Positions 1-64,000 of a DNA stretch of 64,000 bases are shown piece by piece. The DNA is from an uncultured Opitutaceae bacterium (GTDB lineage: Bacteria; Verrucomicrobiota; Verrucomicrobiia; Opitutales; Opitutaceae). A program made the translations under genes and the position numbers. Each line of letters starts with the position of its first letter. The first letter of the stretch is position 1. The stretch lies in NCBI GenBank assembly GCA_903916755.1, contig CAIWXW010000089.1:1-64000 (forward strand). Direction: 5' to 3'. The notes under the pieces were generated by a model that saw only the letters and a program-made list of their open reading frames with translations, was not told where the DNA came from and made no database searches.

Positions 1-45
1 AAGCCGGCCGCCGGCGCCAAGCCGGCCGCCCCGGCCAAGAAGTAA
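1..45 (+). CDS. C-terminal end of a probable ribosomal protein L25/Ctc (partial)
   Basis: The window opens inside a reading frame that ends with TAA at 43-45. The visible tail is an Ala/Pro/Lys repeat (KPAAGAKPAAPAKK). Basic AP-rich tails of this kind are common on ribosomal protein L25 of the Ctc type, and L25 genes often lie directly upstream of pth, as here. Only 14 residues are visible, so the identity is inferred from position and composition. Any other protein with a lysine-rich tail would also fit. Confidence 0.4.
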   Translation, partial: KPAAGAKPAAPAKK

Positions 46-96
46 GCTTTTCCGCCTCGATCCGCTCCGGCGGGTTGTGGGCCACCGTTCTTTGTC

Positions 97-678
97 ATGT
101 CCATCGCGCTAGTCGCCGGCCTCGGGAATCCGGGCCGCGAATACGCGCACACTCGCCACAACCTCGGCTGGATCGTCCTCGAGGCCCTCGCCCGCAAGCA
201 TGGCCTCGCCTGGCGCGCGCAATCCGCGTTCGACGCGGAGATCGCCCGCTGGGATCTGGCCCCCGGCCGCACCTGCTGGCTGGCCAAGCCGCTGACGTTC
301 ATGAACGAAAGCGGCCGGTCGGTCGGCGCCCTGGCCCGCTTCTATCGGGTGCCGGTGACGGCCATCGCGGCCGTCTACGACGACACCGCCTTCGACTGCG
401 GCCGGCTGAAGGTGACGACGTCGGGCAGCGCCGGTGGCCACAATGGGGTCGCCAGCCTGCTTGAGCACGTGGGAGACGGCTTCGTCCGCTACCGGCTTGG
501 CATCGGGCCCAAGCAGCCGCCCGAGATGGACCTGAAAGATTACGTCCTCGGCCACTTCACTTCCGAACAACTTGTTATCATCCAACAGAAACTAACCTAT
601 TACGTAGAGGGCCTCGAACTGCTGCTTGCCCGCGGCGCCGACCAGGCCATGAACCAGCTAAACCGCAAAGACCCATGA
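97..678 (+). CDS. pth: Peptidyl-tRNA hydrolase
   Basis: Cytoplasmic esterase that releases peptides from peptidyl-tRNA dropped by stalled ribosomes, so that the tRNA can be recycled. The 193-residue length is normal for bacterial Pth. The N-terminus carries GLGNPGREY with the substrate-binding Asn (N11), then TRHN with the catalytic His (H21). The YDD segment and GGHNG motif follow in mid-protein. The ATG at 97 begins the first conserved strand. The stop overlaps the rpsF start as ATGA, so the two are probably translationally coupled. The bases before the ATG contain no purine-rich ribosome binding site. Confidence 0.97.
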   Translation: MSIALVAGLGNPGREYAHTRHNLGWIVLEALARKHGLAWRAQSAFDAEIARWDLAPGRTCWLAKPLTFMNESGRSVGALARFYRVPVTAIAAVYDDTAFDCGRLKVTTSGSAGGHNGVASLLEHVGDGFVRYRLGIGPKQPPEMDLKDYVLGHFTSEQLVIIQQKLTYYVEGLELLLARGADQAMNQLNRKDP

Positions 679-971
679 ATCCGACCAAACGCAACTACCG
701 CGCCACCTTCATCCTCGACAACCGCGGCAAGGAAGACTCCGTCGAGCAAATCATCGACGGCGTGAAAAAGGAAATCGCCGCGGTCCAGGGTGACGTCACC
801 GCCGTGGAGAATCTCGGCCGCAAGGAATTCGTCCGCGTCACGGATCGCTCCTTCCCGGGCGGCACCTACGTGCAGATCGCCTTCTCGGCCCCGCAGGAGG
901 GCCCCGCTCAGCTGCGCGAGCGCCTGCGCCTCAACAACAGCGTCTATCGCACCTTCGTCGAGTCCGTCTGA
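675..971 (+). CDS. rpsF: 30S ribosomal protein S6
   Basis: Primary component of the 30S platform that binds next to S18. At 98 residues it has the usual S6 size, with the strand pattern NYRATFILD, a KEEI-like helix and the C-terminal LRLNNSVYRTF block typical of S6. It overlaps pth by four bases and is followed by ssb and rplI, matching the widespread rpsF-ssb-rplI cluster. No rpsR (S18) gene lies between ssb and rplI, where many bacteria keep it. Confidence 0.95.
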   Translation: MNPTKRNYRATFILDNRGKEDSVEQIIDGVKKEIAAVQGDVTAVENLGRKEFVRVTDRSFPGGTYVQIAFSAPQEGPAQLRERLRLNNSVYRTFVESV

Positions 972-1023
972 CGGACTCGCCGGCTCCTTTCTCCCCGCCC
1001 CGACCTCCGGCTCCCTTCCCGTC

Positions 1024-1494
1024 ATGGCCTACCTCAACAAAGTCTTCCTGATCGGCAACCTGACGCGCGACCCGGAGCTCCGGATGACGCCCAAGGGCAC
1101 GGCGATCTGCCAGTTCGGCATCGCGGTGAACCGCCAGTTCAAGGACGAGTCCGGCGCGACCCGCGACGAGACGACCTTTGTCGACATCGAGGCCTGGGGC
1201 AAGCAGGGTGAACTGGTGGCCAAGTACTTGACCAAGGGCAGCTTGGCCATGGTCGAAGGCCGCCTGAAGTTCGACCAGTGGGAGGACAAGACCAGCGGCC
1301 AGAAGCGCAGCAAGCTCAAGGTCGTCCTCGACAACGTGCAGTTCCTTTCCAGCAAGTCGGGCGGTGGCGGCGGCGGCGGTGGCTCGAGCGCCCCGATGGG
1401 GGACTCCGATTCCGGCCAGGGCGCGCCCGCTCCCCGGGCCGGCCGACCCGCGCCCAGCGCCCCAGAGGGCGCGGACGAAGACGTCCCCTTTTGA
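1024..1494 (+). CDS. ssb: Single-stranded DNA-binding protein
   Basis: Binds and protects single-stranded DNA during replication, recombination and repair. The OB fold covers about residues 1-110 and opens with the family signature MAYLNKVFLIGNLTRDPELR. A flexible linker follows that is extremely Gly-rich (nine or more Gly in a row) and then Pro/Ala-rich. The protein ends in DEDVPF, the acidic tip that recruits SSB partner proteins. The ORF track extends upstream to 790, but that part is out-of-frame rpsF; the ATG at 1024 fits the family N-terminus exactly and gives 156 residues. Confidence 0.96.
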   Translation: MAYLNKVFLIGNLTRDPELRMTPKGTAICQFGIAVNRQFKDESGATRDETTFVDIEAWGKQGELVAKYLTKGSLAMVEGRLKFDQWEDKTSGQKRSKLKVVLDNVQFLSSKSGGGGGGGGSSAPMGDSDSGQGAPAPRAGRPAPSAPEGADEDVPF

Positions 1495-1534
1495 TCCCGG
1501 GAACACGCCGCGCCCGGCCCGGCCGGATTGAGCG

Positions 1535-1563
1535 TTGACAGAGGTAAATCCCCCTGAGAATTT
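1535..1563 (+). promoter_or_regulatory. Candidate promoter upstream of rplI
   Basis: A perfect TTGACA (1535-1540) is followed after 17 bases by GAATTT (1558-1563) in the otherwise GC-rich gap between ssb and rplI. The -35 match is exact but the -10 match is poor, so this is only a candidate for an extra start point serving rplI and dnaB. Confidence 0.3.
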
Positions 1564-1616
1564 TGACCCCTTTTCCGCGCTCAATCGGCGCCTGAACGTC
1601 TCCCTATCCGCATCCC

Positions 1617-2144
1617 ATGGCTCATCACGAAATCCTCCTCCTCAAGCCCGTCGAAGGTCTCGGCGGCGAAGGCGACCAAGTTAAGGTTCGCGCCGGCTAC
1701 GCCCGCAATTTCCTCCTTCCCGGCGGCTTTGCCGTTCCCCTGACCCAGTCCAACCGCAAGCAGGTCGAGGCGCTCAAAAAGCGTCGCGGCGAGCGGGAGG
1801 CGCAGGAAGTCTCCAGCGCGCAGGAGCTCGGCCAGAAGCTGGAAAAGGCCCACCTCGAGGCCTTCGTGGTCAAGACGGGCGAGGGCGGCAAGATGTTCGG
1901 CGCGATCACCGCGGCCGATATCCACGACAAGCTGACCGCCGCCGGCTTCAGCATCGACCGCAAGCGGATCCATCTCTTCACCCCCGTCAAGACCCTGGGC
2001 AGCCACACCGTCAAGGTGAAGCTCCACACGGACGTGACGGTGGAGGTTCCGTTCGACGTTGTCTCGGAGAACCCGATCGTCGCGGCGACCGAGGAAAAGC
2101 AGCCCGAGCCGGCCAAGAAGGCCGAAGCCAAGGGGGCGAGGTAG
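1617..2144 (+). CDS. rplI: 50S ribosomal protein L9
   Basis: Binds 23S rRNA domain V at the base of the L1 stalk. The 175 residues open with the N-terminal globular domain (EILLLKPVEGLGGEGDQVKV, then GYARNFLLPGGFAVP), continue with the long connecting helix (about 40-75) and end with the C-terminal domain around KMFGAIT. About 25 residues rich in Glu, Pro, Lys and Ala are added beyond the usual L9 end. The start follows a pyrimidine-rich leader without a Shine-Dalgarno motif. A candidate promoter lies about 60 bases upstream. Confidence 0.97.
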   Translation: MAHHEILLLKPVEGLGGEGDQVKVRAGYARNFLLPGGFAVPLTQSNRKQVEALKKRRGEREAQEVSSAQELGQKLEKAHLEAFVVKTGEGGKMFGAITAADIHDKLTAAGFSIDRKRIHLFTPVKTLGSHTVKVKLHTDVTVEVPFDVVSENPIVAATEEKQPEPAKKAEAKGAR

Positions 2145-2283
2145 CGCCGGCGGCGCGGCGGGCGCACTGGGGAGGCGCGGATCGAACTGTGGGTCGGGCC
2201 GGCTTGCTTCCCTGTGAATAACTTAGCTTACGTCCGCATTGCGTCCTCCGCATCCCACCGCTGGCATTTTTGACCGTAACCGC

Positions 2284-3690
2284 ATGGTCGACGACGCCTC
2301 CCTTTCCCCGTCCAACCGCCGTGCCGGCGGCTTGGCCGCGGCCGCCGCTCCGACCGGAGCCCGCGGGATGCCGCACAGCGTCGAAGCGGAGGAATATCTG
2401 CTCTCTTGCTGCCTCCTCGACGGGGCCGAGACGATCTCGCGCTGCCTCGAGGCCAAGCTTCCCCCGGGCGCCTTTTACGTCCCGGCGAACCAGATCATCT
2501 ACGAGAAGCTCTGCGAGATCTACACCGAGCGGCCCCCGGTCGACGTCGCGGTCCTCGCCGAGGAGCTCAAGACCTCCCGGCAGCTGGATGCGGTCGGCGG
2601 CTACGCCTACCTCGCCCAGATCAGCGGCCGGATCCCGACCACCGCCCAGGCCCAGTATTTTGTCGAGAAGGTCCGCGAGCTGCACCTGCTCCGCGAGCTG
2701 ATCAAGGCCGCCACCGGCGCGGTCGAGAACTGCATGAATTTCTCGGGCGGCCTCGAGGAGTTCATCGACAAGATCGAGCAGGACATCTTCCGCGTCACCC
2801 AGGACCGCATCTCCGACTCGGCCCAATCGATGAAGGAGCCGACGCTCGAGGCGATGAACGTCATCAACAAGATGATGATGAAGAAGGGCGAGCTGACCGG
2901 CGTCACCTCGGGCTTCAAGGATCTCGATTCGCTGACCTGGGGCTTCCAGAAGGCCGAAATGATCGTCCTGGCGGCGCGGCCCTCGATGGGCAAGACGTCC
3001 CTGGCCCTCAACTTCGCCGAGGCCGCGGCGATGCCCAAGCAGGGCGACCCGACGGCCGTCCTGATCTTTTCGCTCGAAATGAGCTCGGCCCAGCTCGCCA
3101 TGCGCATGCTCTGCTCCCGCGCCCGGGTGAACATGCGCCAGCTGCGCGAGGGGCTCCTGCCGAAGAACGGCGAGGAGCTGCAGCGCCTGTCGCACGTCGC
3201 CGACGAGTTCACCAAGGCCCCCATCTTCCTCGATGATTCCAGCCACCTTTCGATCATGGAACTGCGGGCCAAGGCCCGGCGGCTCCACGCCCGCAAGAAG
3301 CTGGGCTTCATCATCGTGGACTACCTGCAGCTCCTCAGCCCGGTCGACAGCCAGGTCCCGCGCGAGCAACAGGTCGCGGAGGCCTCCCGCGGATTAAAGG
3401 CGTTGGCGAAGGAACTTGATGTCCCGGTCCTTGTATTATCGCAACTGAATCGCTCGTCCGAGAAGGAGAACCGCGCGCCCCGGCTCGCCGATTTGCGCGA
3501 ATCCGGCTCGATCGAGCAAGATGCCGACGTTGTGCTCATGCTTACCCGACCCAAGGATGCCGATGAAAAATTCCAGGTGGCCGCGGATTCCGCGGACTTA
3601 ATCGTTGCCAAGCAACGAAATGGACCGGTAGGAGAAAAGAAGCTCACTTTCCTTCGAGACATCACCCGCTTTGAAAACTACACCCAGTAA
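2284..3690 (+). CDS. dnaB: Replicative DNA helicase DnaB
   Basis: Hexameric 5'-3' helicase that unwinds DNA at the replication fork and binds primase. The N-terminal domain (about 25-130, starting GMPHSVEAEEYLLS) is followed by a linker and a RecA-like ATPase with Walker A ARPSMGKTS near residue 230, FSLEMS, Walker B IIVDYLQLL, and the C-terminal DLRESGSIEQDADVV motif. The ORF track begins at a TTG at 2239, but the ATG at 2284 is preferred and gives 468 residues. The last 20 bases overlap the proposed bamA start in another frame. Confidence 0.96.
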   Translation: MVDDASLSPSNRRAGGLAAAAAPTGARGMPHSVEAEEYLLSCCLLDGAETISRCLEAKLPPGAFYVPANQIIYEKLCEIYTERPPVDVAVLAEELKTSRQLDAVGGYAYLAQISGRIPTTAQAQYFVEKVRELHLLRELIKAATGAVENCMNFSGGLEEFIDKIEQDIFRVTQDRISDSAQSMKEPTLEAMNVINKMMMKKGELTGVTSGFKDLDSLTWGFQKAEMIVLAARPSMGKTSLALNFAEAAAMPKQGDPTAVLIFSLEMSSAQLAMRMLCSRARVNMRQLREGLLPKNGEELQRLSHVADEFTKAPIFLDDSSHLSIMELRAKARRLHARKKLGFIIVDYLQLLSPVDSQVPREQQVAEASRGLKALAKELDVPVLVLSQLNRSSEKENRAPRLADLRESGSIEQDADVVLMLTRPKDADEKFQVAADSADLIVAKQRNGPVGEKKLTFLRDITRFENYTQ

Positions 3691-6064
3691 CCCCGGGCGC
3701 GGGACGATCCGTTTCCTCGCCGCCTGCGGGCTGCCCCTGCTGCTGCTTTGCCTGACGCCCCTGCGCGCGCAGACGGGCGCGGGCGGGTCTTCCCCCCAGG
3801 CCGCGACGGGTCCGACCTACCGGGTCGGCACCATCACCGTCAAGTTTGTCGGCACGGCCAACGTGAATGAGCAGATCGTGCGCGCCAACATGCAGGTCCA
3901 CGAGGGCGGCGACCTGGACGACACCATTCTCGATCGCGACATCCGCAACCTCTACAAGACCGGCCTGTTCGAATTCATCGAGATCAAGCGCGAGACGGTC
4001 GATCCCAAGACCTTCAATCTCGTGGTCGAGGTGACCCCCAAGTACCGCGTTCTGAGCGTCCGCTACCAGGGCAACAAGAAGGTCAAGGTCGCCCGCCTGG
4101 AGAAAGAGGTGAAGACCCGCCCCAACACCGCCCTCGACGAGCGCCAGGTGAAGGAGGATTCCGAGAAGATCCGCGATTACTACCAGAAGATCGGGTACAA
4201 CCAGATTTCGATCACCTACCGGGTTGATCGCGACCGCACCACCGGCTTCGGCACCGTCGTCTTCCTGATCAAGGAGGGCAACCGGGTGAAGATCGCCGAC
4301 GTGCGCTTCACCGGCAACGCCCACGTGAAGTCCAAGAAGCTCCGCGGCCTGATGGACACGCGCCGCTGGTGGATGTTCTCCTGGATCACCGGCCACGGCC
4401 GGTTCAAGGACGAGCAGTTCGAGGACGACCTGGACAAGCTGCGCGACTACTACCGCGAGGGCGGCTTCCTTGACGTCGACATCTCCGAGGACAAGGTGAT
4501 CTTCGAGTACCCGCGCCCCGACAAGCTGATCCTGCGGATCCGCGTCAACGAGGGCCGGCAGTACCACGTCGGCACCATTTCCTTCTCGGGCAACAAGCTG
4601 CACTCCTCGGTCCTTCTCCGCCGCGTCGCCCGCCAGTACGCCTTCCCGGGCATGGTCTTCGGCCCCTCGCGCCTGGACAAGGCCACCGAGCGGCTGGAGG
4701 ACTTCTACGGCAAGGACGGCTATCTCGACACCCGTGTCCGCCTGGTCCGCCAGCCCAACATCGCGTCCGGCAATATCGACGTGCAGTTCACGGTGGACGA
4801 GAGCGACAAGTTCAACGTCGAGTCCGTGGTCGTCGAGGGCAACACCAAGACCAAGAGCACGGTCATCATCCGTGAGCTGGTCCTCGGCCCCGGCGACGTC
4901 TTCGACACCGTCCGGATGAAGGTCAGCAAGGCCCGCCTGGACAACACCCGCTTCTTCGACGACGTCGAGACCTCCCCCCAGGAGACCAACATCCCCGGCC
5001 GCCGCAACCTGCGGGTGGCGGTCAAGGAAGGCCGCACCGGCAACCTGACCTTCGGCGCCGGCTACAGCACGCTGGAGCGGGCCTCGGTCTTCGCCGAAAT
5101 CTCCCAGTCGAACTTCGACCTCTTCAACCCCCACTCGCTCTTCCAGGGCGACGGCCAGAAGTTCCGCATCCGCCTCGAGCTCGGCGAGCTCTCCAGCCAG
5201 GCCATCATCTCCTTCGAGGAGCCCTACCTGTTCCAGAAGCAGCTCGCCCTGGGCGTCAGCCTCTTCCGGACCAGCTCGGACTACAACAGCACGTTCTACG
5301 ACGAGGTGGACCTGGGCGCGACGATCTCGCTGCGCAAGCATCTCTTCGAGCTGGTCGACGCCACCCTGGCCTACACCTATCAGATCATTGAGATCCAGAA
5401 CGTCGCCCCCAGCGCCTCGTCGATCATCGCGGCCTCGGCCGGCAACAACGACGAGTCCAAGCTGAGCCTGACCCTGACGCGCGACACCCGCGACAAGATC
5501 ATCAGCACGACCTCGGGCAACTTCATCGAGCTCACCACGACCAACGCCGGCGGGCCCCTGGGCGCCTCGGCCAACTACGTCAGCTTCCAGTTCCACGGCT
5601 CGCAGTTCTTCCCTCTCTTCGAAACGCAGGCCCAGACCCTGGCCCTGATCGTCCACGCCAACACGGCGGTGACCTACGCCTCGACCCACCAGCTGGCCTA
5701 CTACGACGCGTTCTACCTCGGCGGCCCGGACGACCTCCGCGGCTTCGAGTTCCGCCAGGTCAGCCCGCGCGACCAGTTCGGCGAGCCGATCGGCGGCAAA
5801 TCCAGCGCCGAGTTCACGGCGGAGTACTCGCTCGATATCGTGAGCCCGGTCCGCTTCGCCATCTTCTACGACGCCGGTTACGTCAACTCCGGCTCGTTCG
5901 ACTTCAACCCGTCCAACTACCAGGACGACTTCGGCGTCGGCATCCGGCTGTTCGTGCTGGGGGCCCCCCTCAGCCTCGATTACGCCTTCCCGATCCGCGG
6001 TGACGCGTTGTTCCCCAACAAGACCGGCAACCAGTTCAATTTTTCCTTTGGCACCCGGTTCTGA
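3671..6064 (+). CDS. bamA: Outer membrane protein assembly factor BamA
   Basis: Core of the BAM complex, which inserts beta-barrel proteins into the outer membrane. The layout is a signal peptide (hydrophobic run GLPLLLLCL, cleavage near RAQ), tandem POTRA repeats over roughly residues 50-400, and a C-terminal 16-strand barrel ending in an aromatic residue (GTRF). The loop-6 LRGFEF motif, equivalent to (V/I)RGF, is near residue 690. The only start giving an intact signal peptide is the TTG at 3671, inside the 3' end of dnaB. It is followed by ompH and lpxD, the conserved envelope-biogenesis order. Confidence 0.94.
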   Translation: MKTTPSNPGRGTIRFLAACGLPLLLLCLTPLRAQTGAGGSSPQAATGPTYRVGTITVKFVGTANVNEQIVRANMQVHEGGDLDDTILDRDIRNLYKTGLFEFIEIKRETVDPKTFNLVVEVTPKYRVLSVRYQGNKKVKVARLEKEVKTRPNTALDERQVKEDSEKIRDYYQKIGYNQISITYRVDRDRTTGFGTVVFLIKEGNRVKIADVRFTGNAHVKSKKLRGLMDTRRWWMFSWITGHGRFKDEQFEDDLDKLRDYYREGGFLDVDISEDKVIFEYPRPDKLILRIRVNEGRQYHVGTISFSGNKLHSSVLLRRVARQYAFPGMVFGPSRLDKATERLEDFYGKDGYLDTRVRLVRQPNIASGNIDVQFTVDESDKFNVESVVVEGNTKTKSTVIIRELVLGPGDVFDTVRMKVSKARLDNTRFFDDVETSPQETNIPGRRNLRVAVKEGRTGNLTFGAGYSTLERASVFAEISQSNFDLFNPHSLFQGDGQKFRIRLELGELSSQAIISFEEPYLFQKQLALGVSLFRTSSDYNSTFYDEVDLGATISLRKHLFELVDATLAYTYQIIEIQNVAPSASSIIAASAGNNDESKLSLTLTRDTRDKIISTTSGNFIELTTTNAGGPLGASANYVSFQFHGSQFFPLFETQAQTLALIVHANTAVTYASTHQLAYYDAFYLGGPDDLRGFEFRQVSPRDQFGEPIGGKSSAEFTAEYSLDIVSPVRFAIFYDAGYVNSGSFDFNPSNYQDDFGVGIRLFVLGAPLSLDYAFPIRGDALFPNKTGNQFNFSFGTRF

Positions 6065-6102
6065 TTTTGCTCTCATTAACCTTTAAATCCCCAAACGATT
6101 CC

Positions 6103-6765
6103 ATGAAGAAAACGATTCAGTCTCTCCTCGCCCTTGGCGCCTTCGCCTCCGCGGCGTTCGTTGCCCAGGCTCAACCCTCGCCGAAGATCGCCACGGTCGA
6201 CATGGCCAAGCTCTATGAAGGCCACTGGAAGACCCAGGACCAGATGGCGACCCTGAAGAAAGACCAGGACGCCGCCCAGAAGCAGTACGACCAGATGACC
6301 AAGGATCTGAACGCGATCAAGGCCCAGGTCGACGAGCTGGCGGAGCAGGCCAAGAACCCCACGGCCACGGCTGATGCGGTCAAGACCTCCCAGGAGGCCG
6401 CCCAGAAGAAGTACGAGGAGCTCCAGGCCCGCCTGAACGACCGCAACACCTTCGGCCAGACGGTGCAGCGCGAGTTTCAGCAGCGCATGCAGAATTTCCA
6501 CGATCTCATGATGGAGGAGATCGGCGCCAAGGTCACCGAGGCGGCCAAGAGCCACGGCGACAACCTGGTGCTCGACAAGTCGGGCATCACCGTCCTCGGC
6601 TCCCACGCGATCATCTTTGCGGATCCCGCCTTCGATCTCACCGACGAGGTCGCCGCCGTGATCGCCAAGGATCACCCGGCGTCGTCCGCCAGCAGCGCCG
6701 CGGCGCCGGCCGCGAGCAGCAGCACCCCGCAGATCTCGCTGCCCCCGATCGCTCCCGCGAAGTAA
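6103..6765 (+). CDS. OmpH/Skp family periplasmic chaperone
   Basis: Periplasmic holdase that escorts unfolded outer-membrane proteins to BAM. The 220 residues begin with a signal peptide ([14 protein letters not shown], cleavage after AQA), then [12 protein letters not shown], the start of the Skp fold. A long charged, Gln-rich coiled-coil (about 45-150) follows, then a second core segment, and a low-complexity Ala/Ser tail ending in PPIAPAK. The ATG at 6103 is chosen because it starts the signal peptide; the ORF track begins upstream. Location 38 bases after bamA and just before a strong terminator suggests it closes that transcription unit. Confidence 0.92.
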
Positions 6766-6782
6766 TCGGCTGCAATCCCTTC

Positions 6783-6814
6783 GGCCCCGCTCTTGCGAGC
6801 GGGGCCTTTTTTTT
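6783..6814 (+). terminator. Rho-independent terminator after ompH
   Basis: A perfect 10-base stem (GGCCCCGCTC with GAGCGGGGCC) with a TTGC tetraloop is followed directly by eight T. It lies 17 bases past the ompH stop codon and separates the bamA-ompH unit from lpxD. Confidence 0.95.
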
Positions 6815-6862
6815 GGCCGCCCGGCGCCAGCCGCGGATTGCGCCCGAGCCTCCCGTTCCTCC

Positions 6863-7915
6863 ATGCTCGGCCCCATGCAGATCGCCTTCACCCTCGAGGA
6901 AATCACGGGCTTGGTGCAGCCCCGGCGCGTGGCGGGGACGAGCGCCGAGGCCACCATCCGCGGCATCGCCAGCCTGAACAAGGCCGGCCCGGGGGACCTG
7001 AGCTTTCTCAGCAACAAGAAGTACAGGGCGGAGGTGGGGAAGACGCGCGCCTCGGTGGTCTTGGTGCCGCTCGATTTCGCGGGGTCGCCCGCGCCCGGGC
7101 AGAGCTTTCTCTTTGTCGAGCAGCCGTCGGTCGCGCTGGGCCGGCTCTGCGCGCGGCTGGAGCAGGCGCTCTGGCCCAAGCCGGCGCCGGGCGTGCATCC
7201 CTCGGCCAGCGTGGCCGCCGGCGCGGCGATCGATCCGACGGCGACTATCGGGCCGCTCTGCGTGATCGAGGCGGGGGCCACCATCGGCGCCGGGACCCAT
7301 CTGCAGGCGCAGGTGTTCGTCGGTCGCGCGGCCGTCATCGGCGCCGCCTGCTGGCTGATGGCCGGCGTCGTGGTGGCGGCCGAGTGCACGGTGGGCAGCC
7401 GCGTCCGCCTGCATCCCGGCGTGGTCATAGGATCGGACGGTTTCGGCTATGAATTTGTCGCGGGCCGCCATGAGAAGATCCCGCAGGTCGGGACCGTGAT
7501 TATCGACGACGACGTCGAGATCGGCGCCAACACCACGCTCGACCGTTCGCGCTTCAGCTTCACCCGGGTGGGGGAGGGCACGAAGATCGATAACCTGGTG
7601 CAGATCGGCCACAACGTGGTCATCGGCCGTCACTGCATGATCTGCGCCCAGGTGGGGATCGCGGGCAGCACGACGCTCGAGGACTACGTCGTCCTCGGCG
7701 GCCAGGTGGGCGTCATCGGCCACATCACGATCGGCCAGGGCGCGATGATCGGCGCCCAGACCGGCATCGGCCACGACGTCCCGCCCGGCGCGGCGATGTG
7801 GGGCACCCCGGCGCTGCCCCACACGCAGGAACAAAGATTATTCATCTTACGCCAGAAACTTCCTGAACTATTCAAGCGAGTGAGCGCCTTGGAGGAAAAA
7901 GATAGCATCTCGTAA
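6863..7915 (+). CDS. lpxD: UDP-3-O-acylglucosamine N-acyltransferase LpxD
   Basis: Third step of lipid A synthesis: transfer of a hydroxyacyl chain from acyl carrier protein to the 2-amino group of UDP-3-O-acylglucosamine. The N-terminal uridine-binding domain (about 5-110, with [11 protein letters not shown]) precedes a left-handed beta-helix of hexapeptide repeats (about 110-320) and a short C-terminal helix. The segment GSDGFGYE followed by HEKIPQVG holds the catalytic His typical of LpxD. Start alternatives are the ATG at 6863, which follows a CT-rich tract like other genes here, and the ATG at 6875. Confidence 0.95.
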
Positions 7916-8071
7916 CAAACGTCCGATTAGCGGTCGGATAGTTTGGCTAAATTCATACGATTTTCAGCAACCTCTTCGCGTGGTCTCCGTTAGGCTTGCG
8001 CGGGCTCATTGCGGCCTCATTTTGTACGGTTCCGGTTCGAATAATCTCCGGGCTTCGGCCCCCTCCACTGC

Positions 8072-9241
8072 ATGCGTAAATTACTTTTGGTTCATCTGGC
8101 CGCGGGTTTGAGCGCCGCCGCCATCCTCGGTGGCTGCAATCGGCAGTCCGGGGCCGCCCGCGGCCGCCCCGGCGCGGGCGAGGCCGTGCTCATCCAGGCG
8201 GGACGCGCGCAGGCCAAGGACACGCCGATCTATCTCGACGGCATCGGCACGGTCCAGGCCTTCAACACCGTCACGGTGCACACGCAGGTCAGCGGCGTGC
8301 TCCAGAAGGTCGCGTTCGCCGAGGGCCAGGACGTGCGGGCGGGCGACCTGCTGGCCGAGGTTGATCCGCGCACCTACCAGGCTCAGTTGGACCAGGCCAA
8401 GGCCAAGAAGGCGGAGGATCAGGCGCAGGCCGACAACGCCGTCACCACCTACAAGCGGAATTTCTCGCTGCTGGCGAAAGGCCTGATCGACCAGCAGACG
8501 GTCGACACCGATAAATCCAGCGCCGACCAGTTCAACGCCACCGTGCAGGCGGACGAGGCGGCGGCGGAGCAGGCGCAGGTCATGCTGGGCTATACCCGGA
8601 TCACCTCGCCGATCAGCGGCCGCACCGGCATCCGCCTGGTGGACCAGGGCAACGTCGTCCAGCCGTCGGATGCCGGCGGCATCGTCGTCATCACGCAGCT
8701 CAAGCCGATCTCGGTCGTCTTCACGCTGCCGCAGTCGAACTGGCCGCAGATCCAGCGGCTGCTCGCCTCCGGGACGAAGCTGAGCGTAATCGCGGTCGGC
8801 GACGGGAACACGACGCTCGACTCCGGGACCCTCGCGGTGGTGGACAACCAGATCGACAGCGCGACCGGAACCATCAAGGCCAAGGCCTCGTTTCCGAACG
8901 ACAAGCTGGCGCTCTGGCCCGGCCAGTTCGTCAACGTCCGGCTGCTGGTGCAGACGCGCACGGGAGGGGTGGTCGTCCCCGCCAGCGTGGTGCAGCGCGG
9001 GCCGCAGGGCGCCTATGCCTTCGTGATCCAGGCGGACTCGACCGTGAAGGCCGTGCCGGTCTCCGTCGCCCAGATCGATTCCGGGGTGGCCCTGATCGAC
9101 CAGGGCCTGACCGCCGGCCAGCAGGTGGTGGTCGACGGCCAGTACAAGCTCGAGGACGGGAGCAAGGTGACCATCGCGCCGCCGGCGGGTGCCCGGTCGG
9201 GGCGGCGCGCGGGCGGGAAGCCGGCCGATTCACCGGAGTGA
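8072..9241 (+). CDS. RND efflux periplasmic adaptor (membrane fusion) lipoprotein, MdtA-like
   Basis: Periplasmic adaptor that bridges the inner-membrane RND pumps to an outer-membrane channel. The 389 residues start with a lipoprotein signal ending ILGGC (lipid-modified Cys22). A lipoyl/hairpin/beta-barrel succession follows: TVTVHTQVSG, then EVDPRTYQAQLDQAKA, a coiled hairpin, and the return strand TRITSPISGRTG. Its stop overlaps the GTG start of the first permease (GTGA), so the three genes form one operon. About 155 bases upstream hold AT-richer sequence, probably the promoter, but no clean -35/-10 pair was found. Confidence 0.93.
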   Translation: MRKLLLVHLAAGLSAAAILGGCNRQSGAARGRPGAGEAVLIQAGRAQAKDTPIYLDGIGTVQAFNTVTVHTQVSGVLQKVAFAEGQDVRAGDLLAEVDPRTYQAQLDQAKAKKAEDQAQADNAVTTYKRNFSLLAKGLIDQQTVDTDKSSADQFNATVQADEAAAEQAQVMLGYTRITSPISGRTGIRLVDQGNVVQPSDAGGIVVITQLKPISVVFTLPQSNWPQIQRLLASGTKLSVIAVGDGNTTLDSGTLAVVDNQIDSATGTIKAKASFPNDKLALWPGQFVNVRLLVQTRTGGVVVPASVVQRGPQGAYAFVIQADSTVKAVPVSVAQIDSGVALIDQGLTAGQQVVVDGQYKLEDGSKVTIAPPAGARSGRRAGGKPADSPE

Positions 9242-12200
9242 ACATTTCCGAGATTTTCATTCGGCGGCCCATCGCCACCTCGCTGCTGATGGCGGGGGTG
9301 ATCCTGCTGGGGCTGCTGGGCTATTTCCTGCTGCCGATCTCGGCGCTGCCGAACGTCGACTTTCCAACGATCCAAGTCACGACCCAGCTGCCGGGCGCCG
9401 CGCCGGACGTGATGTGCTCGTCGATCACCACGCCGCTGGAGCAGCAGTTCGGGCAGATCAGCGGCCTGACCTCGATGAATTCGGTCAGCTCGCTCGGCGT
9501 GAGCACGATCACGCTGCAGTTCAGCCTCGAGCGGAATATCGACAGCGCCGCCCAGGACGTGCAGGCCGCGATCAACGGCGCGGCCGGCGTCCTGCCGGCG
9601 AACCTGCCGAATCCGCCGGTCTACAACAAGGTCAACCCCGCGGACAGCGCGATCCTCACCCTGGCCATCTACTCGGAGACGATCCCGATCGACAAGGTCA
9701 ACGACTACTCGGACACGCTGCTGGCCCAAAAGCTGAGCGAAGTCACCGGGGTCGGCCTGGTCACGATCGAGGGCAACCAGAAGCCGGCCGTCCGCGTGCA
9801 GATCGACCCGGCCGCGACCGCCGCCCAGGGCCTGAGCCTCGAGGGCATCCGCACCGCCATTGCCGCGGCCAATGTCGATGCGCCCAAGGGCAGCTTCGAC
9901 GGCAGCCACCAGGCCTATGCGATCAACGACAACGACCAACTCCTCACCGCGATCGACTACCGGAACATCATCGTCGCGTACCGGAACGGCGCCCCGATCC
10001 GGCTGAAGGATGTCGGCCGGGTGATCGATAGCGTCGAGAACACGAAGCTCGCCGGCTGGTATGGCGACAAGCCGGCCGTCATCCTGGACATCCAGCGGCA
10101 GCCGGGCGCCAACATCATCCAGACAGTCGACCGGATCAAAAAGATCCTGCCCCAGCTGCTGACCGCCATTCCGCCCTCCGTGCACGTGACCATCCTCACG
10201 GACCGCACGACGACCATCCGCGCCTCCGTGGCGGACGTGCAGTTCACGCTGGTGCTGACGGTCGTCTTGGTCGTCCTGGTCATCTTCCTTTTCCTGCGGA
10301 AGCTCTGGGCGACCGTCATTCCCAGCGTGGCCCTGCCGCTCGCGATCGTGGGCACCTTCGGCGTGATGGACCTGATCGGCTTCAGCCTGGATAACCTGTC
10401 GCTGATGGCCCTGACCATCGCGACCGGGTTCGTGGTCGACGATGCGATCGTGATGATCGAGAACATTGTCCGGTACATCGAGGCGGGCGAGAAGCCGTTT
10501 GAGGCCGCCCTCAAGGGCTCCAAACAGATCGGCTTCACCGTCATCTCGCTGTCGTTCTCGCTGATCGCGGTCTTCATTCCGCTGCTTTTCATGACCGGCG
10601 TCGTCGGCCGGCTTTTCCGGGAGTTTGCCATCACCCTCAGCATCGCGGTCATCGTCTCGGCCTTCGTGTCGCTGACCCTGACGCCGATGATGTGCTCGCG
10701 CCTCCTGACCGCCGACCACGAGGGCGAGCAGCACGGCCGGTTCTACGCCCTCACCGAGAAGTTCTTCGATAACCTGCTCGCTTTCTACATGCGGGGCGTG
10801 CGCTGGGTGCTGGCGCATCAGACGCTGACCCTGGCCGTGGCCGTGCTGACGCTCGTGGCCACCGTCTTCCTCTACGTGATCACGCCGAAGGGACTGCTGC
10901 CCGAACAGGACACCGGCCTGGTCATCGGGGTGACCGACGCGGCGCAGAACATCTCCTTCCGCTCGATGGTGACCCACCAGCGGCAGATCGCCGACATCGT
11001 CATGCGGGATCCGGACGTCGCCAGCGTCACCTCCTTCGTCGGCACGGGCACGATCAACGCCACCCTCAACACCGGCCGGCTCTCGATCAACCTCAAGCCC
11101 CGCGAGGAGCGCAAGTCCTCCGCCGAGCAGATCATCACCCGGCTGCGCAACCAGGTGCGGAACGTGGAGGGGATCACGCTGTACATGCAGGCGGTGCAGG
11201 ACCTCCAGATCGACAGCCGGGTCAGCCGGACCCAATACCAGTATATCCTGGAGGATTCCGACGGGGCCGAGCTGTCGGAGTGGACCCCGAAGCTCGTGGA
11301 CAAGCTGGCCCAGGTGCCGGGCCTGAGCTCGGTGGCCAGCGATCAGCAGTCAGACGGCTACCAGGTGAACATCACGGTCGACCGGGACAAGGCCTCCCGG
11401 CTCAACGTCCTGCCGGCCGACATCGACAACACCCTCTACGATGCGCTCGGACAGCGCATCATCTCCACCATCTTCACGCAGCTGAACCAGTACCGGGTGA
11501 TCATGGAGGTCACCCCGGAGTACCAGCAGGACCCCACCTCCCTGAGCAAAATCTACGTTCCGGCCAATGCGGCCTCGGGTTCGCCGGCGGGCGGGGCGGC
11601 GACGTCCACCGCGAACCTCGTGCCGCTGAGCGCCTTTGCGACCATCACCACCACGACGGCGCCGCTCGTGATCACCCACGAGGGCCAGTTCCCGGCCGCC
11701 GTGATCTCCTTCAACCTCCGGCCCGGCTACTTCCTGAGCGACGCGGTCGCCGCCGTCCAGCGCGCGCAGAAGGAGATCGGGCTGCCGGACACGATCCAGA
11801 CCTCGTTCTCGGGCAGCGCGGCGGAGTTCCAGAGCTCGCTGGCCAGCGAGCCCTGGCTGATCCTCGCCGCCATCGTGGTCGTCTACATCGTCCTGGGGGT
11901 GCTCTATGAGAGCTACATCCATCCCATCACCATCCTCTCCTCGCTGCCCTCGGCCGGCGTGGGCGCCCTGCTGGCGCTGAACATCTGCCGGATCGACTTC
12001 TCGATGGTGGCCCTGATCGGCATCGTGCTCCTGATCGGCATTGTGCAGAAGAACGCCATCATGATGATTGATTTCGCGCTGGATGCGGAGCGCAACCAGG
12101 GCCTGCCCCCGCAGGAATCGATCTATCAGGCCTGCAAGCTGCGTTTCCGGCCGATCATGATGACGACGATGGCCGCCCTGCTGGGCGCGGTTCCGCTGGC

Positions 12201-12405
12201 CCTGGAGAACGGCACCGGGTCGGAGCTGCGGCGCCCGCTCGGCATCACGATGGTGGGCGGTCTCCTGCTCTCGCAGATGCTGACTCTCTACACGACGCCG
12301 GTCATCTATCTCTACATGGACCGGCTCAGCCGCTGGCTCACCAAGGCCAAGGCGGCGGATCCGGCCGGTTCGGCGCCGTCGGCCGCGCTGCCCGTGGGCA
12401 AATGA
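9238..12405 (+). CDS. RND efflux permease, MdtB-like
   Basis: Proton-driven inner-membrane pump of the HAE1/AcrB class. The 1055 residues start with NISEIFIRRPIATSLLMAG, the first transmembrane helix. Two halves each hold a large periplasmic domain and six helices. TM4 has the proton-relay GFVVDDAIVMIENI with adjacent Asp. The GTG start overlaps the adaptor stop, and the protein ends overlapping the ATG of the next permease. A second paralogous permease directly downstream indicates an MdtBC-type heteromeric pump. Substrate cannot be read from sequence. Confidence 0.94.
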   Translation: MNISEIFIRRPIATSLLMAGVILLGLLGYFLLPISALPNVDFPTIQVTTQLPGAAPDVMCSSITTPLEQQFGQISGLTSMNSVSSLGVSTITLQFSLERNIDSAAQDVQAAINGAAGVLPANLPNPPVYNKVNPADSAILTLAIYSETIPIDKVNDYSDTLLAQKLSEVTGVGLVTIEGNQKPAVRVQIDPAATAAQGLSLEGIRTAIAAANVDAPKGSFDGSHQAYAINDNDQLLTAIDYRNIIVAYRNGAPIRLKDVGRVIDSVENTKLAGWYGDKPAVILDIQRQPGANIIQTVDRIKKILPQLLTAIPPSVHVTILTDRTTTIRASVADVQFTLVLTVVLVVLVIFLFLRKLWATVIPSVALPLAIVGTFGVMDLIGFSLDNLSLMALTIATGFVVDDAIVMIENIVRYIEAGEKPFEAALKGSKQIGFTVISLSFSLIAVFIPLLFMTGVVGRLFREFAITLSIAVIVSAFVSLTLTPMMCSRLLTADHEGEQHGRFYALTEKFFDNLLAFYMRGVRWVLAHQTLTLAVAVLTLVATVFLYVITPKGLLPEQDTGLVIGVTDAAQNISFRSMVTHQRQIADIVMRDPDVASVTSFVGTGTINATLNTGRLSINLKPREERKSSAEQIITRLRNQVRNVEGITLYMQAVQDLQIDSRVSRTQYQYILEDSDGAELSEWTPKLVDKLAQVPGLSSVASDQQSDGYQVNITVDRDKASRLNVLPADIDNTLYDALGQRIISTIFTQLNQYRVIMEVTPEYQQDPTSLSKIYVPANAASGSPAGGAATSTANLVPLSAFATITTTTAPLVITHEGQFPAAVISFNLRPGYFLSDAVAAVQRAQKEIGLPDTIQTSFSGSAAEFQSSLASEPWLILAAIVVVYIVLGVLYESYIHPITILSSLPSAGVGALLALNICRIDFSMVALIGIVLLIGIVQKNAIMMIDFALDAERNQGLPPQESIYQACKLRFRPIMMTTMAALLGAVPLALENGTGSELRRPLGITMVGGLLLSQMLTLYTTPVIYLYMDRLSRWLTKAKAADPAGSAPSAALPVGK

Positions 12406-15400
12406 GCATTTCCGGGCTGTTCATCCGACGGCCGATCGCCACGTCGCTTCTGGCGCTGGGCCTGCTGCTGGCGGGCATCGTGGCCTTCCGGGCCCTCCCG
12501 ATCGCGGCGCTGCCGCAGATCGAGTTTCCGACGATCGAGGTCAACGGCAACCTGCCCGGGGCGGATCCGGTCACGGTCGCGACGTCGATTTCCGCCCCGC
12601 TGGAACGGCGCTTCGCCCAGATCGCCGGGGTGAGCGAGCTGACCTCCTCGAGCGGCCTCGGCGGCGTCCAGATCACGATCCAATTCGACCTGAGCCGCGA
12701 CATCGACAGCGCCGCCCGCGACGTGCAGGCCGCGATCAATGCCGCCGCCAGCGACCTGCCGGCCAACCTGCCGACGCCGCCGCACTACCGGAAGGTCAAC
12801 CCGGCGGATTCGCCGATCATGATCCTGGCCCTCACCTCGAGCACCCAGTCGCCCGGCGACGTCTACAACTACGCCAACGACGTGATCGCCCAGCAGCTGA
12901 GCCAGGTGGACGGGGTCAGCCAGGTGAACGTCAGCGGCGCCCAGAAGTCGGCGGTGCGCGTGCAGGCCGACCCCGCCTACCTCGCCACGCTCGGGCTGAG
13001 CCTCGAGAACATCCGCAGCTTCGTCGGCTCGTCGAACGCCAATCTGCCCAAGGGCAGCTTTGACGGCGCCACGACCTCCTACACGGTCAACGTCAACGAC
13101 CAGCTCGAGGAGGCGAAGGACTACCGCTCGCTGGTGGCCTACCAGAAGAATGGAAACGCGGTGCGCCTCGGCGACCTCGGCACGGTGGTCGACTCAACCG
13201 AGAATCTGCGCTCAGCCGGCTGGTACAACGGCCGGCCGGCCGTGCTCCTGATCATCTTCAAGCAGGCGGGGGCCAACGTGATCGAGACGGTGGACCGGAT
13301 CCGGGCCCTGATGCCGCTGATGACGAAGTGGATGCCGCCGGCGATCAAGATGCACGTCGCGATCGACCGGACCGGCACGATCCGCGCCTCGGTCGATCAC
13401 ATTGAAGTCACGCTGCTTATTTCCATCGCGCTCGTGGTCATGGTGGTCTTCGTCTTCCTGCGCCGGTTCTGGGCGACGGTCATCCCCAGTTTCAGCGTGC
13501 CGCTGTCCCTGGCCGGCACCTTCGGGGTAATGTACATCGTCGGCTACACGCTCGACAACCTGTCGCTGATGGCGATGGCGGTGGCGGTCGGCTTCGTGGT
13601 GGACGACGCCATCGTCGTGATCGAGAACATTGTCCGTTTCATCGAGGAAGGGGAGCCGCCGATGCAGGCGGCGCTCAAGGGCGCGAGCCAGATCAGCTTC
13701 ACCGTGCTTTCGATCAGCATCTCCCTGGTCGCGGTTTTCATCCCGCTGATCTTCATGACCGGCCTGGTGGGGCGGCTCCTCCACGAGTTTGCGGTCACCC
13801 TGACCAGCGCGATCCTCGTCTCGGGCGTCGTCTCGCTCACCTTCACCCCCATGATGTGCGGCCGCTTCCTCCGGCACGAGTCGTCGGAGGACAAGCCCAA
13901 CCGGTTCTTCCGGTGGCTCGAGGCGAGCTTTGACGCCCTGCACCGCGCGTACGAGCGGCGGCTGCGGTGGGTCCTGCGGCACGAGAAGCTCATGCTGCTC
14001 GTGACGGTCGGCACCATGGCCGCGACCGTGATCCTCTACATTGTCGTGCCCAAGGGCTTCTTTCCGATCGAGGACACCGGGCAGATGATGGCCACCTTTG
14101 AGGGGGCGCAGGACATCTCGTTCGTCTCGCTCGTGGCCAAGGAGCAGCAGGTCGCGGCGGTGCTGCTGAAGGATCCCGCGATCGAGGCCATGGTCACGTT
14201 CATGAACGGCGGCAGCAACCAGGGCCGGATGTTCATCCAGCTGAAACCGCTGGACGTGCGGAAGGTCGATATCCAGGTGGTCATCGGCCGGCTGCGCCGG
14301 CAGCTGAACCGGATCGCGGGCGTGGGCCTCTTCCTCCAGCCTTCGCAGGACCTGCGGGTGGGCGGCCGCGGCTCCAAGAGCCTTTATCAGTACACCCTGA
14401 CGGGGACCGACCTGGACACCCTGCACCACTGGTCGAACGCGCTCCTCGGCGAACTCCGGAAGGCGCCGCATTTCCAGGACATCACCACCGACCTGCAGAC
14501 GACGGGCCTTCAGGCCATGATTGTCGTCGACCGGGCCGCGGCCTCGCGGATGGGCGTCTCGCTCAGCGCGATCGACAACACGCTCTACGATGCGTTCGGG
14601 CAGCGCCAGGTGTCCACGATCTATACGTCGCTGACGCAGCACCACGTGGTGCTCGAGGCGCTGCCCAAGTACCAGGTGGATCCCTCCTCGCTGGACAAGA
14701 TCTACGTGCGGTCCTCCAAGGGGCAGATGGTGCCCTTGAGCGCCCTTTCCCATTATGAGCGCTCCAACACCTCCCTCTCGGTCAATCACCAGGGGCAGTT
14801 TCCGGCGGACACGATCTCCTTCAACCTCGACCCGGGCTATTCGCTGAGCGACGCGACGACGACGATCGCGGCCATCGCCGCCCGGCTGCACATCCCGGGC
14901 GACATCCACGCCAGCTTCCAGGGGACGGCCAAGGTCTTCCAGGAATCGCTTTCGAGCGAGCCGCTGCTGATCGGCGCGGCGCTCCTCGCCGTCTACATCA
15001 TCCTGGGGATGCTCTATGAGAGCCTGATCCATCCGCTGACCATCCTTTCGACCCTGCCCTCGGCGGGGGTGGGCGCCCTGCTGGCCCTGCTGATCACGGG
15101 CAACGAGCTCACGATCGTCGCGGTCATCGGCATCATCCTCCTGATCGGCCTGGTGAAGAAGAATGCGATCCTGATGATCGACTTCGCGATCCAGGCGGAG
15201 CGCAAGGACGGCCTGAGTCCCGAGGATGCCATCTTCCGCGCCTGCATCGTCCGCTTCCGCCCGATCATGATGACGACGATGGCGGCCATGTTCGGCGCGC
15301 TGCCGCTGGCCCTGGAGGGCGGCGTCGGCGCGGAAATGCACAAGCCGCTCGGCATCTCCATCGTCGGCGGCCTGATCCTCTCCCAGATGCTGACCCTCTT

Positions 15401-15509
15401 CACGACGCCGGTGGTCTATGTCTTCCTGGACAAGCTCCGGCACCGTGTCAGGTTCCGCCGCCGCGTGCCGGCGGCCGCCCCCGTGGCCGCGCTGCCGGGA
15501 CGCTCCTGA
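12402..15509 (+). CDS. RND efflux permease, MdtC-like
   Basis: Second HAE1-class permease of the operon, 1035 residues, clearly paralogous to its neighbour (start MSISGLFIRRPIATSLLALG; TM4 GFVVDDAIVVIENI retained). In MdtABC systems the two permeases form a heterotrimer with non-equivalent roles; that assignment here is inferred from the adaptor-permease-permease order. The C-terminus is Arg/Ala/Pro-rich. It ends three bases from the convergent GH51 gene with no visible terminator between them. No outer-membrane factor (TolC) gene follows. Confidence 0.94.
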   Translation: MSISGLFIRRPIATSLLALGLLLAGIVAFRALPIAALPQIEFPTIEVNGNLPGADPVTVATSISAPLERRFAQIAGVSELTSSSGLGGVQITIQFDLSRDIDSAARDVQAAINAAASDLPANLPTPPHYRKVNPADSPIMILALTSSTQSPGDVYNYANDVIAQQLSQVDGVSQVNVSGAQKSAVRVQADPAYLATLGLSLENIRSFVGSSNANLPKGSFDGATTSYTVNVNDQLEEAKDYRSLVAYQKNGNAVRLGDLGTVVDSTENLRSAGWYNGRPAVLLIIFKQAGANVIETVDRIRALMPLMTKWMPPAIKMHVAIDRTGTIRASVDHIEVTLLISIALVVMVVFVFLRRFWATVIPSFSVPLSLAGTFGVMYIVGYTLDNLSLMAMAVAVGFVVDDAIVVIENIVRFIEEGEPPMQAALKGASQISFTVLSISISLVAVFIPLIFMTGLVGRLLHEFAVTLTSAILVSGVVSLTFTPMMCGRFLRHESSEDKPNRFFRWLEASFDALHRAYERRLRWVLRHEKLMLLVTVGTMAATVILYIVVPKGFFPIEDTGQMMATFEGAQDISFVSLVAKEQQVAAVLLKDPAIEAMVTFMNGGSNQGRMFIQLKPLDVRKVDIQVVIGRLRRQLNRIAGVGLFLQPSQDLRVGGRGSKSLYQYTLTGTDLDTLHHWSNALLGELRKAPHFQDITTDLQTTGLQAMIVVDRAAASRMGVSLSAIDNTLYDAFGQRQVSTIYTSLTQHHVVLEALPKYQVDPSSLDKIYVRSSKGQMVPLSALSHYERSNTSLSVNHQGQFPADTISFNLDPGYSLSDATTTIAAIAARLHIPGDIHASFQGTAKVFQESLSSEPLLIGAALLAVYIILGMLYESLIHPLTILSTLPSAGVGALLALLITGNELTIVAVIGIILLIGLVKKNAILMIDFAIQAERKDGLSPEDAIFRACIVRFRPIMMTTMAAMFGALPLALEGGVGAEMHKPLGISIVGGLILSQMLTLFTTPVVYVFLDKLRHRVRFRRRVPAAAPVAALPGRS

Positions 15510-15512
15510 GCC

Positions 15513-17069
15513 CTACTGCAGCTCGAGGACGACGACGGACTTGGAGGGCAGCTCCGCCGTCAACTGGCCGCCGGCGAGGGCGAACCCGGTGAAGGCGACC
15601 GGGCGCACCGCGTCGGGCTGATCGAAGGTGTTGCGGGCCTGCATCGTGTCCGCCGTCAGCACGCGCCCGCTGGCCGTGCTGAAGCGGCCGCCGGCGAGGA
15701 CGCAGGCGATCCGGGCCGGATGGCGGGGATCCGCGTTGACCAGCGAGAGGTGCACGCGGCCCGCGGCATCGCGCGAGGCCGAGGCGCTGACCGCGGGGAT
15801 GCTCTGGCCCCCAAAGGCATAGGCGGGGGTCTGGAGATCGACCGGCAGGGAGGTGGCGCCCTGGTGGACCTGAAACATCTCGAAGACGTGGTAGGTGGGG
15901 GTGACGGTCATCTTCGGGCCATCGGTCAGGACGAGCGACTGCAGCACGTTCACCAGCTGGGCGATATTCGCCATGGTCACGCGGTCCGCATGGCGCTGGA
16001 AGATGTGGAAGTTCAGCCCGGCCACGATCGCATCGCGGAGGGTGTTCTGCTGGAAGAGGAAGCCCGGATTGGTGCCGGGCTCGACGTCATACCAGGTGCC
16101 CCATTCATCGACGATCAGGCCGACCTTCTTCGCCGGGTCATACTTGTCCATGATGGCGGAATGCTTCGTGATCAGCTCCTCCATCCGCAGCGTGCGACGA
16201 AGCGTGGTGATCCAGGCGGCCTCGTCGAAGGCGGTGGCCGATCCCTTCGGGCCCTTCCAGCTGCCGCTGGGCAGCGTGTAGTAGTGCAGGGACAGCCCGT
16301 CCATCTTCTGGCCGGCGATCGACATGACGGTGTCCGTCCAGGCATAATCGTCTTCGTTCGGACCGCAGGCGATCCGGTAGAGCTTGTTGCCCGGGTAGTT
16401 CTTCAGGAAGGTGTTATAGCGTCGGAAGTTGTCCGCGTAGAATTCCGGCCGCATGTCGCCGCCGCAGCCCCAGGCCTCGTTGCCGATCGCGAAGTACTTC
16501 ACTTTCCAGGGCTGAGGCCGGCCGTTCCGGCGGCGCAGGTTGGCCATGGGCGAGTCCGCGTCGGAGGTCATGTACTCCACCCATTCCATCATTTCCTGGA
16601 CGGTGCCGCTGCCGAGATTGCCGGTGATGTAGGGCTCGCAGCCGACCTGGGCGCAGAAGTCCATGAACTCGTGGGTGCCGAAGTGGTTATTTTCCACCAC
16701 GCCGCCCCAATGCGTATTGATCATCTTCGGCCGCTGCGCCGCCGCCCCGATCCCGTCCTTCCAGTGGTACTCGTCCGCGAAACATCCGCCCGGCCAGCGG
16801 ACGACCGGAACGTGGGCGGCTTTGAGGGCGTTGACCACGTCATTGCGGATGCCGCGGGTGTTGGGGATGGGGGAGTCCTCGCCGACCCAGATGCCGCCAT
16901 AGATGCAGTGGCCGAGATGCTCGGTGAACTGGCCATAGAGGTTGCGGTTGATCACCGGCCCCGGCTGGTCGGCATGGAGGGTGAGGGTGGCGGAGAAGGC
17001 GGGGCCGGTCTGGGCCAGGACGGGCGGCGCCAGCAAGCCGAGGCAAAGCAGCAGCATTTTGGGGTTCAT
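15513..17069 (-). CDS. Secreted alpha-L-arabinofuranosidase, GH51
   Basis: Releases terminal arabinofuranose from arabinan, arabinoxylan or pectin side chains. The 518 residues begin with a signal peptide ([20 protein letters not shown]). The (beta/alpha)8 domain carries the acid/base Glu in GNEAWG (E198) and the nucleophile Glu in VDEWGTWYD (E322), both family signatures. [18 protein letters not shown] and FQQNTLRDA are further GH51 landmarks. A C-terminal beta-sandwich closes the protein. It is divergent from recN with only 28 bases between start codons, so their promoters must overlap the coding regions or each other. Confidence 0.94.
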
Positions 17070-17097
17070 GGGGTTCCGGAGTAAAAGAACATTGAGG

Positions 17098-18789
17098 ATG
17101 GAAGCTCAAGCCTCTGGATTGTCCGCCGTGCTCCAATCGCTTCGCATCCGCAACCTCGCCCTCCTGGAGGAAGTCGCCCTGGACTTTGAGGCCGGCTTCA
17201 CCGCGGTGACGGGCGAGACCGGGGCGGGGAAGAGCATCCTCCTCGGGGCCCTGAGCCTGCTGGCCGGCGAACGGGCGGACAAGACCGTCATCCGCCAGGG
17301 GGCGGCGGCCGCGGAGGTGGAGGGCTCGCTCTATTTTGCCGCGCCGAAGGAAATCGACGCGGTGCTGGAGGCGCTGGAGCTGCCGCCCTGCGAGGACGGC
17401 GTCCTCCTCCTGAAGCGGAGCCTCCCGCGGGAAAAGGCCCCGAAGATCACGGTCAACGGCAGCCTGGCGACCCTGGCCGCCCTGCAGCGGATCGGGGAGC
17501 ATTGGGTGGATTTCCATGGGCCGAGCGAGCCGCGGCGGCTGCTCAAGGAGGCCTGCCAGCTGGAGCTGCTGGACCTATTCGCGCGCAATTCGGCGGCTTT
17601 GGCGGCCTATGGGGTCAAATACCGGGATTGGCGGGCGCTGCGCACCGAGCGCGAGGGCGTGGCGACGGCGAGCCAGCTGTCCGCCGATCAGATGGATTTT
17701 TTGCGGCAGCAGGTCGCCAAGATCGAGGCCCTGGCGCCGACCGAAGAGGGCATCGAGGCCCTGGAGCGCGATTACCAACGGCTCAGCCGCGCCCAGGAAC
17801 TGATCGGCCTGGCCGAGATCCTGGCGGGCGGCCTGACCGGCGATGAGGGCCTGCAGGGCCGGCTGGCGGTGCTCCTGCGGGAGGCACGCCGGCTCGAGAG
17901 CCTCGATCCTTCCAGCCGGGCGCTATCCGAGCGGCTCAATGCCGCCGCGGTCGAGCTCAACGAACTCGGCGCGGAATTCGAGGCCCTCGGCCAGCAGCTG
18001 CAGTCGGACGCCGAGCAGGCCGAGCAGCTGGCGGAGCGGATGAACAGCTGGCTCGACGTGAAGCGGCGCCATGGCCCGGAGGTGGCCGGGGTGCTGGCGG
18101 CGCGCGATGAGATGCAGCGGAAGCTCGGGGGCCAGTCGGATCGGGAAGGAACGCTGGCGCGCTTCGACCGCCAGATTGCGGCGGCGGAGAAGGAGGTGCG
18201 GGCCGAGGCCAAGGTACTGCGCGGGCGGCGCGAGCAGGCGGCCAAGGAGCTGGCGCGGGCGGCCGGGCGAGGGATCGCCGAGCTCGGGTTCAAGAAAGCG
18301 GATTTCTCGATCAGGCTGGTGCCGCTCGCCGAGCCCGGGCCGGCCGGCGACTGCGGCTGTGAGTTTCTTTTTTCACCCAATGTGGGCGAGCCGCCGCTGC
18401 CGCTGCACCGGATCGCCTCGAGCGGGGAACTCGCCCGCGTCATGCTGGCCCTCAAGGCGGTCTTGGCGGATCTGGACGACGTGCCGCTTCTGGTGTTCGA
18501 CGAGGTGGATGCAAATGTCGGCGGCGAGATCGGCAGCGTGGTGGGCGAGAAGATGGCGGAGATCGCCCGCAACCATCAGGTGCTGTGCGTGACCCACTTG
18601 CCGCAGGTCGCGGCCCAGGCGACCTGCCACCTGGTGGTGACGAAGGACCAGTCGAAGGATCGGGCGGTCGTCACCATCGCGCCCATTCAGGCGAGCCGGA
18701 AGGCGCGGGTGGCGGAACTGGCCCGGATGCTGGGCGATCGCAAGGCGAAGAGCGCGGTGGCGCACGCCGAAGAGCTGCTCGGACGATAG
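17098..18789 (+). CDS. recN: DNA repair protein RecN
   Basis: SMC-like ATPase that acts on double-strand breaks before RecA. The 563 residues contain Walker A GETGAGKS (about 38-45), a long coiled-coil middle (about 150-370) and a C-terminal ABC half with the signature region [13 protein letters not shown], Walker [14 protein letters not shown] and the RecN-typical [11 protein letters not shown]. The ATG at 17098 is chosen because the conserved [14 protein letters not shown] strand follows soon after; the ORF track runs further upstream through antisense of GH51. The length fits the family. Confidence 0.95.
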
Positions 18790-18834
18790 CCTTCGTCGTT
18801 GCGCCGCCCGCTGCGGGGAAAAGGCGCCCGGATC

Positions 18835-19185
18835 CTAGGCCAAGGCCAGCGCGCGGCGGACGGCTTGCTCCACCTGCGCCATCTGCCCCGGTGAAAGGTG
18901 GCCGAGCCTGCGGTCGAGCCGGTCCTTGGTCACGGTGAGGATTTGCTCGCCGAGGACGTAGGAAGTTTGCGCAAGCCCATTGGCGGCGCTCGGGAGAATT
19001 TCGACGTGGGTCGGCACGTCGTGAAACCGGCTCGTCACCGCGAGGACGATGGTGTTCGTGTACCGCACCTGCAGGTTGATCGGGTCGCACTGGAGAATCA
19101 GCGCGGGCCGCCGTCCGACCTGTTCCGCCCCTCGCCCTGGCGACCAATCCACCAGCCAAAGTTCACCGCGTCGCGGGTGATTCAT
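18835..19185 (-). CDS. MazF/PemK-family toxin (endoribonuclease)
   Basis: Probable growth-inhibiting mRNA interferase of a type II toxin-antitoxin module. The 116 residues begin MNHPRRGELWLVDWSP, the conserved first strand of the PemK/MazF barrel, and continue with GRRPALILQ and the conserved TNTIVLAVTSR block. The C-terminal helix is Leu/Arg-rich. The ATG at 19185 lies inside the antitoxin gene, giving a 23-base overlap and translational coupling. The ORF track begins further upstream at a non-family start. It is convergent with recN. Confidence 0.88.
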   Translation of the reverse strand: MNHPRRGELWLVDWSPGRGAEQVGRRPALILQCDPINLQVRYTNTIVLAVTSRFHDVPTHVEILPSAANGLAQTSYVLGEQILTVTKDRLDRRLGHLSPGQMAQVEQAVRRALALA

Positions 19186-19423
19186 GGTTGGCAATCGCCT
19201 CCTTTTGGGCCGCGACCGCAAATTCCACGTCGCTGGCGACCGGATCGCCGCCGTACCGGCCGAACGCCTCGTGGAGCGCCCGGTCTTCCTCAATCTTCAA
19301 CACGACGGCCAAGCTTTCCTGGACATAGGCATTCAAACTCAGGTCCTTTTTTCGGGCATGCTTGGCGCACCGGGCATAGAGGGCAGTGGGGAGACGAAGG
19401 GTGAAGGTCTTTGTCGCGCTCAT
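19163..19423 (-). CDS. Ribbon-helix-helix/HicB-type antitoxin
   Basis: Small partner gene upstream of the MazF toxin. The ATG at 19423 gives 86 residues starting MSATKTFTLRLPTALYARC, a beta-strand plus helix expected of a ribbon-helix-helix DNA-binding domain, with SLNAYVQESLAVVLK as the second helix. The acidic, Ala-rich C-terminal half is expected to bind and neutralise the toxin. The ORF track offers a start seven codons earlier, inside the operator. A 26-base imperfect palindrome immediately upstream is the likely autoregulatory site. Confidence 0.82.
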   Translation of the reverse strand: MSATKTFTLRLPTALYARCAKHARKKDLSLNAYVQESLAVVLKIEEDRALHEAFGRYGGDPVASDVEFAVAAQKEAIANHESPATR

Positions 19424-19426
19424 GGC

Positions 19427-19452
19427 ATCACTAAATGGTATCATATAGTGGT
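19427..19452. promoter_or_regulatory. Palindromic operator of the toxin-antitoxin pair
   Basis: A 26-base inverted repeat with 13-base half sites agrees at 10 of 13 positions (outer arms ATCACTA and TAGTGGT). It ends three bases before the antitoxin ATG and lies in a locally AT-rich patch. On the minus strand the centre contains TATGAT, and TTTGACA lies just upstream, so promoter elements and operator probably overlap. Type II modules normally repress themselves through such sites. Confidence 0.6.
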
Positions 19453-19527
19453 GTCAAATTTGGGTGACATGGGACTGAGCCATGCCGTGAAAGATAACGC
19501 CTCGTGCCCCGAGCGGGCCCAAACCGC

Positions 19528-21459
19528 CTAGGCCTTGAAGCTCCGCCACTTAGCCAGCGGCAGGTTGGCGACCCCAATGATCAGCAGCTGGCTGGCGATG
19601 AAGATCGACAGCCACTGAAAGGCCGCGGCGGTGAAGCCATAGCTATGCAGCCCGATGCCGAGCATGTTCACACCGAACCAGCTCCAGCTGGTCACAATGT
19701 TGCCGAAGATCGCCAGGCACATCAGCCCGCGCGCCTTGACCATGCCGCCCCAGCGGGCGTGGAGGATCAGCGCATTCCAGACCACGATGATCAGGGCTCC
19801 GTTTTCCTTCGGGTCCCAGCCCCAGAAGCGGCCCCACGATTGGTCGGCCCAGATGCCGCCCAGCATGGTGCCGATGAAGCTGAAGAGCGTGGCGAAGCAG
19901 ATGATGCCATAGACCATGCGCACGAGCGCGTCCGCGGTCTTCTTGTCCAGGGAGCGCGTGGCCACGCCGCGGATCACGTAGATCAGCGCGAGGAAGCCGG
20001 CGAGGAAGGTCGAGGCGTAGCCGGTCGTGACGACGACCACGTGCGTCGCCAGCCAGAAGTTCGAATCGAGGACGGCCCGCATCATCTCCATCGTATCGCC
20101 GCCCAGGGACAGGTGGTGGGCGATCAACAGCGTGCAAAAGCCGATCATGCCGGCCGCGACGCTGCCGATGGCATTGCGGTAGATGAATTCGAGGACGATG
20201 CAGAGGGCCACGGCGCCCCAGCCGACGAAAAGCGCGGAGGAATACAGATTGGTCACGGGGGGACGGCCCTCGATGAACATGCGGGTGATGATGCCGGTCG
20301 TGGTCGCCGCCCAGGCCAGGCCGACCAGACGGAACGCCGCCCGACCCATCTCCTCCGGCCACTTCAGCCAGGAGAACACCGCCAGGGCAAAGGCCGTGGC
20401 GTAGAGCAGCATGCTCACATAGAACGGCTCGGCGGCGTTGAAACGCGCTTCGGTCGCGGTCTTGGTGAGCTGGCGGGCATACCGGTGGGCGAGCTCCGCG
20501 CGATAAAGCCCGATCAGCGGATTGAACTGGTCCGGGCGGTTGTTGCGCCAGGCCATGCCGAGGCCGGCGTAAGCCAGCACCCCCGAGTCCACCGCACCGG
20601 TCTGGAAGCTTTCCAGCAGGGCTTGGCCGGAAGTCCGCCAGGCGTTCGCATCGGCGCTTTCCTCGGCGGGCGGGATCGTCAGGAGCGTTGACGCCTCGGC
20701 CATCGCCATGAAGCGCTGGCCGCGCGTGATCATGCCCTGCGCCAGCGCCTCATCATGGGGCTGGTTCGCCTGCTTGGCGCGGACCGCCGCCACGCCGGCC
20801 GGCAGGTCCTTCTGGAAGCGGAGCAGATCGCCGAGGAAATCCGCGGTGCCGGGGACGGCCATCGCGTTTTCCAGGCTGCGGTAGAGGACGAGGTTGCCGT
20901 AGAGCTGGAGCACCGCGCCCTGGAAGGGGGTGCGCGCCTTGTCGTCGACCGGCTGGGCCAGCTTGGCCTGGGCCTCGATCTCGGCGAGGTGGGGCGCGAT
21001 GTCGTTGAACGCCAGCCGGCGCTGATGCGTCGGCATCATGTCCATCACGGCCATCGCCGAGAAGGCCGGGTTGGCGTAGCGGATCGCCAGGTCGCCCTCG
21101 TTCTTGCCCAGAAGGGTGAGCAGATCGGGGGAGTCGATCACGAAGATCCGATAGGTGTCGGCCAGCTCCGGATGGTAGAAGACGTCGAGCAGCCATTCGT
21201 CCGGGCCGATTTCCTGCACGTCGGGCTTGATGCGGCCGTCGGGCAGCACGTCGTCGATGATGACGATCTGGCGATTGGCGATCTGCAGCAGCGAGCTGCG
21301 CGCCAGCGTGTCGAGGGGCTTGATCCGCCCGTTGGCCATGACCGGCAGGCGGCCGAAGCCGACCAGGTCGAAGGCGCCCCCGTTGCGGGGCGGCAGGAGC
21401 TTGAAGCCCAGGAAGCCGAGGCCGCAGATCAGCGCGAGAAGGGGCAGCCAGCGTTTCAT
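19528..21459 (-). CDS. ccsA: Cytochrome c biogenesis protein CcsA (heme handling, WWD family)
   Basis: Integral-membrane half of the system II (ResB-CcsA) cytochrome c synthetase, which delivers heme to the periplasm and ligates it to apocytochromes. The 643 residues start with a membrane anchor followed by a periplasmic region of about 300 residues (GRIKPLDTLARS, typical of the long CcsA forms). A multi-helix domain follows, holding the heme-binding WWD-type motif WGRFWGWDPKEN and conserved His in AHHLSLGG, THVVVV, LHARW and LHSYGF. The start overlaps the resB stop by four bases. The extended N-terminal part is larger than in the short CcsA proteins. Confidence 0.93.
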   Translation of the reverse strand: MKRWLPLLALICGLGFLGFKLLPPRNGGAFDLVGFGRLPVMANGRIKPLDTLARSSLLQIANRQIVIIDDVLPDGRIKPDVQEIGPDEWLLDVFYHPELADTYRIFVIDSPDLLTLLGKNEGDLAIRYANPAFSAMAVMDMMPTHQRRLAFNDIAPHLAEIEAQAKLAQPVDDKARTPFQGAVLQLYGNLVLYRSLENAMAVPGTADFLGDLLRFQKDLPAGVAAVRAKQANQPHDEALAQGMITRGQRFMAMAEASTLLTIPPAEESADANAWRTSGQALLESFQTGAVDSGVLAYAGLGMAWRNNRPDQFNPLIGLYRAELAHRYARQLTKTATEARFNAAEPFYVSMLLYATAFALAVFSWLKWPEEMGRAAFRLVGLAWAATTTGIITRMFIEGRPPVTNLYSSALFVGWGAVALCIVLEFIYRNAIGSVAAGMIGFCTLLIAHHLSLGGDTMEMMRAVLDSNFWLATHVVVVTTGYASTFLAGFLALIYVIRGVATRSLDKKTADALVRMVYGIICFATLFSFIGTMLGGIWADQSWGRFWGWDPKENGALIIVVWNALILHARWGGMVKARGLMCLAIFGNIVTSWSWFGVNMLGIGLHSYGFTAAAFQWLSIFIASQLLIIGVANLPLAKWRSFKA

Positions 21460-22634
21460 GCGTGATCGGGCTGGACGACCGCGTGGCGGCGCCGGGCGAA
21501 GCCGGCGAGGTGGATGCCGAACTGGATCACGAGGCCCAGCGCCATCATCGCGCAGGCCAGGTACGGCATCTGCCAGCTCGGGTTGCTCACCACCTGCAGG
21601 ACGCTCTGCCCGGAGGCCTTGTCCATCTGGTACTGGAAGTAGGTGAGACCCCGGTAGCGCAGGGGATTGTTCATGTAGATGACCACCTCCCGGTTGTCGC
21701 GGCCATCCTCGCTCTGGAGCCGGACCCGGCTGGCGAAATTCTTGGGAATATCGGAGCCCGGAAAGATGTCATTGGTGACCTTCTGGAGGGTCACCGCGTA
21801 GGGGGTGTACGCGCGCTTCACCCGCAGGATGATCTTCCAGGAGCGGCCGGCGTAGTCGAAGTGCTGCGGCATCGGCAGCTCGGTCGAGACGAAGAACGTG
21901 CCGAGCGACCCCTCGGGCCCGACCAGCTCGATGTCCGCGGCCGGCAGGTTGCGCTCATCCTCCTTGTAGGTGACGGGGGCGGGCGTGGCCACGATCTGCT
22001 GGGCAAAGGTCCCGACCGTCGCCAGGGAGGGCGGGGCATTCGGCACGTTGCTCCGCAGCTGCAGGTTCGCGTTCGGATAATACAGCTTCGGCACCACGCG
22101 GAACGGGAGCTTGGGATGCTGGATCGGGTCGCCCTTCGCGATCAGCTCCTCGGGGATGGCGACGACGTCGTCCGTCTTGGGATCGGTCACGTCGATGATG
22201 GCCAGCTCGTTGTCGCGGAAGCTCTCGGCGTAGTTGCGCGTCTCGCCCTCCTTGAAATTCATCTGGTAGTCCTGCTGCCAGAGACCGCTCAGCAGCTCGC
22301 CCACCAGGAGCAGCATGAGACCGAAATGGGTCAGCCAGATGCCCGTCTTGCGCGCCGAGTACTTGAACCGGTAGACATGCGCCGCGACCAGGTTGATCAT
22401 GAGAAGCCCGCCGATGAAATAGCCGCCTGGGAAAACCGGCGCGGGAATCTCGGTGCCCGGAATCCGCTCGAGGACGAAGAAGCTATGGAAGAATTTCTGC
22501 TGCACGCCCCAGACACCGAGATCGGTCTGCGCGAGGGTGGCCCAGAAGATGAGGATGATGCCGAGCGCCAGCAGCACGACGGTCAGCTTGAGCGAGACGA
22601 AGAAGTCCCGGAACTGGCGCAGGAGGTCGCTCAT
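21456..22634 (-). CDS. resB: Cytochrome c biogenesis protein ResB
   Basis: Partner of CcsA in system II cytochrome c maturation. The ATG at 22634 gives 392 residues. MSDLLRQFRDFFVSLKLTVV is followed by the first helix, a second helix near FIGGLLMINLVAAHVYR, a third near FGLMLLLVGELLSG, a large periplasmic domain (about 120-350, with NNPLRYRGLTYFQYQMD typical of ResB) and a final helix with His residues. The longer ORF to 23303 is a read-through in a frame antisense to nothing useful and is rejected. It overlaps both neighbours by four bases. Confidence 0.93.
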   Translation of the reverse strand: MSDLLRQFRDFFVSLKLTVVLLALGIILIFWATLAQTDLGVWGVQQKFFHSFFVLERIPGTEIPAPVFPGGYFIGGLLMINLVAAHVYRFKYSARKTGIWLTHFGLMLLLVGELLSGLWQQDYQMNFKEGETRNYAESFRDNELAIIDVTDPKTDDVVAIPEELIAKGDPIQHPKLPFRVVPKLYYPNANLQLRSNVPNAPPSLATVGTFAQQIVATPAPVTYKEDERNLPAADIELVGPEGSLGTFFVSTELPMPQHFDYAGRSWKIILRVKRAYTPYAVTLQKVTNDIFPGSDIPKNFASRVRLQSEDGRDNREVVIYMNNPLRYRGLTYFQYQMDKASGQSVLQVVSNPSWQMPYLACAMMALGLVIQFGIHLAGFARRRHAVVQPDHA

Positions 22635-23263
22635 GGCTGGGCGGCGGGCTGCACCGTCTGCAGGAATTGCAGGAAGGCGGGCTTGGTCTGGGCCACGAGA
22701 GGGGCGGGCCCCAGCAGCTTGAAGAACCAGGTGCCGCCGTTGTAGAGCACGATTGCCCCCAGGATCGCCTGGGGATGATCCGCCGACGGGCTCGTCAGCT
22801 CCACGATCGTGAACTGCAGGCTGCCATGCGTGGCGCGGCTGACGGCTTGGGCGAGATCGGCTTCGGCCAGCGGCGGCAGCTGCACCTGGCCGCGCCAGCG
22901 GTTGACGTTGGCGAGCTCGCCGCCGACATCGCCGGGAAAGGCCGTGATCGAGAGGTCGCCGTCGGGGCCGCCGTGGCCGGGCACCGCATAGCTTCCCTTG
23001 CGCATGGCCGAGGCCGCCTTGACTTTCCAGTCCGCCGGCGCCGTCCAGGCGAGGCCGGGGCCATCGGCCGTCGGGACGGCCGTGCTGGCCATGCCGGCGC
23101 CAGCCATCGGGGCGGCCGGACCCCCGGACGCGTCCGCCCCGGCCATCGGCAGCTGCGGATCGGCTTCCTTCGGGACGCGGTACGATGTCACCTCCGCCTT
23201 GCGGCACGCCGCCAGGAAGAGCGGCACTGCAGCCAGCGCAGACAGGAAACGGCGGACGGTCAT
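22631..23263 (-). CDS. Lipoprotein of unknown function leading the resB-ccsA operon
   Basis: A 210-residue exported lipoprotein: the signal peptide ends LFLAAC (Cys20). A low-complexity Ala/Gly/Pro/Met spacer (about 35-70) is followed by a compact domain beginning LAWTAPADWKVKAASAMRKG and continuing with FPGDVGGELANVNRWRGQV. I recognise this as a conserved domain seen beside cytochrome maturation genes but know no assigned function. It overlaps resB by four bases and is the first gene of the operon, so a link to cytochrome c assembly or redox handling is inferred. It is divergent from pxpBC. Confidence 0.8.
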   Translation of the reverse strand: MTVRRFLSALAAVPLFLAACRKAEVTSYRVPKEADPQLPMAGADASGGPAAPMAGAGMASTAVPTADGPGLAWTAPADWKVKAASAMRKGSYAVPGHGGPDGDLSITAFPGDVGGELANVNRWRGQVQLPPLAEADLAQAVSRATHGSLQFTIVELTSPSADHPQAILGAIVLYNGGTWFFKLLGPAPLVAQTKPAFLQFLQTVQPAAQP

Positions 23264-23328
23264 GGGAACCGGATTTCATCGCCGATTTGGGGAGAGACTT
23301 CAACTTAAAGGGGCGGCCCCCTCCCGGT

Positions 23329-23357
23329 TTATTCTGGCGCCTTTACGGGCGTATAAT
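23329..23357 (+). promoter_or_regulatory. Promoter of pxpBC, probably giving a leaderless mRNA
   Basis: A perfect TATAAT (23352-23357) is preceded after 17 bases by TTATTC (weak -35). The ATG of pxpBC begins only 12 bases after the TATAAT, so the usual start point would leave a 5' leader of only a few bases and no room for a ribosome binding site. Confidence 0.6.
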
Positions 23358-23369
23358 ATTGCTCGGGCC

Positions 23370-25055
23370 ATGACGTTTGCCGCACTGGGCGATTCAGCCG
23401 TGCTCGCGACGCTGGGAGAGGTGGCGAACGAGTCCGTCCTGACCCGCGTCCGGCTGCTGGCGGAAGCCCTGGACCAGGCCCGGATTCCAGGGATCACCGA
23501 CGTCGTGCCGGCCTATGCGACGGTGGCGATCTTCTATGACGTCCGCCGGTGGACCGCCGGGGAACGATCCGCCTATGACAGTGTCTGCGAGGCCGTGAAA
23601 GCCTGTGCCGCCTCGGCGGGCATCAGATCCCGCCGGCTGCGCCGACGGGCGCGCGAGCGCCTCATCGAGATTCCCGTGTGTTATGGGGGTGAGGAGGGTC
23701 CCGATCTCGAGGCGGTCGCGCTGAACGCCAAGCTGACCGCGGCCGAGGTCGTCAAATACCATGCCGCCGGCAGCTACCGGGTCCAGGCGATCGGCTTTGC
23801 GCCGGGGTTTCCCTACCTGACCGGCCTGCCCCCCGCGTTGAAAATGGCGCGGCGGCCGACCCCGCGGACTTCGGTTCCATCCGGATCGGTGGCGATTGGG
23901 GCGGCCCAGACCGGCATCTATCCCTTGGAGACGCCGGGCGGCTGGCAGCTGATCGGACGGACGCCCCTGAGCCTGTTTCGCGCCCAGGAAGAGGCGCCCG
24001 CGCTGCTGCGCATGGGCGACCGCGTGAAGTTTCGCGCGATCGATCACCCGGAGTTTGTCCGGCTGAAGCAAAGGCACCGGCCGCCGGTCGTGCCCGCCGG
24101 CGTGGAGGCGAGCCATGGCCTCGAGAGCAAGCCGCCCGCCTTCGAGGTGGTTCATCCCGGATTGCTGACCACGGTGCAGGATCTCGGCCGCCCCGGCCAC
24201 CGCGCCTCGGGCCTGCCGGTCAGCGGCGCGATGGATCCGTTTGCGCTGCGCCTCGCCAACCTGCTGGTGGGAAACCCGGAAGGGGCCGCGGGGCTCGAGA
24301 TCACGCTGCGCGGGCCCGAGCTCCTCTTTGCGGTCGACACGGTCGTGGCGGTGGGCGGAGCGGAATTTGCCGGCGTCCCAACCTGGCGGCCGATGGCCGT
24401 CCGCGCGGGCGAACGGCTGAAATTCGGCGAATGCCTCCAGGGCTGCCGGGCCTACCTCGCGATCGCGGGCGGGATCGATGTGCCCCTGGCGCTTGGCAGC
24501 CGGAGCACCTATTTGCGGGCGGACCTCGGCGGGTATGCCGGACGGGCGCTGCGGTCCGGCGACCGGCTCCCGGCCGGCAGCGGGCGCGCCGCCAAGGTCC
24601 GGGCCGGGTCCTGGCGCGTGTCCCCGTCGATTCTGCCGGCCTATGCGGCGGCGGTCACGCTGCGCGTCCTGGCCGCGGCCCAGACCGCTGATTATGGCCC
24701 CCGGTTCTGGTCGGCGGAATTCCGGGTTTCGCCTCAGTCCGACCGGATGGGACTCCGCCTCGAGTGCGAGCAGCCGATCGAGGGTGGCAAGAAGGAACTG
24801 GTCTCCTCCGCGGTAGCTCCCGGCACCGTCCAGGTGCCACCCGACGGCCGGGCGATCCTGCTCATGGCGGATGCGCAGACGATCGGGGGCTATCCGCAGG
24901 CGGCCCACGTGATCGGGCCGGACCTTCCCCTGGCCGCCCAGCTGAGGCCGGGCGACCGGCTCCGTTTTCGCCCGGTCTCGCTGGAAGAGGCGCAGGGGCT
25001 CGCGGCTGCCCGCGAGCGTGACCTTGCCCACCTGCGGGCGGGTCTACAGTCGTGA
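23370..25055 (+). CDS. pxpBC: 5-oxoprolinase subunits B and C fused (PxpB-PxpC, KipI-KipA)
   Basis: Two of the three parts of the prokaryotic 5-oxoprolinase, which opens the damage product 5-oxoproline to glutamate using ATP. The 561-residue protein has the PxpB/KipI domain first (about 1-235; GFAPGFPYLTGLP and GGWQLIGRTPLSLF are diagnostic). The PxpC/KipA domain follows (about 255-555; HPGLLTTVQDLGRPGH and GLPVSGAMDPFALRLAN). The two are separate genes in most bacteria. The ATG at 23370 fits the family start and sits 12 bases after a perfect -10 box. The stop overlaps the GTG of pxpA. Confidence 0.94.
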   Translation: MTFAALGDSAVLATLGEVANESVLTRVRLLAEALDQARIPGITDVVPAYATVAIFYDVRRWTAGERSAYDSVCEAVKACAASAGIRSRRLRRRARERLIEIPVCYGGEEGPDLEAVALNAKLTAAEVVKYHAAGSYRVQAIGFAPGFPYLTGLPPALKMARRPTPRTSVPSGSVAIGAAQTGIYPLETPGGWQLIGRTPLSLFRAQEEAPALLRMGDRVKFRAIDHPEFVRLKQRHRPPVVPAGVEASHGLESKPPAFEVVHPGLLTTVQDLGRPGHRASGLPVSGAMDPFALRLANLLVGNPEGAAGLEITLRGPELLFAVDTVVAVGGAEFAGVPTWRPMAVRAGERLKFGECLQGCRAYLAIAGGIDVPLALGSRSTYLRADLGGYAGRALRSGDRLPAGSGRAAKVRAGSWRVSPSILPAYAAAVTLRVLAAAQTADYGPRFWSAEFRVSPQSDRMGLRLECEQPIEGGKKELVSSAVAPGTVQVPPDGRAILLMADAQTIGGYPQAAHVIGPDLPLAAQLRPGDRLRFRPVSLEEAQGLAAARERDLAHLRAGLQS

Positions 25056-25834
25056 AGTCAATCGACCTGAATTGCGATCTGGGCGAGGGGGCCGGTCACG
25101 ACGCCGCACTCATGCCGCTCATCACCTCGGCCAACATCGCCTGCGGCGGGCATGCCGGCGATGCCGCCACCATGCGCGCGACCGTGGAGCTTGCTGTGTC
25201 CCATCACGTTGCGATCGGCGCCCATCCGGGCTTCGAGGATCGGGAGTATTTCGGCCGGCGGGAACTGGCGCTTAAACCCCAGGATATCTCCGCCCTGGTG
25301 GCGCGCCAGATCCGGGCGCTGGCCGTCATCGTCCGGGTGACCGGCTACCGGCTGACCCACGTGAAGCCGCACGGGGGCCTCTACAACCTGGCGGCGCGCG
25401 ATCGGGCCACCGCGGACGCGGTGGCCCGCGCGGTGCAGGCGGCGACCCCGCGGGCGATCCTGGTGGGTCTGGCCGGCGGCCTGCTGCTGGACGCCGGCCG
25501 TGCCCTCGGACTGCGGGTGGCGGCGGAAGGCTTTGTGGACCGGAAGTATGGCCCGGACGGGCTGCTGGTGCCGCGGACTGAGGCTGGGGCCGTGCTGGAC
25601 GATCCGGCCGCCGTGGGGGCCCAGGCGGTCCTTCTCGCGCGTGATGGCCGGGTCGGGGCCGCCGACGGCTCCGAGATCGCCGTCGCCGCCGATACCCTTT
25701 GCCTGCATGGGGATGGACCAAACGCAGTGACCTTGGCGCGGCGGGTCCGGGCCGAACTGGGTTCCGCTCATGTGCGCTGCAAGGCACTCTCATCGCTTGA
25801 GAATTCCTTTTGCGGGGCGGGCCGCCGGGCCTAG
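25052..25834 (+). CDS. pxpA: 5-oxoprolinase subunit A (LamB/YcsF family)
   Basis: Third 5-oxoprolinase component. The 260 residues open with IDLNCDLGEG and continue with ITSANIACGGHAGD, the LamB/YcsF signature, then IGAHPGFEDREYFGRR and VKPHGGLYN. The GTG at 25052 overlaps the pxpBC stop (GTGA), supporting coupled translation and equal dosage of the subunits. The extreme C-terminus (SSLENSFCGAGRRA) is not conserved family sequence. The following ABC transporter starts 24 bases later, so co-transcription is possible. Confidence 0.94.
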   Translation: MKSIDLNCDLGEGAGHDAALMPLITSANIACGGHAGDAATMRATVELAVSHHVAIGAHPGFEDREYFGRRELALKPQDISALVARQIRALAVIVRVTGYRLTHVKPHGGLYNLAARDRATADAVARAVQAATPRAILVGLAGGLLLDAGRALGLRVAAEGFVDRKYGPDGLLVPRTEAGAVLDDPAAVGAQAVLLARDGRVGAADGSEIAVAADTLCLHGDGPNAVTLARRVRAELGSAHVRCKALSSLENSFCGAGRRA

Positions 25835-25858
25835 GATGGGCGTTTCCATCTTCCTTCC

Positions 25859-27790
25859 ATGCCTGAACCGATGCCTGACCATGCTGTTCCGCCCCCGACC
25901 AACGGGGATCTGATCAGGCGTCTTTTCGGGCTGGCCTGGCGGTACCGGGCCCGGTGCCTCGGCGTCCTCGGCATCCAGCTCCTGCTGCTTTCGATGGGCA
26001 TCTTCGGGCTCAGCCTCACGGGCGTCGGCATCGACTACATCCGCCACGTGCTCAACCACACGCCGGTGACGCCGAACCGGCTGCACCTGCACCTGCCGGA
26101 ATCATGGCCGCACTTGAAGGTGCTGGGCCTGCTGGCGGGGCTGATCCTCGCCCTCGCGCTGGGCCGGGCCGTTCTCAATTATGTCTATGGCGTGCTGGTC
26201 AACATCCTGGTGCAGCGGCACATCGTCGTGGACCTCCGCGGCGAGGTCTACGAGAAGCTGCAGCGGCTCAGCTTCCGCTTCTACGATGCGAACACCACCG
26301 GCTCGATCATCACGCGGGTGACGAGCGACGTGCAGAATGTGCGCATGTTCGTGGACCAGGTGCTCATCCAGAGCCTGATCATGGTGATCTCGCTCACTGT
26401 CTACGTGATCTACATGGCCAGCCTGAGCCCCGGGCTCACGCTCGCCTGCCTGGCTACGACCCCGCTCCTGTGGGTGATGGCGGCGGCATTTTCGCGGCGC
26501 ATCCAGCCCGAATACGCCCGCAACCGCACGCTGGTCGAGGCCATGGTCCAGAACCTGAGCGAAAGCATCCAGGGCATCGTCGTCACCAAGGGCTTTGGCC
26601 GCGAGGCGGAGAACCGGCGGCAGTTCGACGCCGCCAACGACGAGATCCTCACGCAGCAGCATGAGATTTTCTGGCAGGTCAGCCTGTTTTCCCCGGCGGT
26701 CGGGTTTCTCACCCGGATCAATACCATGGTGCTGCTGGGCTACGGCGGCTGGCTGGTGATCCACGACCGGCTGCCGCTGGGCGCCGGCCTGGTCGTCTTT
26801 GCCGGCCTGCTCGAGCAGTTCTCCGGCCAGGTCAACAACGTCGCGAACATCGTCAACTCCGTGCAGCAGTCGCTGATCGGCGCGCGGCGCGTCTTCGAGA
26901 TCCTCGACGCCCCCATCGAGGTGCGGACCGCGGCCGACGCGCTCCGGCGGCCCCAGCTGGAGGGGGCGGTCCGCTTTGAGAACGTCTCCTTCACCTACCG
27001 CGGCCCGGCCGCGGGCGCGGCCGACGCCGTGCCGGAGCTCTCGGCGGTGGCCTCCGCCCGGGCGGAGGACCGGGTGCTGCGCGACATCGACCTGGACGTG
27101 AAGCCGGGCCAATGCGTCGCCATTCTCGGCGCCACCGGGGCCGGCAAGAGCGTCCTGATGGGCCTGATCCCGCGCTTCTATGACGTGACCGGGGGCCGGA
27201 TCCTGATCGACGGAGTGGATGTCCGCCGGCTGCACCTCGACGACCTGCGCCGCAACATCGGCCTCGTCTTCCAGGAGAGCTTCCTCTTTTCCAACACGGT
27301 GGCCGCCAACATCGCCTTCGGCCACCCGGCGGCCACCCGCGAGCAGGTCGAGCGCGCCGCCAAGATCGCGGCCGCGCATGACTTCATCCTCAGGCTGCCG
27401 AAGGGCTATGACACGATCCTGGGCGAGAGCGGCAGCAGCCTCTCCGGCGGCCAGCGGCAGCGGCTGGCCATCGCGCGCGCCATCCTGCTCGAGCCGGCGA
27501 TCCTGCTCCTCGACGACCCCACGGCCGCGATCGACAGCGAGACCGAGCACGAAATCTTCGAGGCGCTCGATCGCGCCATCGAGGGCCGCACCACGTTCAT
27601 CGTCGCCCATCGCCTGAGCACGCTGCGCCGGGCCGACCGCATTATCGTGATGGCCAACGGCCGGATCGTGCAGCAGGGGACCCACGCCGAGCTGATGAAG
27701 GTGCCCGGCCCCTACCTGCATGTGGCGCGCCTGCAGCTGCTGGATGGGCGGGCGCTGCCGCCGCCCGACGTCGCGGAGGCGCTGGCATGA
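25859..27790 (+). CDS. ABC exporter half-transporter with degenerate catalytic site
   Basis: Multidrug/lipid-type ABC exporter: six-helix membrane domain (about 20-340) fused to an ATP-binding domain (about 365-630), 643 residues. Walker A is GATGAGKS, the signature is an intact LSGGQRQRL, and Walker B reads LLLLDDPTAAID, with Asp where the catalytic Glu normally sits. The switch His is present (IVAHRLST). An Ala/Glu-rich insert of about 20 residues lies in the first strands of the nucleotide-binding domain. It overlaps the next exporter gene by four bases; the two should form a heterodimer. Substrate unknown. Confidence 0.93.
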   Translation: MPEPMPDHAVPPPTNGDLIRRLFGLAWRYRARCLGVLGIQLLLLSMGIFGLSLTGVGIDYIRHVLNHTPVTPNRLHLHLPESWPHLKVLGLLAGLILALALGRAVLNYVYGVLVNILVQRHIVVDLRGEVYEKLQRLSFRFYDANTTGSIITRVTSDVQNVRMFVDQVLIQSLIMVISLTVYVIYMASLSPGLTLACLATTPLLWVMAAAFSRRIQPEYARNRTLVEAMVQNLSESIQGIVVTKGFGREAENRRQFDAANDEILTQQHEIFWQVSLFSPAVGFLTRINTMVLLGYGGWLVIHDRLPLGAGLVVFAGLLEQFSGQVNNVANIVNSVQQSLIGARRVFEILDAPIEVRTAADALRRPQLEGAVRFENVSFTYRGPAAGAADAVPELSAVASARAEDRVLRDIDLDVKPGQCVAILGATGAGKSVLMGLIPRFYDVTGGRILIDGVDVRRLHLDDLRRNIGLVFQESFLFSNTVAANIAFGHPAATREQVERAAKIAAAHDFILRLPKGYDTILGESGSSLSGGQRQRLAIARAILLEPAILLLDDPTAAIDSETEHEIFEALDRAIEGRTTFIVAHRLSTLRRADRIIVMANGRIVQQGTHAELMKVPGPYLHVARLQLLDGRALPPPDVAEALA

Positions 27791-29625
27791 GCGCGCCCGA
27801 TCCCATGGTGCTGGTCCAGCGCCCCCGCGATGACGAGGACGAGGAGCAGTTCCAGCCGCTGGCATGGGGCCTGATTCGGCGCCTCTTCACCTACAGCCGG
27901 CCCGTGCAGCCCAAGGTCCGGCGCCTGATCGTCCTCACCCTCATCCGCTCGATCCAGCTGCCGGGCCTCGTCTGGGTGGTCGCGCTCGTGATCAAGGGCC
28001 CGATCACGAACGGCCGCGAGGCCGCGCTGGCGCTGGGCGTCGCGGGCTACGGGCTCCTGGCGATCACCACGGACGGGCTCTTCCACTTCCGGCAGCGCTA
28101 CGCCCTGGAGATCGGCGAGACGGTCGTGAACGGCCTGCGCGCCGACATCTTCGCCAAGATGCAGCGCCAGCCCATGAGCTTCTTCCATCGGATGAAGCTC
28201 GGCCGGATCATCAGCCGGGTCACGAGCGACGTGGAGGCGTTGCGCACCGCGATGCAGGATGTCTTCTTCGTCAGCGTGGTGCAGTTCGGCCAGATGCTTT
28301 TCACCGCGGCCGTCATGCTCTGGTGCGACTGGGTGATGTTCCTGATCGTGCTGGCCATGGCGCCGGTCCTGGCGGTCGTGAACAACCATTTCCGGATGAA
28401 GCTGAGCGTCCTGTCCCGCGCCTCCCAGGAAAGCTTCAGCCGGGTCACGGCCACCCTGGCGGAATCCGTCAACGGCATCCGCGTGACCCAGGGCTTCGTG
28501 CGGCAGGACACCAACGCCGGGCTGTTCCGCAGCCTCCTGGCCGACCATTCGGGCTACAATGTCGCGCTGGGGCGCACGTCCTCGATCCTCACGCCGCTCC
28601 TCGAGCTCAACAGCCAGTTCTTCGTGGCCATCCTTCTCATCGTGGGCGGCTGGCGGGTCTTCGACGGCGCCATGGCGATCGGCGACCTGATCACGTTCTT
28701 CCTGCTCGCCAACATGTTCTTCGCGCCCTTCGCGATCATCGGCAACCAGTACAACCAGGCGTTGATTGCGATGGCCGGCGCCGAGCGGGTCTTCCGGCTG
28801 GTGGACACGCCGCCGGACTGGGAGGACGCCCCCGACGCCGTCGCGCTGCCCGATCCGCGCCCGCCGGTGCGGAACGACCAGGGGCGGGGGGCGCGGGTGG
28901 AATTCCGGGACGTATCGTTCGGCTACAACGCGAGCGGGCTGGTCCTGCACGGGCTGAACTTCGTGGCCGAGCCCGGCCAGTCCGTCGCCCTGGTCGGCCA
29001 CACCGGCAGCGGCAAGAGTTCGATCATCAACCTTGTGTCCAAGTTCTACCTACCGGTCGCCGGCGCCGTCCTGATCGACGGCCATGAGATCCGCACGCTG
29101 ACCAGCCATTCGCTGCACCGGCAGATGGGCATCGTGCCGCAGCAGAATTTCCTCTTCGGCGGCACCGTCATCGAGAACATCCGGCTGAGCAAGCCGGAGG
29201 CGACCGAGGCGGAGGTGCGCGCCGCGGCGCAGCAGCTCGACTGCCTCGATCTTTTCGACGCGCTCCCGCAGGGGCTGCATACCCCGGTGGGGGAGCGCGG
29301 CGCCGGCCTTTCACTCGGGCAGCGGCAGCTGATCTGCTTCGCGCGCGCCCTGCTGGCCGATCCGCGCATCGTGATTCTCGACGAGGCCACCAGCTCGGTC
29401 GACGCGCTGACCGAGGACCGGCTGCAGAAGGCGCTGCTGATCCTCCTGCGCGGCCGCACCAGCTTCATCGTCGCGCACCGGCTGAGCACGATCCGGCACG
29501 CCGACCAGGTGCTGGTCCTTGATCAGGGCCGGATTATCGAGCGCGGGACCCATCCCGAACTGCTCGCGGCGCGCGGCCACTACGCCGCGCTGTACGCGCA
29601 GTTCGTGCAGATGAGCGAGCGCTAG
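27787..29625 (+). CDS. ABC exporter half-transporter, catalytic partner
   Basis: Second subunit of the heterodimeric exporter, 612 residues: membrane domain (about 30-330) and ATP-binding domain (about 360-605). Walker A is GHTGSGKSS and Walker B VILDEATSSVD keeps the catalytic Glu, but the signature is LSLGQRQLI instead of LSGGQ. The defects in this protein and its partner therefore fall in the same composite ATP site, leaving one competent site. The ATG overlaps the upstream stop (ATGA). The N-terminus is acidic (RPRDDEDEEQF). No export substrate gene is adjacent. Confidence 0.93.
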   Translation: MSAPDPMVLVQRPRDDEDEEQFQPLAWGLIRRLFTYSRPVQPKVRRLIVLTLIRSIQLPGLVWVVALVIKGPITNGREAALALGVAGYGLLAITTDGLFHFRQRYALEIGETVVNGLRADIFAKMQRQPMSFFHRMKLGRIISRVTSDVEALRTAMQDVFFVSVVQFGQMLFTAAVMLWCDWVMFLIVLAMAPVLAVVNNHFRMKLSVLSRASQESFSRVTATLAESVNGIRVTQGFVRQDTNAGLFRSLLADHSGYNVALGRTSSILTPLLELNSQFFVAILLIVGGWRVFDGAMAIGDLITFFLLANMFFAPFAIIGNQYNQALIAMAGAERVFRLVDTPPDWEDAPDAVALPDPRPPVRNDQGRGARVEFRDVSFGYNASGLVLHGLNFVAEPGQSVALVGHTGSGKSSIINLVSKFYLPVAGAVLIDGHEIRTLTSHSLHRQMGIVPQQNFLFGGTVIENIRLSKPEATEAEVRAAAQQLDCLDLFDALPQGLHTPVGERGAGLSLGQRQLICFARALLADPRIVILDEATSSVDALTEDRLQKALLILLRGRTSFIVAHRLSTIRHADQVLVLDQGRIIERGTHPELLAARGHYAALYAQFVQMSER

Positions 29626-29714
29626 ATTGCCACATTTTTTACTCGGAAAATCGCGGTTTTCCCTCTAGATTGGAAGGGTTTTCAGGAATAGAGCAACAAA
29701 CCCAAATCGATATT

Positions 29715-29987
29715 ATGGCTAAAAAATCCGCCCGCAAACCCAACGCCGCATTCATGGCTCCCGTCACCCCGGACGCCGCCCTCGCTCTCATTGTCGGCTC
29801 CAAGCCGCTGCCCCGCACCGAAATGACGAAGAAGCTGTGGGACTACATCAAGAAGAACGGCCTCCAGGACAAGAAGGACCGCAAGATGATCAACGCGGAC
29901 ACCGCGCTGAAGGCCGTGTTCAACAACAAGAGCAAGGTCAGCATGTTCGAGATGACCAAGCTCGTCTCGGGTCACGTTTCCAAGTAA
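29715..29987 (+). CDS. Stand-alone SWIB/MDM2-domain protein
   Basis: A 90-residue basic protein made almost entirely of one SWIB domain: PLPRTEMTKKLWDYIKKNGLQDKKDRKMINAD is the family core, followed by the helix KAVFNNKSKVSMFEMTKL. The fold is best known from eukaryotic chromatin remodelers; among bacteria it recurs in Chlamydiae and Verrucomicrobiota. The basic N-terminus (MAKKSARKPN) may contact nucleic acid. The real start is the ATG at 29715; the ORF track extends upstream in frame. A short inverted repeat (GGAAAA...TTTTCC, 29645-29662) precedes it and a strong terminator follows, so it is probably monocistronic. Confidence 0.9.
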   Translation: MAKKSARKPNAAFMAPVTPDAALALIVGSKPLPRTEMTKKLWDYIKKNGLQDKKDRKMINADTALKAVFNNKSKVSMFEMTKLVSGHVSK

Positions 29988-30001
29988 CGCTTTTCCCTCC
30001 T

Positions 30002-30038
30002 GACCGCCGCGGGTTCGCCCGCGGCGGTCTTTTTTTTT
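30002..30038 (+). terminator. Rho-independent terminator after the SWIB gene
   Basis: A perfect 12-base stem (GACCGCCGCGGG with CCCGCGGCGGTC) with a TTCG tetraloop is followed by nine T. It starts 14 bases past the stop codon. Confidence 0.96.
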
Positions 30039-30101
30039 GGCCGGCCGCCGGCTGGATTTGGTGGTTGAAATTCCCCGGGGAGGGGCGGAGGGTCGCAGCT
30101 C

Positions 30102-30644
30102 ATGCATATCCCCACCCCTCTCCGCGCCGCGGCCCTGCTGGGCCTCGTCGCCGTGCTGGCCGGCTGCGCCGTGCCGATGACGAGCTCGAACACCTTCCTC
30201 GTGCCGATGACCAATGGCGAGACCCTGACGATGTCCTACAACAGCCAGGGGGTGGTCAAGCAGAGCGCCGGCGGGGTGACGGTGGTGCAGGCGGACCTGA
30301 TGCCCTCGGCCGACAAGAAGAGGATCAGCTACGTGTTTGAATTCATGGTGAAGGGCAGCCTCGAGGTGAGGGAAGTCATGGTGCAGGACATGACCGACGA
30401 TCCCATCCAGGTCCTGGCGCATGATGCCGCTCCCGTCCTGGCCAAGAACCACTGGAAGTTCACCACGCCGGCGCTCGATCCGAAGGCGCACGGCATGGAA
30501 TGGCTGATCCAGCTGGACGAGACCATCCGCGTCTTTCGCTTCACCGTCACGCTGGGCGACGGGACCAAGGTGGTGCTCGACCAGCCCGCGGTCGAGCCGG
30601 TCATCATCAAGCAGCTGATCCGGAAGATGCTCGGGATCGAGTAG
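30102..30644 (+). CDS. Lipoprotein of unknown function
   Basis: A 180-residue exported lipoprotein with a signal peptide ending LAGC (Cys22). The mature part opens with Thr/Met/Ser-rich sequence and is predicted to be mostly beta-strand, with a C-terminal basic helix (IIKQLIRKMLGIE). I do not recognise the family. It lies between the SWIB terminator and the convergent ppk, so it is probably transcribed alone. The ATG is preceded by GGAGGG at a usable distance, one of the few Shine-Dalgarno-like motifs in the window. Confidence 0.78.
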   Translation: MHIPTPLRAAALLGLVAVLAGCAVPMTSSNTFLVPMTNGETLTMSYNSQGVVKQSAGGVTVVQADLMPSADKKRISYVFEFMVKGSLEVREVMVQDMTDDPIQVLAHDAAPVLAKNHWKFTTPALDPKAHGMEWLIQLDETIRVFRFTVTLGDGTKVVLDQPAVEPVIIKQLIRKMLGIE

Positions 30645-30655
30645 GGCGGGGCCGC

Positions 30656-32785
30656 CTAGGGCCGGGCCGCCCGCGCCCGCGCCCGCGCCACCGCGTCGGC
30701 CATGAAGTGGCCCTGCGCGGAGAACAGCCGCTCGCCGGAGCGCCGCCCGGGCGGCAGGTAGGCCCCGGACGCGTGCAGGATGCGCGCGCTCGCGGTGTCC
30801 CGCAGCTCGGTCGGAAACAATTCCTCGAGGATCCAGCGCCGAAGGGCGGGATCCTCGACCGGAAAGATCACCTCGACCCGCCGCAGGAAGTTGCGCGGCA
30901 TCCAGTCGCCGCTGCCGGCCAGGACGATGGGCTCGCCGCCGGCGTTGCCGAAGCAATACACGCGCGCATGCTCCAGGAACCGGCCGACAATGCTGCGGAC
31001 CCGGATGTTCTCGCTCAGGCCGGGCAGGCCGGGCACGAGGCAGCAGATCCCGCGGACCACGAGCTCGATCTTCACCCCGGCCTGGGAGGCGGCGTAGAGC
31101 GCGCCGATCGTGGCCTTGTCGACCAGCGCGTTCATCTTGGCCCGGATCACCGCGGGCCGGCCGGCCCGGGCGTTGGCCGCCTCGCGGTCGATCAGATCGT
31201 TGATCCGCTGGTGAAAGTTGTAGGGAGCCACCAGCAGGTGCCGGAAGGTCAGGGACTGGCCGAAGCCGGTCAGGCTGTTGAAGACCTGCGCCACGTCGCG
31301 GGTGATGTTGATCCGCGCGGTGAAATAGCTGAGGTCGGTGTAGAGCCGGGCCGTGCGCGGATGGTAGTTGCCGGTGCCGAGATGGGCATAGTGCCTCAGG
31401 CGGGACCCCTCGCGCCGCACCACCAGGCACAGCTTGCAGTGGATCTTCACGCCCACCAGCCCATAGACCACGTGGACACCCGCCTCCTCCAGCTGCTTGG
31501 CCCATTGGATGTTGTTGGCCTCGTCGAAGCGCGCCTTCAGCTCGATCAGCGCCGTGACCTGCTTCCCGTTGCGCGACGCCTCCATCAGGGCCCGGACGAT
31601 GGAGGAGTCGCCGCTGGTGCGGTAGAGCGTCTGCTTGATCGCGAACACCTGGGGGTCGCGGGCCGCCTCCTCGACGAAGTTCACCACCGGGGTGAAGGCA
31701 TCATAGGGATGATGCAGCATCACATCCTGCTCCCGCAGCACGTCGAAGATCCGCGCCGGGTCGCGCAGCGGCGAGAGATTGACCGGATCGAAGGGCGGGT
31801 ACTTCAGGTCGGGCCGCTCGATGTCGGCCAGGCTCAGCAGGCGCAGGAGATTGAGGGGGCCGTTGAACCGGAAGACGTACTCGTGCGAGAGCCGCAGGTG
31901 GTTGCAGAGCGTGGTGAAGATGGCTTCGTCCACGCCGGCCTCAATCTCGAGCCGGACCGCCTCGTTCCGGCGCAGGTTGCGGAGCTCCTCCTCGATCTTC
32001 TTCAGCAGGTTCTCCGCCTCCTCCTCGTCGATGTAGAGGTCGCTGTTGCGCGTGATCCGGAAGGCATGGGCGGACGTCAGCTGGTAGCCCGGGAAAAGCT
32101 CCTCGGCGCACAGCTTGATGATCTCGCTGAGGAAGATGAAGCGCTGCGGGCCCTGGCGGGCCGGGGCGATCGGCACCAGCCGGGGCAGGATCCGGGGCAC
32201 GGGCAGGATCGCGACCAGGCAATCGGCCTCCGGTTGCTCGGGATTCTGGAGCGAGACCACCACGTTGAGGGTCTTGTTCCCCAGCTGCGGGAAGGGATGC
32301 GCCTGGTCGAGCGCCAGGGGCGTCAGCACCGGATGGACCTGGTCGCGGAAGTAGGCCCGCACCCAGTTGAGCTCGGACGCGGACAGGTCCGATGCGGAGC
32401 GGAACTCGATGCCCTCCTTGGCCAGGGCCGGCACGAGCGAGCCCTGCCAGCAGCGGTACTGGTCCTCCACCAGCGAGGCCACGACGGAGTGGATCCGGCG
32501 CAGCTGCTCCTGGGGGGAAAGGCCGTCCGGACCGGGTTCGATCACGCCCGAGTCCATCTGCTGCATCAGGCCCGCGACGCGGATCTCGAAAAACTCGTCG
32601 AGATTCGAGCTGACGATCGCGAGAAACTTGACCCGCTCCAGCAGGGGGTGGGACGCGCTCTGGGCCTGCTCCAGCACGCGCCGGTCGAAGGACAGCCAGC
32701 TCAGCTCCCGGTTGAAATAGGCGGCCTGAGGCGCCGGCGCGGGCGGGCGGGAGGAGGCGTTTTTTTTCCGGGAACGGGCGGGCAT
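30656..32785 (-). CDS. ppk1: Polyphosphate kinase PPK1
   Basis: Reversibly transfers the ATP gamma-phosphate to polyphosphate. The 709 residues contain the N-terminal helical domain (about 20-125, starting FNRELSWLSFDRRVLEQA), the head domain, and two phospholipase D-like C-terminal domains. The phosphorylated His is in KIHCKLCLV (H449), followed by YAHLGTGNYHPRTARLYTD. RTSGDSSIVRALMEAS is another PPK1 landmark. The N-terminus is Arg/Lys-rich. A very pyrimidine-rich leader immediately precedes the ATG. It lies 147 bases downstream of the ALDH gene on the same strand; that gap includes an AT-rich patch that could hold its promoter. Confidence 0.95.
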   Translation of the reverse strand: MPARSRKKNASSRPPAPAPQAAYFNRELSWLSFDRRVLEQAQSASHPLLERVKFLAIVSSNLDEFFEIRVAGLMQQMDSGVIEPGPDGLSPQEQLRRIHSVVASLVEDQYRCWQGSLVPALAKEGIEFRSASDLSASELNWVRAYFRDQVHPVLTPLALDQAHPFPQLGNKTLNVVVSLQNPEQPEADCLVAILPVPRILPRLVPIAPARQGPQRFIFLSEIIKLCAEELFPGYQLTSAHAFRITRNSDLYIDEEEAENLLKKIEEELRNLRRNEAVRLEIEAGVDEAIFTTLCNHLRLSHEYVFRFNGPLNLLRLLSLADIERPDLKYPPFDPVNLSPLRDPARIFDVLREQDVMLHHPYDAFTPVVNFVEEAARDPQVFAIKQTLYRTSGDSSIVRALMEASRNGKQVTALIELKARFDEANNIQWAKQLEEAGVHVVYGLVGVKIHCKLCLVVRREGSRLRHYAHLGTGNYHPRTARLYTDLSYFTARINITRDVAQVFNSLTGFGQSLTFRHLLVAPYNFHQRINDLIDREAANARAGRPAVIRAKMNALVDKATIGALYAASQAGVKIELVVRGICCLVPGLPGLSENIRVRSIVGRFLEHARVYCFGNAGGEPIVLAGSGDWMPRNFLRRVEVIFPVEDPALRRWILEELFPTELRDTASARILHASGAYLPPGRRSGERLFSAQGHFMADAVARARARAARP

Positions 32786-32932
32786 CGAGGGAGGAGGGAG
32801 GGGTCCGGGCGTCGGCGGGACCCTTTCAGACAGCGGGCCGGGGAAAATGGGTTCTTTAAAAGCGCAAAACGAGCAATTTATAGTTTGGCGCCCATTTGTA
32901 ACATCCCCCGCCGCGGGCGTCGCCCGTCTCCG

Positions 32933-34303
32933 CTAACCCACGACGGTCTTCACGTTGACGAACTCACGGATGCCGAACGACCCCAGTTCCCGCCCGTGGC
33001 CGCTCTGCTTCACCCCCCCGAAGGGCAGGGTGGGGTCCGAGCGGACGAAATCGTTGATGAAGACGGCGCCGGCTTCGAGCTGGGCGGCGACCACGCGGGC
33101 CCGCGACCGGCTGCGCGAGAAGACGCCGGCGCCGAGGCCATAGATCGAGTCGTTGGCGGTCGCGATGGCGGCCTTTTCATCGCGCACGGAAATCAGGGCG
33201 GCGGCGGGGCCGAACAACTCCTCCGCGTAGGCCGCCATGCCCTTCCTCACCCCGGTCAGCAGCGTGGGGGCGTAGTAGAAGCCGGGACCGGGCAGGGCCC
33301 GGCCGCCCAGGGCGAGGCGGGCGCCGGCCCTGACCGTCGCCTGCACCTGCGCGTGCAGCTTGTCGCGGAGATCCGCGCGGGCCAGCGGCCCCACGTCATT
33401 CGCCGGATTGCGCGGATCACCCACCCGCCGGCTGGCCATCCGGGCGATCAGCCGGGCCTCGAATTCCCGGCGGACCGACGACACCACGATGAAGCGCTTG
33501 GCGCAGACGCAGCTCTGGCCGCTGTTGATCAGGCGCGAGGCGGCGCAGACCTCCGCGGCGAGGTCGAGGTCCGCGTCCTCCAAGATAAGGTAGGCGTCGC
33601 TGCCACCGAGCTCGAACACGCCCTTCTTCATCACCGAGCCGGCCAGGGCGGCGACCTTCCGGCCCGCGCCGGTGCTGCCGGTGAGGGTCACGCCGTGGAC
33701 GCGGCGATCGGTGATCACGCCGGCGATCCGTTCGGTCGGGATCAGCAGCGTTTGGAAGACCGCGCCGGGCCCGCGCCGCCCGCCGGCCTGCTCGAACACC
33801 TCGGCCAGGGCCAGGGCGCTGCCGCTGACATTGGCGGCATGCTTTAGCAGAAAGCTGTTGCCGGCCATCAGCGCCGGCGCCGCCGCCCGCACGGCCTGCC
33901 AGATGGGAAAATTCCAGGGCATGATCGCCAGGACCGTGCCGATGGGCTCGAAGAGGACGCGGGCGTTCTTCGGCGCGCCCAGGGGCCGCTCCGGCGCGAG
34001 GTACTGGGCGGCATGACGGGCATAGTACTCGCAGGTCAGGGCGCTCTTCTCGATCTCGGCCCGGGCCTGCGCGATGGGCTTGCCCATCTCCGCGGTGATC
34101 AGGTCGGCCAGCGGGCGGGCATGGCGGCGCAGGGCGCGGGCCACCGCGCGCAGATAGCGGGCGCGATCATCAAAGGACCATTTCCGCCAATCGCGAAAGG
34201 CGGCATCAGCGCGCTGCAGGATCGTTTCCACCTCGGCGGCGGAGTGGGCTCGGTACGCCTTGAGGCGCCGGCCGGTGGCGGGGTTGATCGAGACGAGTGA
34301 CAT
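32933..34303 (-). CDS. Aldehyde dehydrogenase, succinate-semialdehyde dehydrogenase type
   Basis: Oxidises an aldehyde to its acid with NAD(P)+. The 456 residues are the size of short GabD/Sad enzymes. Landmarks are MPWNFPIWQ (cofactor fold), GSTGAGRKVA, the general base Glu in FELGGSD and the catalytic Cys in GQSCVCAKR (C265). The start MSLVSINPATG at 34303 is the family N-terminus; the long ORF to 34732 is rejected because the extension is antisense to htpG. Succinate semialdehyde is the likeliest substrate by resemblance, but no GABA pathway gene is adjacent. Confidence 0.9.
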   Translation of the reverse strand: MSLVSINPATGRRLKAYRAHSAAEVETILQRADAAFRDWRKWSFDDRARYLRAVARALRRHARPLADLITAEMGKPIAQARAEIEKSALTCEYYARHAAQYLAPERPLGAPKNARVLFEPIGTVLAIMPWNFPIWQAVRAAAPALMAGNSFLLKHAANVSGSALALAEVFEQAGGRRGPGAVFQTLLIPTERIAGVITDRRVHGVTLTGSTGAGRKVAALAGSVMKKGVFELGGSDAYLILEDADLDLAAEVCAASRLINSGQSCVCAKRFIVVSSVRREFEARLIARMASRRVGDPRNPANDVGPLARADLRDKLHAQVQATVRAGARLALGGRALPGPGFYYAPTLLTGVRKGMAAYAEELFGPAAALISVRDEKAAIATANDSIYGLGAGVFSRSRSRARVVAAQLEAGAVFINDFVRSDPTLPFGGVKQSGHGRELGSFGIREFVNVKTVVG

Positions 34304-34383
34304 CCGGACATAGAAGGCGCAAAACCCCGAGTCCGGAAGCGCAAAGCGCCGGACCCGGGGCGGGCGGCCCGGCCCGGCGCGGC

Positions 34384-36225
34384 TCAGACGCTCTCGAGCA
34401 GCTTGTAGAGCCGCTGCACCATCTTGTTGGTGTCCTCGAGCAGTCCGGCGGAGATCAGGGCGTTGTCCAGGACCTGTTCGGCGACGAGCTTGGCCTTCTC
34501 GGGCGCGGCGCCCTGGAGCCCGAACAGGTGCTTGATCACCGCGTGCCGCGGGTTGATCTCGAGATTGATGCGCAGCGGCGCCTCGCCGCCGTCCTTCTGC
34601 ATCGCCTTCATCATCCGGCGGAGATGCGGGGACATCGACTTGTCGGCATTGAGGGCCAGCGCCGGCGAATCGACCAGCCGGTCGCTCGCCTTCACCTCGG
34701 CCACCCGCTCGCCCAGGGTCTCCTTGAGCCACGTCGACAGCTGCTTGACGTCGCCCTCGCTGAGGGCGCCTTCGGTCGGCTGCGGCAGGTCGGAAAGCTT
34801 CAGGTCGGCATGGTCCGCGGCCGTGAGCTTCTTGCCCTCGAACTCGCGGACGTTGTTCATCACGTACTCGTCGACGGACTCATAGCAGAAGAGGACCTCG
34901 AGATTGCGGGACTTGAGCCCCTCGAGGTAGGGGCCGGCCTCGATCGCCTCGCGGTTCGGCCCGATCAGGTAATAAATGTCCTTCTGGTCCGTCCCCATCC
35001 GCGAAATGTAGTCGGCCAGCGAGGTCGTCTTGCCCTTCTCGGTCAGGGAGGACTCAAAGCGGAGCAGCTTGGTCAGCTGGTCCTTGTTCGCATGGTCGAG
35101 CGCGGCGCCCTCCTTCAGGTAGATGCCGAACTCGCGGTAGAAATCGTTGTAGCCGTCGACACGGTTCTTCGCCTCCTCCTCGAGGAACTTGAGGAAGCGC
35201 TTGGAGATGACGCGGTTGAGCTTCTCGATCAGGGCGCGGTCCTGCATGGTCTCGCGCGAGATGTTGAGCGGCAGGTCCTCGCTATCGACCACCCCCTTGA
35301 GGAAGCGCAGCCATTCCGGCAGCAAGTCCTTCGGCCGGGCGTCGATCAGCACCTTGCGGCAGTAGAGGGCGACCCCGGGCTCGGAGCGCCCGAAGCCGAT
35401 CTTCTCCGGATTCTCCTTCGGCACGAAGAGGAGCGCGTGGATCGAGAGCGGGGCATCGGCGCTGAAGTGCAGCCGCAGACGAGGGTCCTCGAAGGCATGG
35501 GACTGGAACTTGTAGAACTCGGTGTACTCCTCCTCCTTGATCTCGTTCTTGCCGCGGAGCCACAGGGCCTGGACGGTGTTGACCCGCTTGCCGTTGAGGG
35601 TGATCGGGACGGACACGAACGCGCTGTAGCGCTCGAGCACTTCGCGCACGCGGTATTCCTGGCTGAACTCGGAGCACTCATCCTTGAGCTCGACCACGAT
35701 CTTGCTGCCGCGGCGCAGGTCCGCCACCTCCTCAATCGTGTAGCTCGAGCCGTCGCTGGTCCAGACGTGGCCGGGCTCGGCCGCGCGCCAGGAGTGGCTG
35801 TACACCTTGACCGACTTGGCGACCATGAAGGCCGAATAGAACCCGACGCCGAATTGCCCGATCAGGCCGGAGTTCTTCTGGCCGCTCTCGCCCAGCGCCT
35901 TGAGGAAGGCCTTGGAACCGGAGTGGGCGATCGTGCCGAGGTTCTCAACCAGTTCCGCGCGGGTCATGCCGACGCCGAAATCCTGGATGGTGAAGGTCTT
36001 CGCCTTGTCGTCGGTCGTGATGTTGATTTCGAGCTCGGCCTTGTCATCGAAGATGTCCTTCTCGGTCAGCTGGAGATGACGGAGCTTCTCCAGCGCGTCG
36101 GAGCCGTTGGAGACCAGCTCGCGGACGAAGATCTCCTTTTCGGTGTAGAGCGAGTGGATGACGATATCGAGCAGCTGCTTGATCTCGGCCTGGAATTCGA
36201 AGGTCTGGGGAGTGTCGGTAGCCAT
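34384..36225 (-). CDS. htpG: Chaperone HtpG (bacterial Hsp90)
   Basis: ATP-dependent dimeric chaperone of the cytosol. From the ATG at 36225 it has 613 residues: N-terminal GHKL ATPase (ELVSNGSDALEKL, DFGVGMTRAEL, GQFGVGFYSAFMV), middle domain (about 225-490) and C-terminal dimerisation domain. It ends KLLESV, without the eukaryotic MEEVD tail. A start nine codons earlier is possible but not conserved. A promoter-like TATGAT lies 23 bases upstream of the ATG on the minus strand. The aldehyde dehydrogenase gene starts 80 bases downstream. Confidence 0.96.
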   Translation of the reverse strand: MATDTPQTFEFQAEIKQLLDIVIHSLYTEKEIFVRELVSNGSDALEKLRHLQLTEKDIFDDKAELEINITTDDKAKTFTIQDFGVGMTRAELVENLGTIAHSGSKAFLKALGESGQKNSGLIGQFGVGFYSAFMVAKSVKVYSHSWRAAEPGHVWTSDGSSYTIEEVADLRRGSKIVVELKDECSEFSQEYRVREVLERYSAFVSVPITLNGKRVNTVQALWLRGKNEIKEEEYTEFYKFQSHAFEDPRLRLHFSADAPLSIHALLFVPKENPEKIGFGRSEPGVALYCRKVLIDARPKDLLPEWLRFLKGVVDSEDLPLNISRETMQDRALIEKLNRVISKRFLKFLEEEAKNRVDGYNDFYREFGIYLKEGAALDHANKDQLTKLLRFESSLTEKGKTTSLADYISRMGTDQKDIYYLIGPNREAIEAGPYLEGLKSRNLEVLFCYESVDEYVMNNVREFEGKKLTAADHADLKLSDLPQPTEGALSEGDVKQLSTWLKETLGERVAEVKASDRLVDSPALALNADKSMSPHLRRMMKAMQKDGGEAPLRINLEINPRHAVIKHLFGLQGAAPEKAKLVAEQVLDNALISAGLLEDTNKMVQRLYKLLESV

Positions 36226-36247
36226 GGTTGAAAGGGAAGGGTCTGGT

Positions 36248-36274
36248 ATCATAGCGGTTGGTGGAAAAAATCAA
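36248..36274 (-). promoter_or_regulatory. Candidate htpG promoter
   Basis: On the minus strand TTGATT (36274-36269) is followed after 15 bases by TATGAT (36253-36248), placed 22 bases before the htpG ATG. The boxes resemble the housekeeping consensus but the spacing is short. No heat-shock CIRCE inverted repeat was seen. Confidence 0.4.
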
Positions 36275-36345
36275 CACTGCCGAGGGTTCGGCGCCCCCAT
36301 GGAAAATCGCTTTGCGCACCGGCGCCAGCCGTACTTGATGGGGTC

Positions 36346-37950
36346 ATGGCCTACCCCCGCCGTTTTGGAGCCCTGCGCCTGCTATTCACCCTGATGCTTC
36401 CCGTGGGCCTAAGGCCCATGATCCGGGCGGCCGAGGCGCCGCCGGCCCTGGTGGAGCAGTGGGGCGTCTTTGAACTGACGCTGGCCGGTCCGGCCAGCGG
36501 CAATCCTTTCACTGAAGTCACGCTTTCCGCCGCCTTCCAGCAGGATGGCCGGACCCTCCGGGTGGAGGGCTTCTACGACGGCGCCGGGGTTTACAAAGTC
36601 CGTTTCATGCCGGTCACAACCGGTGCCTGGACCTACCGGACCGAGAGCAACCGGCCGGAGCTCGCCGGCCGCACCGGCCGCCTGACCGCCACGGCGCCGG
36701 GGCCGGCCAACCATGGGCCGGTGGGCGTGCGCAATACCTTCCATTTTGCCTACGCGGACGGCTCCCCGTTCCGCGAGCTGGGCACGACCAGCTACGCGTG
36801 GGTCCACCAGACTGAGGCCCTGCAGGAGGAGACATTGCGCACGCTGGCCGCCGCGCCCTTCAACAAAATCCGATTCTGCGTGTTCCCCAAATACTACGAA
36901 TGGAATCACGTCGAACCCGGCCGCTATCCCTTCGTGGGCACCGCGCCCGATAGATGGGACTTCACGCGCTTCAATCCCGAGTACTTCCAGCATTTCGAAA
37001 AGCGAATCCAGCAGCTGCGCGATCTTGGGATCGAGGCCGACCTGATCCTTTTTCATCCGTACGACGGCGGCCACTGGGGCTTCGATCGGATGGGGGCGGC
37101 GAACGACGATCGCTATCTGCATTATGTGGTGGCGCGGTTCGCCGCCTACCGGAACGTGTGGTGGTCGATGGCCAACGAGTACGACTTCATGCGGGAAAAG
37201 CGGCCGGCCGACTGGGACCGTTTTTTCCAGCTCGTCCAGGCGAGCGACCCTTACCAGCACCTGCGCTCAATCCACAACGGCGCCCGGATCTACGACAACA
37301 ACAAGCCCTGGGTCACCCACGCCAGCATCCAGAATGGCTCGGCGGTGGAGGACTACGCCCGGGCGATGCTTTACCGCGATGTCTATCGCAAGCCGGTTGT
37401 CTTCGACGAGGTGAAGTATGAGGGCAATCTGCCGCAGCGCTGGGGCAATCTCTCCGCCGAGGAGATGGTGCTGCGGTTCTGGGAGGGCGTCGTGGCTGGG
37501 ACCTATGTCGGGCACGGCGAGACCTATCTCGATCCCAACGACATCATCTGGTGGGCTCGGGGTGGCGTGTTGCATGGCCAGAGCCCGGCGCGGCTCGCGT
37601 TTTTGCGCCGGGTCATGGCGGACGATCCAGTCGATGGCCTCGAGCCGATCGACAAATGGCAGGATAATCCCTTCGCCGGGCAGCCGGGCCAGTACTATCT
37701 CGGGTATTTCGGACGCCAGCCGCGCACCTCGTGGAAATTCGAGCTCTACAAGACCGGGGTGAAGGAGGGCATGTCCTTCCGGGTCGAGGTCATCGACACC
37801 TGGAACATGACCATCACGCCGGTGCCCGGGCTGTTCGTGGCAAAGAAGCAGGGCGACTACACCTTCGCGGACCAGGACGGAAAATCGGTTCCGCTGCCGG
37901 GCACGCCCTTTATGGCGCTCCGCATCCGGCGGGTGGAACAGGCCGATTGA
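36346..37950 (+). CDS. Secreted DUF5060-type putative glycoside hydrolase
   Basis: A 534-residue exported protein. The signal region (LLFTLMLPVG, cleavage near RAAEA) is followed by an N-terminal beta-sandwich (about 35-125; EQWGVFELTL and YKVRFMPVTTGAWTYRT are typical of DUF5060). A TIM-barrel of the DUF4038/DUF5605 kind follows (about 130-440), then a C-terminal beta domain. Glutamates in SMANEYDF and VFDEVKYEG sit where paired catalytic acids would be expected. Relatives cleave plant polysaccharides, but the substrate here is unknown. It is divergent from htpG. Confidence 0.82.
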   Translation: MAYPRRFGALRLLFTLMLPVGLRPMIRAAEAPPALVEQWGVFELTLAGPASGNPFTEVTLSAAFQQDGRTLRVEGFYDGAGVYKVRFMPVTTGAWTYRTESNRPELAGRTGRLTATAPGPANHGPVGVRNTFHFAYADGSPFRELGTTSYAWVHQTEALQEETLRTLAAAPFNKIRFCVFPKYYEWNHVEPGRYPFVGTAPDRWDFTRFNPEYFQHFEKRIQQLRDLGIEADLILFHPYDGGHWGFDRMGAANDDRYLHYVVARFAAYRNVWWSMANEYDFMREKRPADWDRFFQLVQASDPYQHLRSIHNGARIYDNNKPWVTHASIQNGSAVEDYARAMLYRDVYRKPVVFDEVKYEGNLPQRWGNLSAEEMVLRFWEGVVAGTYVGHGETYLDPNDIIWWARGGVLHGQSPARLAFLRRVMADDPVDGLEPIDKWQDNPFAGQPGQYYLGYFGRQPRTSWKFELYKTGVKEGMSFRVEVIDTWNMTITPVPGLFVAKKQGDYTFADQDGKSVPLPGTPFMALRIRRVEQAD

Positions 37951-37967
37951 TGATCCGGACGCGCCGC

Positions 37968-38225
37968 CTAAGCTGACAAGAAACGTCGGTGGTTCCGTGG
38001 GCGTCGATAGATCGAATAGGCTGCAAGCCCACCCGGCAGCAAGAACATGGAAAGTAGGGCCGTTTCTGATACACCTTCTAAATAGGTGCCCTGCAGCCAG
38101 AATCCCAAAGATACCGCAAAAATTGCACCGTAGCCCGCGGGCATTCTTCGCATAATCGCGGCTAACCAAGATTCCTTCCCGAGCCAGACTTGTCGAGGGA
38201 GGCGCCCTGGGCCGCGCGCGCTCAT
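37968..38225 (-). CDS. Small membrane protein, unrecognised
   Basis: An 85-residue ORF whose ATG overlaps the stop of the upstream ORF (ATGA), which supports it being real. It has a basic N-terminus, two hydrophobic segments (about 32-48, GAIFAVSLGFWLQGTY, and about 53-70, ending GGLAAYSIY) and a basic tail RRPRNHRRF, so it probably sits in the inner membrane. I do not recognise it. The base composition (about 50 percent GC by eye) is clearly below its neighbours. Confidence 0.55.
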   Translation of the reverse strand: MSARGPGRLPRQVWLGKESWLAAIMRRMPAGYGAIFAVSLGFWLQGTYLEGVSETALLSMFLLPGGLAAYSIYRRPRNHRRFLSA

Positions 38226-38707
38226 TTGATCCACTGCAGGTTGATCGGGGAGATGGGGGCCTTCGATTGCAGCACGCTGATCAATGTGCGGGCGTTCTGA
38301 GATTCCGCTGGAGTGGCCATCGACGTGATCGGGTTGGCGGGCGTCAAAACGAGAACCAGCGCGCTCTTCAATGCGGCCTCGTCCTCCGGACTGATTCGGA
38401 GCACGACATGCCGCTGGAGATCGTAGGGGGCGACGCTGATTCCCATCCGCTCCGCTCTTTTGGGATTCAAAATCACGAGTCCGAGTTCCCTTCCGAGTGA
38501 CGAAACCAGGGTGACAACGCACGAACCGCCGTCGAAGAGGAAGTTGGTTTTGAGCACCTTGAGCGGAATCCCGGCTCGGGCTGTAACAAGCAGATCATCG
38601 TAATCCGATCGAGGAGGGACCGCTCCATCGCCCCCACGGGGAAGGAGGACCGCTAGCCCCACGAGCAGGGCGAGGCGTATTCCAAGCGGCATTCCCAGCG
38701 TGGGCAC
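38222..38707 (-). CDS. Secreted protein, unrecognised
   Basis: A 161-residue ORF with an N-terminal hydrophobic run (GIRLALLVGLAVLLP) that could be a signal peptide. The mature part holds mixed alpha/beta sequence (FLFDGGSCVVTLVSSLGRELGLVIL) and ends KAPISPINLQWIK. No family is recognised. It overlaps the downstream small membrane protein gene by four bases and shares its lower GC content (roughly 53-60 percent). Both lie between two carbohydrate-enzyme genes, suggesting an inserted or fast-evolving pair. Confidence 0.55.
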   Translation of the reverse strand: MPTLGMPLGIRLALLVGLAVLLPRGGDGAVPPRSDYDDLLVTARAGIPLKVLKTNFLFDGGSCVVTLVSSLGRELGLVILNPKRAERMGISVAPYDLQRHVVLRISPEDEAALKSALVLVLTPANPITSMATPAESQNARTLISVLQSKAPISPINLQWIK

Positions 38708-38755
38708 GGAGGGAGCTAAGGCGTGGCGACGCAGCTTTGAACCGCCGGTTTTCCG

Positions 38756-41371
38756 CTATGGCTTCAAGCTCTTCAGCGGGATCAGCTGCACCGGCCCCAG
38801 CAATCCCGACGGCTGCAGCGGCCACTTGGCCCCATCGAACCGCATGTAGTGGATGTTCACGAAATTGATCTCGTAGAAGTTCTTCCACGGCACCTTGCGC
38901 CGCTCGAGGTCGCGGATGCGGTTGGCCGACAGGTTGGCGACCTCCAGGGAGAGGTGATTCTTGCCGGACTGCAGGTGCGCGCCGACCTTGGTCTGGAAGG
39001 GCAGCGCCCAGACGTTGTCGATCTCGGCGTTGTTCAGCGTGACTTTGGCGGTCTCACGGAGGTCGCCGAGATCCAGCATCCAGTCGTCCGCGGCGGCCTC
39101 CGGCGGCATCGTGAAATCGATGTCATAGCGCGCGGTGCCGGCAAACCGCTCCGCCTCGCCGCCCTGGCTGGTCCAGGAGGCCAGGGTGGCTTGGGCGAAC
39201 GGTGGCGGGAGGACGGGCCCGCCGGACAGGAACGTCACGTTCCAGGTCCCCGTGACGGGGACGCCCGGGCCCGCCACCTGGGTGTAGGCCCAGCCGGCGC
39301 CCTCCGGCTTCCGGTCGCGGAGCAGCTTTACGAAGATCGATTCACCCGGCTGCAGCTGCAGGTAGACCTGCGAACCACCCTCGTGGCGGCGCAGCGCGGC
39401 GACGCCGGTGTGGCCGCTGCGGGCATCGAGGAGGACCGCGCCGCGGACCTGGCCGCCGCGGCCGAAGGAGGCCCAGCCGTCGAAGGCCTTCCCGGTGAGG
39501 TTGGCGAGGAAATAGATTTCGCCGTCCGCCGTCTGGCGGCGGAGCACGCCGACGCCGGCGTCGGCGATGGATTCGCGCGCGGCGTTGGCCTGCGTGATGA
39601 CGCTGCCGTAGGGCCCGACAATCACCCGTCCGCGGCCGATGGTCGCCGTCCGGAGGCCGGCGTCGCCCTCATGGAACTCCAGCCTGGCCAAGTCGGCCTT
39701 GAACTGCGCGCGGCGCTCCGCGAGCTGGCCGAAGCCGGGCACGTCCGCCGGCAGCCCATCCACGAAGATGACGGTGGCGCCCTCTTGGGCGAGCGCGAGC
39801 AGGCGCTCCAGCGTCGCCACCGGCATGTGCCCGGTTTGGGGCACGACGATCGAGCGGTAGGTGCCGCCCGGAACCCTGAGGCCGCTGTCCTGGACCTGCG
39901 TCTGGTTCAGCTGGGCATCGGAGATGTAATCGAAGGAGTAGCCGCCCGCGACGAGCTGCCGGGCCAGGGCGCCGCAGGGCCGGTCGTCCATCCACGACTT
40001 GGCGAGGTGGACCGAGAGGAGCTTCACGTAGCCGTCCGCGTCATGCCAGATATCGTAGACGGGCCAGTAGACCAGCAGGTCATTGTCCGGCTTTCCCGAC
40101 TGGAGCAGCGACTGCGCCCGGGCAATGTAGCCATTCACCCAGCCAAACTGCTCCCAAAGCGAATTGCGCGTGTTCTCCTGGGTGGCCGCGTAGAAAAGCC
40201 AGCCGGGCCAGGGCGCGTCGGCGGGCGAGTAGGCGTTGCCATGGTAATAGACCCGGTTGATGCCGGTCAGCAGCAGCTGGTCCAGGTCGGGCTTCATTTC
40301 CGAGGGCGCGACGTGGAAATGCTCGCGGAGCCAGGTAAAGGTTTCCGATGAGGCGAGCGGGAGGCCGGCGACGTGCGCGGCGGAAGACGCCATCCGGTTG
40401 ACCATCGGGGGCGGGACATTGACCCCGATCTCCTCCGGCGCGTTGCGGTAGTAAGGGATCGGAAAGTCGGTCGAGCCGAAGATCTCGGTCTCGGGCACGT
40501 CGGCCACCGCGTAGAGGTCGAGCAGGTTGCCGGGCGCGCCGTGGGCCTGCTCGCGGGCGAGGCTGCCCATCTTGCGGGACCAATCGACCCAGGTCCGGAC
40601 GTAGTCGAAATGAAGCGCGCCGAGGGTCTCGCGGTAGTCGCTTTTCACCCGGGCCACCGTGTCCGGGTCGCCCCGGCCGGCCAGCGCCGCGATCTGGTCA
40701 TGGATGTCATAGCCATGCATCGCCTGGAAGCGCGCGGGCACCTCGCTTGCCCAGCTCGCGGTGTATTCATAGGAGTCGTGGAATTGGGCGTGGATCGAAC
40801 CGGGGGGCAGGGCCGAGAGCGCCCGCGTGAAGGGCTCAAGGTAGCGGCTCATCGCATCGGCCGAGAAGGGGTTGACGACCGGACCCGCGCCGCCGGGGGC
40901 GGAGCGCTTGACCTTGAAGCCGGTCGGCTTGATCGCCAGCTGGCCGCCGCTGAAGCCCAGCTTCTGCTCGACGTCGCCCGGCCCGACCCAGGGCCCGCCA
41001 AAGGGCCAGCCGGTGCCGGTGGCCATATCGACGCCGAGATCGAGGACGCGGGCCTCGTCCACCGTGAACTTGAGCATGTCCATGTACTTCGGCGACAGGA
41101 ACGGAATGAACCGCGCGTCGGCGCCCTTGGCGCCGTAGATCGGCGTGATCTCCACGCCGCCGAGGCCGTCGGCCGCGATCGCCCTCAGCTGGGTCGTGAG
41201 GTTTTCCTGGTCCACGGCGCTGCCGGGCCACCACCAGCGGGTCCAGGGCTTCTGCTCGCGGCCGATGGGCGGCCACGCGAGGTCGTCTGCGGCGCGGACG
41301 CCGGCAGAACCGAGAAGGAGGCCGGCGCTAGCCAGCAGGAGACCGGACCGGAAGAAGACAGGAAGGCGCAT
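38756..41371 (-). CDS. Secreted alpha-L-rhamnosidase, GH106-like
   Basis: Likely removes alpha-linked rhamnose from pectin (rhamnogalacturonan) or similar glycans. From the ATG at 41371 it has 871 residues with a signal peptide (GLLLASAGLLLGSAGVRA). The family signature WTRWWWPGSAVDQENLTTQL opens the barrel, followed by GGVEITPIYG and LASSETFTW with a candidate catalytic Glu. The C-terminal third is beta-rich. It is shorter than characterised GH106 enzymes of about 1100 residues, probably lacking accessory domains. The upstream extension in the ORF track is a shadow of livF. It follows livF by 89 bases on the same strand. Confidence 0.87.
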   Translation of the reverse strand: MRLPVFFRSGLLLASAGLLLGSAGVRAADDLAWPPIGREQKPWTRWWWPGSAVDQENLTTQLRAIAADGLGGVEITPIYGAKGADARFIPFLSPKYMDMLKFTVDEARVLDLGVDMATGTGWPFGGPWVGPGDVEQKLGFSGGQLAIKPTGFKVKRSAPGGAGPVVNPFSADAMSRYLEPFTRALSALPPGSIHAQFHDSYEYTASWASEVPARFQAMHGYDIHDQIAALAGRGDPDTVARVKSDYRETLGALHFDYVRTWVDWSRKMGSLAREQAHGAPGNLLDLYAVADVPETEIFGSTDFPIPYYRNAPEEIGVNVPPPMVNRMASSAAHVAGLPLASSETFTWLREHFHVAPSEMKPDLDQLLLTGINRVYYHGNAYSPADAPWPGWLFYAATQENTRNSLWEQFGWVNGYIARAQSLLQSGKPDNDLLVYWPVYDIWHDADGYVKLLSVHLAKSWMDDRPCGALARQLVAGGYSFDYISDAQLNQTQVQDSGLRVPGGTYRSIVVPQTGHMPVATLERLLALAQEGATVIFVDGLPADVPGFGQLAERRAQFKADLARLEFHEGDAGLRTATIGRGRVIVGPYGSVITQANAARESIADAGVGVLRRQTADGEIYFLANLTGKAFDGWASFGRGGQVRGAVLLDARSGHTGVAALRRHEGGSQVYLQLQPGESIFVKLLRDRKPEGAGWAYTQVAGPGVPVTGTWNVTFLSGGPVLPPPFAQATLASWTSQGGEAERFAGTARYDIDFTMPPEAAADDWMLDLGDLRETAKVTLNNAEIDNVWALPFQTKVGAHLQSGKNHLSLEVANLSANRIRDLERRKVPWKNFYEINFVNIHYMRFDGAKWPLQPSGLLGPVQLIPLKSLKP

Positions 41372-41460
41372 GGGGGGGAGGGGTGACGGGGATCCTGGCA
41401 TGCTCGGATCGAGCCTGCCACCTTCAAACACTCCGGGGCGTCGGACAGTCCCCTCGGCTC

Positions 41461-42177
41461 CTAGCCGCCCAGATAGGCCGCCTTGAGCAGCGGGTGATCC
41501 CGCAGGTCCCGGCTGGGGCCCTCCAGGGCCACCCGGCCGGTCTCCAGCACGTAGGCGTAGCTCGCGACCTCGAGCGCGAGGTGAGCGTTCTGCTCCACCA
41601 GCAGGATCGCGATCCCCTGGGTCCGGTTGATCTCGACGATCTTCTCGAACAGGGTGGTGACCAGGCGGGGCGCGATCCCGAGCGAAGGCTCGTCGAGCAT
41701 GAGGAACTTGGGGGCGCTCATCAGGGCGCGGCCGATCGCGAGCATCTGCTGTTCGCCCCCCGACAGCGTCCCGGCGGATTGCGCCAGGCGCTCGCCCAGG
41801 CGCGGAAAGAGCGCGAACACCCGGTCGCGGCTCTCGGCGATCGCCGCCCGGTCGCGCCGGAGGTAGGCGCCCATCTCGAGGTTCTCGGCCACCGTCAGGT
41901 TCGCGAACACCATCCGCCCCTCCGGAACGTGGCACAGGCCGCGGCCGACGATCCGGTGCGGGGGCAGCCCGGTGATGTCCTGGCCGGCGAAGTCAATCCG
42001 GCCGCGCGTGGGCCGCAGCAGGCCGGACAGCGCGCGCAGGGTGGTGGTCTTGCCCGCGCCATTGCCGCCGATCAGGGTCACGATCGCGCCGGCTTCGACC
42101 CGCAGGGAGATCCCCTCCAGGGCGGCGATGGCTCCGTACGAAACGGCAAGATTGGTCACGTCGAGCATGGGGGGCAT
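41461..42177 (-). CDS. livF: Branched-chain amino acid ABC transporter ATP-binding protein LivF
   Basis: One of two ATPases that drive the Liv importer. The 238 residues carry Walker A GGNGAGKTT, the LivF-typical GLCHVPEGRMVF, signature LSGGEQQML and Walker B FLMLDEPSLGIAPRLV, the last a LivF hallmark. The ATG shares one base with the livG stop (TGATG arrangement). It is the last gene of the livKHMGF order on the minus strand; the GH106 gene follows after 89 bases and could be co-transcribed. Confidence 0.94.
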   Translation of the reverse strand: MPPMLDVTNLAVSYGAIAALEGISLRVEAGAIVTLIGGNGAGKTTTLRALSGLLRPTRGRIDFAGQDITGLPPHRIVGRGLCHVPEGRMVFANLTVAENLEMGAYLRRDRAAIAESRDRVFALFPRLGERLAQSAGTLSGGEQQMLAIGRALMSAPKFLMLDEPSLGIAPRLVTTLFEKIVEINRTQGIAILLVEQNAHLALEVASYAYVLETGRVALEGPSRDLRDHPLLKAAYLGG

Positions 42178-42947
42178 CAGAAGCGCCGGTCCTGGCCGAG
42201 GTAGGCCTCGATCACCTTGGGATCGTTCTGCACCTCGGTGGGCGAGCCCTCGGCGATCTTGACGCCATAGTCGAGGACCACGACGCGCTGGCAGACACCC
42301 ATCACCACCTTCATCGAGTGCTCCACCAGGAGGATGGACAGCTTGAACTCCCGCTGGACCCGGACGATCAGCTGGGCCAGCTCCGCCTTCTCGGTCGGAT
42401 TCATGCCGGCCGCCGGCTCGTCGAGCAGGAGGAGCCGGGGCTGGGTCGCGAGCGCGCGGGCGATTTCCAGGCGCCGCTGCTCGCCATAGGGCAGGCTGCC
42501 GGCGGGCGCGTCGCGGAAGCGCCCCAGGTGGAAGATCTCGAGCAGCTCGTCGACCCGGCGCGCCACCGCCGCCTCGTCGGCGCGGAAGGCGCCGAGCCGG
42601 ACCAGCGACTGGGCGGCCCCGGTCGTCCGGTGCAGGTTCGACGCCACCCGCACGTTGTCGGCCACCGACAGGCGCCCGAAGAGGCGGATGTTCTGGAAGG
42701 TGCGGGCGATCCCGAGGGCGACGATGGCGTGCGCGGTGCGGCCGCCGAGGGCCTGGCCACCGAAGCTCACCGACCCCTCGTCGGCCGCGTAGATGCCGGT
42801 GACGAGGTTGAAGAGGCTGGTCTTGCCGGCGCCGTTCGGGCCGATCAGCCCCACGAGCTCGTTTTCGCCGACGACCAGGTCGACCGCGTTGACGGCGGTG
42901 AGTCCGCCGAACCGGAGCGTGACGTGATCGAGCTCGAGCAGCGCCAT
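42177..42947 (-). CDS. livG: Branched-chain amino acid ABC transporter ATP-binding protein LivG
   Basis: Second ATPase of the importer, 256 residues. Walker A is GPNGAGKTS followed by LFNLVTGIY, then the LivG-specific GIARTFQNIRLFGRL, the signature region LPYGEQRRLEIARAL and Walker B LLLLDEPAAGMNP. The C-terminal extension (SPTEVQNDPKVIEAYLG) is typical of LivG. It begins two bases after livM ends, so translation is probably coupled. Confidence 0.95.
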   Translation of the reverse strand: MALLELDHVTLRFGGLTAVNAVDLVVGENELVGLIGPNGAGKTSLFNLVTGIYAADEGSVSFGGQALGGRTAHAIVALGIARTFQNIRLFGRLSVADNVRVASNLHRTTGAAQSLVRLGAFRADEAAVARRVDELLEIFHLGRFRDAPAGSLPYGEQRRLEIARALATQPRLLLLDEPAAGMNPTEKAELAQLIVRVQREFKLSILLVEHSMKVVMGVCQRVVVLDYGVKIAEGSPTEVQNDPKVIEAYLGQDRRF

Positions 42948-42949
42948 GG

Positions 42950-43894
42950 TCAGGGCCCCGGCGATTTTCGCCCGGCCTTCAGGCGGAAGAGCCCCTGGGG
43001 CCGCAGGATCATCAGGACGATCAGGAGCAGGGAATAGATGATCATGCGATACTCGGCGATGGGCCGCAGCACCTCCGGCAGGAGCGTCAGCACCACCGCG
43101 GCCAGGACGACCCCGGGCATGTTGCCCATGCCGCCCAGGATCACCATGACGACGATCTCGATGCTCTTGGTGAAGTCAAAGCCGCCCGGGGTGATGGTGA
43201 GCCGGAAGTGGCCGTACAGGCCGCCGGCGATGCCGGCGAAGAAGGCGCTGACCACGAAGGCGACGATCTTGTAGCGGGTGGGATTGAGGCCGACCGCGGC
43301 GGCGGCGACCTCATCGTCGTGGACCGCGAGGAAGCCGCGCCCATAGGTCGAGTGCACAAGGCAATGGACGGTGAAGATGGTCAGGGCCGCGAAGGCCAGG
43401 ACCCAGAAGATGGTGGTGTAGGGCGGGATCCCGTTGAGCCCGAGGGCGCCGCCCAGGGCGTCGATGTTCTGGAAGACGACGCGGATGATCTCGCCGAAGG
43501 CGAGGGTGACGATGGCGAGGTAGTCGCCACGGAGCCGGAGCGAGGGGATGCCGACCACGAGACCGGCCAGGGCGGCCGCCAGCCCGCCCACCAGCAGGGC
43601 GCCCAGGAAGAAGGCGCCCTCGGCGAAGGCGGCCGGGTGCTCGCCCAGCACCTGCGGCCCGAGGAAGAGCGACACGGCGGCGGAGAGATAGGCCCCGACC
43701 GACATGAAGCCCGCATGCCCCAGCGAGAACTGCCCGGTGTAGCCGTTCACCAGATTGAGGGAGACGGCGAGGATGACGTTGATCCCGATCAGGGTCAGGA
43801 CGTCGAGGTAGTAGGGATCGATCGCGGACGAGCTGGCGGCGACGAGGCCGGCCACGGCCAGGGCGACCAGCAGGGCGAGGTGCGGCTTGGGCAT
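42950..43894 (-). CDS. livM: Branched-chain amino acid ABC transporter permease LivM
   Basis: Inner-membrane permease of 314 residues with about nine to ten hydrophobic segments. The LivM motif NLVNGYTGQFSLGHAGFM lies near residue 50, and RLRGDYLAIVTLAFGEIIR and GGMGNMPG, which contacts the ATPase, come later. It starts 8 bases after livH ends. The C-terminus is basic. Pairing with LivH gives the heterodimeric channel. Confidence 0.95.
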   Translation of the reverse strand: MPKPHLALLVALAVAGLVAASSSAIDPYYLDVLTLIGINVILAVSLNLVNGYTGQFSLGHAGFMSVGAYLSAAVSLFLGPQVLGEHPAAFAEGAFFLGALLVGGLAAALAGLVVGIPSLRLRGDYLAIVTLAFGEIIRVVFQNIDALGGALGLNGIPPYTTIFWVLAFAALTIFTVHCLVHSTYGRGFLAVHDDEVAAAAVGLNPTRYKIVAFVVSAFFAGIAGGLYGHFRLTITPGGFDFTKSIEIVVMVILGGMGNMPGVVLAAVVLTLLPEVLRPIAEYRMIIYSLLLIVLMILRPQGLFRLKAGRKSPGP

Positions 43895-43902
43895 GGCGCG
43901 GG

Positions 43903-44793
43903 TCAGACCTTCTCGACCGCGGGCTTGCCCAGCAGCCCCGCCGGCCGGAAGAGGAGGATCACGATCAGGATCCCGAAGACGATCGCGTCCTTGTAGGTCG
44001 ACCAGGGGCTGCCGGCCACGAACGTCTCGGCCAGGCCGAGGATCAGGCCGCCCAGCGCCGCGCCGCGGATGTTGCCGATGCCGCCGAGCACCGCCGCGAC
44101 GAACGCCTTGAGCCCCGGCATGACGCCCATCAGGGGATCGATCGACGGGTAATTCATGGCGTAGAGGATCCCGCCGGCGCCGGCCAGGGCCGAGCCCAGG
44201 CCGAAGGTGAAGGAAATGACCACGTCGGTGTTGATGCCCATCAGCTGCGCCGCCACCGGATTGAGCGAGAGGGCGCGCATGGCGGTGCCGATCCGCGTGC
44301 GGTGCACGATGGCCTGGAGGGCGACCAGCAGCGCCACCGCCACGCCGATGACCAGGAGCTGGTTGCTGGAAATCGAGAGCCCGCCGAGGTTGAAGTCGCG
44401 CTGCGGGAAAAGGGCGGGAAAGGTCCGGGGCTCGGCCCCGAAGCCGAGCTGCCCGGCGTATTCGAGGAAGAGCGACACGCCGATCGCGGTGATCAGGACG
44501 TTGAGGGTCGGGCCCCGCCGCAAGGGCCGGTAGGCCAGGCGCTCGATCAGGATCCCGAGGAGGGCGCAGCCCACCATCGTCCCGGCCATCACGGCGAGCC
44601 CCCCGCCGAAGGACTCGGCCGGCACCAGCCGGGCGAGGAAGTAGCCGAGGAAGGCCCCGGCCATGAACACGTCGGCATGCGCGAAATTGATGAAACGCAG
44701 GACCCCGTAGACCATCGTGTAGCCCAGCGCGATCAGCGCATAGATCGCTCCCAGGGAGAGTCCGTTGACGGTCTGTTGGAGAAACTCCGCCAC
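43903..44793 (-). CDS. livH: Branched-chain amino acid ABC transporter permease LivH
   Basis: Permease partner of LivM. The proposed GTG start at 44793 gives 296 residues beginning VAEFLQQTVNGLSLGAIYAL, the family N-terminus. The GTG lies four bases after the livK stop. The ORF track start at 44820 would add nine unconserved residues overlapping livK. Conserved LivH elements are GYTMVYGVLRFINFAHAD, the NPVAAQLMGIN loop and GGIGNIRGA. Around eight hydrophobic helices are visible. Confidence 0.93.
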   Translation of the reverse strand: MAEFLQQTVNGLSLGAIYALIALGYTMVYGVLRFINFAHADVFMAGAFLGYFLARLVPAESFGGGLAVMAGTMVGCALLGILIERLAYRPLRRGPTLNVLITAIGVSLFLEYAGQLGFGAEPRTFPALFPQRDFNLGGLSISSNQLLVIGVAVALLVALQAIVHRTRIGTAMRALSLNPVAAQLMGINTDVVISFTFGLGSALAGAGGILYAMNYPSIDPLMGVMPGLKAFVAAVLGGIGNIRGAALGGLILGLAETFVAGSPWSTYKDAIVFGILIVILLFRPAGLLGKPAVEKV

Positions 44794-44797
44794 GCGG

Positions 44798-45931
44798 CTA
44801 GGGAGCGATGCTCTCCACAAACTTGAACTTGCCGTCCTGGACCGTGAAAATAGCCGCCGCCTTCGAGGCGTTGCGCTGGGCGTCGATCGTCGTGCTGCCC
44901 GTCACCCCGGGGTAGTCCTTGGTGGCCGCGAGCGCGTCGCGGACCTTGTCGCCCTCCGTGGTGCCCGCGCGCCGGACCGCGTCCGCCAGCACCATGGCCG
45001 AATCGTAGCCGAGGGCCGCCATCGCGTCGGGGATTTCGCCGCCGAAGCGGGCCTGGAAATCCCTCACGAAGGCCTGGACGGCCGGCGCCTGGTTCTCCGG
45101 AGAGTAGTGCGTCGAATAGTAGATCCCCTCGACCGCCTTGCCGCCGATTTCCAGGAGCGGCGAACCTTCCCAGCCGTCGCCCCCGAAGATCGGATAGTCG
45201 AGCCCGAGCTGGCGGGCCTGGCGGCAGATCAGCGCCGCCTCCGTGTAGTAGCCCGGCACGAAGATGCCGTCGACGCCCGCCGCCTTGATCACGGTCAGCT
45301 GGGCCTTGAAGTCCTTGTCGCCCTCGGAATATTTCTGCTCGAGGGCGATCGTGCCGCCGCCGGCGGCGAAGCCGGCCTTGAAGTACTTGGCCAATCCGAC
45401 GCTGTAGGCGCTCGAGACCGAATCCAGGACCGCCACCCGGCGCAGGTGGAGGGTGTCCCGCGCGAACTTCGCCATGACCGTGCCCTGGAACGGATCGATG
45501 AAGCAGACGCGGAAGATGTAGTCCCCGATCGCGGTCACCTTCGGATTGGTCGAGGAGGGGGAAATCATCGGCACGTGGGCCGCCTGCGCGAGCGGGGCCA
45601 TCTCCAGCGACCGGCTGGAGGCGACTTCGCCCAGCACCGCGATGACCTTGTCGCGCGAGATCAGCTTGCGGGTGGCGGTGGCGGACTCGCCCTGCTTGGA
45701 CTGGTTGTCCTCCGTCACCAGCTCGATCTTCCGGCCGAGCAGGCCGCCGCCGGCGTTGAGCTTCTCGACCGCGAGCAGCGTGCCCTTGTGGGAGGACTGG
45801 CCGAAGGTGCCCTCCTTGCCGGTCAGGGACGCGACCTCGCCGACCTTGAGCGGCTCCTGGCCGGCGGCGCGGAGGGCGAGGAGCGAGGCGACCATCAGCA
45901 GCCAGAAAGGGTGGCGGAAGGCGAACGGCAT
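44798..45931 (-). CDS. livK: Branched-chain amino acid ABC transporter substrate-binding protein LivK
   Basis: Periplasmic binding protein that captures the amino acid for the LivHMGF importer. From the ATG at 45931 it has 377 residues with a signal peptide (FWLLMVASLLALRAAG), then LKVGEVASLTGKEGTFGQ, the first lobe start of type I periplasmic binding proteins. VPMISPSSTNPKVT is the usual ligand-pocket loop. It is the first gene of the operon and lies divergent from the LptF-type gene, with about 80 bases for both promoters. Ligand specificity within the Leu/Ile/Val/amide group is not readable. Confidence 0.93.
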   Translation of the reverse strand: MPFAFRHPFWLLMVASLLALRAAGQEPLKVGEVASLTGKEGTFGQSSHKGTLLAVEKLNAGGGLLGRKIELVTEDNQSKQGESATATRKLISRDKVIAVLGEVASSRSLEMAPLAQAAHVPMISPSSTNPKVTAIGDYIFRVCFIDPFQGTVMAKFARDTLHLRRVAVLDSVSSAYSVGLAKYFKAGFAAGGGTIALEQKYSEGDKDFKAQLTVIKAAGVDGIFVPGYYTEAALICRQARQLGLDYPIFGGDGWEGSPLLEIGGKAVEGIYYSTHYSPENQAPAVQAFVRDFQARFGGEIPDAMAALGYDSAMVLADAVRRAGTTEGDKVRDALAATKDYPGVTGSTTIDAQRNASKAAAIFTVQDGKFKFVESIAP

Positions 45932-46013
45932 GGGGGCACACAAGTTTAGGCGCGCACGGGTTTCAACCGGTTTCGGCTTTGCGTCCCCGCAAAGGCGCCC
46001 TTTGCTGGTCGGG

Positions 46014-47123
46014 TTGAACACCTTCGACCGTCACCTGCTCCGCGAATGGCTGCAGATCCTCGGTATCGTGGTGGTCGCCACCTGCGGCCTCCTGCTGGTC
46101 CAGGTGTCGTACGACGACCTGCGGGTGCTCCGCGAGGCCGGGGCCCGCGGCCTGGAACTCTGGCGCTACATGTTCATCACGATGCCGAGTTTCCTCAACA
46201 TTGTCCTCGCGCCCGCGCTCCTCCTCTCGCTCCTCTTCGTCCTGGCCAAGCTCCACCGCGCCAACGAGCTGACCGCCATGCGCGCGGCCGGTGTCGGCAT
46301 GCTGAGGATCACGGCGCCGGTCTGGCTGGTGGGCATCCTCTGCTGCGGCCTGGCCTGGTGGCTGGGTTCGTCGGTCGTCCCATGGTCGGTGACCGCGTCC
46401 CGGGCGATGCTCGACGACGTCCAGTTCCGGCAGCAGGCGAAGACGCTGCCGCCGGACCGCGTCGGCGCCGTCTACGGCGTCGCCTTCGAAAACCCGGTCG
46501 AAGGGCGGATCTGGATGCTCAATCGCTACAGCCAGGCGTCCGGCCACGCCTTCGGCGTCTCGGTCTCGCAGCTGGATGGCCAGCGGCGCGAGCGGGAGCG
46601 GGTGATCGCGGCCGAAGCCTATCCCGATCCGGCGCACCAGGCCTGGATCTTCGAGCGGGGACGCGACCTCCACTTCAACGTCGACACGGGCGAGGAGCTC
46701 CAATCCGTCCCCTTCGCCCGGATTTCGGAGCCCTTCGCCGAGGATGCGAAGCTCATGCTGCTCACGGAGCAGCGCGAGGTGGACCTCTCCTTCTTCGAGC
46801 TCAAGCGGGTGACCGACTACTACGGCGCGCAGCACAATCCCAAGGGCATCCGCTTCGCCGTGCGGTATTACGGCCTCCTGGCCGACGTCCTCGCGCCCCT
46901 GGTGGCGATCGCGATCGCCATCCCCTTCGCGGTCAGCGGGGTCCGGGTCAACGCTGCCGTCGGCGTCTCGAAGTCGATCGGACTTTTCTTCCTTTATTAT
47001 CTGTTCTCGAACCTGGCGACCGTCCTGGCCATCCGCGGCACGCTGGATCCGGCGGTCGCCGCCTGGCTGCCCAACGCGGGCATGGCGGCCCTGGCCGCCT
47101 GGTTCTTCATCCGCCTCCGCTAG
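46014..47123 (+). CDS. LptF/LptG-family lipopolysaccharide export permease
   Basis: Inner-membrane permease that extracts lipopolysaccharide for the Lpt bridge. The best start in this frame is a TTG at 46014 (alternative TTG at 46002), giving 369 residues that begin LNTFDRHLLREWLQILGIVV, the first helix. Six helices in two groups of three flank a periplasmic jellyroll-like domain (about 125-270). ITMPSFLNIVLAPALLLSLLFVLAKLHRANELTAMRAAGVG contains the LptF/G coupling-helix region. Only one family member is in the window; a second should exist elsewhere. The stop overlaps that of the convergent hydrolase gene by four bases (CTAG). Confidence 0.87.
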   Translation: MNTFDRHLLREWLQILGIVVVATCGLLLVQVSYDDLRVLREAGARGLELWRYMFITMPSFLNIVLAPALLLSLLFVLAKLHRANELTAMRAAGVGMLRITAPVWLVGILCCGLAWWLGSSVVPWSVTASRAMLDDVQFRQQAKTLPPDRVGAVYGVAFENPVEGRIWMLNRYSQASGHAFGVSVSQLDGQRRERERVIAAEAYPDPAHQAWIFERGRDLHFNVDTGEELQSVPFARISEPFAEDAKLMLLTEQREVDLSFFELKRVTDYYGAQHNPKGIRFAVRYYGLLADVLAPLVAIAIAIPFAVSGVRVNAAVGVSKSIGLFFLYYLFSNLATVLAIRGTLDPAVAAWLPNAGMAALAAWFFIRLR

Positions 47124-48034
47124 GGCGCGGGCGGCGTCCGCGCGCGGGCGGCGTCCACCGTCCAGGTGATGGCCCGTTCGACCAGCTCCGGTTCGTCCTG
47201 GGGCACGCCATGGCCGCTGCGGGCCGTCACGATGTGCATGCCCTGGGTTGTGGCCCGGAAGACCTCCCCCTGGAGATCTCGCTTCATCTGCAGCACGCGG
47301 GGGTCGGTCCCGTCCGGCCGCATGCCGGTGATCACGATCATCGGCACGTCGGGCAGGGCGCCGGGCACACCCAGGCTGCCGGAGACGAGGATGTCGTAGA
47401 GCCCCGCCCATTCCTCGCGGGCCCCCGAATTGCCCTGCTCCGGGAAGCCCGCCGCCTTGCTCGCCGCCAGCTGCCTGAGCTGGAGCGCCGTGTGCACGGG
47501 ATCGATCCGCTTCATTCCCTGGATCCAGCCCTCCGGCGTGCCGTCGATCAGCACCAGCCCGCCGACCTCCTGGGGATATTTCAGGGCAAAGGCCCGGATG
47601 TAGAGGACTCCCACCGAATGGCCCACGAGCACGTAGGGCGGCTTGAAGCCGGCTTGGAGCAGTAGGGCGCGCAAGTCCTCGGCGACGGCGGCCGGTGTCC
47701 GCGGCGCGGTGGCCGGATCCGAGGCGCCCTCGCCCGCGCGCGAATAGGCCACCACGGAGGTGGTCCGGGCCAGCGCCGGCAGGAATCGCCGCCAGGCCGT
47801 CAGGGAGGCGCCGAGCCCGCTTTCAAAGACGACGGTGGGGCTGCCGTGGCCGCTTCGGACCAGCTCGAACGTGCGGCCGCTGACGGCGATCCGCTCGGCG
47901 ACGGGTTCCGCCGGCGCCGCCGCGCCCGGCGGAGGCGGCGCGGCGGTCGCGGCCAGCGAGCCGACCAGGCCGCCGAGGAGGCATAGGCCTCTCCAGCCGA
48001 AGGGCCGACCGTTCGCGGGGGTCATGGCGGTCAC
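47120..48034 (-). CDS. Alpha/beta hydrolase, exported
   Basis: A 304-residue alpha/beta-hydrolase. An N-terminal hydrophobic segment (GLCLLGGLVGSLAATAA) suggests export, then a Pro/Ala-rich spacer. The fold shows the oxyanion region FESGLGASLTAW, the nucleophile elbow GHSVGVLY with Ser, and a C-terminal His in SGHGVPQDEPELV. The acid residue is probably the Asp in LVLIDGTPEG. Resemblance to esterases and haloperoxidase-like hydrolases does not fix the substrate. The start may be at 48034 or at an ATG three codons later; the former overlaps dgkA by four bases. Confidence 0.82.
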   Translation of the reverse strand: MTAMTPANGRPFGWRGLCLLGGLVGSLAATAAPPPPGAAAPAEPVAERIAVSGRTFELVRSGHGSPTVVFESGLGASLTAWRRFLPALARTTSVVAYSRAGEGASDPATAPRTPAAVAEDLRALLLQAGFKPPYVLVGHSVGVLYIRAFALKYPQEVGGLVLIDGTPEGWIQGMKRIDPVHTALQLRQLAASKAAGFPEQGNSGAREEWAGLYDILVSGSLGVPGALPDVPMIVITGMRPDGTDPRVLQMKRDLQGEVFRATTQGMHIVTARSGHGVPQDEPELVERAITWTVDAARARTPPAP

Positions 48035-48450
48035 CGGCCGTGCCAGAGGTCGCCGATCCGGTGCCAGACGGCGTTGCTGGGCCAGAGCATGATGGTCCAG
48101 ATGACCACGCAGTTGACGAAGGAGAGAAAGACGGCGGCGCTGGCCATGTCCTTGATCCGCTTCGCCAGGGGATGCCGTTCCAGGCGGAGGTAGTCGATGA
48201 TGCCCTCCACCGCGGAATTGAGCAGCTCGACGATCAGGATGAGGAGGAGCGAGCCGATCATCAGCGCGGTCGAGACCGCGTTGACCGGCAGGATGATCGC
48301 GAAGGGCACCAGCAGGACCGCAAACAGGAGGTCCTCGCGGAAGGACGGCTCGTGCCGGAAGGCGGCCAAGAACCCGTCCACGGCATAGCGGACGGAATCG
48401 ACGAAGTTGCGGAAGGTCCGGCGCTTTGCGCCGGGCGCCGGGCCGTTCAT
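48031..48450 (-). CDS. dgkA: Diacylglycerol kinase, prokaryotic type
   Basis: Small integral-membrane kinase that phosphorylates diacylglycerol or, in some bacteria, undecaprenol. The 139 residues contain FRHEPSFREDLLFA (equivalent to the conserved Glu/Arg amphipathic start), three transmembrane helices and the catalytic signature ELLNSAVEGIIDY followed by KDMASAAVFLS. A basic N-terminal extension of about 15 residues precedes the family start. It overlaps the genes on both sides by four bases, all on the minus strand. Confidence 0.92.
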   Translation of the reverse strand: MNGPAPGAKRRTFRNFVDSVRYAVDGFLAAFRHEPSFREDLLFAVLLVPFAIILPVNAVSTALMIGSLLLILIVELLNSAVEGIIDYLRLERHPLAKRIKDMASAAVFLSFVNCVVIWTIMLWPSNAVWHRIGDLWHGR

Positions 48451-49064
48451 GACCAGTTGTAGTTGAAGCTGATGCTGATCCGCTCGGCTTCGACCCGGTT
48501 GGTCGCGACCTCGTGGCGGAGCCAGCTCTCGAACAGGATGACCTGGCCGGCCTCCGCCGGGTAGGTCACATGGGTCCGGTGCGCCGGCTTCGCGTCGGCG
48601 CGCTTCGGCGGCGCGGCCATGAAGCGGTCGAGCCGCGGATCCTCGAACTTCAGGCCCGGGCAGCCGGGCGGCGTCGCGACATAATAGGTGCCGCTGATGA
48701 AGGCGAGGGGATGCAGGTGCAGCGAGTGCGCCGCCGCGGGCGGCATGATGTTCACCCAGCAGTCGGTCAGCTGGATGGTCCGGCCGCGCAGGTCGAGCTC
48801 GAGCGCCCGCGCATACGCGCGAACGTGACGCAGCAGTCTTGTCTCCAGCTGGGCGAACGTGCTCGAGAACCGGTGGAGCTCGTTCATCGAGGCGTAGCTG
48901 GTGTAGCCGCCCGGATAGTTGGCCTTGGACCAGCGTCGACCCGCGGCGTCAAAGTCGCGCAGCCGCCGGCATTCCTCGGCCAGCTCCGCGTTGAAGCGCG
49001 CGAGCCCCTTGGGCTGCAGCGGTTCGCAGTAGATCTGGGTGGGAAACCAGGAGCGGACGGGCAT
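48447..49064 (-). CDS. 2-oxoglutarate/Fe(II) oxygenase-type protein (TIGR02466-like)
   Basis: A 205-residue putative dioxygenase. The N-terminus MPVRSWFPTQIYCEPL and the core WVNIMPPAAAHSLHLHPLAFISGTYYV match the putative 2OG-Fe(II) oxygenase family with an HxH-type iron site. The later SWLRHEV supplies the distal His and RISISFNYNW the Arg expected to bind 2-oxoglutarate. Substrate is unknown; relatives occur as single genes in many bacteria and phages. The ATG follows an unbroken pyrimidine run (CCCCCCTTTTTTCC) and overlap with dgkA suggests one transcript. Confidence 0.83.
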   Translation of the reverse strand: MPVRSWFPTQIYCEPLQPKGLARFNAELAEECRRLRDFDAAGRRWSKANYPGGYTSYASMNELHRFSSTFAQLETRLLRHVRAYARALELDLRGRTIQLTDCWVNIMPPAAAHSLHLHPLAFISGTYYVATPPGCPGLKFEDPRLDRFMAAPPKRADAKPAHRTHVTYPAEAGQVILFESWLRHEVATNRVEAERISISFNYNWS

Positions 49065-49085
49065 GGAAAAAAGGGGGGCGGCCGC

Positions 49086-50414
49086 TCAGGGCGCGGGATA
49101 GGCGATGCTCCAGCTAGCATACTGCGCGAGCATCTGCTTCGGGCCGTTGTTGAACCAGTTGTAGCCCCGCTGCCGCTCGAGCGAGAGTTCCTCGACGCGG
49201 TCGTGCAGGGTCTTGTCGCGGTCGCCGAACACCGGGCGGTCGGTGCCGATCTCGTAGTAGCGGGCCCAGATCGGACCGGCGCCCGGGGCGGGGACGAGGC
49301 CCAGCCGGGCCTCGTCCGGCGCGTCGCGGGCCGCCCCGCGGTTCCCGCGCGGACGGTTCCACTTTTGGCCGTAGATGGCGGTTTTTTTGAACCAAGCCGC
49401 GGCCGCGTGGACCGCGGCGATGATCTCCGGCTTCGGCGCGGGATCGGTCATGAGGAAGGAGACAATGTTGGCGCTCTCGTCGCCGCATTGCACCGGCGGC
49501 TCGAAATTGCGGGCGGAGGCCGGCAGGAGGGTCAGGGCGTCGTGCTGCTGGCACCAGACGGTGAGGCGGCCATGGGACTTGATCTGGGTGGCGACGATGC
49601 AGGCATAGCCCTTTTCCGCGTGGGGCCGGGCCCGGCGCTGCACCTCGGAGGTGGTGAAGGCGTAGATGCCCGAGGCGTCCGCCACGCCCTGCAGCACCTC
49701 GATGGCCTGCGTGACCGCGTCATCATTGAAGGTGATGGCGTCGTGATAGCCGCCCTCGAGCGGCCAGACCTGGGGCCAGCCGCCATTGGGATACTGGGCC
49801 GCGCAGAGGTAGTCGACACCCTTCAGGAAGGCGGCCCGGTAGTCCTGCGTGCGGTCGGGGCCGGCGGCGTTGATCACCTTGGCCAGGAAGCGCAGCTGGG
49901 TCGTGGTGGCGTTGTTGTCCAGCGTCCCGAAATAATTCCAATAGGGGTCGTGCGGCGTATCGTAGTCGCCCGGCGCAAGGTAGTGGGACAGGTTGTTGCC
50001 GATATAGCTCTCCCCCGGCTGCCGCACGTGATCGTGCATATTCAGGTTCTTGCCCCAGCCGCCGTTGGGCATCTGGTAGGACACGATGGCGTCGGCCGTC
50101 CGGAGGGCCTCGGTGCTGGCGTACCAGGCGTCGGGCCGGTTGAGCGGCATGCCGCCGCGGCCCTCGGGCGGGATGATCAGCGTGGTGCGGCCCGATTTCT
50201 TGAGGTCCGCCGCAACGGCGGCGTGATCCGCCAGCCGCTGGCGCTCCGAGCGGGCGAGATAGTCGAGCCACTGGGCCTGGTCCGCCACCGGCAGCAGGGC
50301 CACGCGCTCGGCGGTCAGCGACTGGGCCGGCGGAATGGTGCCGACGACTGCCGCACGAAGGGTGGCAACGGCGGCCGGCGCGAGGAGGAGGGCGAGGAGG
50401 ACGGAAAAGCGCAT
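49086..50414 (-). CDS. Secreted pectate lyase, PL10
   Basis: Cleaves polygalacturonate by beta-elimination. The 442 residues start with a signal peptide (SVLLALLLAPAAVATLRA). The (alpha/alpha)3-type domain carries YQMPNGGWGKN, the calcium/substrate motif FGTLDNNATTTQLRFLA with conserved Asp and Asn, QYPNGGWPQ, and the catalytic-region WCQQHDALTLLPASARNFEPP containing the base Arg. GPIWARYYEIGTDRPVFGDRD completes the PL10 fingerprint. It lies alone between an oxygenase and a PLP enzyme, not in a visible polysaccharide locus. The stop is 21 bases upstream of the oxygenase start. Confidence 0.93.
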   Translation of the reverse strand: MRFSVLLALLLAPAAVATLRAAVVGTIPPAQSLTAERVALLPVADQAQWLDYLARSERQRLADHAAVAADLKKSGRTTLIIPPEGRGGMPLNRPDAWYASTEALRTADAIVSYQMPNGGWGKNLNMHDHVRQPGESYIGNNLSHYLAPGDYDTPHDPYWNYFGTLDNNATTTQLRFLAKVINAAGPDRTQDYRAAFLKGVDYLCAAQYPNGGWPQVWPLEGGYHDAITFNDDAVTQAIEVLQGVADASGIYAFTTSEVQRRARPHAEKGYACIVATQIKSHGRLTVWCQQHDALTLLPASARNFEPPVQCGDESANIVSFLMTDPAPKPEIIAAVHAAAAWFKKTAIYGQKWNRPRGNRGAARDAPDEARLGLVPAPGAGPIWARYYEIGTDRPVFGDRDKTLHDRVEELSLERQRGYNWFNNGPKQMLAQYASWSIAYPAP

Positions 50415-50487
50415 GGGGTGAGGGGAGACACCGACGGACGAATCAGGTTGCCTGCCCCGCCCGGAGTTTCAACCGCTCAGATGGCCC

Positions 50488-51978
50488 TCAACCCAGGGCC
50501 TCGGCCAGGGCGGCGATGATCTCCTCCGCCGGCTCCACGCCCACGCACAGCCGCAGAAGATCGGGCTCAAGCCCGCTGGCCGCCAATTCCTCCCGTCCCG
50601 CCGCGCTGGTGATCAGGTCGTAGTGGGCCAGGTACATGAAGGGGCAGATGAGGGTCGTCTTCATGCCGAAGCTCGGCCCCTTGGGCAGCCGCAGCCGGTC
50701 GTAAAAGACTTCCAGCGACTCCCGCAGTGTGAAGGAAATCATGCCGCCGGTGGCGCCCGGCGTCCGGACGATCCGGCGATAGTTCGCACGGGACGAGGCC
50801 TGGTCGGCCCAGAAGACCGCCTTTACCTTGGGGTGGCCCTCGAGGAACGCGGCGACGCGCGGGACGCTGGCCGCGATCTGCGCCAGGACCGCGCCGGTTT
50901 CACCGATCTGGGCCGCCAGCCGGGCGAGGTCGCGCGGATAGACGGGTTCCAGCCACGCCGCCATGGCTCGCCGCAGGGCGTGGGCGTCGGGGCGGTCGGA
51001 ATTGACCGCGATCGCGCCGGCGATCACATCGCCCTCGCTCGCCGTGTACTTGGTCAGGCTGGTCACGACGACGTCCGCCAGCGGCAGGATCGAGACGCTG
51101 AACGGGGAACCCACCGACGGATCGAGGACCAGGGCCGCGCCGTGGCGACGGCAGAGCGCCGACAGCGCCGCGACGTCCGGTGTCTGGATGAGGGGATTGG
51201 TCGGAATCTCCGTGACCAGCCCGGCCACCCGGCCGGGATGCGCGGCGAATAGCCGCTCCAGCGCCGCCAGGTCGAAGACATTTCCGGCATGCAGATAGTC
51301 GCCCGGGCCATCCGTGAACTTCTTCAGGACGGCGATGGTGTCGAGATAGAGCCAGCCAAGTTGGATCCAGATCGTCCGGCCGCGGGGCGCCTGGACCGCT
51401 GCGACCCCCCGGAAGGCCGCGTAGATCGCGTTGGCGCCGGAATTGGCCAGGAGGAGGTCGGCGGGGCGGACGTCCGGAAAGGCGGGGGCGAGCCCCCGCC
51501 GGACTTCCGCCGCGGCGTCGCCCGCCCAGGCCGCTTCGGGCCCGACCGCCGGACGAAGGCCGAGCCGCACGAGGTGGTCCTCCGCCTCGCGCGACGAAAT
51601 GAAGCCGCCGAGATGCTGCAGGTACGTCTTGGCCCGTCCACCGAGCTCGGCGGAATCCGGATGGGCGGCGCCGTGCAGGCCGTCGCGGGCGAAGGGGGCC
51701 GCGCCGGAGGCGGGGCCGAGATGGCGGACGAGGTCGCCCGCCATCCGGGCGGACGAGGTCAGCCAAAGGGTGGTGCCGGAAGCCGCGTAGTGCGCGGCCA
51801 GCTGCTTCGCCCAGGGATGGACGACGAAGCGGGGGTAGCCCGAGGTCAGGTGGCGGGTGACGGCCGGATCCTTCTCCTCATATCCCCGGACCGAACGCAT
51901 GGTGGGCAGGCTGCACGAAACCGCATGCGGGAGATCGGGGATCGGCTGGCCGAGGGGAAGAGGGAGGAAGCAGGACAT
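50488..51978 (-). CDS. PLP-dependent enzyme of the Cys/Met metabolism (cystathionine gamma-synthase) type
   Basis: Fold-type I PLP enzyme, 496 residues from the ATG at 51978. It opens MSCFLPLPLGQPIPDLPHAV and carries the PLP Lys in SLTKYTASEGDVIAG (K310), with the Asp in ALVLDPSVGSPF before it. Relatives act in sulfur amino acid synthesis (cystathionine gamma-synthase, O-acyl-homoserine sulfhydrylase). An N-terminal extension of about 80 residues distinguishes it from the classical 380-residue enzymes. The ORF track start 15 codons earlier is not conserved. A strong hairpin lies 44 bases upstream of the ATG. Confidence 0.85.
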   Translation of the reverse strand: MSCFLPLPLGQPIPDLPHAVSCSLPTMRSVRGYEEKDPAVTRHLTSGYPRFVVHPWAKQLAAHYAASGTTLWLTSSARMAGDLVRHLGPASGAAPFARDGLHGAAHPDSAELGGRAKTYLQHLGGFISSREAEDHLVRLGLRPAVGPEAAWAGDAAAEVRRGLAPAFPDVRPADLLLANSGANAIYAAFRGVAAVQAPRGRTIWIQLGWLYLDTIAVLKKFTDGPGDYLHAGNVFDLAALERLFAAHPGRVAGLVTEIPTNPLIQTPDVAALSALCRRHGAALVLDPSVGSPFSVSILPLADVVVTSLTKYTASEGDVIAGAIAVNSDRPDAHALRRAMAAWLEPVYPRDLARLAAQIGETGAVLAQIAASVPRVAAFLEGHPKVKAVFWADQASSRANYRRIVRTPGATGGMISFTLRESLEVFYDRLRLPKGPSFGMKTTLICPFMYLAHYDLITSAAGREELAASGLEPDLLRLCVGVEPAEEIIAALAEALG

Positions 51979-52022
51979 GCGGGCGTGGTGGGCCCAGTTT
52001 TGGGGCCGCCCGGTCCTTGGCA

Positions 52023-52074
52023 ACCGGAACGTGTGTCATGCGGCGCATCCCTAAATGCCGCTTTACGTTCCGGT
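52023..52074. other. Stable hairpin between the PLP enzyme and the DUF1761 gene
   Basis: A perfect 10-base inverted repeat (ACCGGAACGT with ACGTTCCGGT) encloses a second, imperfect stem (GCGGCGCAT with ATGCCGC). As RNA on the minus strand it would be a leader element 44 bases before the PLP enzyme start. On the plus strand it would precede the DUF1761 gene by about 60 bases. No poly-T follows on either strand, so it is not a simple terminator. Confidence 0.6.
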
Positions 52075-52132
52075 GGCGCAGCCCTAAGCAGTGATCGCCG
52101 CCGACCTGGTGGCGGACACCCCTTTCCCCACG

Positions 52133-52549
52133 ATGCTCTCCTCCTTCCACGAACTTAACTACCTCGCGATCCTGATTGCGACCGTGCTGGGCTTTGCCTT
52201 CGGCGCTGTGTGGTACACGCTCCTATTCGGCCGGGTCTGGCGCACCGAGATGAAGCTGCCGTAGCTGGCCCCGAGCGAGCGTCCGAACATGATGCCCTAT
52301 TTCATCAAGGGGCTGATCTACACCTTCATCTCCACGGTGGCCCTGGCGTGGCTGATCGCGCTCGCGGGCACGGTCGGCTCGCGGCACGGCGCCGCCCTGG
52401 GCGCCGGCCTGGGCCTGTTGGTCGTGGGCGCCCGTTTTTCGAATTCGGCCATCTGGGAAAACAAGTCGGCCCGGCTGATGGCGATCAACATCGGCCACGA
52501 GGTGCTGCTCTTCGCCCTGCAAGGCGCGATCCTCGCGCGCTGGCTCTGA
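52133..52549 (+). pseudogene. DUF1761-family membrane protein interrupted by an in-frame TAG
   Basis: From the ATG at 52133 the frame reads MLSSFHELNYLAILIATVLG..., a first transmembrane helix and the WYTLLFGRVW element typical of DUF1761. It then meets TAG at 52262-52264 (codon 44) and continues in the same frame through three more hydrophobic segments to a TGA at 52549, ending EVLLFALQGAILARWL. Total length of about 138 codons equals a full DUF1761 protein, so the amber codon splits an otherwise intact gene. The ORF track lists only the distal part (52289-52549). Pseudogene by recent point mutation, read-through and sequencing error are all possible. Confidence 0.78.
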
Positions 52550-52605
52550 CCATCCTGCGGAAAAAACGTCGCCTCGGCCGCCGCCGCGACTGAGGCTGGG
52601 GGCGG

Positions 52606-53364
52606 ATGAAGCTGATCTCCTGGAACGTCAACGGCGTGCGCTCGGCCCTGAAGAAAGGGCTGCTGGAGTATGTCGAGGCCTCGGGGGCCGACGTGGTCTG
52701 CCTGCAGGAAACCAAGGCCCATCCGGGTGACGTCCAGCACGTGATCTGGCCCGGCTACGAGGCGATCTGGAACAGCGCCGAGAAGAAGGGCTACAGCGGC
52801 ACCGCCCTGCTGGTGCGCCGGCAGCCGAAGAGCGTCTTGCGCGGCATCGGGGCGGCCGACCACGACCGCGAGGGCCGCGTCCTGGGCGCCGAGTTTCCCG
52901 ACTTCTGGCTGGTCAACGTCTACCAGCCGAATTCCCAGCGCGGGCTCACGCGGCACGCCTACCGGACGGGTGAATGGGATCCCGCCTTTCTTTCGTTCCT
53001 GCGGAAGCTGGAGAAAAAGGGGAAGCCGGTGGTCTTCTGCGGCGACCTGAATGTCGCCCACACCGAGATCGACCTGGCCAACCCGAAGACCAACCGGCGC
53101 AACGCGGGGTTCACCGACGAGGAGCGCGCCAACTACACGACGCTGCTCCAGCGCGGCTTCGTCGACACCTTCCGGGAATTCGAGAAGGGGCCGGGCCACT
53201 ACACCTGGTGGAGTCTGATGGCGGATTGCCGCGCGCGGAACATCGGGTGGCGCGTCGACTACTTCACGGCCAGCGAGAAGCTGCGGCCGGCCCTGAAGCG
53301 CGCCTGGATCAGTCCGGAGGTCAGGGGGAGCGACCACTGCCCGGTCGGCCTCGAACTCGCATGA
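52606..53364 (+). CDS. xth: Exonuclease III (apurinic/apyrimidinic endonuclease)
   Basis: Base-excision repair nuclease that cuts at abasic sites and degrades one strand 3'-5'. The 252 residues show the full active-site set: SWNVNG (N7), LQETK (E35), VYQPNSQ, the GDLNVAH Asp/Asn pair, GWRVDYF and the terminal SDHCPV Asp/His. Length matches the ExoA/Xth family. The gene overlaps the CinA-like amidase gene by four bases (ATGA), so both are probably expressed together. Confidence 0.96.
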   Translation: MKLISWNVNGVRSALKKGLLEYVEASGADVVCLQETKAHPGDVQHVIWPGYEAIWNSAEKKGYSGTALLVRRQPKSVLRGIGAADHDREGRVLGAEFPDFWLVNVYQPNSQRGLTRHAYRTGEWDPAFLSFLRKLEKKGKPVVFCGDLNVAHTEIDLANPKTNRRNAGFTDEERANYTTLLQRGFVDTFREFEKGPGHYTWWSLMADCRARNIGWRVDYFTASEKLRPALKRAWISPEVRGSDHCPVGLELA

Positions 53365-53864
53365 CCGCCACCCTGGCCGAGCTGAAGGCGCTCATGCTGC
53401 TCGAGCCGAGGCTTTCGGTCGCCACGGCGGAAAGCCTGACCAGTGGCCGCGTGCAGGCGCTGATTGGCGCCATTTCCGGCGCGTCGGAGTTCTTTCGGGG
53501 CGGGCTGACCGCCTACTCGCTCGAGGAAAAGGTGAAGCTCCTCGGGGTCGACCGCGCGGCGGCCGCGGCGGTCAATTGCGTTTCCGCGGCGGTGGCCGAG
53601 CAAATGGCCGCCGGCGCCTGCCGGCTCTTTGCGGCGGACCTGGCCGTGGCGACCACGGGCTATGCCGAACCCAGCCCGGCGGCCGGGGTGGCGGTGCCTT
53701 TTGCGCACTGGGCGGTGGCCCACCGGCCGGCCAGCGGCCCCCTGGCGCTTTGCAGCGGGCGCGTCGAATGCCCGTCGCGGGATCGCCAGGCCGTGCAGCA
53801 AACGGTCGCGGAAGTCGCCGTCCGCGCCCTGCTGGCGGTCGTGACGGAAATCCGCTCCCGCTGA
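53361..53864 (+). CDS. CinA C-terminal-type nicotinamide-nucleotide amidase (PncC-like)
   Basis: Hydrolyses nicotinamide mononucleotide to the acid form in NAD recycling. The ATG at 53361 gives 167 residues, the size of stand-alone CinA C-terminal proteins. TAESLTSGRVQALIGAISGAS includes the conserved Ser and the Thr/Ser/Gly loop, FFRGGLTAYSLEEKVKLLGV follows, and ATTGYAEPS matches the family TG-A motif. There is no N-terminal molybdopterin-like domain, so it is not full-length CinA. It is convergent with the SYLF gene, ten bases apart. Confidence 0.9.
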   Translation: MTATLAELKALMLLEPRLSVATAESLTSGRVQALIGAISGASEFFRGGLTAYSLEEKVKLLGVDRAAAAAVNCVSAAVAEQMAAGACRLFAADLAVATTGYAEPSPAAGVAVPFAHWAVAHRPASGPLALCSGRVECPSRDRQAVQQTVAEVAVRALLAVVTEIRSR

Positions 53865-53874
53865 GCCGGGACGC

Positions 53875-54555
53875 TTAGGGCGCCAGCCGCTGCAGGTAGT
53901 GCATGAGCGGCAGCACTTCCGACGGCGCCGCGAACCAGTTGCTGTAGAGCAGCTCGGGCAGCGTCTCGGTGGTGTTGTAGAGCGCGAAATTCGCCACGTC
54001 GTTGCGCACGACATACCCGGCCTTGAGGGTCGCGCCGGCGAAGAGCCCGGTCGCCTTGGTGTAGACGAGCAGCGGCGCCTTCGCGATCACGCCATTGTCC
54101 TTCTCCACGCCGGCCCCGCTCGGGCCCGCCACGGCCTTGGCATCGACGCCCGCGCTGAACCGCTGGTTGAAGAGCAGGCGCGGGGTGTGGTCGTCGGTGA
54201 TGACGTAGATCGTCTCGACGGACTTGGCGCCGAGCTGCAGGCCGATGCTGGCCTCGCTGGCGGCGAGCAGGACCGGCACGCTCCAGTGGCCATCCGCCTG
54301 CTTGACCATGATGACGGCGTAGCCGTCCTTGATGCCGAAGAGGAAGCCCGCCTTGAACTGGTTCACGATCATGATCGCGCGGGCCTGCTGCCAGACCGGC
54401 GCCGGGATGGTCGTGGCCGGATCGCTCATGAACTCCTGCAGGATCGCCTCGCACGATTCGACGTGGCTCACGGCCTCCGCCCGCTCATCGCGGGCCGCCC
54501 TGGCCCCGGCGGCCACAAAGAGGCCCAGAAAAGAAAACACGAGGAATTGCTTCAT
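53875..54555 (-). CDS. Exported SYLF-domain (Ysc84-type) lipid-binding protein
   Basis: The ATG at 54555 gives 226 residues with a signal peptide (FLVFSFLGLFVAAGARA). The mature protein is one SYLF domain: helical start (HVESCEAILQEFMSD), then ARAIMIVNQFKAGFLFGIKDGYAVIMV, LGAKSVETIYVITDD and a GAGVEKDN loop, ending in a helical tail with LYSNWFAAPSEVLPLM. SYLF proteins bind phosphoinositides in eukaryotes; bacterial versions are exported and poorly understood. The upstream extension in the ORF track is not conserved. The ATG follows a pyrimidine-rich leader. Confidence 0.86.
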   Translation of the reverse strand: MKQFLVFSFLGLFVAAGARAARDERAEAVSHVESCEAILQEFMSDPATTIPAPVWQQARAIMIVNQFKAGFLFGIKDGYAVIMVKQADGHWSVPVLLAASEASIGLQLGAKSVETIYVITDDHTPRLLFNQRFSAGVDAKAVAGPSGAGVEKDNGVIAKAPLLVYTKATGLFAGATLKAGYVVRNDVANFALYNTTETLPELLYSNWFAAPSEVLPLMHYLQRLAP

Positions 54556-54676
54556 GATTGGAGGAAAGGATGGCATGGCGCAGAGGACTTGGAAAGTGCG
54601 GAATGCGTTGAGTTCCGGCTTATTGCCGGGCTTTCCATCGGGCCCGAGCCGGCGCCGGCATCGGGGGGGCGGTGGC

Positions 54677-56443
54677 TCAGGGCCGGAGTTCCGCCGACAG
54701 GTCCAGCCGTTCAAACCGCTGGCCCAGCCACCAGATGCCGCAGAGCAGTTCGAAGCCGATGATCACGAGGGCGGCGACCGTGGCGACCAAGACGGCCCCG
54801 ACCGGCCCGATCAGCCAGGCGGTGGCGAAGATCAGGACGGGCACCGCCAGGACCGAAGGCAGCAGCAATATCACGACGGAAATCAGCTGCCCGAACGTGA
54901 AGATCATCCGCTGGCCGATCGTGTCGATCCCGCCCCGGCTGCGCGTGGCCTGATGCCAGGCGGGAAACAGCAGCATCATGGCATTGGGCACCAGCAGCTC
55001 CAGCGCGCAGACCGGCGGCACCAGGCAGGCGGCGCCGAGGGTGGCGGCGAGGCGGGCCGGCCCGGGAATGTCGCCGACATGGCTGGCGGAAAAGCCCCAC
55101 GAGGCGGCGAGCAGCAGCACCCAGAGGAGCCCGGAAAGGATTGCGATCGGCGCCAGCATCTCGCCCAGGACCACCTGCCAGCCGGGAAGGGGATAGGTCT
55201 TCAGCAGGTCCACGTTGGCCAGGTCGCTCCGCAGGTCCTGCCGCGCCAGCTGGGGACCCAGCAGCAGCACATAGGCGCCGAGGATGCTGCTGCCCCCCGC
55301 CACAATGATGCCGAGCGGATTGATGCCGCTGTGGCGCGCACTGCCAGTGAGGAGCACGCTGAAGACGGCGACCACCGGCAAGACCGCCATGCCCACAAAA
55401 AAGAGGAAGCGCCAGTTGACCGCGCCCGAGACCGAAAAGAGGTTCTTCCAGAGGAACGCCCCCTCGGGCCGCCCCTGGGGCGACAGGCGAAATGGCTCGC
55501 GGCGCGGTCGCAGCGAGACCGAAGCGAACGGGCTCGCGCCGGCCTGGAGGGCGGCGACCCGCTGGGCGCGCTTCTCCGCCAGTGAGATCGAGCCTTCCGC
55601 AAACGAGACATCGAGCCGCACGATCCAGGCGTAGTGGGCGGCGAGGATGAGCAGGGCCGGAGGCAGGGCCGCCCCGAACGCGCGTCCACCCTCGGCCAGG
55701 AAGGGCCCGGCCGCCAGGCGAAAGGGGAGCAGGAGCCAGCTCGGCGGCCCGGAATTGACGAGCCGGTTCAGGAAGGAAGCCCAGACCTGCAGGGTGGCGG
55801 CGCCCGCCGGCGCCGGCCAGACCGGCGCTGCCCGCCACAGGGCGGCGCCGACCGCCGCGACGAAGAGCGCCACGATTCCGGCGGCGAGGATCCGCCGGGA
55901 GGCGAGGTCGTCCCCGCGTTCGCGGTGGCGGGCGAATATGAGATTGGCCGCGGTGCGATGGAATTCGGCGGTCGCGAGCAGGATCCACCAGCCGGCGACG
56001 TGTTGGAGCATGGCGGCCGCGGTGAACGGCGGCCGCCCCCAGAAGAGCGCCAGGAGGAGGGAGGAGAACAGGAGCTTCATCTGCGTTCCCGCCAGGCTGA
56101 AATGCACCAGCTCGCGGCGGGTCAGCGGCGCGGGAAAGAGGAAGGCGATCTCGGCGGGCGCGAAGCGCAGGCCGCCCTTGGCGGACGGAAAGATCCAGGC
56201 CGCGGCGGCGTAGCCGATGCTGAGGACCAGGATTAAGACGGAGCCGCCGAGGACAAAGGGATTGCCGCCGCGTCCGCCGAACGCGTTATGGGCGGCGGTC
56301 AGCCGGCGGAAGACGAAATAGTAGAAGTAAAAGACCGTGCCGATGGCGCCGATCAGGTACTTGGGCTCCCGCAGGCGGCGCGTGCGGGAGAGCAGCAGGT
56401 TCTGCAGCGACCGCACCCGCAGATAGAGCAGGGCCCCGAGCAT
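54677..56443 (-). CDS. ABC-2-type exporter membrane protein
   Basis: A 588-residue integral-membrane protein with about a dozen hydrophobic stretches (for example FVLGGSVLILVLSIGYAAAAW and FVGMAVLPVVAVFSVLL) and a cytosolic-type loop around residues 255-310. Together with the ATPase gene just upstream (six bases apart on the minus strand) it forms a complete ABC exporter. The domain resembles large uncharacterised ABC exporter permeases rather than drug or polysaccharide transporters with known substrates. Substrate unknown. Confidence 0.83.
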   Translation of the reverse strand: MLGALLYLRVRSLQNLLLSRTRRLREPKYLIGAIGTVFYFYYFVFRRLTAAHNAFGGRGGNPFVLGGSVLILVLSIGYAAAAWIFPSAKGGLRFAPAEIAFLFPAPLTRRELVHFSLAGTQMKLLFSSLLLALFWGRPPFTAAAMLQHVAGWWILLATAEFHRTAANLIFARHRERGDDLASRRILAAGIVALFVAAVGAALWRAAPVWPAPAGAATLQVWASFLNRLVNSGPPSWLLLPFRLAAGPFLAEGGRAFGAALPPALLILAAHYAWIVRLDVSFAEGSISLAEKRAQRVAALQAGASPFASVSLRPRREPFRLSPQGRPEGAFLWKNLFSVSGAVNWRFLFFVGMAVLPVVAVFSVLLTGSARHSGINPLGIIVAGGSSILGAYVLLLGPQLARQDLRSDLANVDLLKTYPLPGWQVVLGEMLAPIAILSGLLWVLLLAASWGFSASHVGDIPGPARLAATLGAACLVPPVCALELLVPNAMMLLFPAWHQATRSRGGIDTIGQRMIFTFGQLISVVILLLPSVLAVPVLIFATAWLIGPVGAVLVATVAALVIIGFELLCGIWWLGQRFERLDLSAELRP

Positions 56444-56449
56444 CGCCGT

Positions 56450-57181
56450 TTAGGTCGCCGGCTCGCCGGTCGCGCGGATGAACACTTCCTCGAGGCTCAC
56501 GCCGGCCTCGCCGCGGCTGTAGCGCAGCGCCACCTCGGCGAGCGTGCCGTCGGCGATCTTGGCGCCCTGCTTCAGGATCAGGACGTGCGAGCAGATTTCC
56601 TCCAGCAGATGGAGGAGATGGGAGCTCAGCACGATGGCGGCGCCGGCCTGGGCGCGGCGCACGATCGAATCCTTCATCCGGCGGATGCCCAGCGGATCGA
56701 GCCCGGTCAGCGGCTCGTCGAAGAACATCACCTGCGGGCTGTGCAGCAGGCCGCAGGCGATCACAAGCTTCTGCTTCATCCCGCGAGAAAGTTCGCCCGG
56801 CAGCTTGTCCGCCTTGTCCGCGATCTCGAATTCCTCGAGCAGCGGCTCGCCGATGGACGCATGGTCCGCGACGCCGTAGATCCGGGCGATGAAGGCGAGG
56901 TGCTGGCGCACCGTCAGATAGTCGAAGAGCCGGGGCTCGTCGGGAAAGAAGGCGAGTTCGCGCTTGGCCGCGACGGGATCGATCGCGAGGTCATGGCCGG
57001 CGATGCTGACCTGGCCGCCGCTCGCGGGAATGATGCCGGCCAGACAGCGCAGCGTGGTGGTCTTGCCTGCGCCATTGGGCCCGACCAGACCGAGAACTTC
57101 GCCGGGCTGCACGGCGAACGACAGGTCCCTGACCGCGGTAAAATCGCCGTAGCGTTTCATAAGGCCTTGAACCGCAATCAT
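56450..57181 (-). CDS. ABC transporter ATP-binding protein
   Basis: ATPase of the ABC-2 exporter, 243 residues from the ATG at 57181. MIAVQGLMKRYGDFTAVRDLSF opens the fold, with Walker A GPNGAGKTT, the signature LSRGMKQKL (degenerate LSGGQ, usual in this export subfamily), Walker B VMFFDEPLTGLDPLG and switch His in LSSHLLH. The 20 extra residues of the ORF track lie in the intergenic region and are not conserved. It is divergent from the Spy-like gene; the 136 bases between hold both promoters. Confidence 0.92.
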   Translation of the reverse strand: MIAVQGLMKRYGDFTAVRDLSFAVQPGEVLGLVGPNGAGKTTTLRCLAGIIPASGGQVSIAGHDLAIDPVAAKRELAFFPDEPRLFDYLTVRQHLAFIARIYGVADHASIGEPLLEEFEIADKADKLPGELSRGMKQKLVIACGLLHSPQVMFFDEPLTGLDPLGIRRMKDSIVRRAQAGAAIVLSSHLLHLLEEICSHVLILKQGAKIADGTLAEVALRYSRGEAGVSLEEVFIRATGEPAT

Positions 57182-57317
57182 GCGGAGGAAGGTTAGACGC
57201 GGGCCGGCTGCCGCCGCAAGCCCGCTTCGGAAAAGTCGCACTGTTCGGATCGTTTCGTGTAACCGCCCGGTTCTCGGGGCGTCTCGTGGTTTGTTCCGCT
57301 TTCAGTCCCTCATCCCC

Positions 57318-57749
57318 ATGAAGCGCTATAGCCTCACTTGTCTCTCGTTCGCGACCGTGCTGCTGGGCTCCGTCTCCGCCCTGCGGGCCCAGGACGCCGC
57401 CGCCGTTCCCCCGCCGCCCCCGCCCGCTGCCGACCAGCCCGACGCGGGAACGCCGCCGCCCCGCCGCCCTAACGGCGCGCAGATGATGAAGAGGCTCAAG
57501 GAGCAGCTGAGTCTCACTGACGACCAGGTGCAGCAGATTGGCGACATCCTGAAGGCTCAGCGCCAGGCCGGCATGGCTCTGCGCCAGGACACGACCCTTT
57601 CTGACGACGACAAGCGCGCCAAAGCGATGGCGATGATGAAGGATACGCACGACAAGATACGCGCTCTCCTCACTGCCGATCAGCAGAAGATTTTTGACTC
57701 GATGCCGCCCATGCCGGGCCCCGGCCGCCGCCCGCCGCCGTCGAACTAA
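57318..57749 (+). CDS. Spy/CpxP-like periplasmic protein with Pro-rich arms
   Basis: A 143-residue exported protein: signal peptide (LTCLSFATVLLGSVSALRA), a Pro-rich arm (PPPPPPAADQP), then a helical core with two motifs resembling the LTxxQ signature of Spy/CpxP (LSLTDDQVQQI and LLTADQQKIF), and a second Pro/Arg arm (GPGRRPPPSN). Spy-type proteins are ATP-independent chaperones or stress sensors in the periplasm. The ATG follows a CT-rich leader. A strong terminator follows, so the gene is probably monocistronic. Confidence 0.8.
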   Translation: MKRYSLTCLSFATVLLGSVSALRAQDAAAVPPPPPPAADQPDAGTPPPRRPNGAQMMKRLKEQLSLTDDQVQQIGDILKAQRQAGMALRQDTTLSDDDKRAKAMAMMKDTHDKIRALLTADQQKIFDSMPPMPGPGRRPPPSN

Positions 57750-57773
57750 CACTTGTCAGGGGTTGGTGTGTGT

Positions 57774-57809
57774 GCCGCCGCGGTCAGCAGCCCGCGGCGG
57801 CCTTTTTTT
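57774..57809 (+). terminator. Rho-independent terminator after the Spy-like gene
   Basis: A 10-base stem (GCCGCCGCGG with CCGCGGCGGC) with an 8-base loop is followed by C and seven T. It lies 24 bases past the stop codon. Confidence 0.92.
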
Positions 57810-57865
57810 GCCCGCCGCCCAGGCGCCTGACGATCGGGCTCCGCCGCCGGGCCGGGGCAGCCTTA

Positions 57866-59497
57866 TCAGGCGATCGCTTTGTCCTGGCTCCCGCTGGGGG
57901 TGGCCAGGTTGCGCAGCTGAACAATCATGTCCGACAATGCCTCCCGGGGAGGATTGGTCATTAGGCTGAACTGGATCCAGTTGCGCGCGATGAGGTAGCC
58001 GCTGCGATGGCTGGTGTGGAACCCGCGGTTTTCGAGGGCTGCGCCGACATCGGAGGAGCGGATGGTCGCGGGTAGCGCGACCGTCACGATGATCGGAGAG
58101 GCATGGGTCTCGTCCGCCTTGAGGGTCAGGCCGGCGGAGCGCAGTTCCGTCCGGAACCAGGCGGCCAGGGTGCCGTCTCCGCAGCGGCCGATCGGCAGGC
58201 GCTCGACTTCGGCGAGGGCGACATCCAGGGCTGCGACCAGATTCGAGGAATGGGTGAAGGGAACGCCGTCGGACGAGGCCCAGAGCCCGAGGTCCAGGTA
58301 GCGAGGGAGGTCGGGACGGCCCACCGGGGTCTCCGCGTGGAAAACCAGGCCCAGGCCGGGCAGCCCGGCGATGGCCTTGCCGCTGGAGCCGGTCGCCAGG
58401 AAGACGCCGCTCAGGTCGACCGGCACGGCGCCAATCGAGCTGATGCAGTCGAGACAAAGCTTGGTTCGGTGCTCCTGGACGAGACGCTTCACCTCCGTGA
58501 GGTCATGGAGCACGCCGGTGGAGGTTTCGTGATGGACCATCCAGAGCCAGGCGGGGGATTTTACCTGGGCGAAGGCTTCCTTGTAGTCGGCGGAGGAGGG
58601 GACGGCACCCCAGGGCAGCCGGGCCCAGTGGAATTCCAGCCCGGCGCGGCGGGCGTGGTCCGCCAGCCGTTCGCCGAACTCGCCGCTTGAGACCACGATG
58701 CCCGGCCGGCCAAGGGCGGCGAGCTGCGCGGCGACCACGTCGTTGGCGAGTGAACCGCTGCCCACCAGGATCTGGACGTCGTTGGCCTGGGTCAGCGCGG
58801 CCAGCCGGCGGCGGACGGTCGCGATCTGGTCCACAAATTCCGGGGTGCGATGGGAAACGGTCGGACGGCCAAAGGCCGCCAGGACGCCCGGGCTCACGGC
58901 GACGGGGCCGGGCAGAAGGTTGAGGGGCGAGAGCGGGGCCTCGCTGGCCAGGCTCTGCATCCCCCGCCGGGAATCGATGACCCGGAGAAAACTCTCAAGC
59001 GTGGCCATCATCGGCTGATAGGGGGCCTCGGGGGTGCCGACGCGGGGCCCGAACGACTCGAAGCCCAGGGCGCGATAGAGGGACATGCGGCGGACGGCTC
59101 CGGAGATGATGCCGAGGTCGTCGCCACGGGCCAGGCAGTGGCGGGCGATGAAATGCAGCAGCTGGGCGGCGACCGGACCGTTCCGATAGGCTGGCAGGAC
59201 GGCGAACAGGCGGATTTCGACCGGGCGCAGGCCGGCCGGCAGCCAGCGGTCGAGGTCGGGAAGCTTGGCGTCGAGCGAGAAGGGCCGGCGGCGCCGGACG
59301 GCCATCATGGCGATGACCTTTCCGTCCCGCACGCCAATCAGGTAAACGTTCTCGGCGTGGAATTTATCGACCAGCCGGCCCTCGGGGTTGGGGGCATGCT
59401 GGGGAATTTCGCCCACGAAGGTCTGATAGTTGAGCCGATGAATCTGCTCAAACTCGTCCGCGGTCGTAGCAATTTTGAATACGGTACTTGGCTCCAT
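57866..59497 (-). CDS. GNAT-type acyltransferase fused to a class V aminotransferase
   Basis: A 543-residue two-domain protein. Residues about 5-165 form a GNAT/N-acyl-synthase-like domain (NYQTFVGEIPQHAP, FHAENVYLIGVRDGKVIAMMAVR, EIRLFAVLPAYRNG, LYRALGFESFGP). Residues about 190-530 form a class V PLP aminotransferase (NLLPGPVAVSP, SGEFGERLADHARRAG, the LCLDCISSIGAVP Asp, and the PLP Lys K374 in ATGSSGKAIAG), close to alanine/serine-glyoxylate or 2-aminoethylphosphonate aminotransferases. The fusion could transaminate a keto substrate and acylate the new amine; that is inference. It follows a PlsY-like gene by 20 bases on the same strand. Confidence 0.85.
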   Translation of the reverse strand: MEPSTVFKIATTADEFEQIHRLNYQTFVGEIPQHAPNPEGRLVDKFHAENVYLIGVRDGKVIAMMAVRRRRPFSLDAKLPDLDRWLPAGLRPVEIRLFAVLPAYRNGPVAAQLLHFIARHCLARGDDLGIISGAVRRMSLYRALGFESFGPRVGTPEAPYQPMMATLESFLRVIDSRRGMQSLASEAPLSPLNLLPGPVAVSPGVLAAFGRPTVSHRTPEFVDQIATVRRRLAALTQANDVQILVGSGSLANDVVAAQLAALGRPGIVVSSGEFGERLADHARRAGLEFHWARLPWGAVPSSADYKEAFAQVKSPAWLWMVHHETSTGVLHDLTEVKRLVQEHRTKLCLDCISSIGAVPVDLSGVFLATGSSGKAIAGLPGLGLVFHAETPVGRPDLPRYLDLGLWASSDGVPFTHSSNLVAALDVALAEVERLPIGRCGDGTLAAWFRTELRSAGLTLKADETHASPIIVTVALPATIRSSDVGAALENRGFHTSHRSGYLIARNWIQFSLMTNPPREALSDMIVQLRNLATPSGSQDKAIA

Positions 59498-59517
59498 GAC
59501 AGGGTTTTATTGAGGAG

Positions 59518-60102
59518 TCAGGGCTTCAAGTATTTGGATAAATAGCTCCGGTGTGCAAGCAGAACAATCACTGCCGCAAACAAATAGGCAATGCGGTCAT
59601 TCCGCGCCGGCAAGACCCACCACATCAATATCATGCTGATGGCAAAGGCAGACGCGCCGGCCAGAAAACGGTTGCGGGCGGCCAAGCCGATCCCGATGCC
59701 CAGAACCGCCGGTATCACGGCGACCTGCCACTGGAGGGCCCAGGCCCCGCCGAGGAGCGGCCCACCCCCGCGACCGCCCCGGAAACCGAGCCAAACCGGC
59801 CAGATGTGGCCGGCGATGACGGCCGGGAGCGCGAGAGCGGCCCAAGGCGCCCCGCCGGAGAGGTGCCGAACCGCGTAAACCGCCACCGCCCCCTTGGTGG
59901 CGTCCAAAAAGAGCACAAAAATGAACCCGCGGGCACCGAGGACACGGCCGACGTTGGTCGCCCCCGTGGCGCCGCTGCCATGCTGGCGGATGTCGCCGCC
60001 GCCGGCCCGCCGCACCAGCAACCAGCCGGGCGACACCCCGCCGAGCGCGTAGGCGGCGAGCAGCAGCAAAGGCAGAACCCAAAAAGGAGAAGGGGTGCTC
60101 AA
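59518..60102 (-). CDS. Divergent PlsY-like glycerol-3-phosphate acyltransferase
   Basis: Membrane acyltransferase family that moves an acyl group from acyl-phosphate to glycerol-3-phosphate. The TTG at 60102 (or 60108) gives 194-196 residues with about five to six helices. PlsY motif 1 is preserved (HGSGATGATNVGRVLG). The glycine-rich motif 2 is altered: GHIWPVWLGFRGGRGGGPLLG has Arg for the usual Lys and lacks the GVAT element. The last helix ends YLSKYLKP. The ORF upstream of the TTG is not conserved-looking. Encoded just before the GNAT-aminotransferase gene, it may be a specialised paralog rather than the housekeeping PlsY. Confidence 0.78.
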   Translation of the reverse strand: MSTPSPFWVLPLLLLAAYALGGVSPGWLLVRRAGGGDIRQHGSGATGATNVGRVLGARGFIFVLFLDATKGAVAVYAVRHLSGGAPWAALALPAVIAGHIWPVWLGFRGGRGGGPLLGGAWALQWQVAVIPAVLGIGIGLAARNRFLAGASAFAISMILMWWVLPARNDRIAYLFAAVIVLLAHRSYLSKYLKP

Positions 60103-60335
60103 ATACAAGCTATGGGGGTTTGGAGGGCGTCGGGCGGAAGTCAAAAACGGAATCCAGCGCAAGTTGCCCGGACAGGTGTGTCCAGGATTGTCAGGCGACG
60201 GGGAATCTGCGTGGCTGCCTTTTCGTCTCGCTGGCCGACGAAGCCCGGACTTTTTTCCGTTGGTTTTCGTCTTTTCCAACCCCTGCCCGTTTCTTCCTTC
60301 GACGGATCAATCATCGAATAGCCTGACTCGCCCTC

Positions 60336-62198
60336 ATGTCCGCCATCAACGACTTCCTGCTCAAGAACAGCCTGCGTATTGCAGCGAATCCGTGCGTCAG
60401 CCCGGATTTCTGCCTCGACTGGCCCGCCCTCCGGGGCCGGCTCCAGCAGGGAGCGGCGGTTCCCGCGGCCGGGGCGGCCTCATTTGAGACGGCGGCCGGC
60501 TCCTGGACCCTCCTAGAGGATCCGGCGACGGGCGACTGCGCCTGGCGGCTGCAGGCCCCCTCGGGCGCCGCCTCCGAAACGGTGCTGGCGGAAGGCGCCC
60601 GGCTGGCGTCGGGCGAGGTGGTTTTCCCCGCCAGCTTTGCGAACTTGATCAAGCTCAAGAACCTGGCGCAGGAGCACGATCCCCGCTGCACGATCTTTCC
60701 GACCGCGGCGGAACGCCTCGGCCGGAGCACCCTTGGCATCGGCGCCCGCTTTACGACCCTGCATTGGCCGGCGGTGGAGTGGGCCATGGCGCAGTTGGGC
60801 CTGGGCGTGACCGCCAACCAGAATTCGATCCCGCGCGAACTTGTCTATGACGTGGACGCGATGCTCGAGGGCCGGCTCGACACCGTGCCATTCCCCTTCA
60901 TCGGAGCGAACGTGCCCGAGGGGCACCAGGGCCAGAGCGTCGAGGGCATGAGCCACGGCTGCATCCTCTCCAAAGTCCGCACCGGTTTTCACCGCCGCGG
61001 AATCGCCTGGAGCTTCAACGCCGACCACCAGCCGATCGGTGGCAAGTTCGACAGCCGGGAGGACGCGCTGGTCGCCGGGTGCGTCTTCGCCAGCTATATC
61101 ACCTTCGACCTCTCGCCCGAGCTGGCCCAGACCAAGGTGCCGGAGGATTCGGCCGCCTGGGTGAAGTCCCACGTGGACGCCGGGCTGGTCGGCACGGTCA
61201 AGGCCCGGGTGGCCAAGGCGGGCATCGCGCTGGAGGAGGGGGAGTTCAACAAGCTGCTGGCCTACGTCTGGCCCTCGCTGCAGAAGATGCAGCGCCGGGA
61301 CGAGAAATACCGCCTGGCCCGCGAGAAGCTGTTCACCACGCCGGTGGGCCGCGCCTACCTGCGCGAGTTGTCGATCGACGAGCTGCCCGGCCTGACCACG
61401 GCGGCGACCACCGCCATCATGCTCGCCCTCTGCGAGGCGCTCGGGATGAAGATCCATTTCGTGGCCCCGGCCTTTGGTTTCCAGAAGAACATGCCCTATC
61501 CGGACAACGCCGCCCTGCGCGAGTTGATTGCCAAGCAGTGGGTCGTGTGCTCCCAGTTCGGGGCGAGCATCGGCTTCCATTCCGGCTCCGGCAAATCGGC
61601 CGAGAACTACCAGGTGATGGGTGAGGTCACCGGCGGCCGCCTTGAGATCAAGACCAGCGGCCGGTACACCTACGAGATGGGCAAGGCCCTCGCGGCGTCC
61701 CGGCATCCCGCCGACCAGTCGCTCTGGCGCGACTGGTACCGCTTCACGCTGGAACTGGCCCTCCTGGGCTCCTTCAGCCCCGACGCGACCGAGCGGAAGA
61801 TGGCCCGGATCTTTGTGGTCGACGCCCTGGAGAAATCCGCCCGCCCCACCGACGTATTCGCATCACCCACCACCTGCCGCGCCGCGCTCGAGGCGCTGCC
61901 GCCGAGCCCGGAGCACATGTTCTGGTTTGAGTATAACTTCCTCTTTGTCCTGGCCGGGGCCGGCAAGGCGGAGAAGGCGGCCCTGGGCGACCACACGCCG
62001 GCCGGCTACGCCCAGCGCGCCCGCTTCTACACCATCAGCGAGGAGGGGCGGCTGAACTACGCCCGGAATGTCGCGCGCTACATCGTCTTCCTGGCGCAGA
62101 ACACGGGCCTGGCCACCGCGGCGGCCGCCGCGGCCGCGAACGGGCGCCTCGACGGCTACACCTCCCTCGAACGGATGCTGGCGGACATTGCCGGCTGA
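60336..62198 (+). CDS. uxaE: Tagaturonate epimerase-like protein (UxaE family)
   Basis: Probably interconverts D-tagaturonate and D-fructuronate, giving galacturonate catabolism a route into the fructuronate branch. In the 620 residues, ERLGRSTLGIGARFTTLHWPAVEWAM, SFNADHQPIGGKFDSRED, and the metal/substrate-site segment IGFHSGSGKSAENYQVMGEVTGG followed by LEIKTSGRYTYEMGKAL resemble the UxaE fold as I remember the Thermotoga enzyme. It is about 130 residues longer than that enzyme. Position 12 bases before uxaC supports the role. The start follows a pyrimidine-rich leader. Confidence 0.75.
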   Translation: MSAINDFLLKNSLRIAANPCVSPDFCLDWPALRGRLQQGAAVPAAGAASFETAAGSWTLLEDPATGDCAWRLQAPSGAASETVLAEGARLASGEVVFPASFANLIKLKNLAQEHDPRCTIFPTAAERLGRSTLGIGARFTTLHWPAVEWAMAQLGLGVTANQNSIPRELVYDVDAMLEGRLDTVPFPFIGANVPEGHQGQSVEGMSHGCILSKVRTGFHRRGIAWSFNADHQPIGGKFDSREDALVAGCVFASYITFDLSPELAQTKVPEDSAAWVKSHVDAGLVGTVKARVAKAGIALEEGEFNKLLAYVWPSLQKMQRRDEKYRLAREKLFTTPVGRAYLRELSIDELPGLTTAATTAIMLALCEALGMKIHFVAPAFGFQKNMPYPDNAALRELIAKQWVVCSQFGASIGFHSGSGKSAENYQVMGEVTGGRLEIKTSGRYTYEMGKALAASRHPADQSLWRDWYRFTLELALLGSFSPDATERKMARIFVVDALEKSARPTDVFASPTTCRAALEALPPSPEHMFWFEYNFLFVLAGAGKAEKAALGDHTPAGYAQRARFYTISEEGRLNYARNVARYIVFLAQNTGLATAAAAAAANGRLDGYTSLERMLADIAG

Positions 62199-62210
62199 GC
62201 TTTTCCGCCC

Positions 62211-63632
62211 ATGCCTTCCTTCATCACCCGGGACTTTCTCCTCACCACGCGGCAGGCGCGCGAACTCTACCACGGCTATGCCGAGAAGGAGCCGATCCTC
62301 GACTACCACTGCCATCTGCCCCCGGACCTGATCGCCTCGAACCACCGGTTCGAGGACCTGGCGGAGGTCTGGCTGGGCGGCGATCACTACAAGTGGCGGG
62401 CGATGCGGACCAACGGCGTGTCCGAGCGCTTCTGCACCGGCGATGCGCCGGCCCGCGAAAAGTTCCAGGCGTGGGCGGATACGGTGCCGCACACCCTGCG
62501 CAACCCGCTTTATCACTGGACCCACCTGGAGCTGAAGCGCTACTTCGGGATCGACGGGCTGCTGCACGGCCAGTCGGCGGAAAGGGTGTGGAAGCAGGCC
62601 AACGCCCGCCTGGCCAAGCTGCGGGTCCACGATCTGCTCACGATGTCGAAGGTGGCCGTGGTCTGCACGACCGACGACCCGGCCGACTCCCTCGACCTCC
62701 ACGCCAAGATCCGGGCGAGCAAGCTGAAGACCCGAGTCTATCCGGCGTTTCGCCCCGACAAGGCCCTGGCGGTCGGGACGCCCCCCGCGTTCAACGCCTG
62801 GCTGGAGAAGCTGGCGGGCACGGCCCAGGCCACGATCCAGACCTTCGACGACCTCCTGGGCGCCCTGAAGAAGCGCCACGACGCCTTCCATGCGGCCGGC
62901 GGCCGGCTGTCCGACCATGGCCTCGAGACCGCGCTTTCCGAGCCATGCACCCATTCGCAGGCGCGGATGGTGTTTGACGCCGCCCGCTCCGGCCGGACCC
63001 CCTCGGCCGAGGAGGCCGCGCGCTACGGCTCCTACCTCATGCTCGAGTTCGGCCGCTGGGATGCCGCGCGCGGCTGGACCAAGCAGCTCCATCTCGGCGC
63101 CCTGCGGAACAACAACAGCCGGCTGATGCGCCAGCTGGGGCCGGACACCGGGTTCGACGCGATCGGCGACTTCCCGCAGATGCGCGCGCTCGCCCGCTAC
63201 CTGGATGCCCTGGACTCGACCGACCAGCTGCCCCGGACGATCGTCTACAACGTGAATCCGGTGAACAACTACGCCTTCGGCACCCTGATCGGCTGCTTCC
63301 AGGACGGCAGCATCGCCGGCAAGCTGCAGTTCGGCAGCGGCTGGTGGTTCCTCGACCAGAAGGAGGGCATGGAGTGGCAGATCAACGCGCTCTCGAACCT
63401 GGGCCTCCTCAGCCGCTTTGTCGGCATGATCACCGATTCCCGCAGCTTCCTCAGCTATCCCCGCCACGAGTATTTCCGGCGGGTGCTCTGCAACCTCCTC
63501 GGCGCCGACATGGCGCGGGGCGAGATTCCGTCCGACCTCAAGCTGGTCGGCGGGATGGTGAAGAACATCTGCTTCGGCAACGCCCGCGACTACTTCGGGC
63601 TCGAAGTGCCGTCGGAGTTCGCCAAGAAATAA
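62211..63632 (+). CDS. uxaC: Glucuronate isomerase (uronate isomerase)
   Basis: Isomerises D-glucuronate to fructuronate and D-galacturonate to tagaturonate. The 473 residues belong to the amidohydrolase superfamily: EPILDYHCHLPPDLIA near the N-terminus has the metal-binding His-x-His, WLGGDHYKWRAMRTNGV is family-specific, TTDDPADSL, and KQLHLGALRNNNSRL lies in the C-terminal half. Length matches UxaC. Together with the upstream epimerase gene it handles both pectin-derived uronates. A 7-base GC stem (63634-63649) follows the stop, with only a weak T-tract. Confidence 0.96.
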   Translation: MPSFITRDFLLTTRQARELYHGYAEKEPILDYHCHLPPDLIASNHRFEDLAEVWLGGDHYKWRAMRTNGVSERFCTGDAPAREKFQAWADTVPHTLRNPLYHWTHLELKRYFGIDGLLHGQSAERVWKQANARLAKLRVHDLLTMSKVAVVCTTDDPADSLDLHAKIRASKLKTRVYPAFRPDKALAVGTPPAFNAWLEKLAGTAQATIQTFDDLLGALKKRHDAFHAAGGRLSDHGLETALSEPCTHSQARMVFDAARSGRTPSAEEAARYGSYLMLEFGRWDAARGWTKQLHLGALRNNNSRLMRQLGPDTGFDAIGDFPQMRALARYLDALDSTDQLPRTIVYNVNPVNNYAFGTLIGCFQDGSIAGKLQFGSGWWFLDQKEGMEWQINALSNLGLLSRFVGMITDSRSFLSYPRHEYFRRVLCNLLGADMARGEIPSDLKLVGGMVKNICFGNARDYFGLEVPSEFAKK

Positions 63633-63633
63633 G

Positions 63634-63649
63634 CCGGCCGCACGGCCGG
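63634..63649 (+). repeat. Short GC-rich inverted repeat after uxaC
   Basis: CCGGCCG and CGGCCGG are separated by two bases immediately after the uxaC stop, followed by a broken T-run. It may weaken transcription into the next gene, but it is too small to call a terminator. Confidence 0.4.
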
Positions 63650-63661
63650 AATCCTTCCTTT

Positions 63662-64000
63662 ATGTCTTCCCTGCCCAGCATCGCATTCATCGGCACGGGG
63701 GTGATGGGCCGCAGCATGGCGGCCCACCTCCAGCGCGCCGGCCATCCCCTCCACGTCTACAACCGCACCCGGGCCAAGGCCCAGGCGCTGATCGACGCGG
63801 GCGCCACCTGGCACGATTCCGCGGGCAGCGCGGCCGCCGCGGCGGACGTCGTGATCACGATCCTCGGTTTTCCCACCGACGTGGAGCAGACCTATTTCGG
63901 CCCGGGCGGGGTGATCGAGCGCGCGCGGCCGGGCGCCCTCCTGATCGACATGACCACCTCCAGCCCCGTCCTCGCGCGCCGGATCGCGGCGGCGGCCAAG
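63662..64000 (+). CDS. NAD(P)-dependent oxidoreductase of the 3-hydroxyisobutyrate dehydrogenase family (partial)
   Basis: The first 113 residues of a beta-hydroxyacid dehydrogenase, cut by the window end. IAFIGTGVMGRSMAAHL is the Rossmann dinucleotide-binding motif, HVYNRTRAKAQAL holds the residue choosing NADP over NAD (Arg after Asn favours NADP), and LLIDMTTSSPVLARRIA is the family substrate signature. Relatives include 3-hydroxyisobutyrate and tartronate-semialdehyde reductases; next to uxaE-uxaC a role in uronate or hydroxyacid metabolism is plausible. The ATG at 63662 follows CCTTCCTTT. Confidence 0.88.
   Translation, partial: MSSLPSIAFIGTGVMGRSMAAHLQRAGHPLHVYNRTRAKAQALIDAGATWHDSAGSAAAAADVVITILGFPTDVEQTYFGPGGVIERARPGALLIDMTTSSPVLARRIAAAAK

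Follow-up and report, generated by a model that had tools for sequence, protein, structure and literature searches.

A PlsY-family membrane acyltransferase and a GNAT-aminotransferase fusion protein are encoded side by side in the genome of an uncultured Opitutaceae bacterium (a 3.35-Mb MAG), and the same gene pair is present in at least seven phyla. On balance, we favour the view that the two genes constitute a compact lipid pathway, which would lead from DHAP via serinol phosphate, N-acylation and O-acylation to N,O-diacyl serinol phosphate. The window, i.e., the whole stretch of 64,000 nucleotides that was analysed, carries the following features:

57866 to 59497, minus strand: GNAT-aminotransferase fusion, proposed N-acyl serinol (phosphate) synthase (ATG start, 543 aa)
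58970 to 59497, minus strand: LuxI/FeeM-type N-acyltransferase domain of the fusion, residues 1-176 (from the structure model and Foldseek)
57908 to 58927, minus strand: class-V PLP aminotransferase domain of the fusion, residues 191-530 (AGXT/PhnW fold, invariant residues)
59498 to 59517, minus strand: 20-bp spacer between the two genes (read from the sequence)
59518 to 60102, minus strand: PlsY-family membrane acyltransferase of the paired subfamily, hereafter paired PlsY (PF02660; paired-type clade)
59758 to 59778, minus strand: motif 2 of the paired PlsY, GGRGGGP, in which K104 of aaPlsY is Arg (from alignments)

The original prediction had recognised a PLP aminotransferase with an N-terminal acyltransferase-like domain, and a PlsY-like gene 20 bases upstream of it. 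Both points were borne out, as Pfam finds FeeM and Aminotran_5 in the 543-aa ORF, and the gene beyond the 20-bp spacer matches PF02660 (G3P_acyltransf) with an E value of 6e-31. The paired PlsY runs from a TTG start at 60102 to a stop at 59518, a longer version with a TTG start at 60279 being possible. The two genes are probably co-transcribed; in many relatives of the fusion, PlsY and fusion overlap, often by 4 bp, or are separated by very short gaps. By eye, a 620-aa ORF (60336-62198) and a UxaC-like (glucuronate isomerase) ORF (62211-63632) follow divergently on the plus strand, and both lie outside the conserved unit.

Within the fusion, residues 19-158 match FeeM (PF21926, E 6e-9, 36.3 bits, above the cut-off of 27), the N-terminal part also matches PF13444 (24.6 bits, cut-off 22.4), and residues 213-388 match Aminotran_5 (PF00266, E 2e-8, above the cut-off). 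The top NCBIfam match, PhnW-AepZ (1e-36), reaches 127 bits and thus stays under its cut-off of 361. Structure prediction, which had been proposed as a check along with the original prediction, gave confident AlphaFold models (pLDDT 92 for the whole protein and 94 for the N-terminal domain). In Foldseek searches, the C-terminal part groups with alanine-glyoxylate and 2-aminoethylphosphonate aminotransferases. The N-terminal domain shares its fold with the LuxI-type acyl-homoserine lactone synthase BjaI (TMq 0.81) and with FeeM (2G0B, TMq 0.75), to which it is ~17-19% identical, its own distinction being the fusion to an aminotransferase. Smaller GNAT acetyltransferases are matched at lower query coverage, which would make a long-chain N-acyltransferase the better reading of the modelled domain. 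Full-length relatives of the fusion are 42-73% identical, and the motif E324-T-S, D350 and the PLP lysine K374 are invariant in all 81 fusion sequences. Gln509 is likewise invariant and aligns to the site of an Arg in AGXT-type enzymes, a residue that we take to bind the substrate carboxylate. This alignment would count against our preferred pathway, which does not account for the amino donor. A second N-acyl synthase-aminotransferase architecture, different from the fusion in the window, was seen in other Opitutaceae (L044:3893-5773 and L046:3810-5735), where proteins of 626-641 aa combine FeeM/GNAT with a class I/II aminotransferase.

The identity of the amine can be approached through published enzymes. 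A passage in PMC9605164, citing Cohen et al. 2017, states that N-palmitoyl serinol was made in E. coli with the hm-NAS genes of Desulfitobacterium hafniense DP7 and Bacillus sp. 2_A_57_CT2 (MIBiG BGC0001683). FeeM-domain matches above the cut-off were found in 6/46 Desulfitobacteriaceae and 34/36 Cytobacillus genomes, every one of them in a frame of 528-577 aa, and all 16 of these loci that were fetched proved to be the fusion. Bacillus sp. 2_A_57_CT2 is presumably a near relative of Cytobacillus oceanisediminis, and Cohen et al. reportedly assigned an aminotransferase domain to the serinol enzyme. As it is the only FeeM-domain gene above the cut-off in Desulfitobacteriaceae and Cytobacillus, the fusion most likely belongs to the hm-NAS family and is thus a probable member of a kind of enzyme known from gut bacteria, the N-acyl serinol synthases. 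In an unrelated study, phosphonate clusters had the N-acyl serinol cluster BGC0001683 as their nearest match in MIBiG (PMC12795557), as would be expected if it encodes a PhnW-like aminotransferase. By analogy with the published homologues, serinol (phosphate) is the likely amine of the pair. The step proposed here also resembles that of the N-terminal domain of RtxA from rhizobitoxine synthesis, a DHAP aminotransferase yielding serinol phosphate (PMC3222319); the likeness is one of the proposed reaction, and RtxA is fused to a sulfhydrylase-like domain, whereas the fusion here carries an acyltransferase. Gemella makes N-acyl serinol according to a statement in a review, which is not tied to the fusion family here, and our search of the class Bacilli returned no small, Gemella-sized genome with the fusion above the limit.

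Conservation of the pair was assessed at several taxonomic depths. The original prediction would have viewed the neighbourhood as incidental if this plsY were the sole copy in the genome and the pairing were not conserved in relatives. The source genome does carry a canonical plsY with the motif GGKGVAT on contig 197, next to homoserine- and phosphoglycerate-dehydrogenase-like genes. A full-length fusion occurs in 9/94 relatives of the window genome, and a PlsY-like gene lies directly upstream of it in all eight Opitutaceae relatives whose contig reaches that far. Both checks thus speak for the prediction. A scan of 84,980 species genomes with two peptide patterns gave at least 229 fusion loci. 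The best 80 of these 229 loci fall into Verrucomicrobiota, Bacillota, Planctomycetota, Pseudomonadota, Actinomycetota, Acidobacteriota, Thermodesulfobacteriota, Sumerlaeota, Chloroflexota, Nitrospirota and Gemmatimonadota. Among the 78 of these 80 loci that could be judged, PlsY is linked to the fusion in 59 (57 adjacent, one as a fused ORF and one cut at a contig end). As the adjacency recurs in 8/8 testable family relatives and 59/78 testable loci in other genomes, it is not a matter of chance. In a Verrucomicrobiota MAG (L074:4326-6656), PlsY, GNAT and aminotransferase even form one 776-aa ORF, a Rosetta-stone fusion. A linked PlsY was seen in eight phyla, of which we count seven because the sole actinomycete case (L121) groups with Sporosarcina and may be mislabelled. 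Its record is Arthrobacter beigongshangensis, and a mislabelled or mixed assembly or a recent transfer is possible. Further draws agree with linkage: among 400 genomes of Bacilli, the class of Rossellomorea, ~50 carry the fusion, with a linked PlsY in 19 of the 30 loci examined, and in Desulfitobacteriaceae a PlsY sequence lies upstream of the fusion in 6/6 cases, one of them as a short ORF. Among cultured strains, the linked pair is carried by Cytobacillus oceanisediminis and Desulfosporosinus lacus, for instance.

The survey of co-occurrence suggested alongside the original prediction gave a clearer pattern than linkage did. Across 95 genomes, comprising the kin of the window genome and that genome itself, a paired-type PlsY is present in 10/10 genomes with the fusion and in 0/85 without it (Fisher p ~1e-13, a value that ignores the relatedness of the genomes). 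The sole fusion-less genome with two PlsYs above the cut-off (G050) has two canonical ones; the second PlsY of another genome (G023), located where a contig ends, belongs to the paired type. The paired PlsY comes in addition to a canonical copy, which is kept in nearly all genomes with the pair, and PlsX is present in 30/31 of them. Protein distances of fusion and paired PlsY are correlated (Mantel r 0.80, reached in 0/2000 permutations), to which shared species history contributes. In a Puniceicoccales genome without linkage (L180), a paired-type PlsY is encoded elsewhere, and Planococcus (L179) has a marginal paired-type PlsY that is not linked to the fusion. Counting against the favoured pathway, 19/78 loci are without an adjacent PlsY, and the Catellatospora genomes have the fusion and no PlsY at all, so the fusion can work alone; at loci without a linked PlsY, synthesis may stop at N-acyl serinol. 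A diverged branch of the fusion without PlsY was observed in Bacilli (L195-L208), beside what by eye are an FAD-dependent-oxidoreductase-like ORF and an XRE-like regulator. This branch possibly has a different product or control.

The paired PlsYs fall on one side of a branch with a support of 98 in the tree, and the window protein scores 98 bits against the NCBIfam PlsY model TIGR00023, below the cut-off of 137. Compared with aaPlsY, the acyl-phosphate:glycerol-3-phosphate acyltransferase of PDB 5XJ5, they share PF02660, the acyl-phosphate hole and most of the phosphate clamp, and differ by their separate clade and in several pocket residues. The hole is kept in the partners (H92 in 60/60, GGxG), as is most of the clamp (S35 in 59/60, R45 in 58/60 and K/R104 in 58/60); H177 is likewise kept in 60/60. 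The altered second motif noted in the original prediction, GGRGGGP, is indeed present, yet it does not characterise the system. Of the 60 partners, 47 have K at position 104, 11 have R and 2 have M, and we dropped the K-to-R change as a defining mark; it carries little weight since it is a clade variant and aaPlsY K104R retains 25% activity (PMC5700162, Table 2).

More telling differences concern the G3P pocket, which is incomplete in the window protein (R104, G142 and Y180 in aaPlsY numbering). S142, which in aaPlsY touches the 2-OH of G3P with its side chain, is replaced by G in 42/60 and by A in 15/60 partners, and Ser142 is found in 0/19 of a second set of paired PlsYs from Bacilli. The canonical PlsY copies of the same genomes have S142 in 30/31 cases, and among 7,288 PlsY homologues the position is S in 52.6, A in 33.0 and G in 5.2% (PMC5700162). 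T41 is R/K in 28/60 partners, N180 is lost in 27/60, and the C-terminal RLxxGT segment is absent; each tested change of N180 in aaPlsY cost >95% of activity (PMC5700162). To judge from these alignments, the pocket pattern agrees with an acceptor that retains its phosphate and is different at carbon 2. This is not proof, and the common ancestry of all paired PlsYs limits its weight. As a clean mark of a substrate switch, S142 is weakened by the 33% of homologues with Ala, and the change is suggestive only, because Ala142 also occurs in single-copy betaproteobacterial PlsYs. In view of the changes at T41 and N180, half of the paired family might use another donor or acceptor, and the residue pattern suggests that R/K at position 41 may reflect a different acyl donor. 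Two further observations concern the PlsY family at large. Jeotgalibacillus and Sporosarcina-type genomes (L159-L162) contain another paralogue class, unlinked to the fusion, with GVKNAGASNAT as motif 1 and Val142, and one Dehalococcoidia genome (L164-L167) has five PlsY-family genes, several with strongly changed motifs.

Taken together, we propose that the aminotransferase domain would convert a three-carbon keto-phosphate, most likely DHAP, with an amino donor to serinol phosphate. The LuxI/FeeM-like domain would then transfer a long acyl chain onto the 2-amine to form N-acyl serinol phosphate, a chemistry published for the hm-NAS genes, which are very probable members of the family. Finally, we infer that the paired PlsY esterifies the free hydroxyl from an acyl-phosphate, which would yield the two-chain lipid N,O-diacyl serinol phosphate. 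As an amide-linked analogue of phosphatidic acid, this lipid could be decorated further or lose its phosphate; when the fusion is expressed without the paired PlsY, the intermediate could be dephosphorylated to N-acyl serinol, the product reported in E. coli. With DHAP as substrate, the two genes would need only central metabolites. This agrees with the clustering of the 80 fusion loci, which returned only lineage-specific neighbours and no third conserved gene. The operon for an N- and O-acylated amine envisaged in the original prediction is still the best-supported reading and largely right in direction, its O-acylation part being the more conjectural one. The unusual lipid head group that it also suggested would not fit, since with serinol (phosphate) as the likely amine the product would be a backbone analogue of phosphatidate.

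One lineage-specific neighbourhood was seen on a plasmid of Cytobacillus spongiae (L233, 4628-9452), with the order TIGR02206/TMEM164-type membrane protein, PlsY, fusion and LTA synthase family protein. In this four-gene Bacillaceae arrangement, which also occurs at L111, L115, L120, L125 and L127, the LTA-synthase-family ORF overlaps the end of the fusion. The LTA-synthase-like and TMEM164-like flanks fit an envelope lipid, to which this arrangement may attach glycerol phosphate.

An alternative is that the fusion makes free N-acyl serinol, or its phosphate, as a signal or surfactant, and that the paired PlsY is just one more G3P acyltransferase of the usual kind, linked only through a shared fatty-acid supply. 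We regard this as unlikely. The strict co-occurrence in the 95 genomes and the single PlsY-GNAT-aminotransferase ORF argue against it, even though N-palmitoyl serinol is the product named in the cited passage, Catellatospora has the fusion and no PlsY, and 19/78 loci lack a linked one. An ordinary G3P acyltransferase would explain why most phosphate-clamp residues are kept; it agrees poorly with the separate clade and with the loss, in 27/60 partners, of an asparagine so critical to aaPlsY.

The amine could also be a different one, such as glycine from glyoxylate or aminopropanol phosphate from glyceraldehyde phosphate, so that the pair would build a glycine-lipid-like or isoserinol lipid. We consider this quite improbable: the conserved clamp would find no phosphate to bind on N-acyl glycine, and the product published for probable family members, as far as the cited passage goes, is serinol-based. 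What speaks for such an amine is the fold of the aminotransferase, whose nearest structural matches, PhnW and the alanine-glyoxylate aminotransferases, use glyoxylate or an aldehyde as substrate. The same likeness, in the form of the sub-threshold PhnW-AepZ match, could indicate a phosphonolipid pathway, in which the aminotransferase makes 2-aminoethylphosphonate that is then N-acylated. This route is very hard to reconcile with the data and was discarded. The strict model (TIGR02320) of PEP mutase, an enzyme that a phosphonate route requires, is above its cut-off in only 2/31 fusion genomes, not including that of the window, and no phosphonate genes recurred beside the pair in the neighbour clustering of 80 loci; the broad PF13714 family is uninformative on this point.

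The same two-step logic, N-acylation by a GNAT followed by O-acylation by a second enzyme, is known from the ornithine-lipid enzymes OlsB/OlsA and the glycine-lipid enzymes GlsB/GlsA (PMC11631085). In those systems the O-acyltransferase belongs to PF01553 or PF19576, whereas here it is of the PlsY type (PF02660); also unlike them, the N-acyltransferase carries its own aminotransferase, and the molecule that is acylated is likely to be an amino alcohol phosphate. The original prediction knew of no described pathway with this pair. Its fusion half has a probable precedent in the N-acyl serinol synthases; in the literature searched, neither a conserved PlsY partner nor a two-chain serinol lipid is described for bacteria, and the literature searched on hm-NAS made no mention of a co-inherited PlsY partner or a two-chain bacterial product. 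A 2025 review went no further than to speculate that N-acyl serinols might be O-acylated by enzymes of the host, which would give phospholipid-like species (PMC12594153).

In the part of the literature drawn on here, hm-NAS synthases figure as producers of N-acyl serinol ligands for GPCRs, whereas the fusion studied here has a co-inherited PlsY partner. N-acyl serinols are bacterial lipids, known from the microbiome as ligands that activate human GPR119. That a membrane acyltransferase is inherited together with the fusion in many phyla points to a two-chain lipid with a structural role. We tentatively suggest that bacteria of at least seven phyla might make a serinol-based phospholipid, N,O-diacyl serinol phosphate, via this dedicated two-gene pathway, in which case N-acyl serinol would be an intermediate or breakdown product and not a dedicated signal. 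If true, the serinol backbone would join the short list of phospholipid backbones, and a large set of second PlsY genes, annotated as glycerol-3-phosphate acyltransferases, would be explained.
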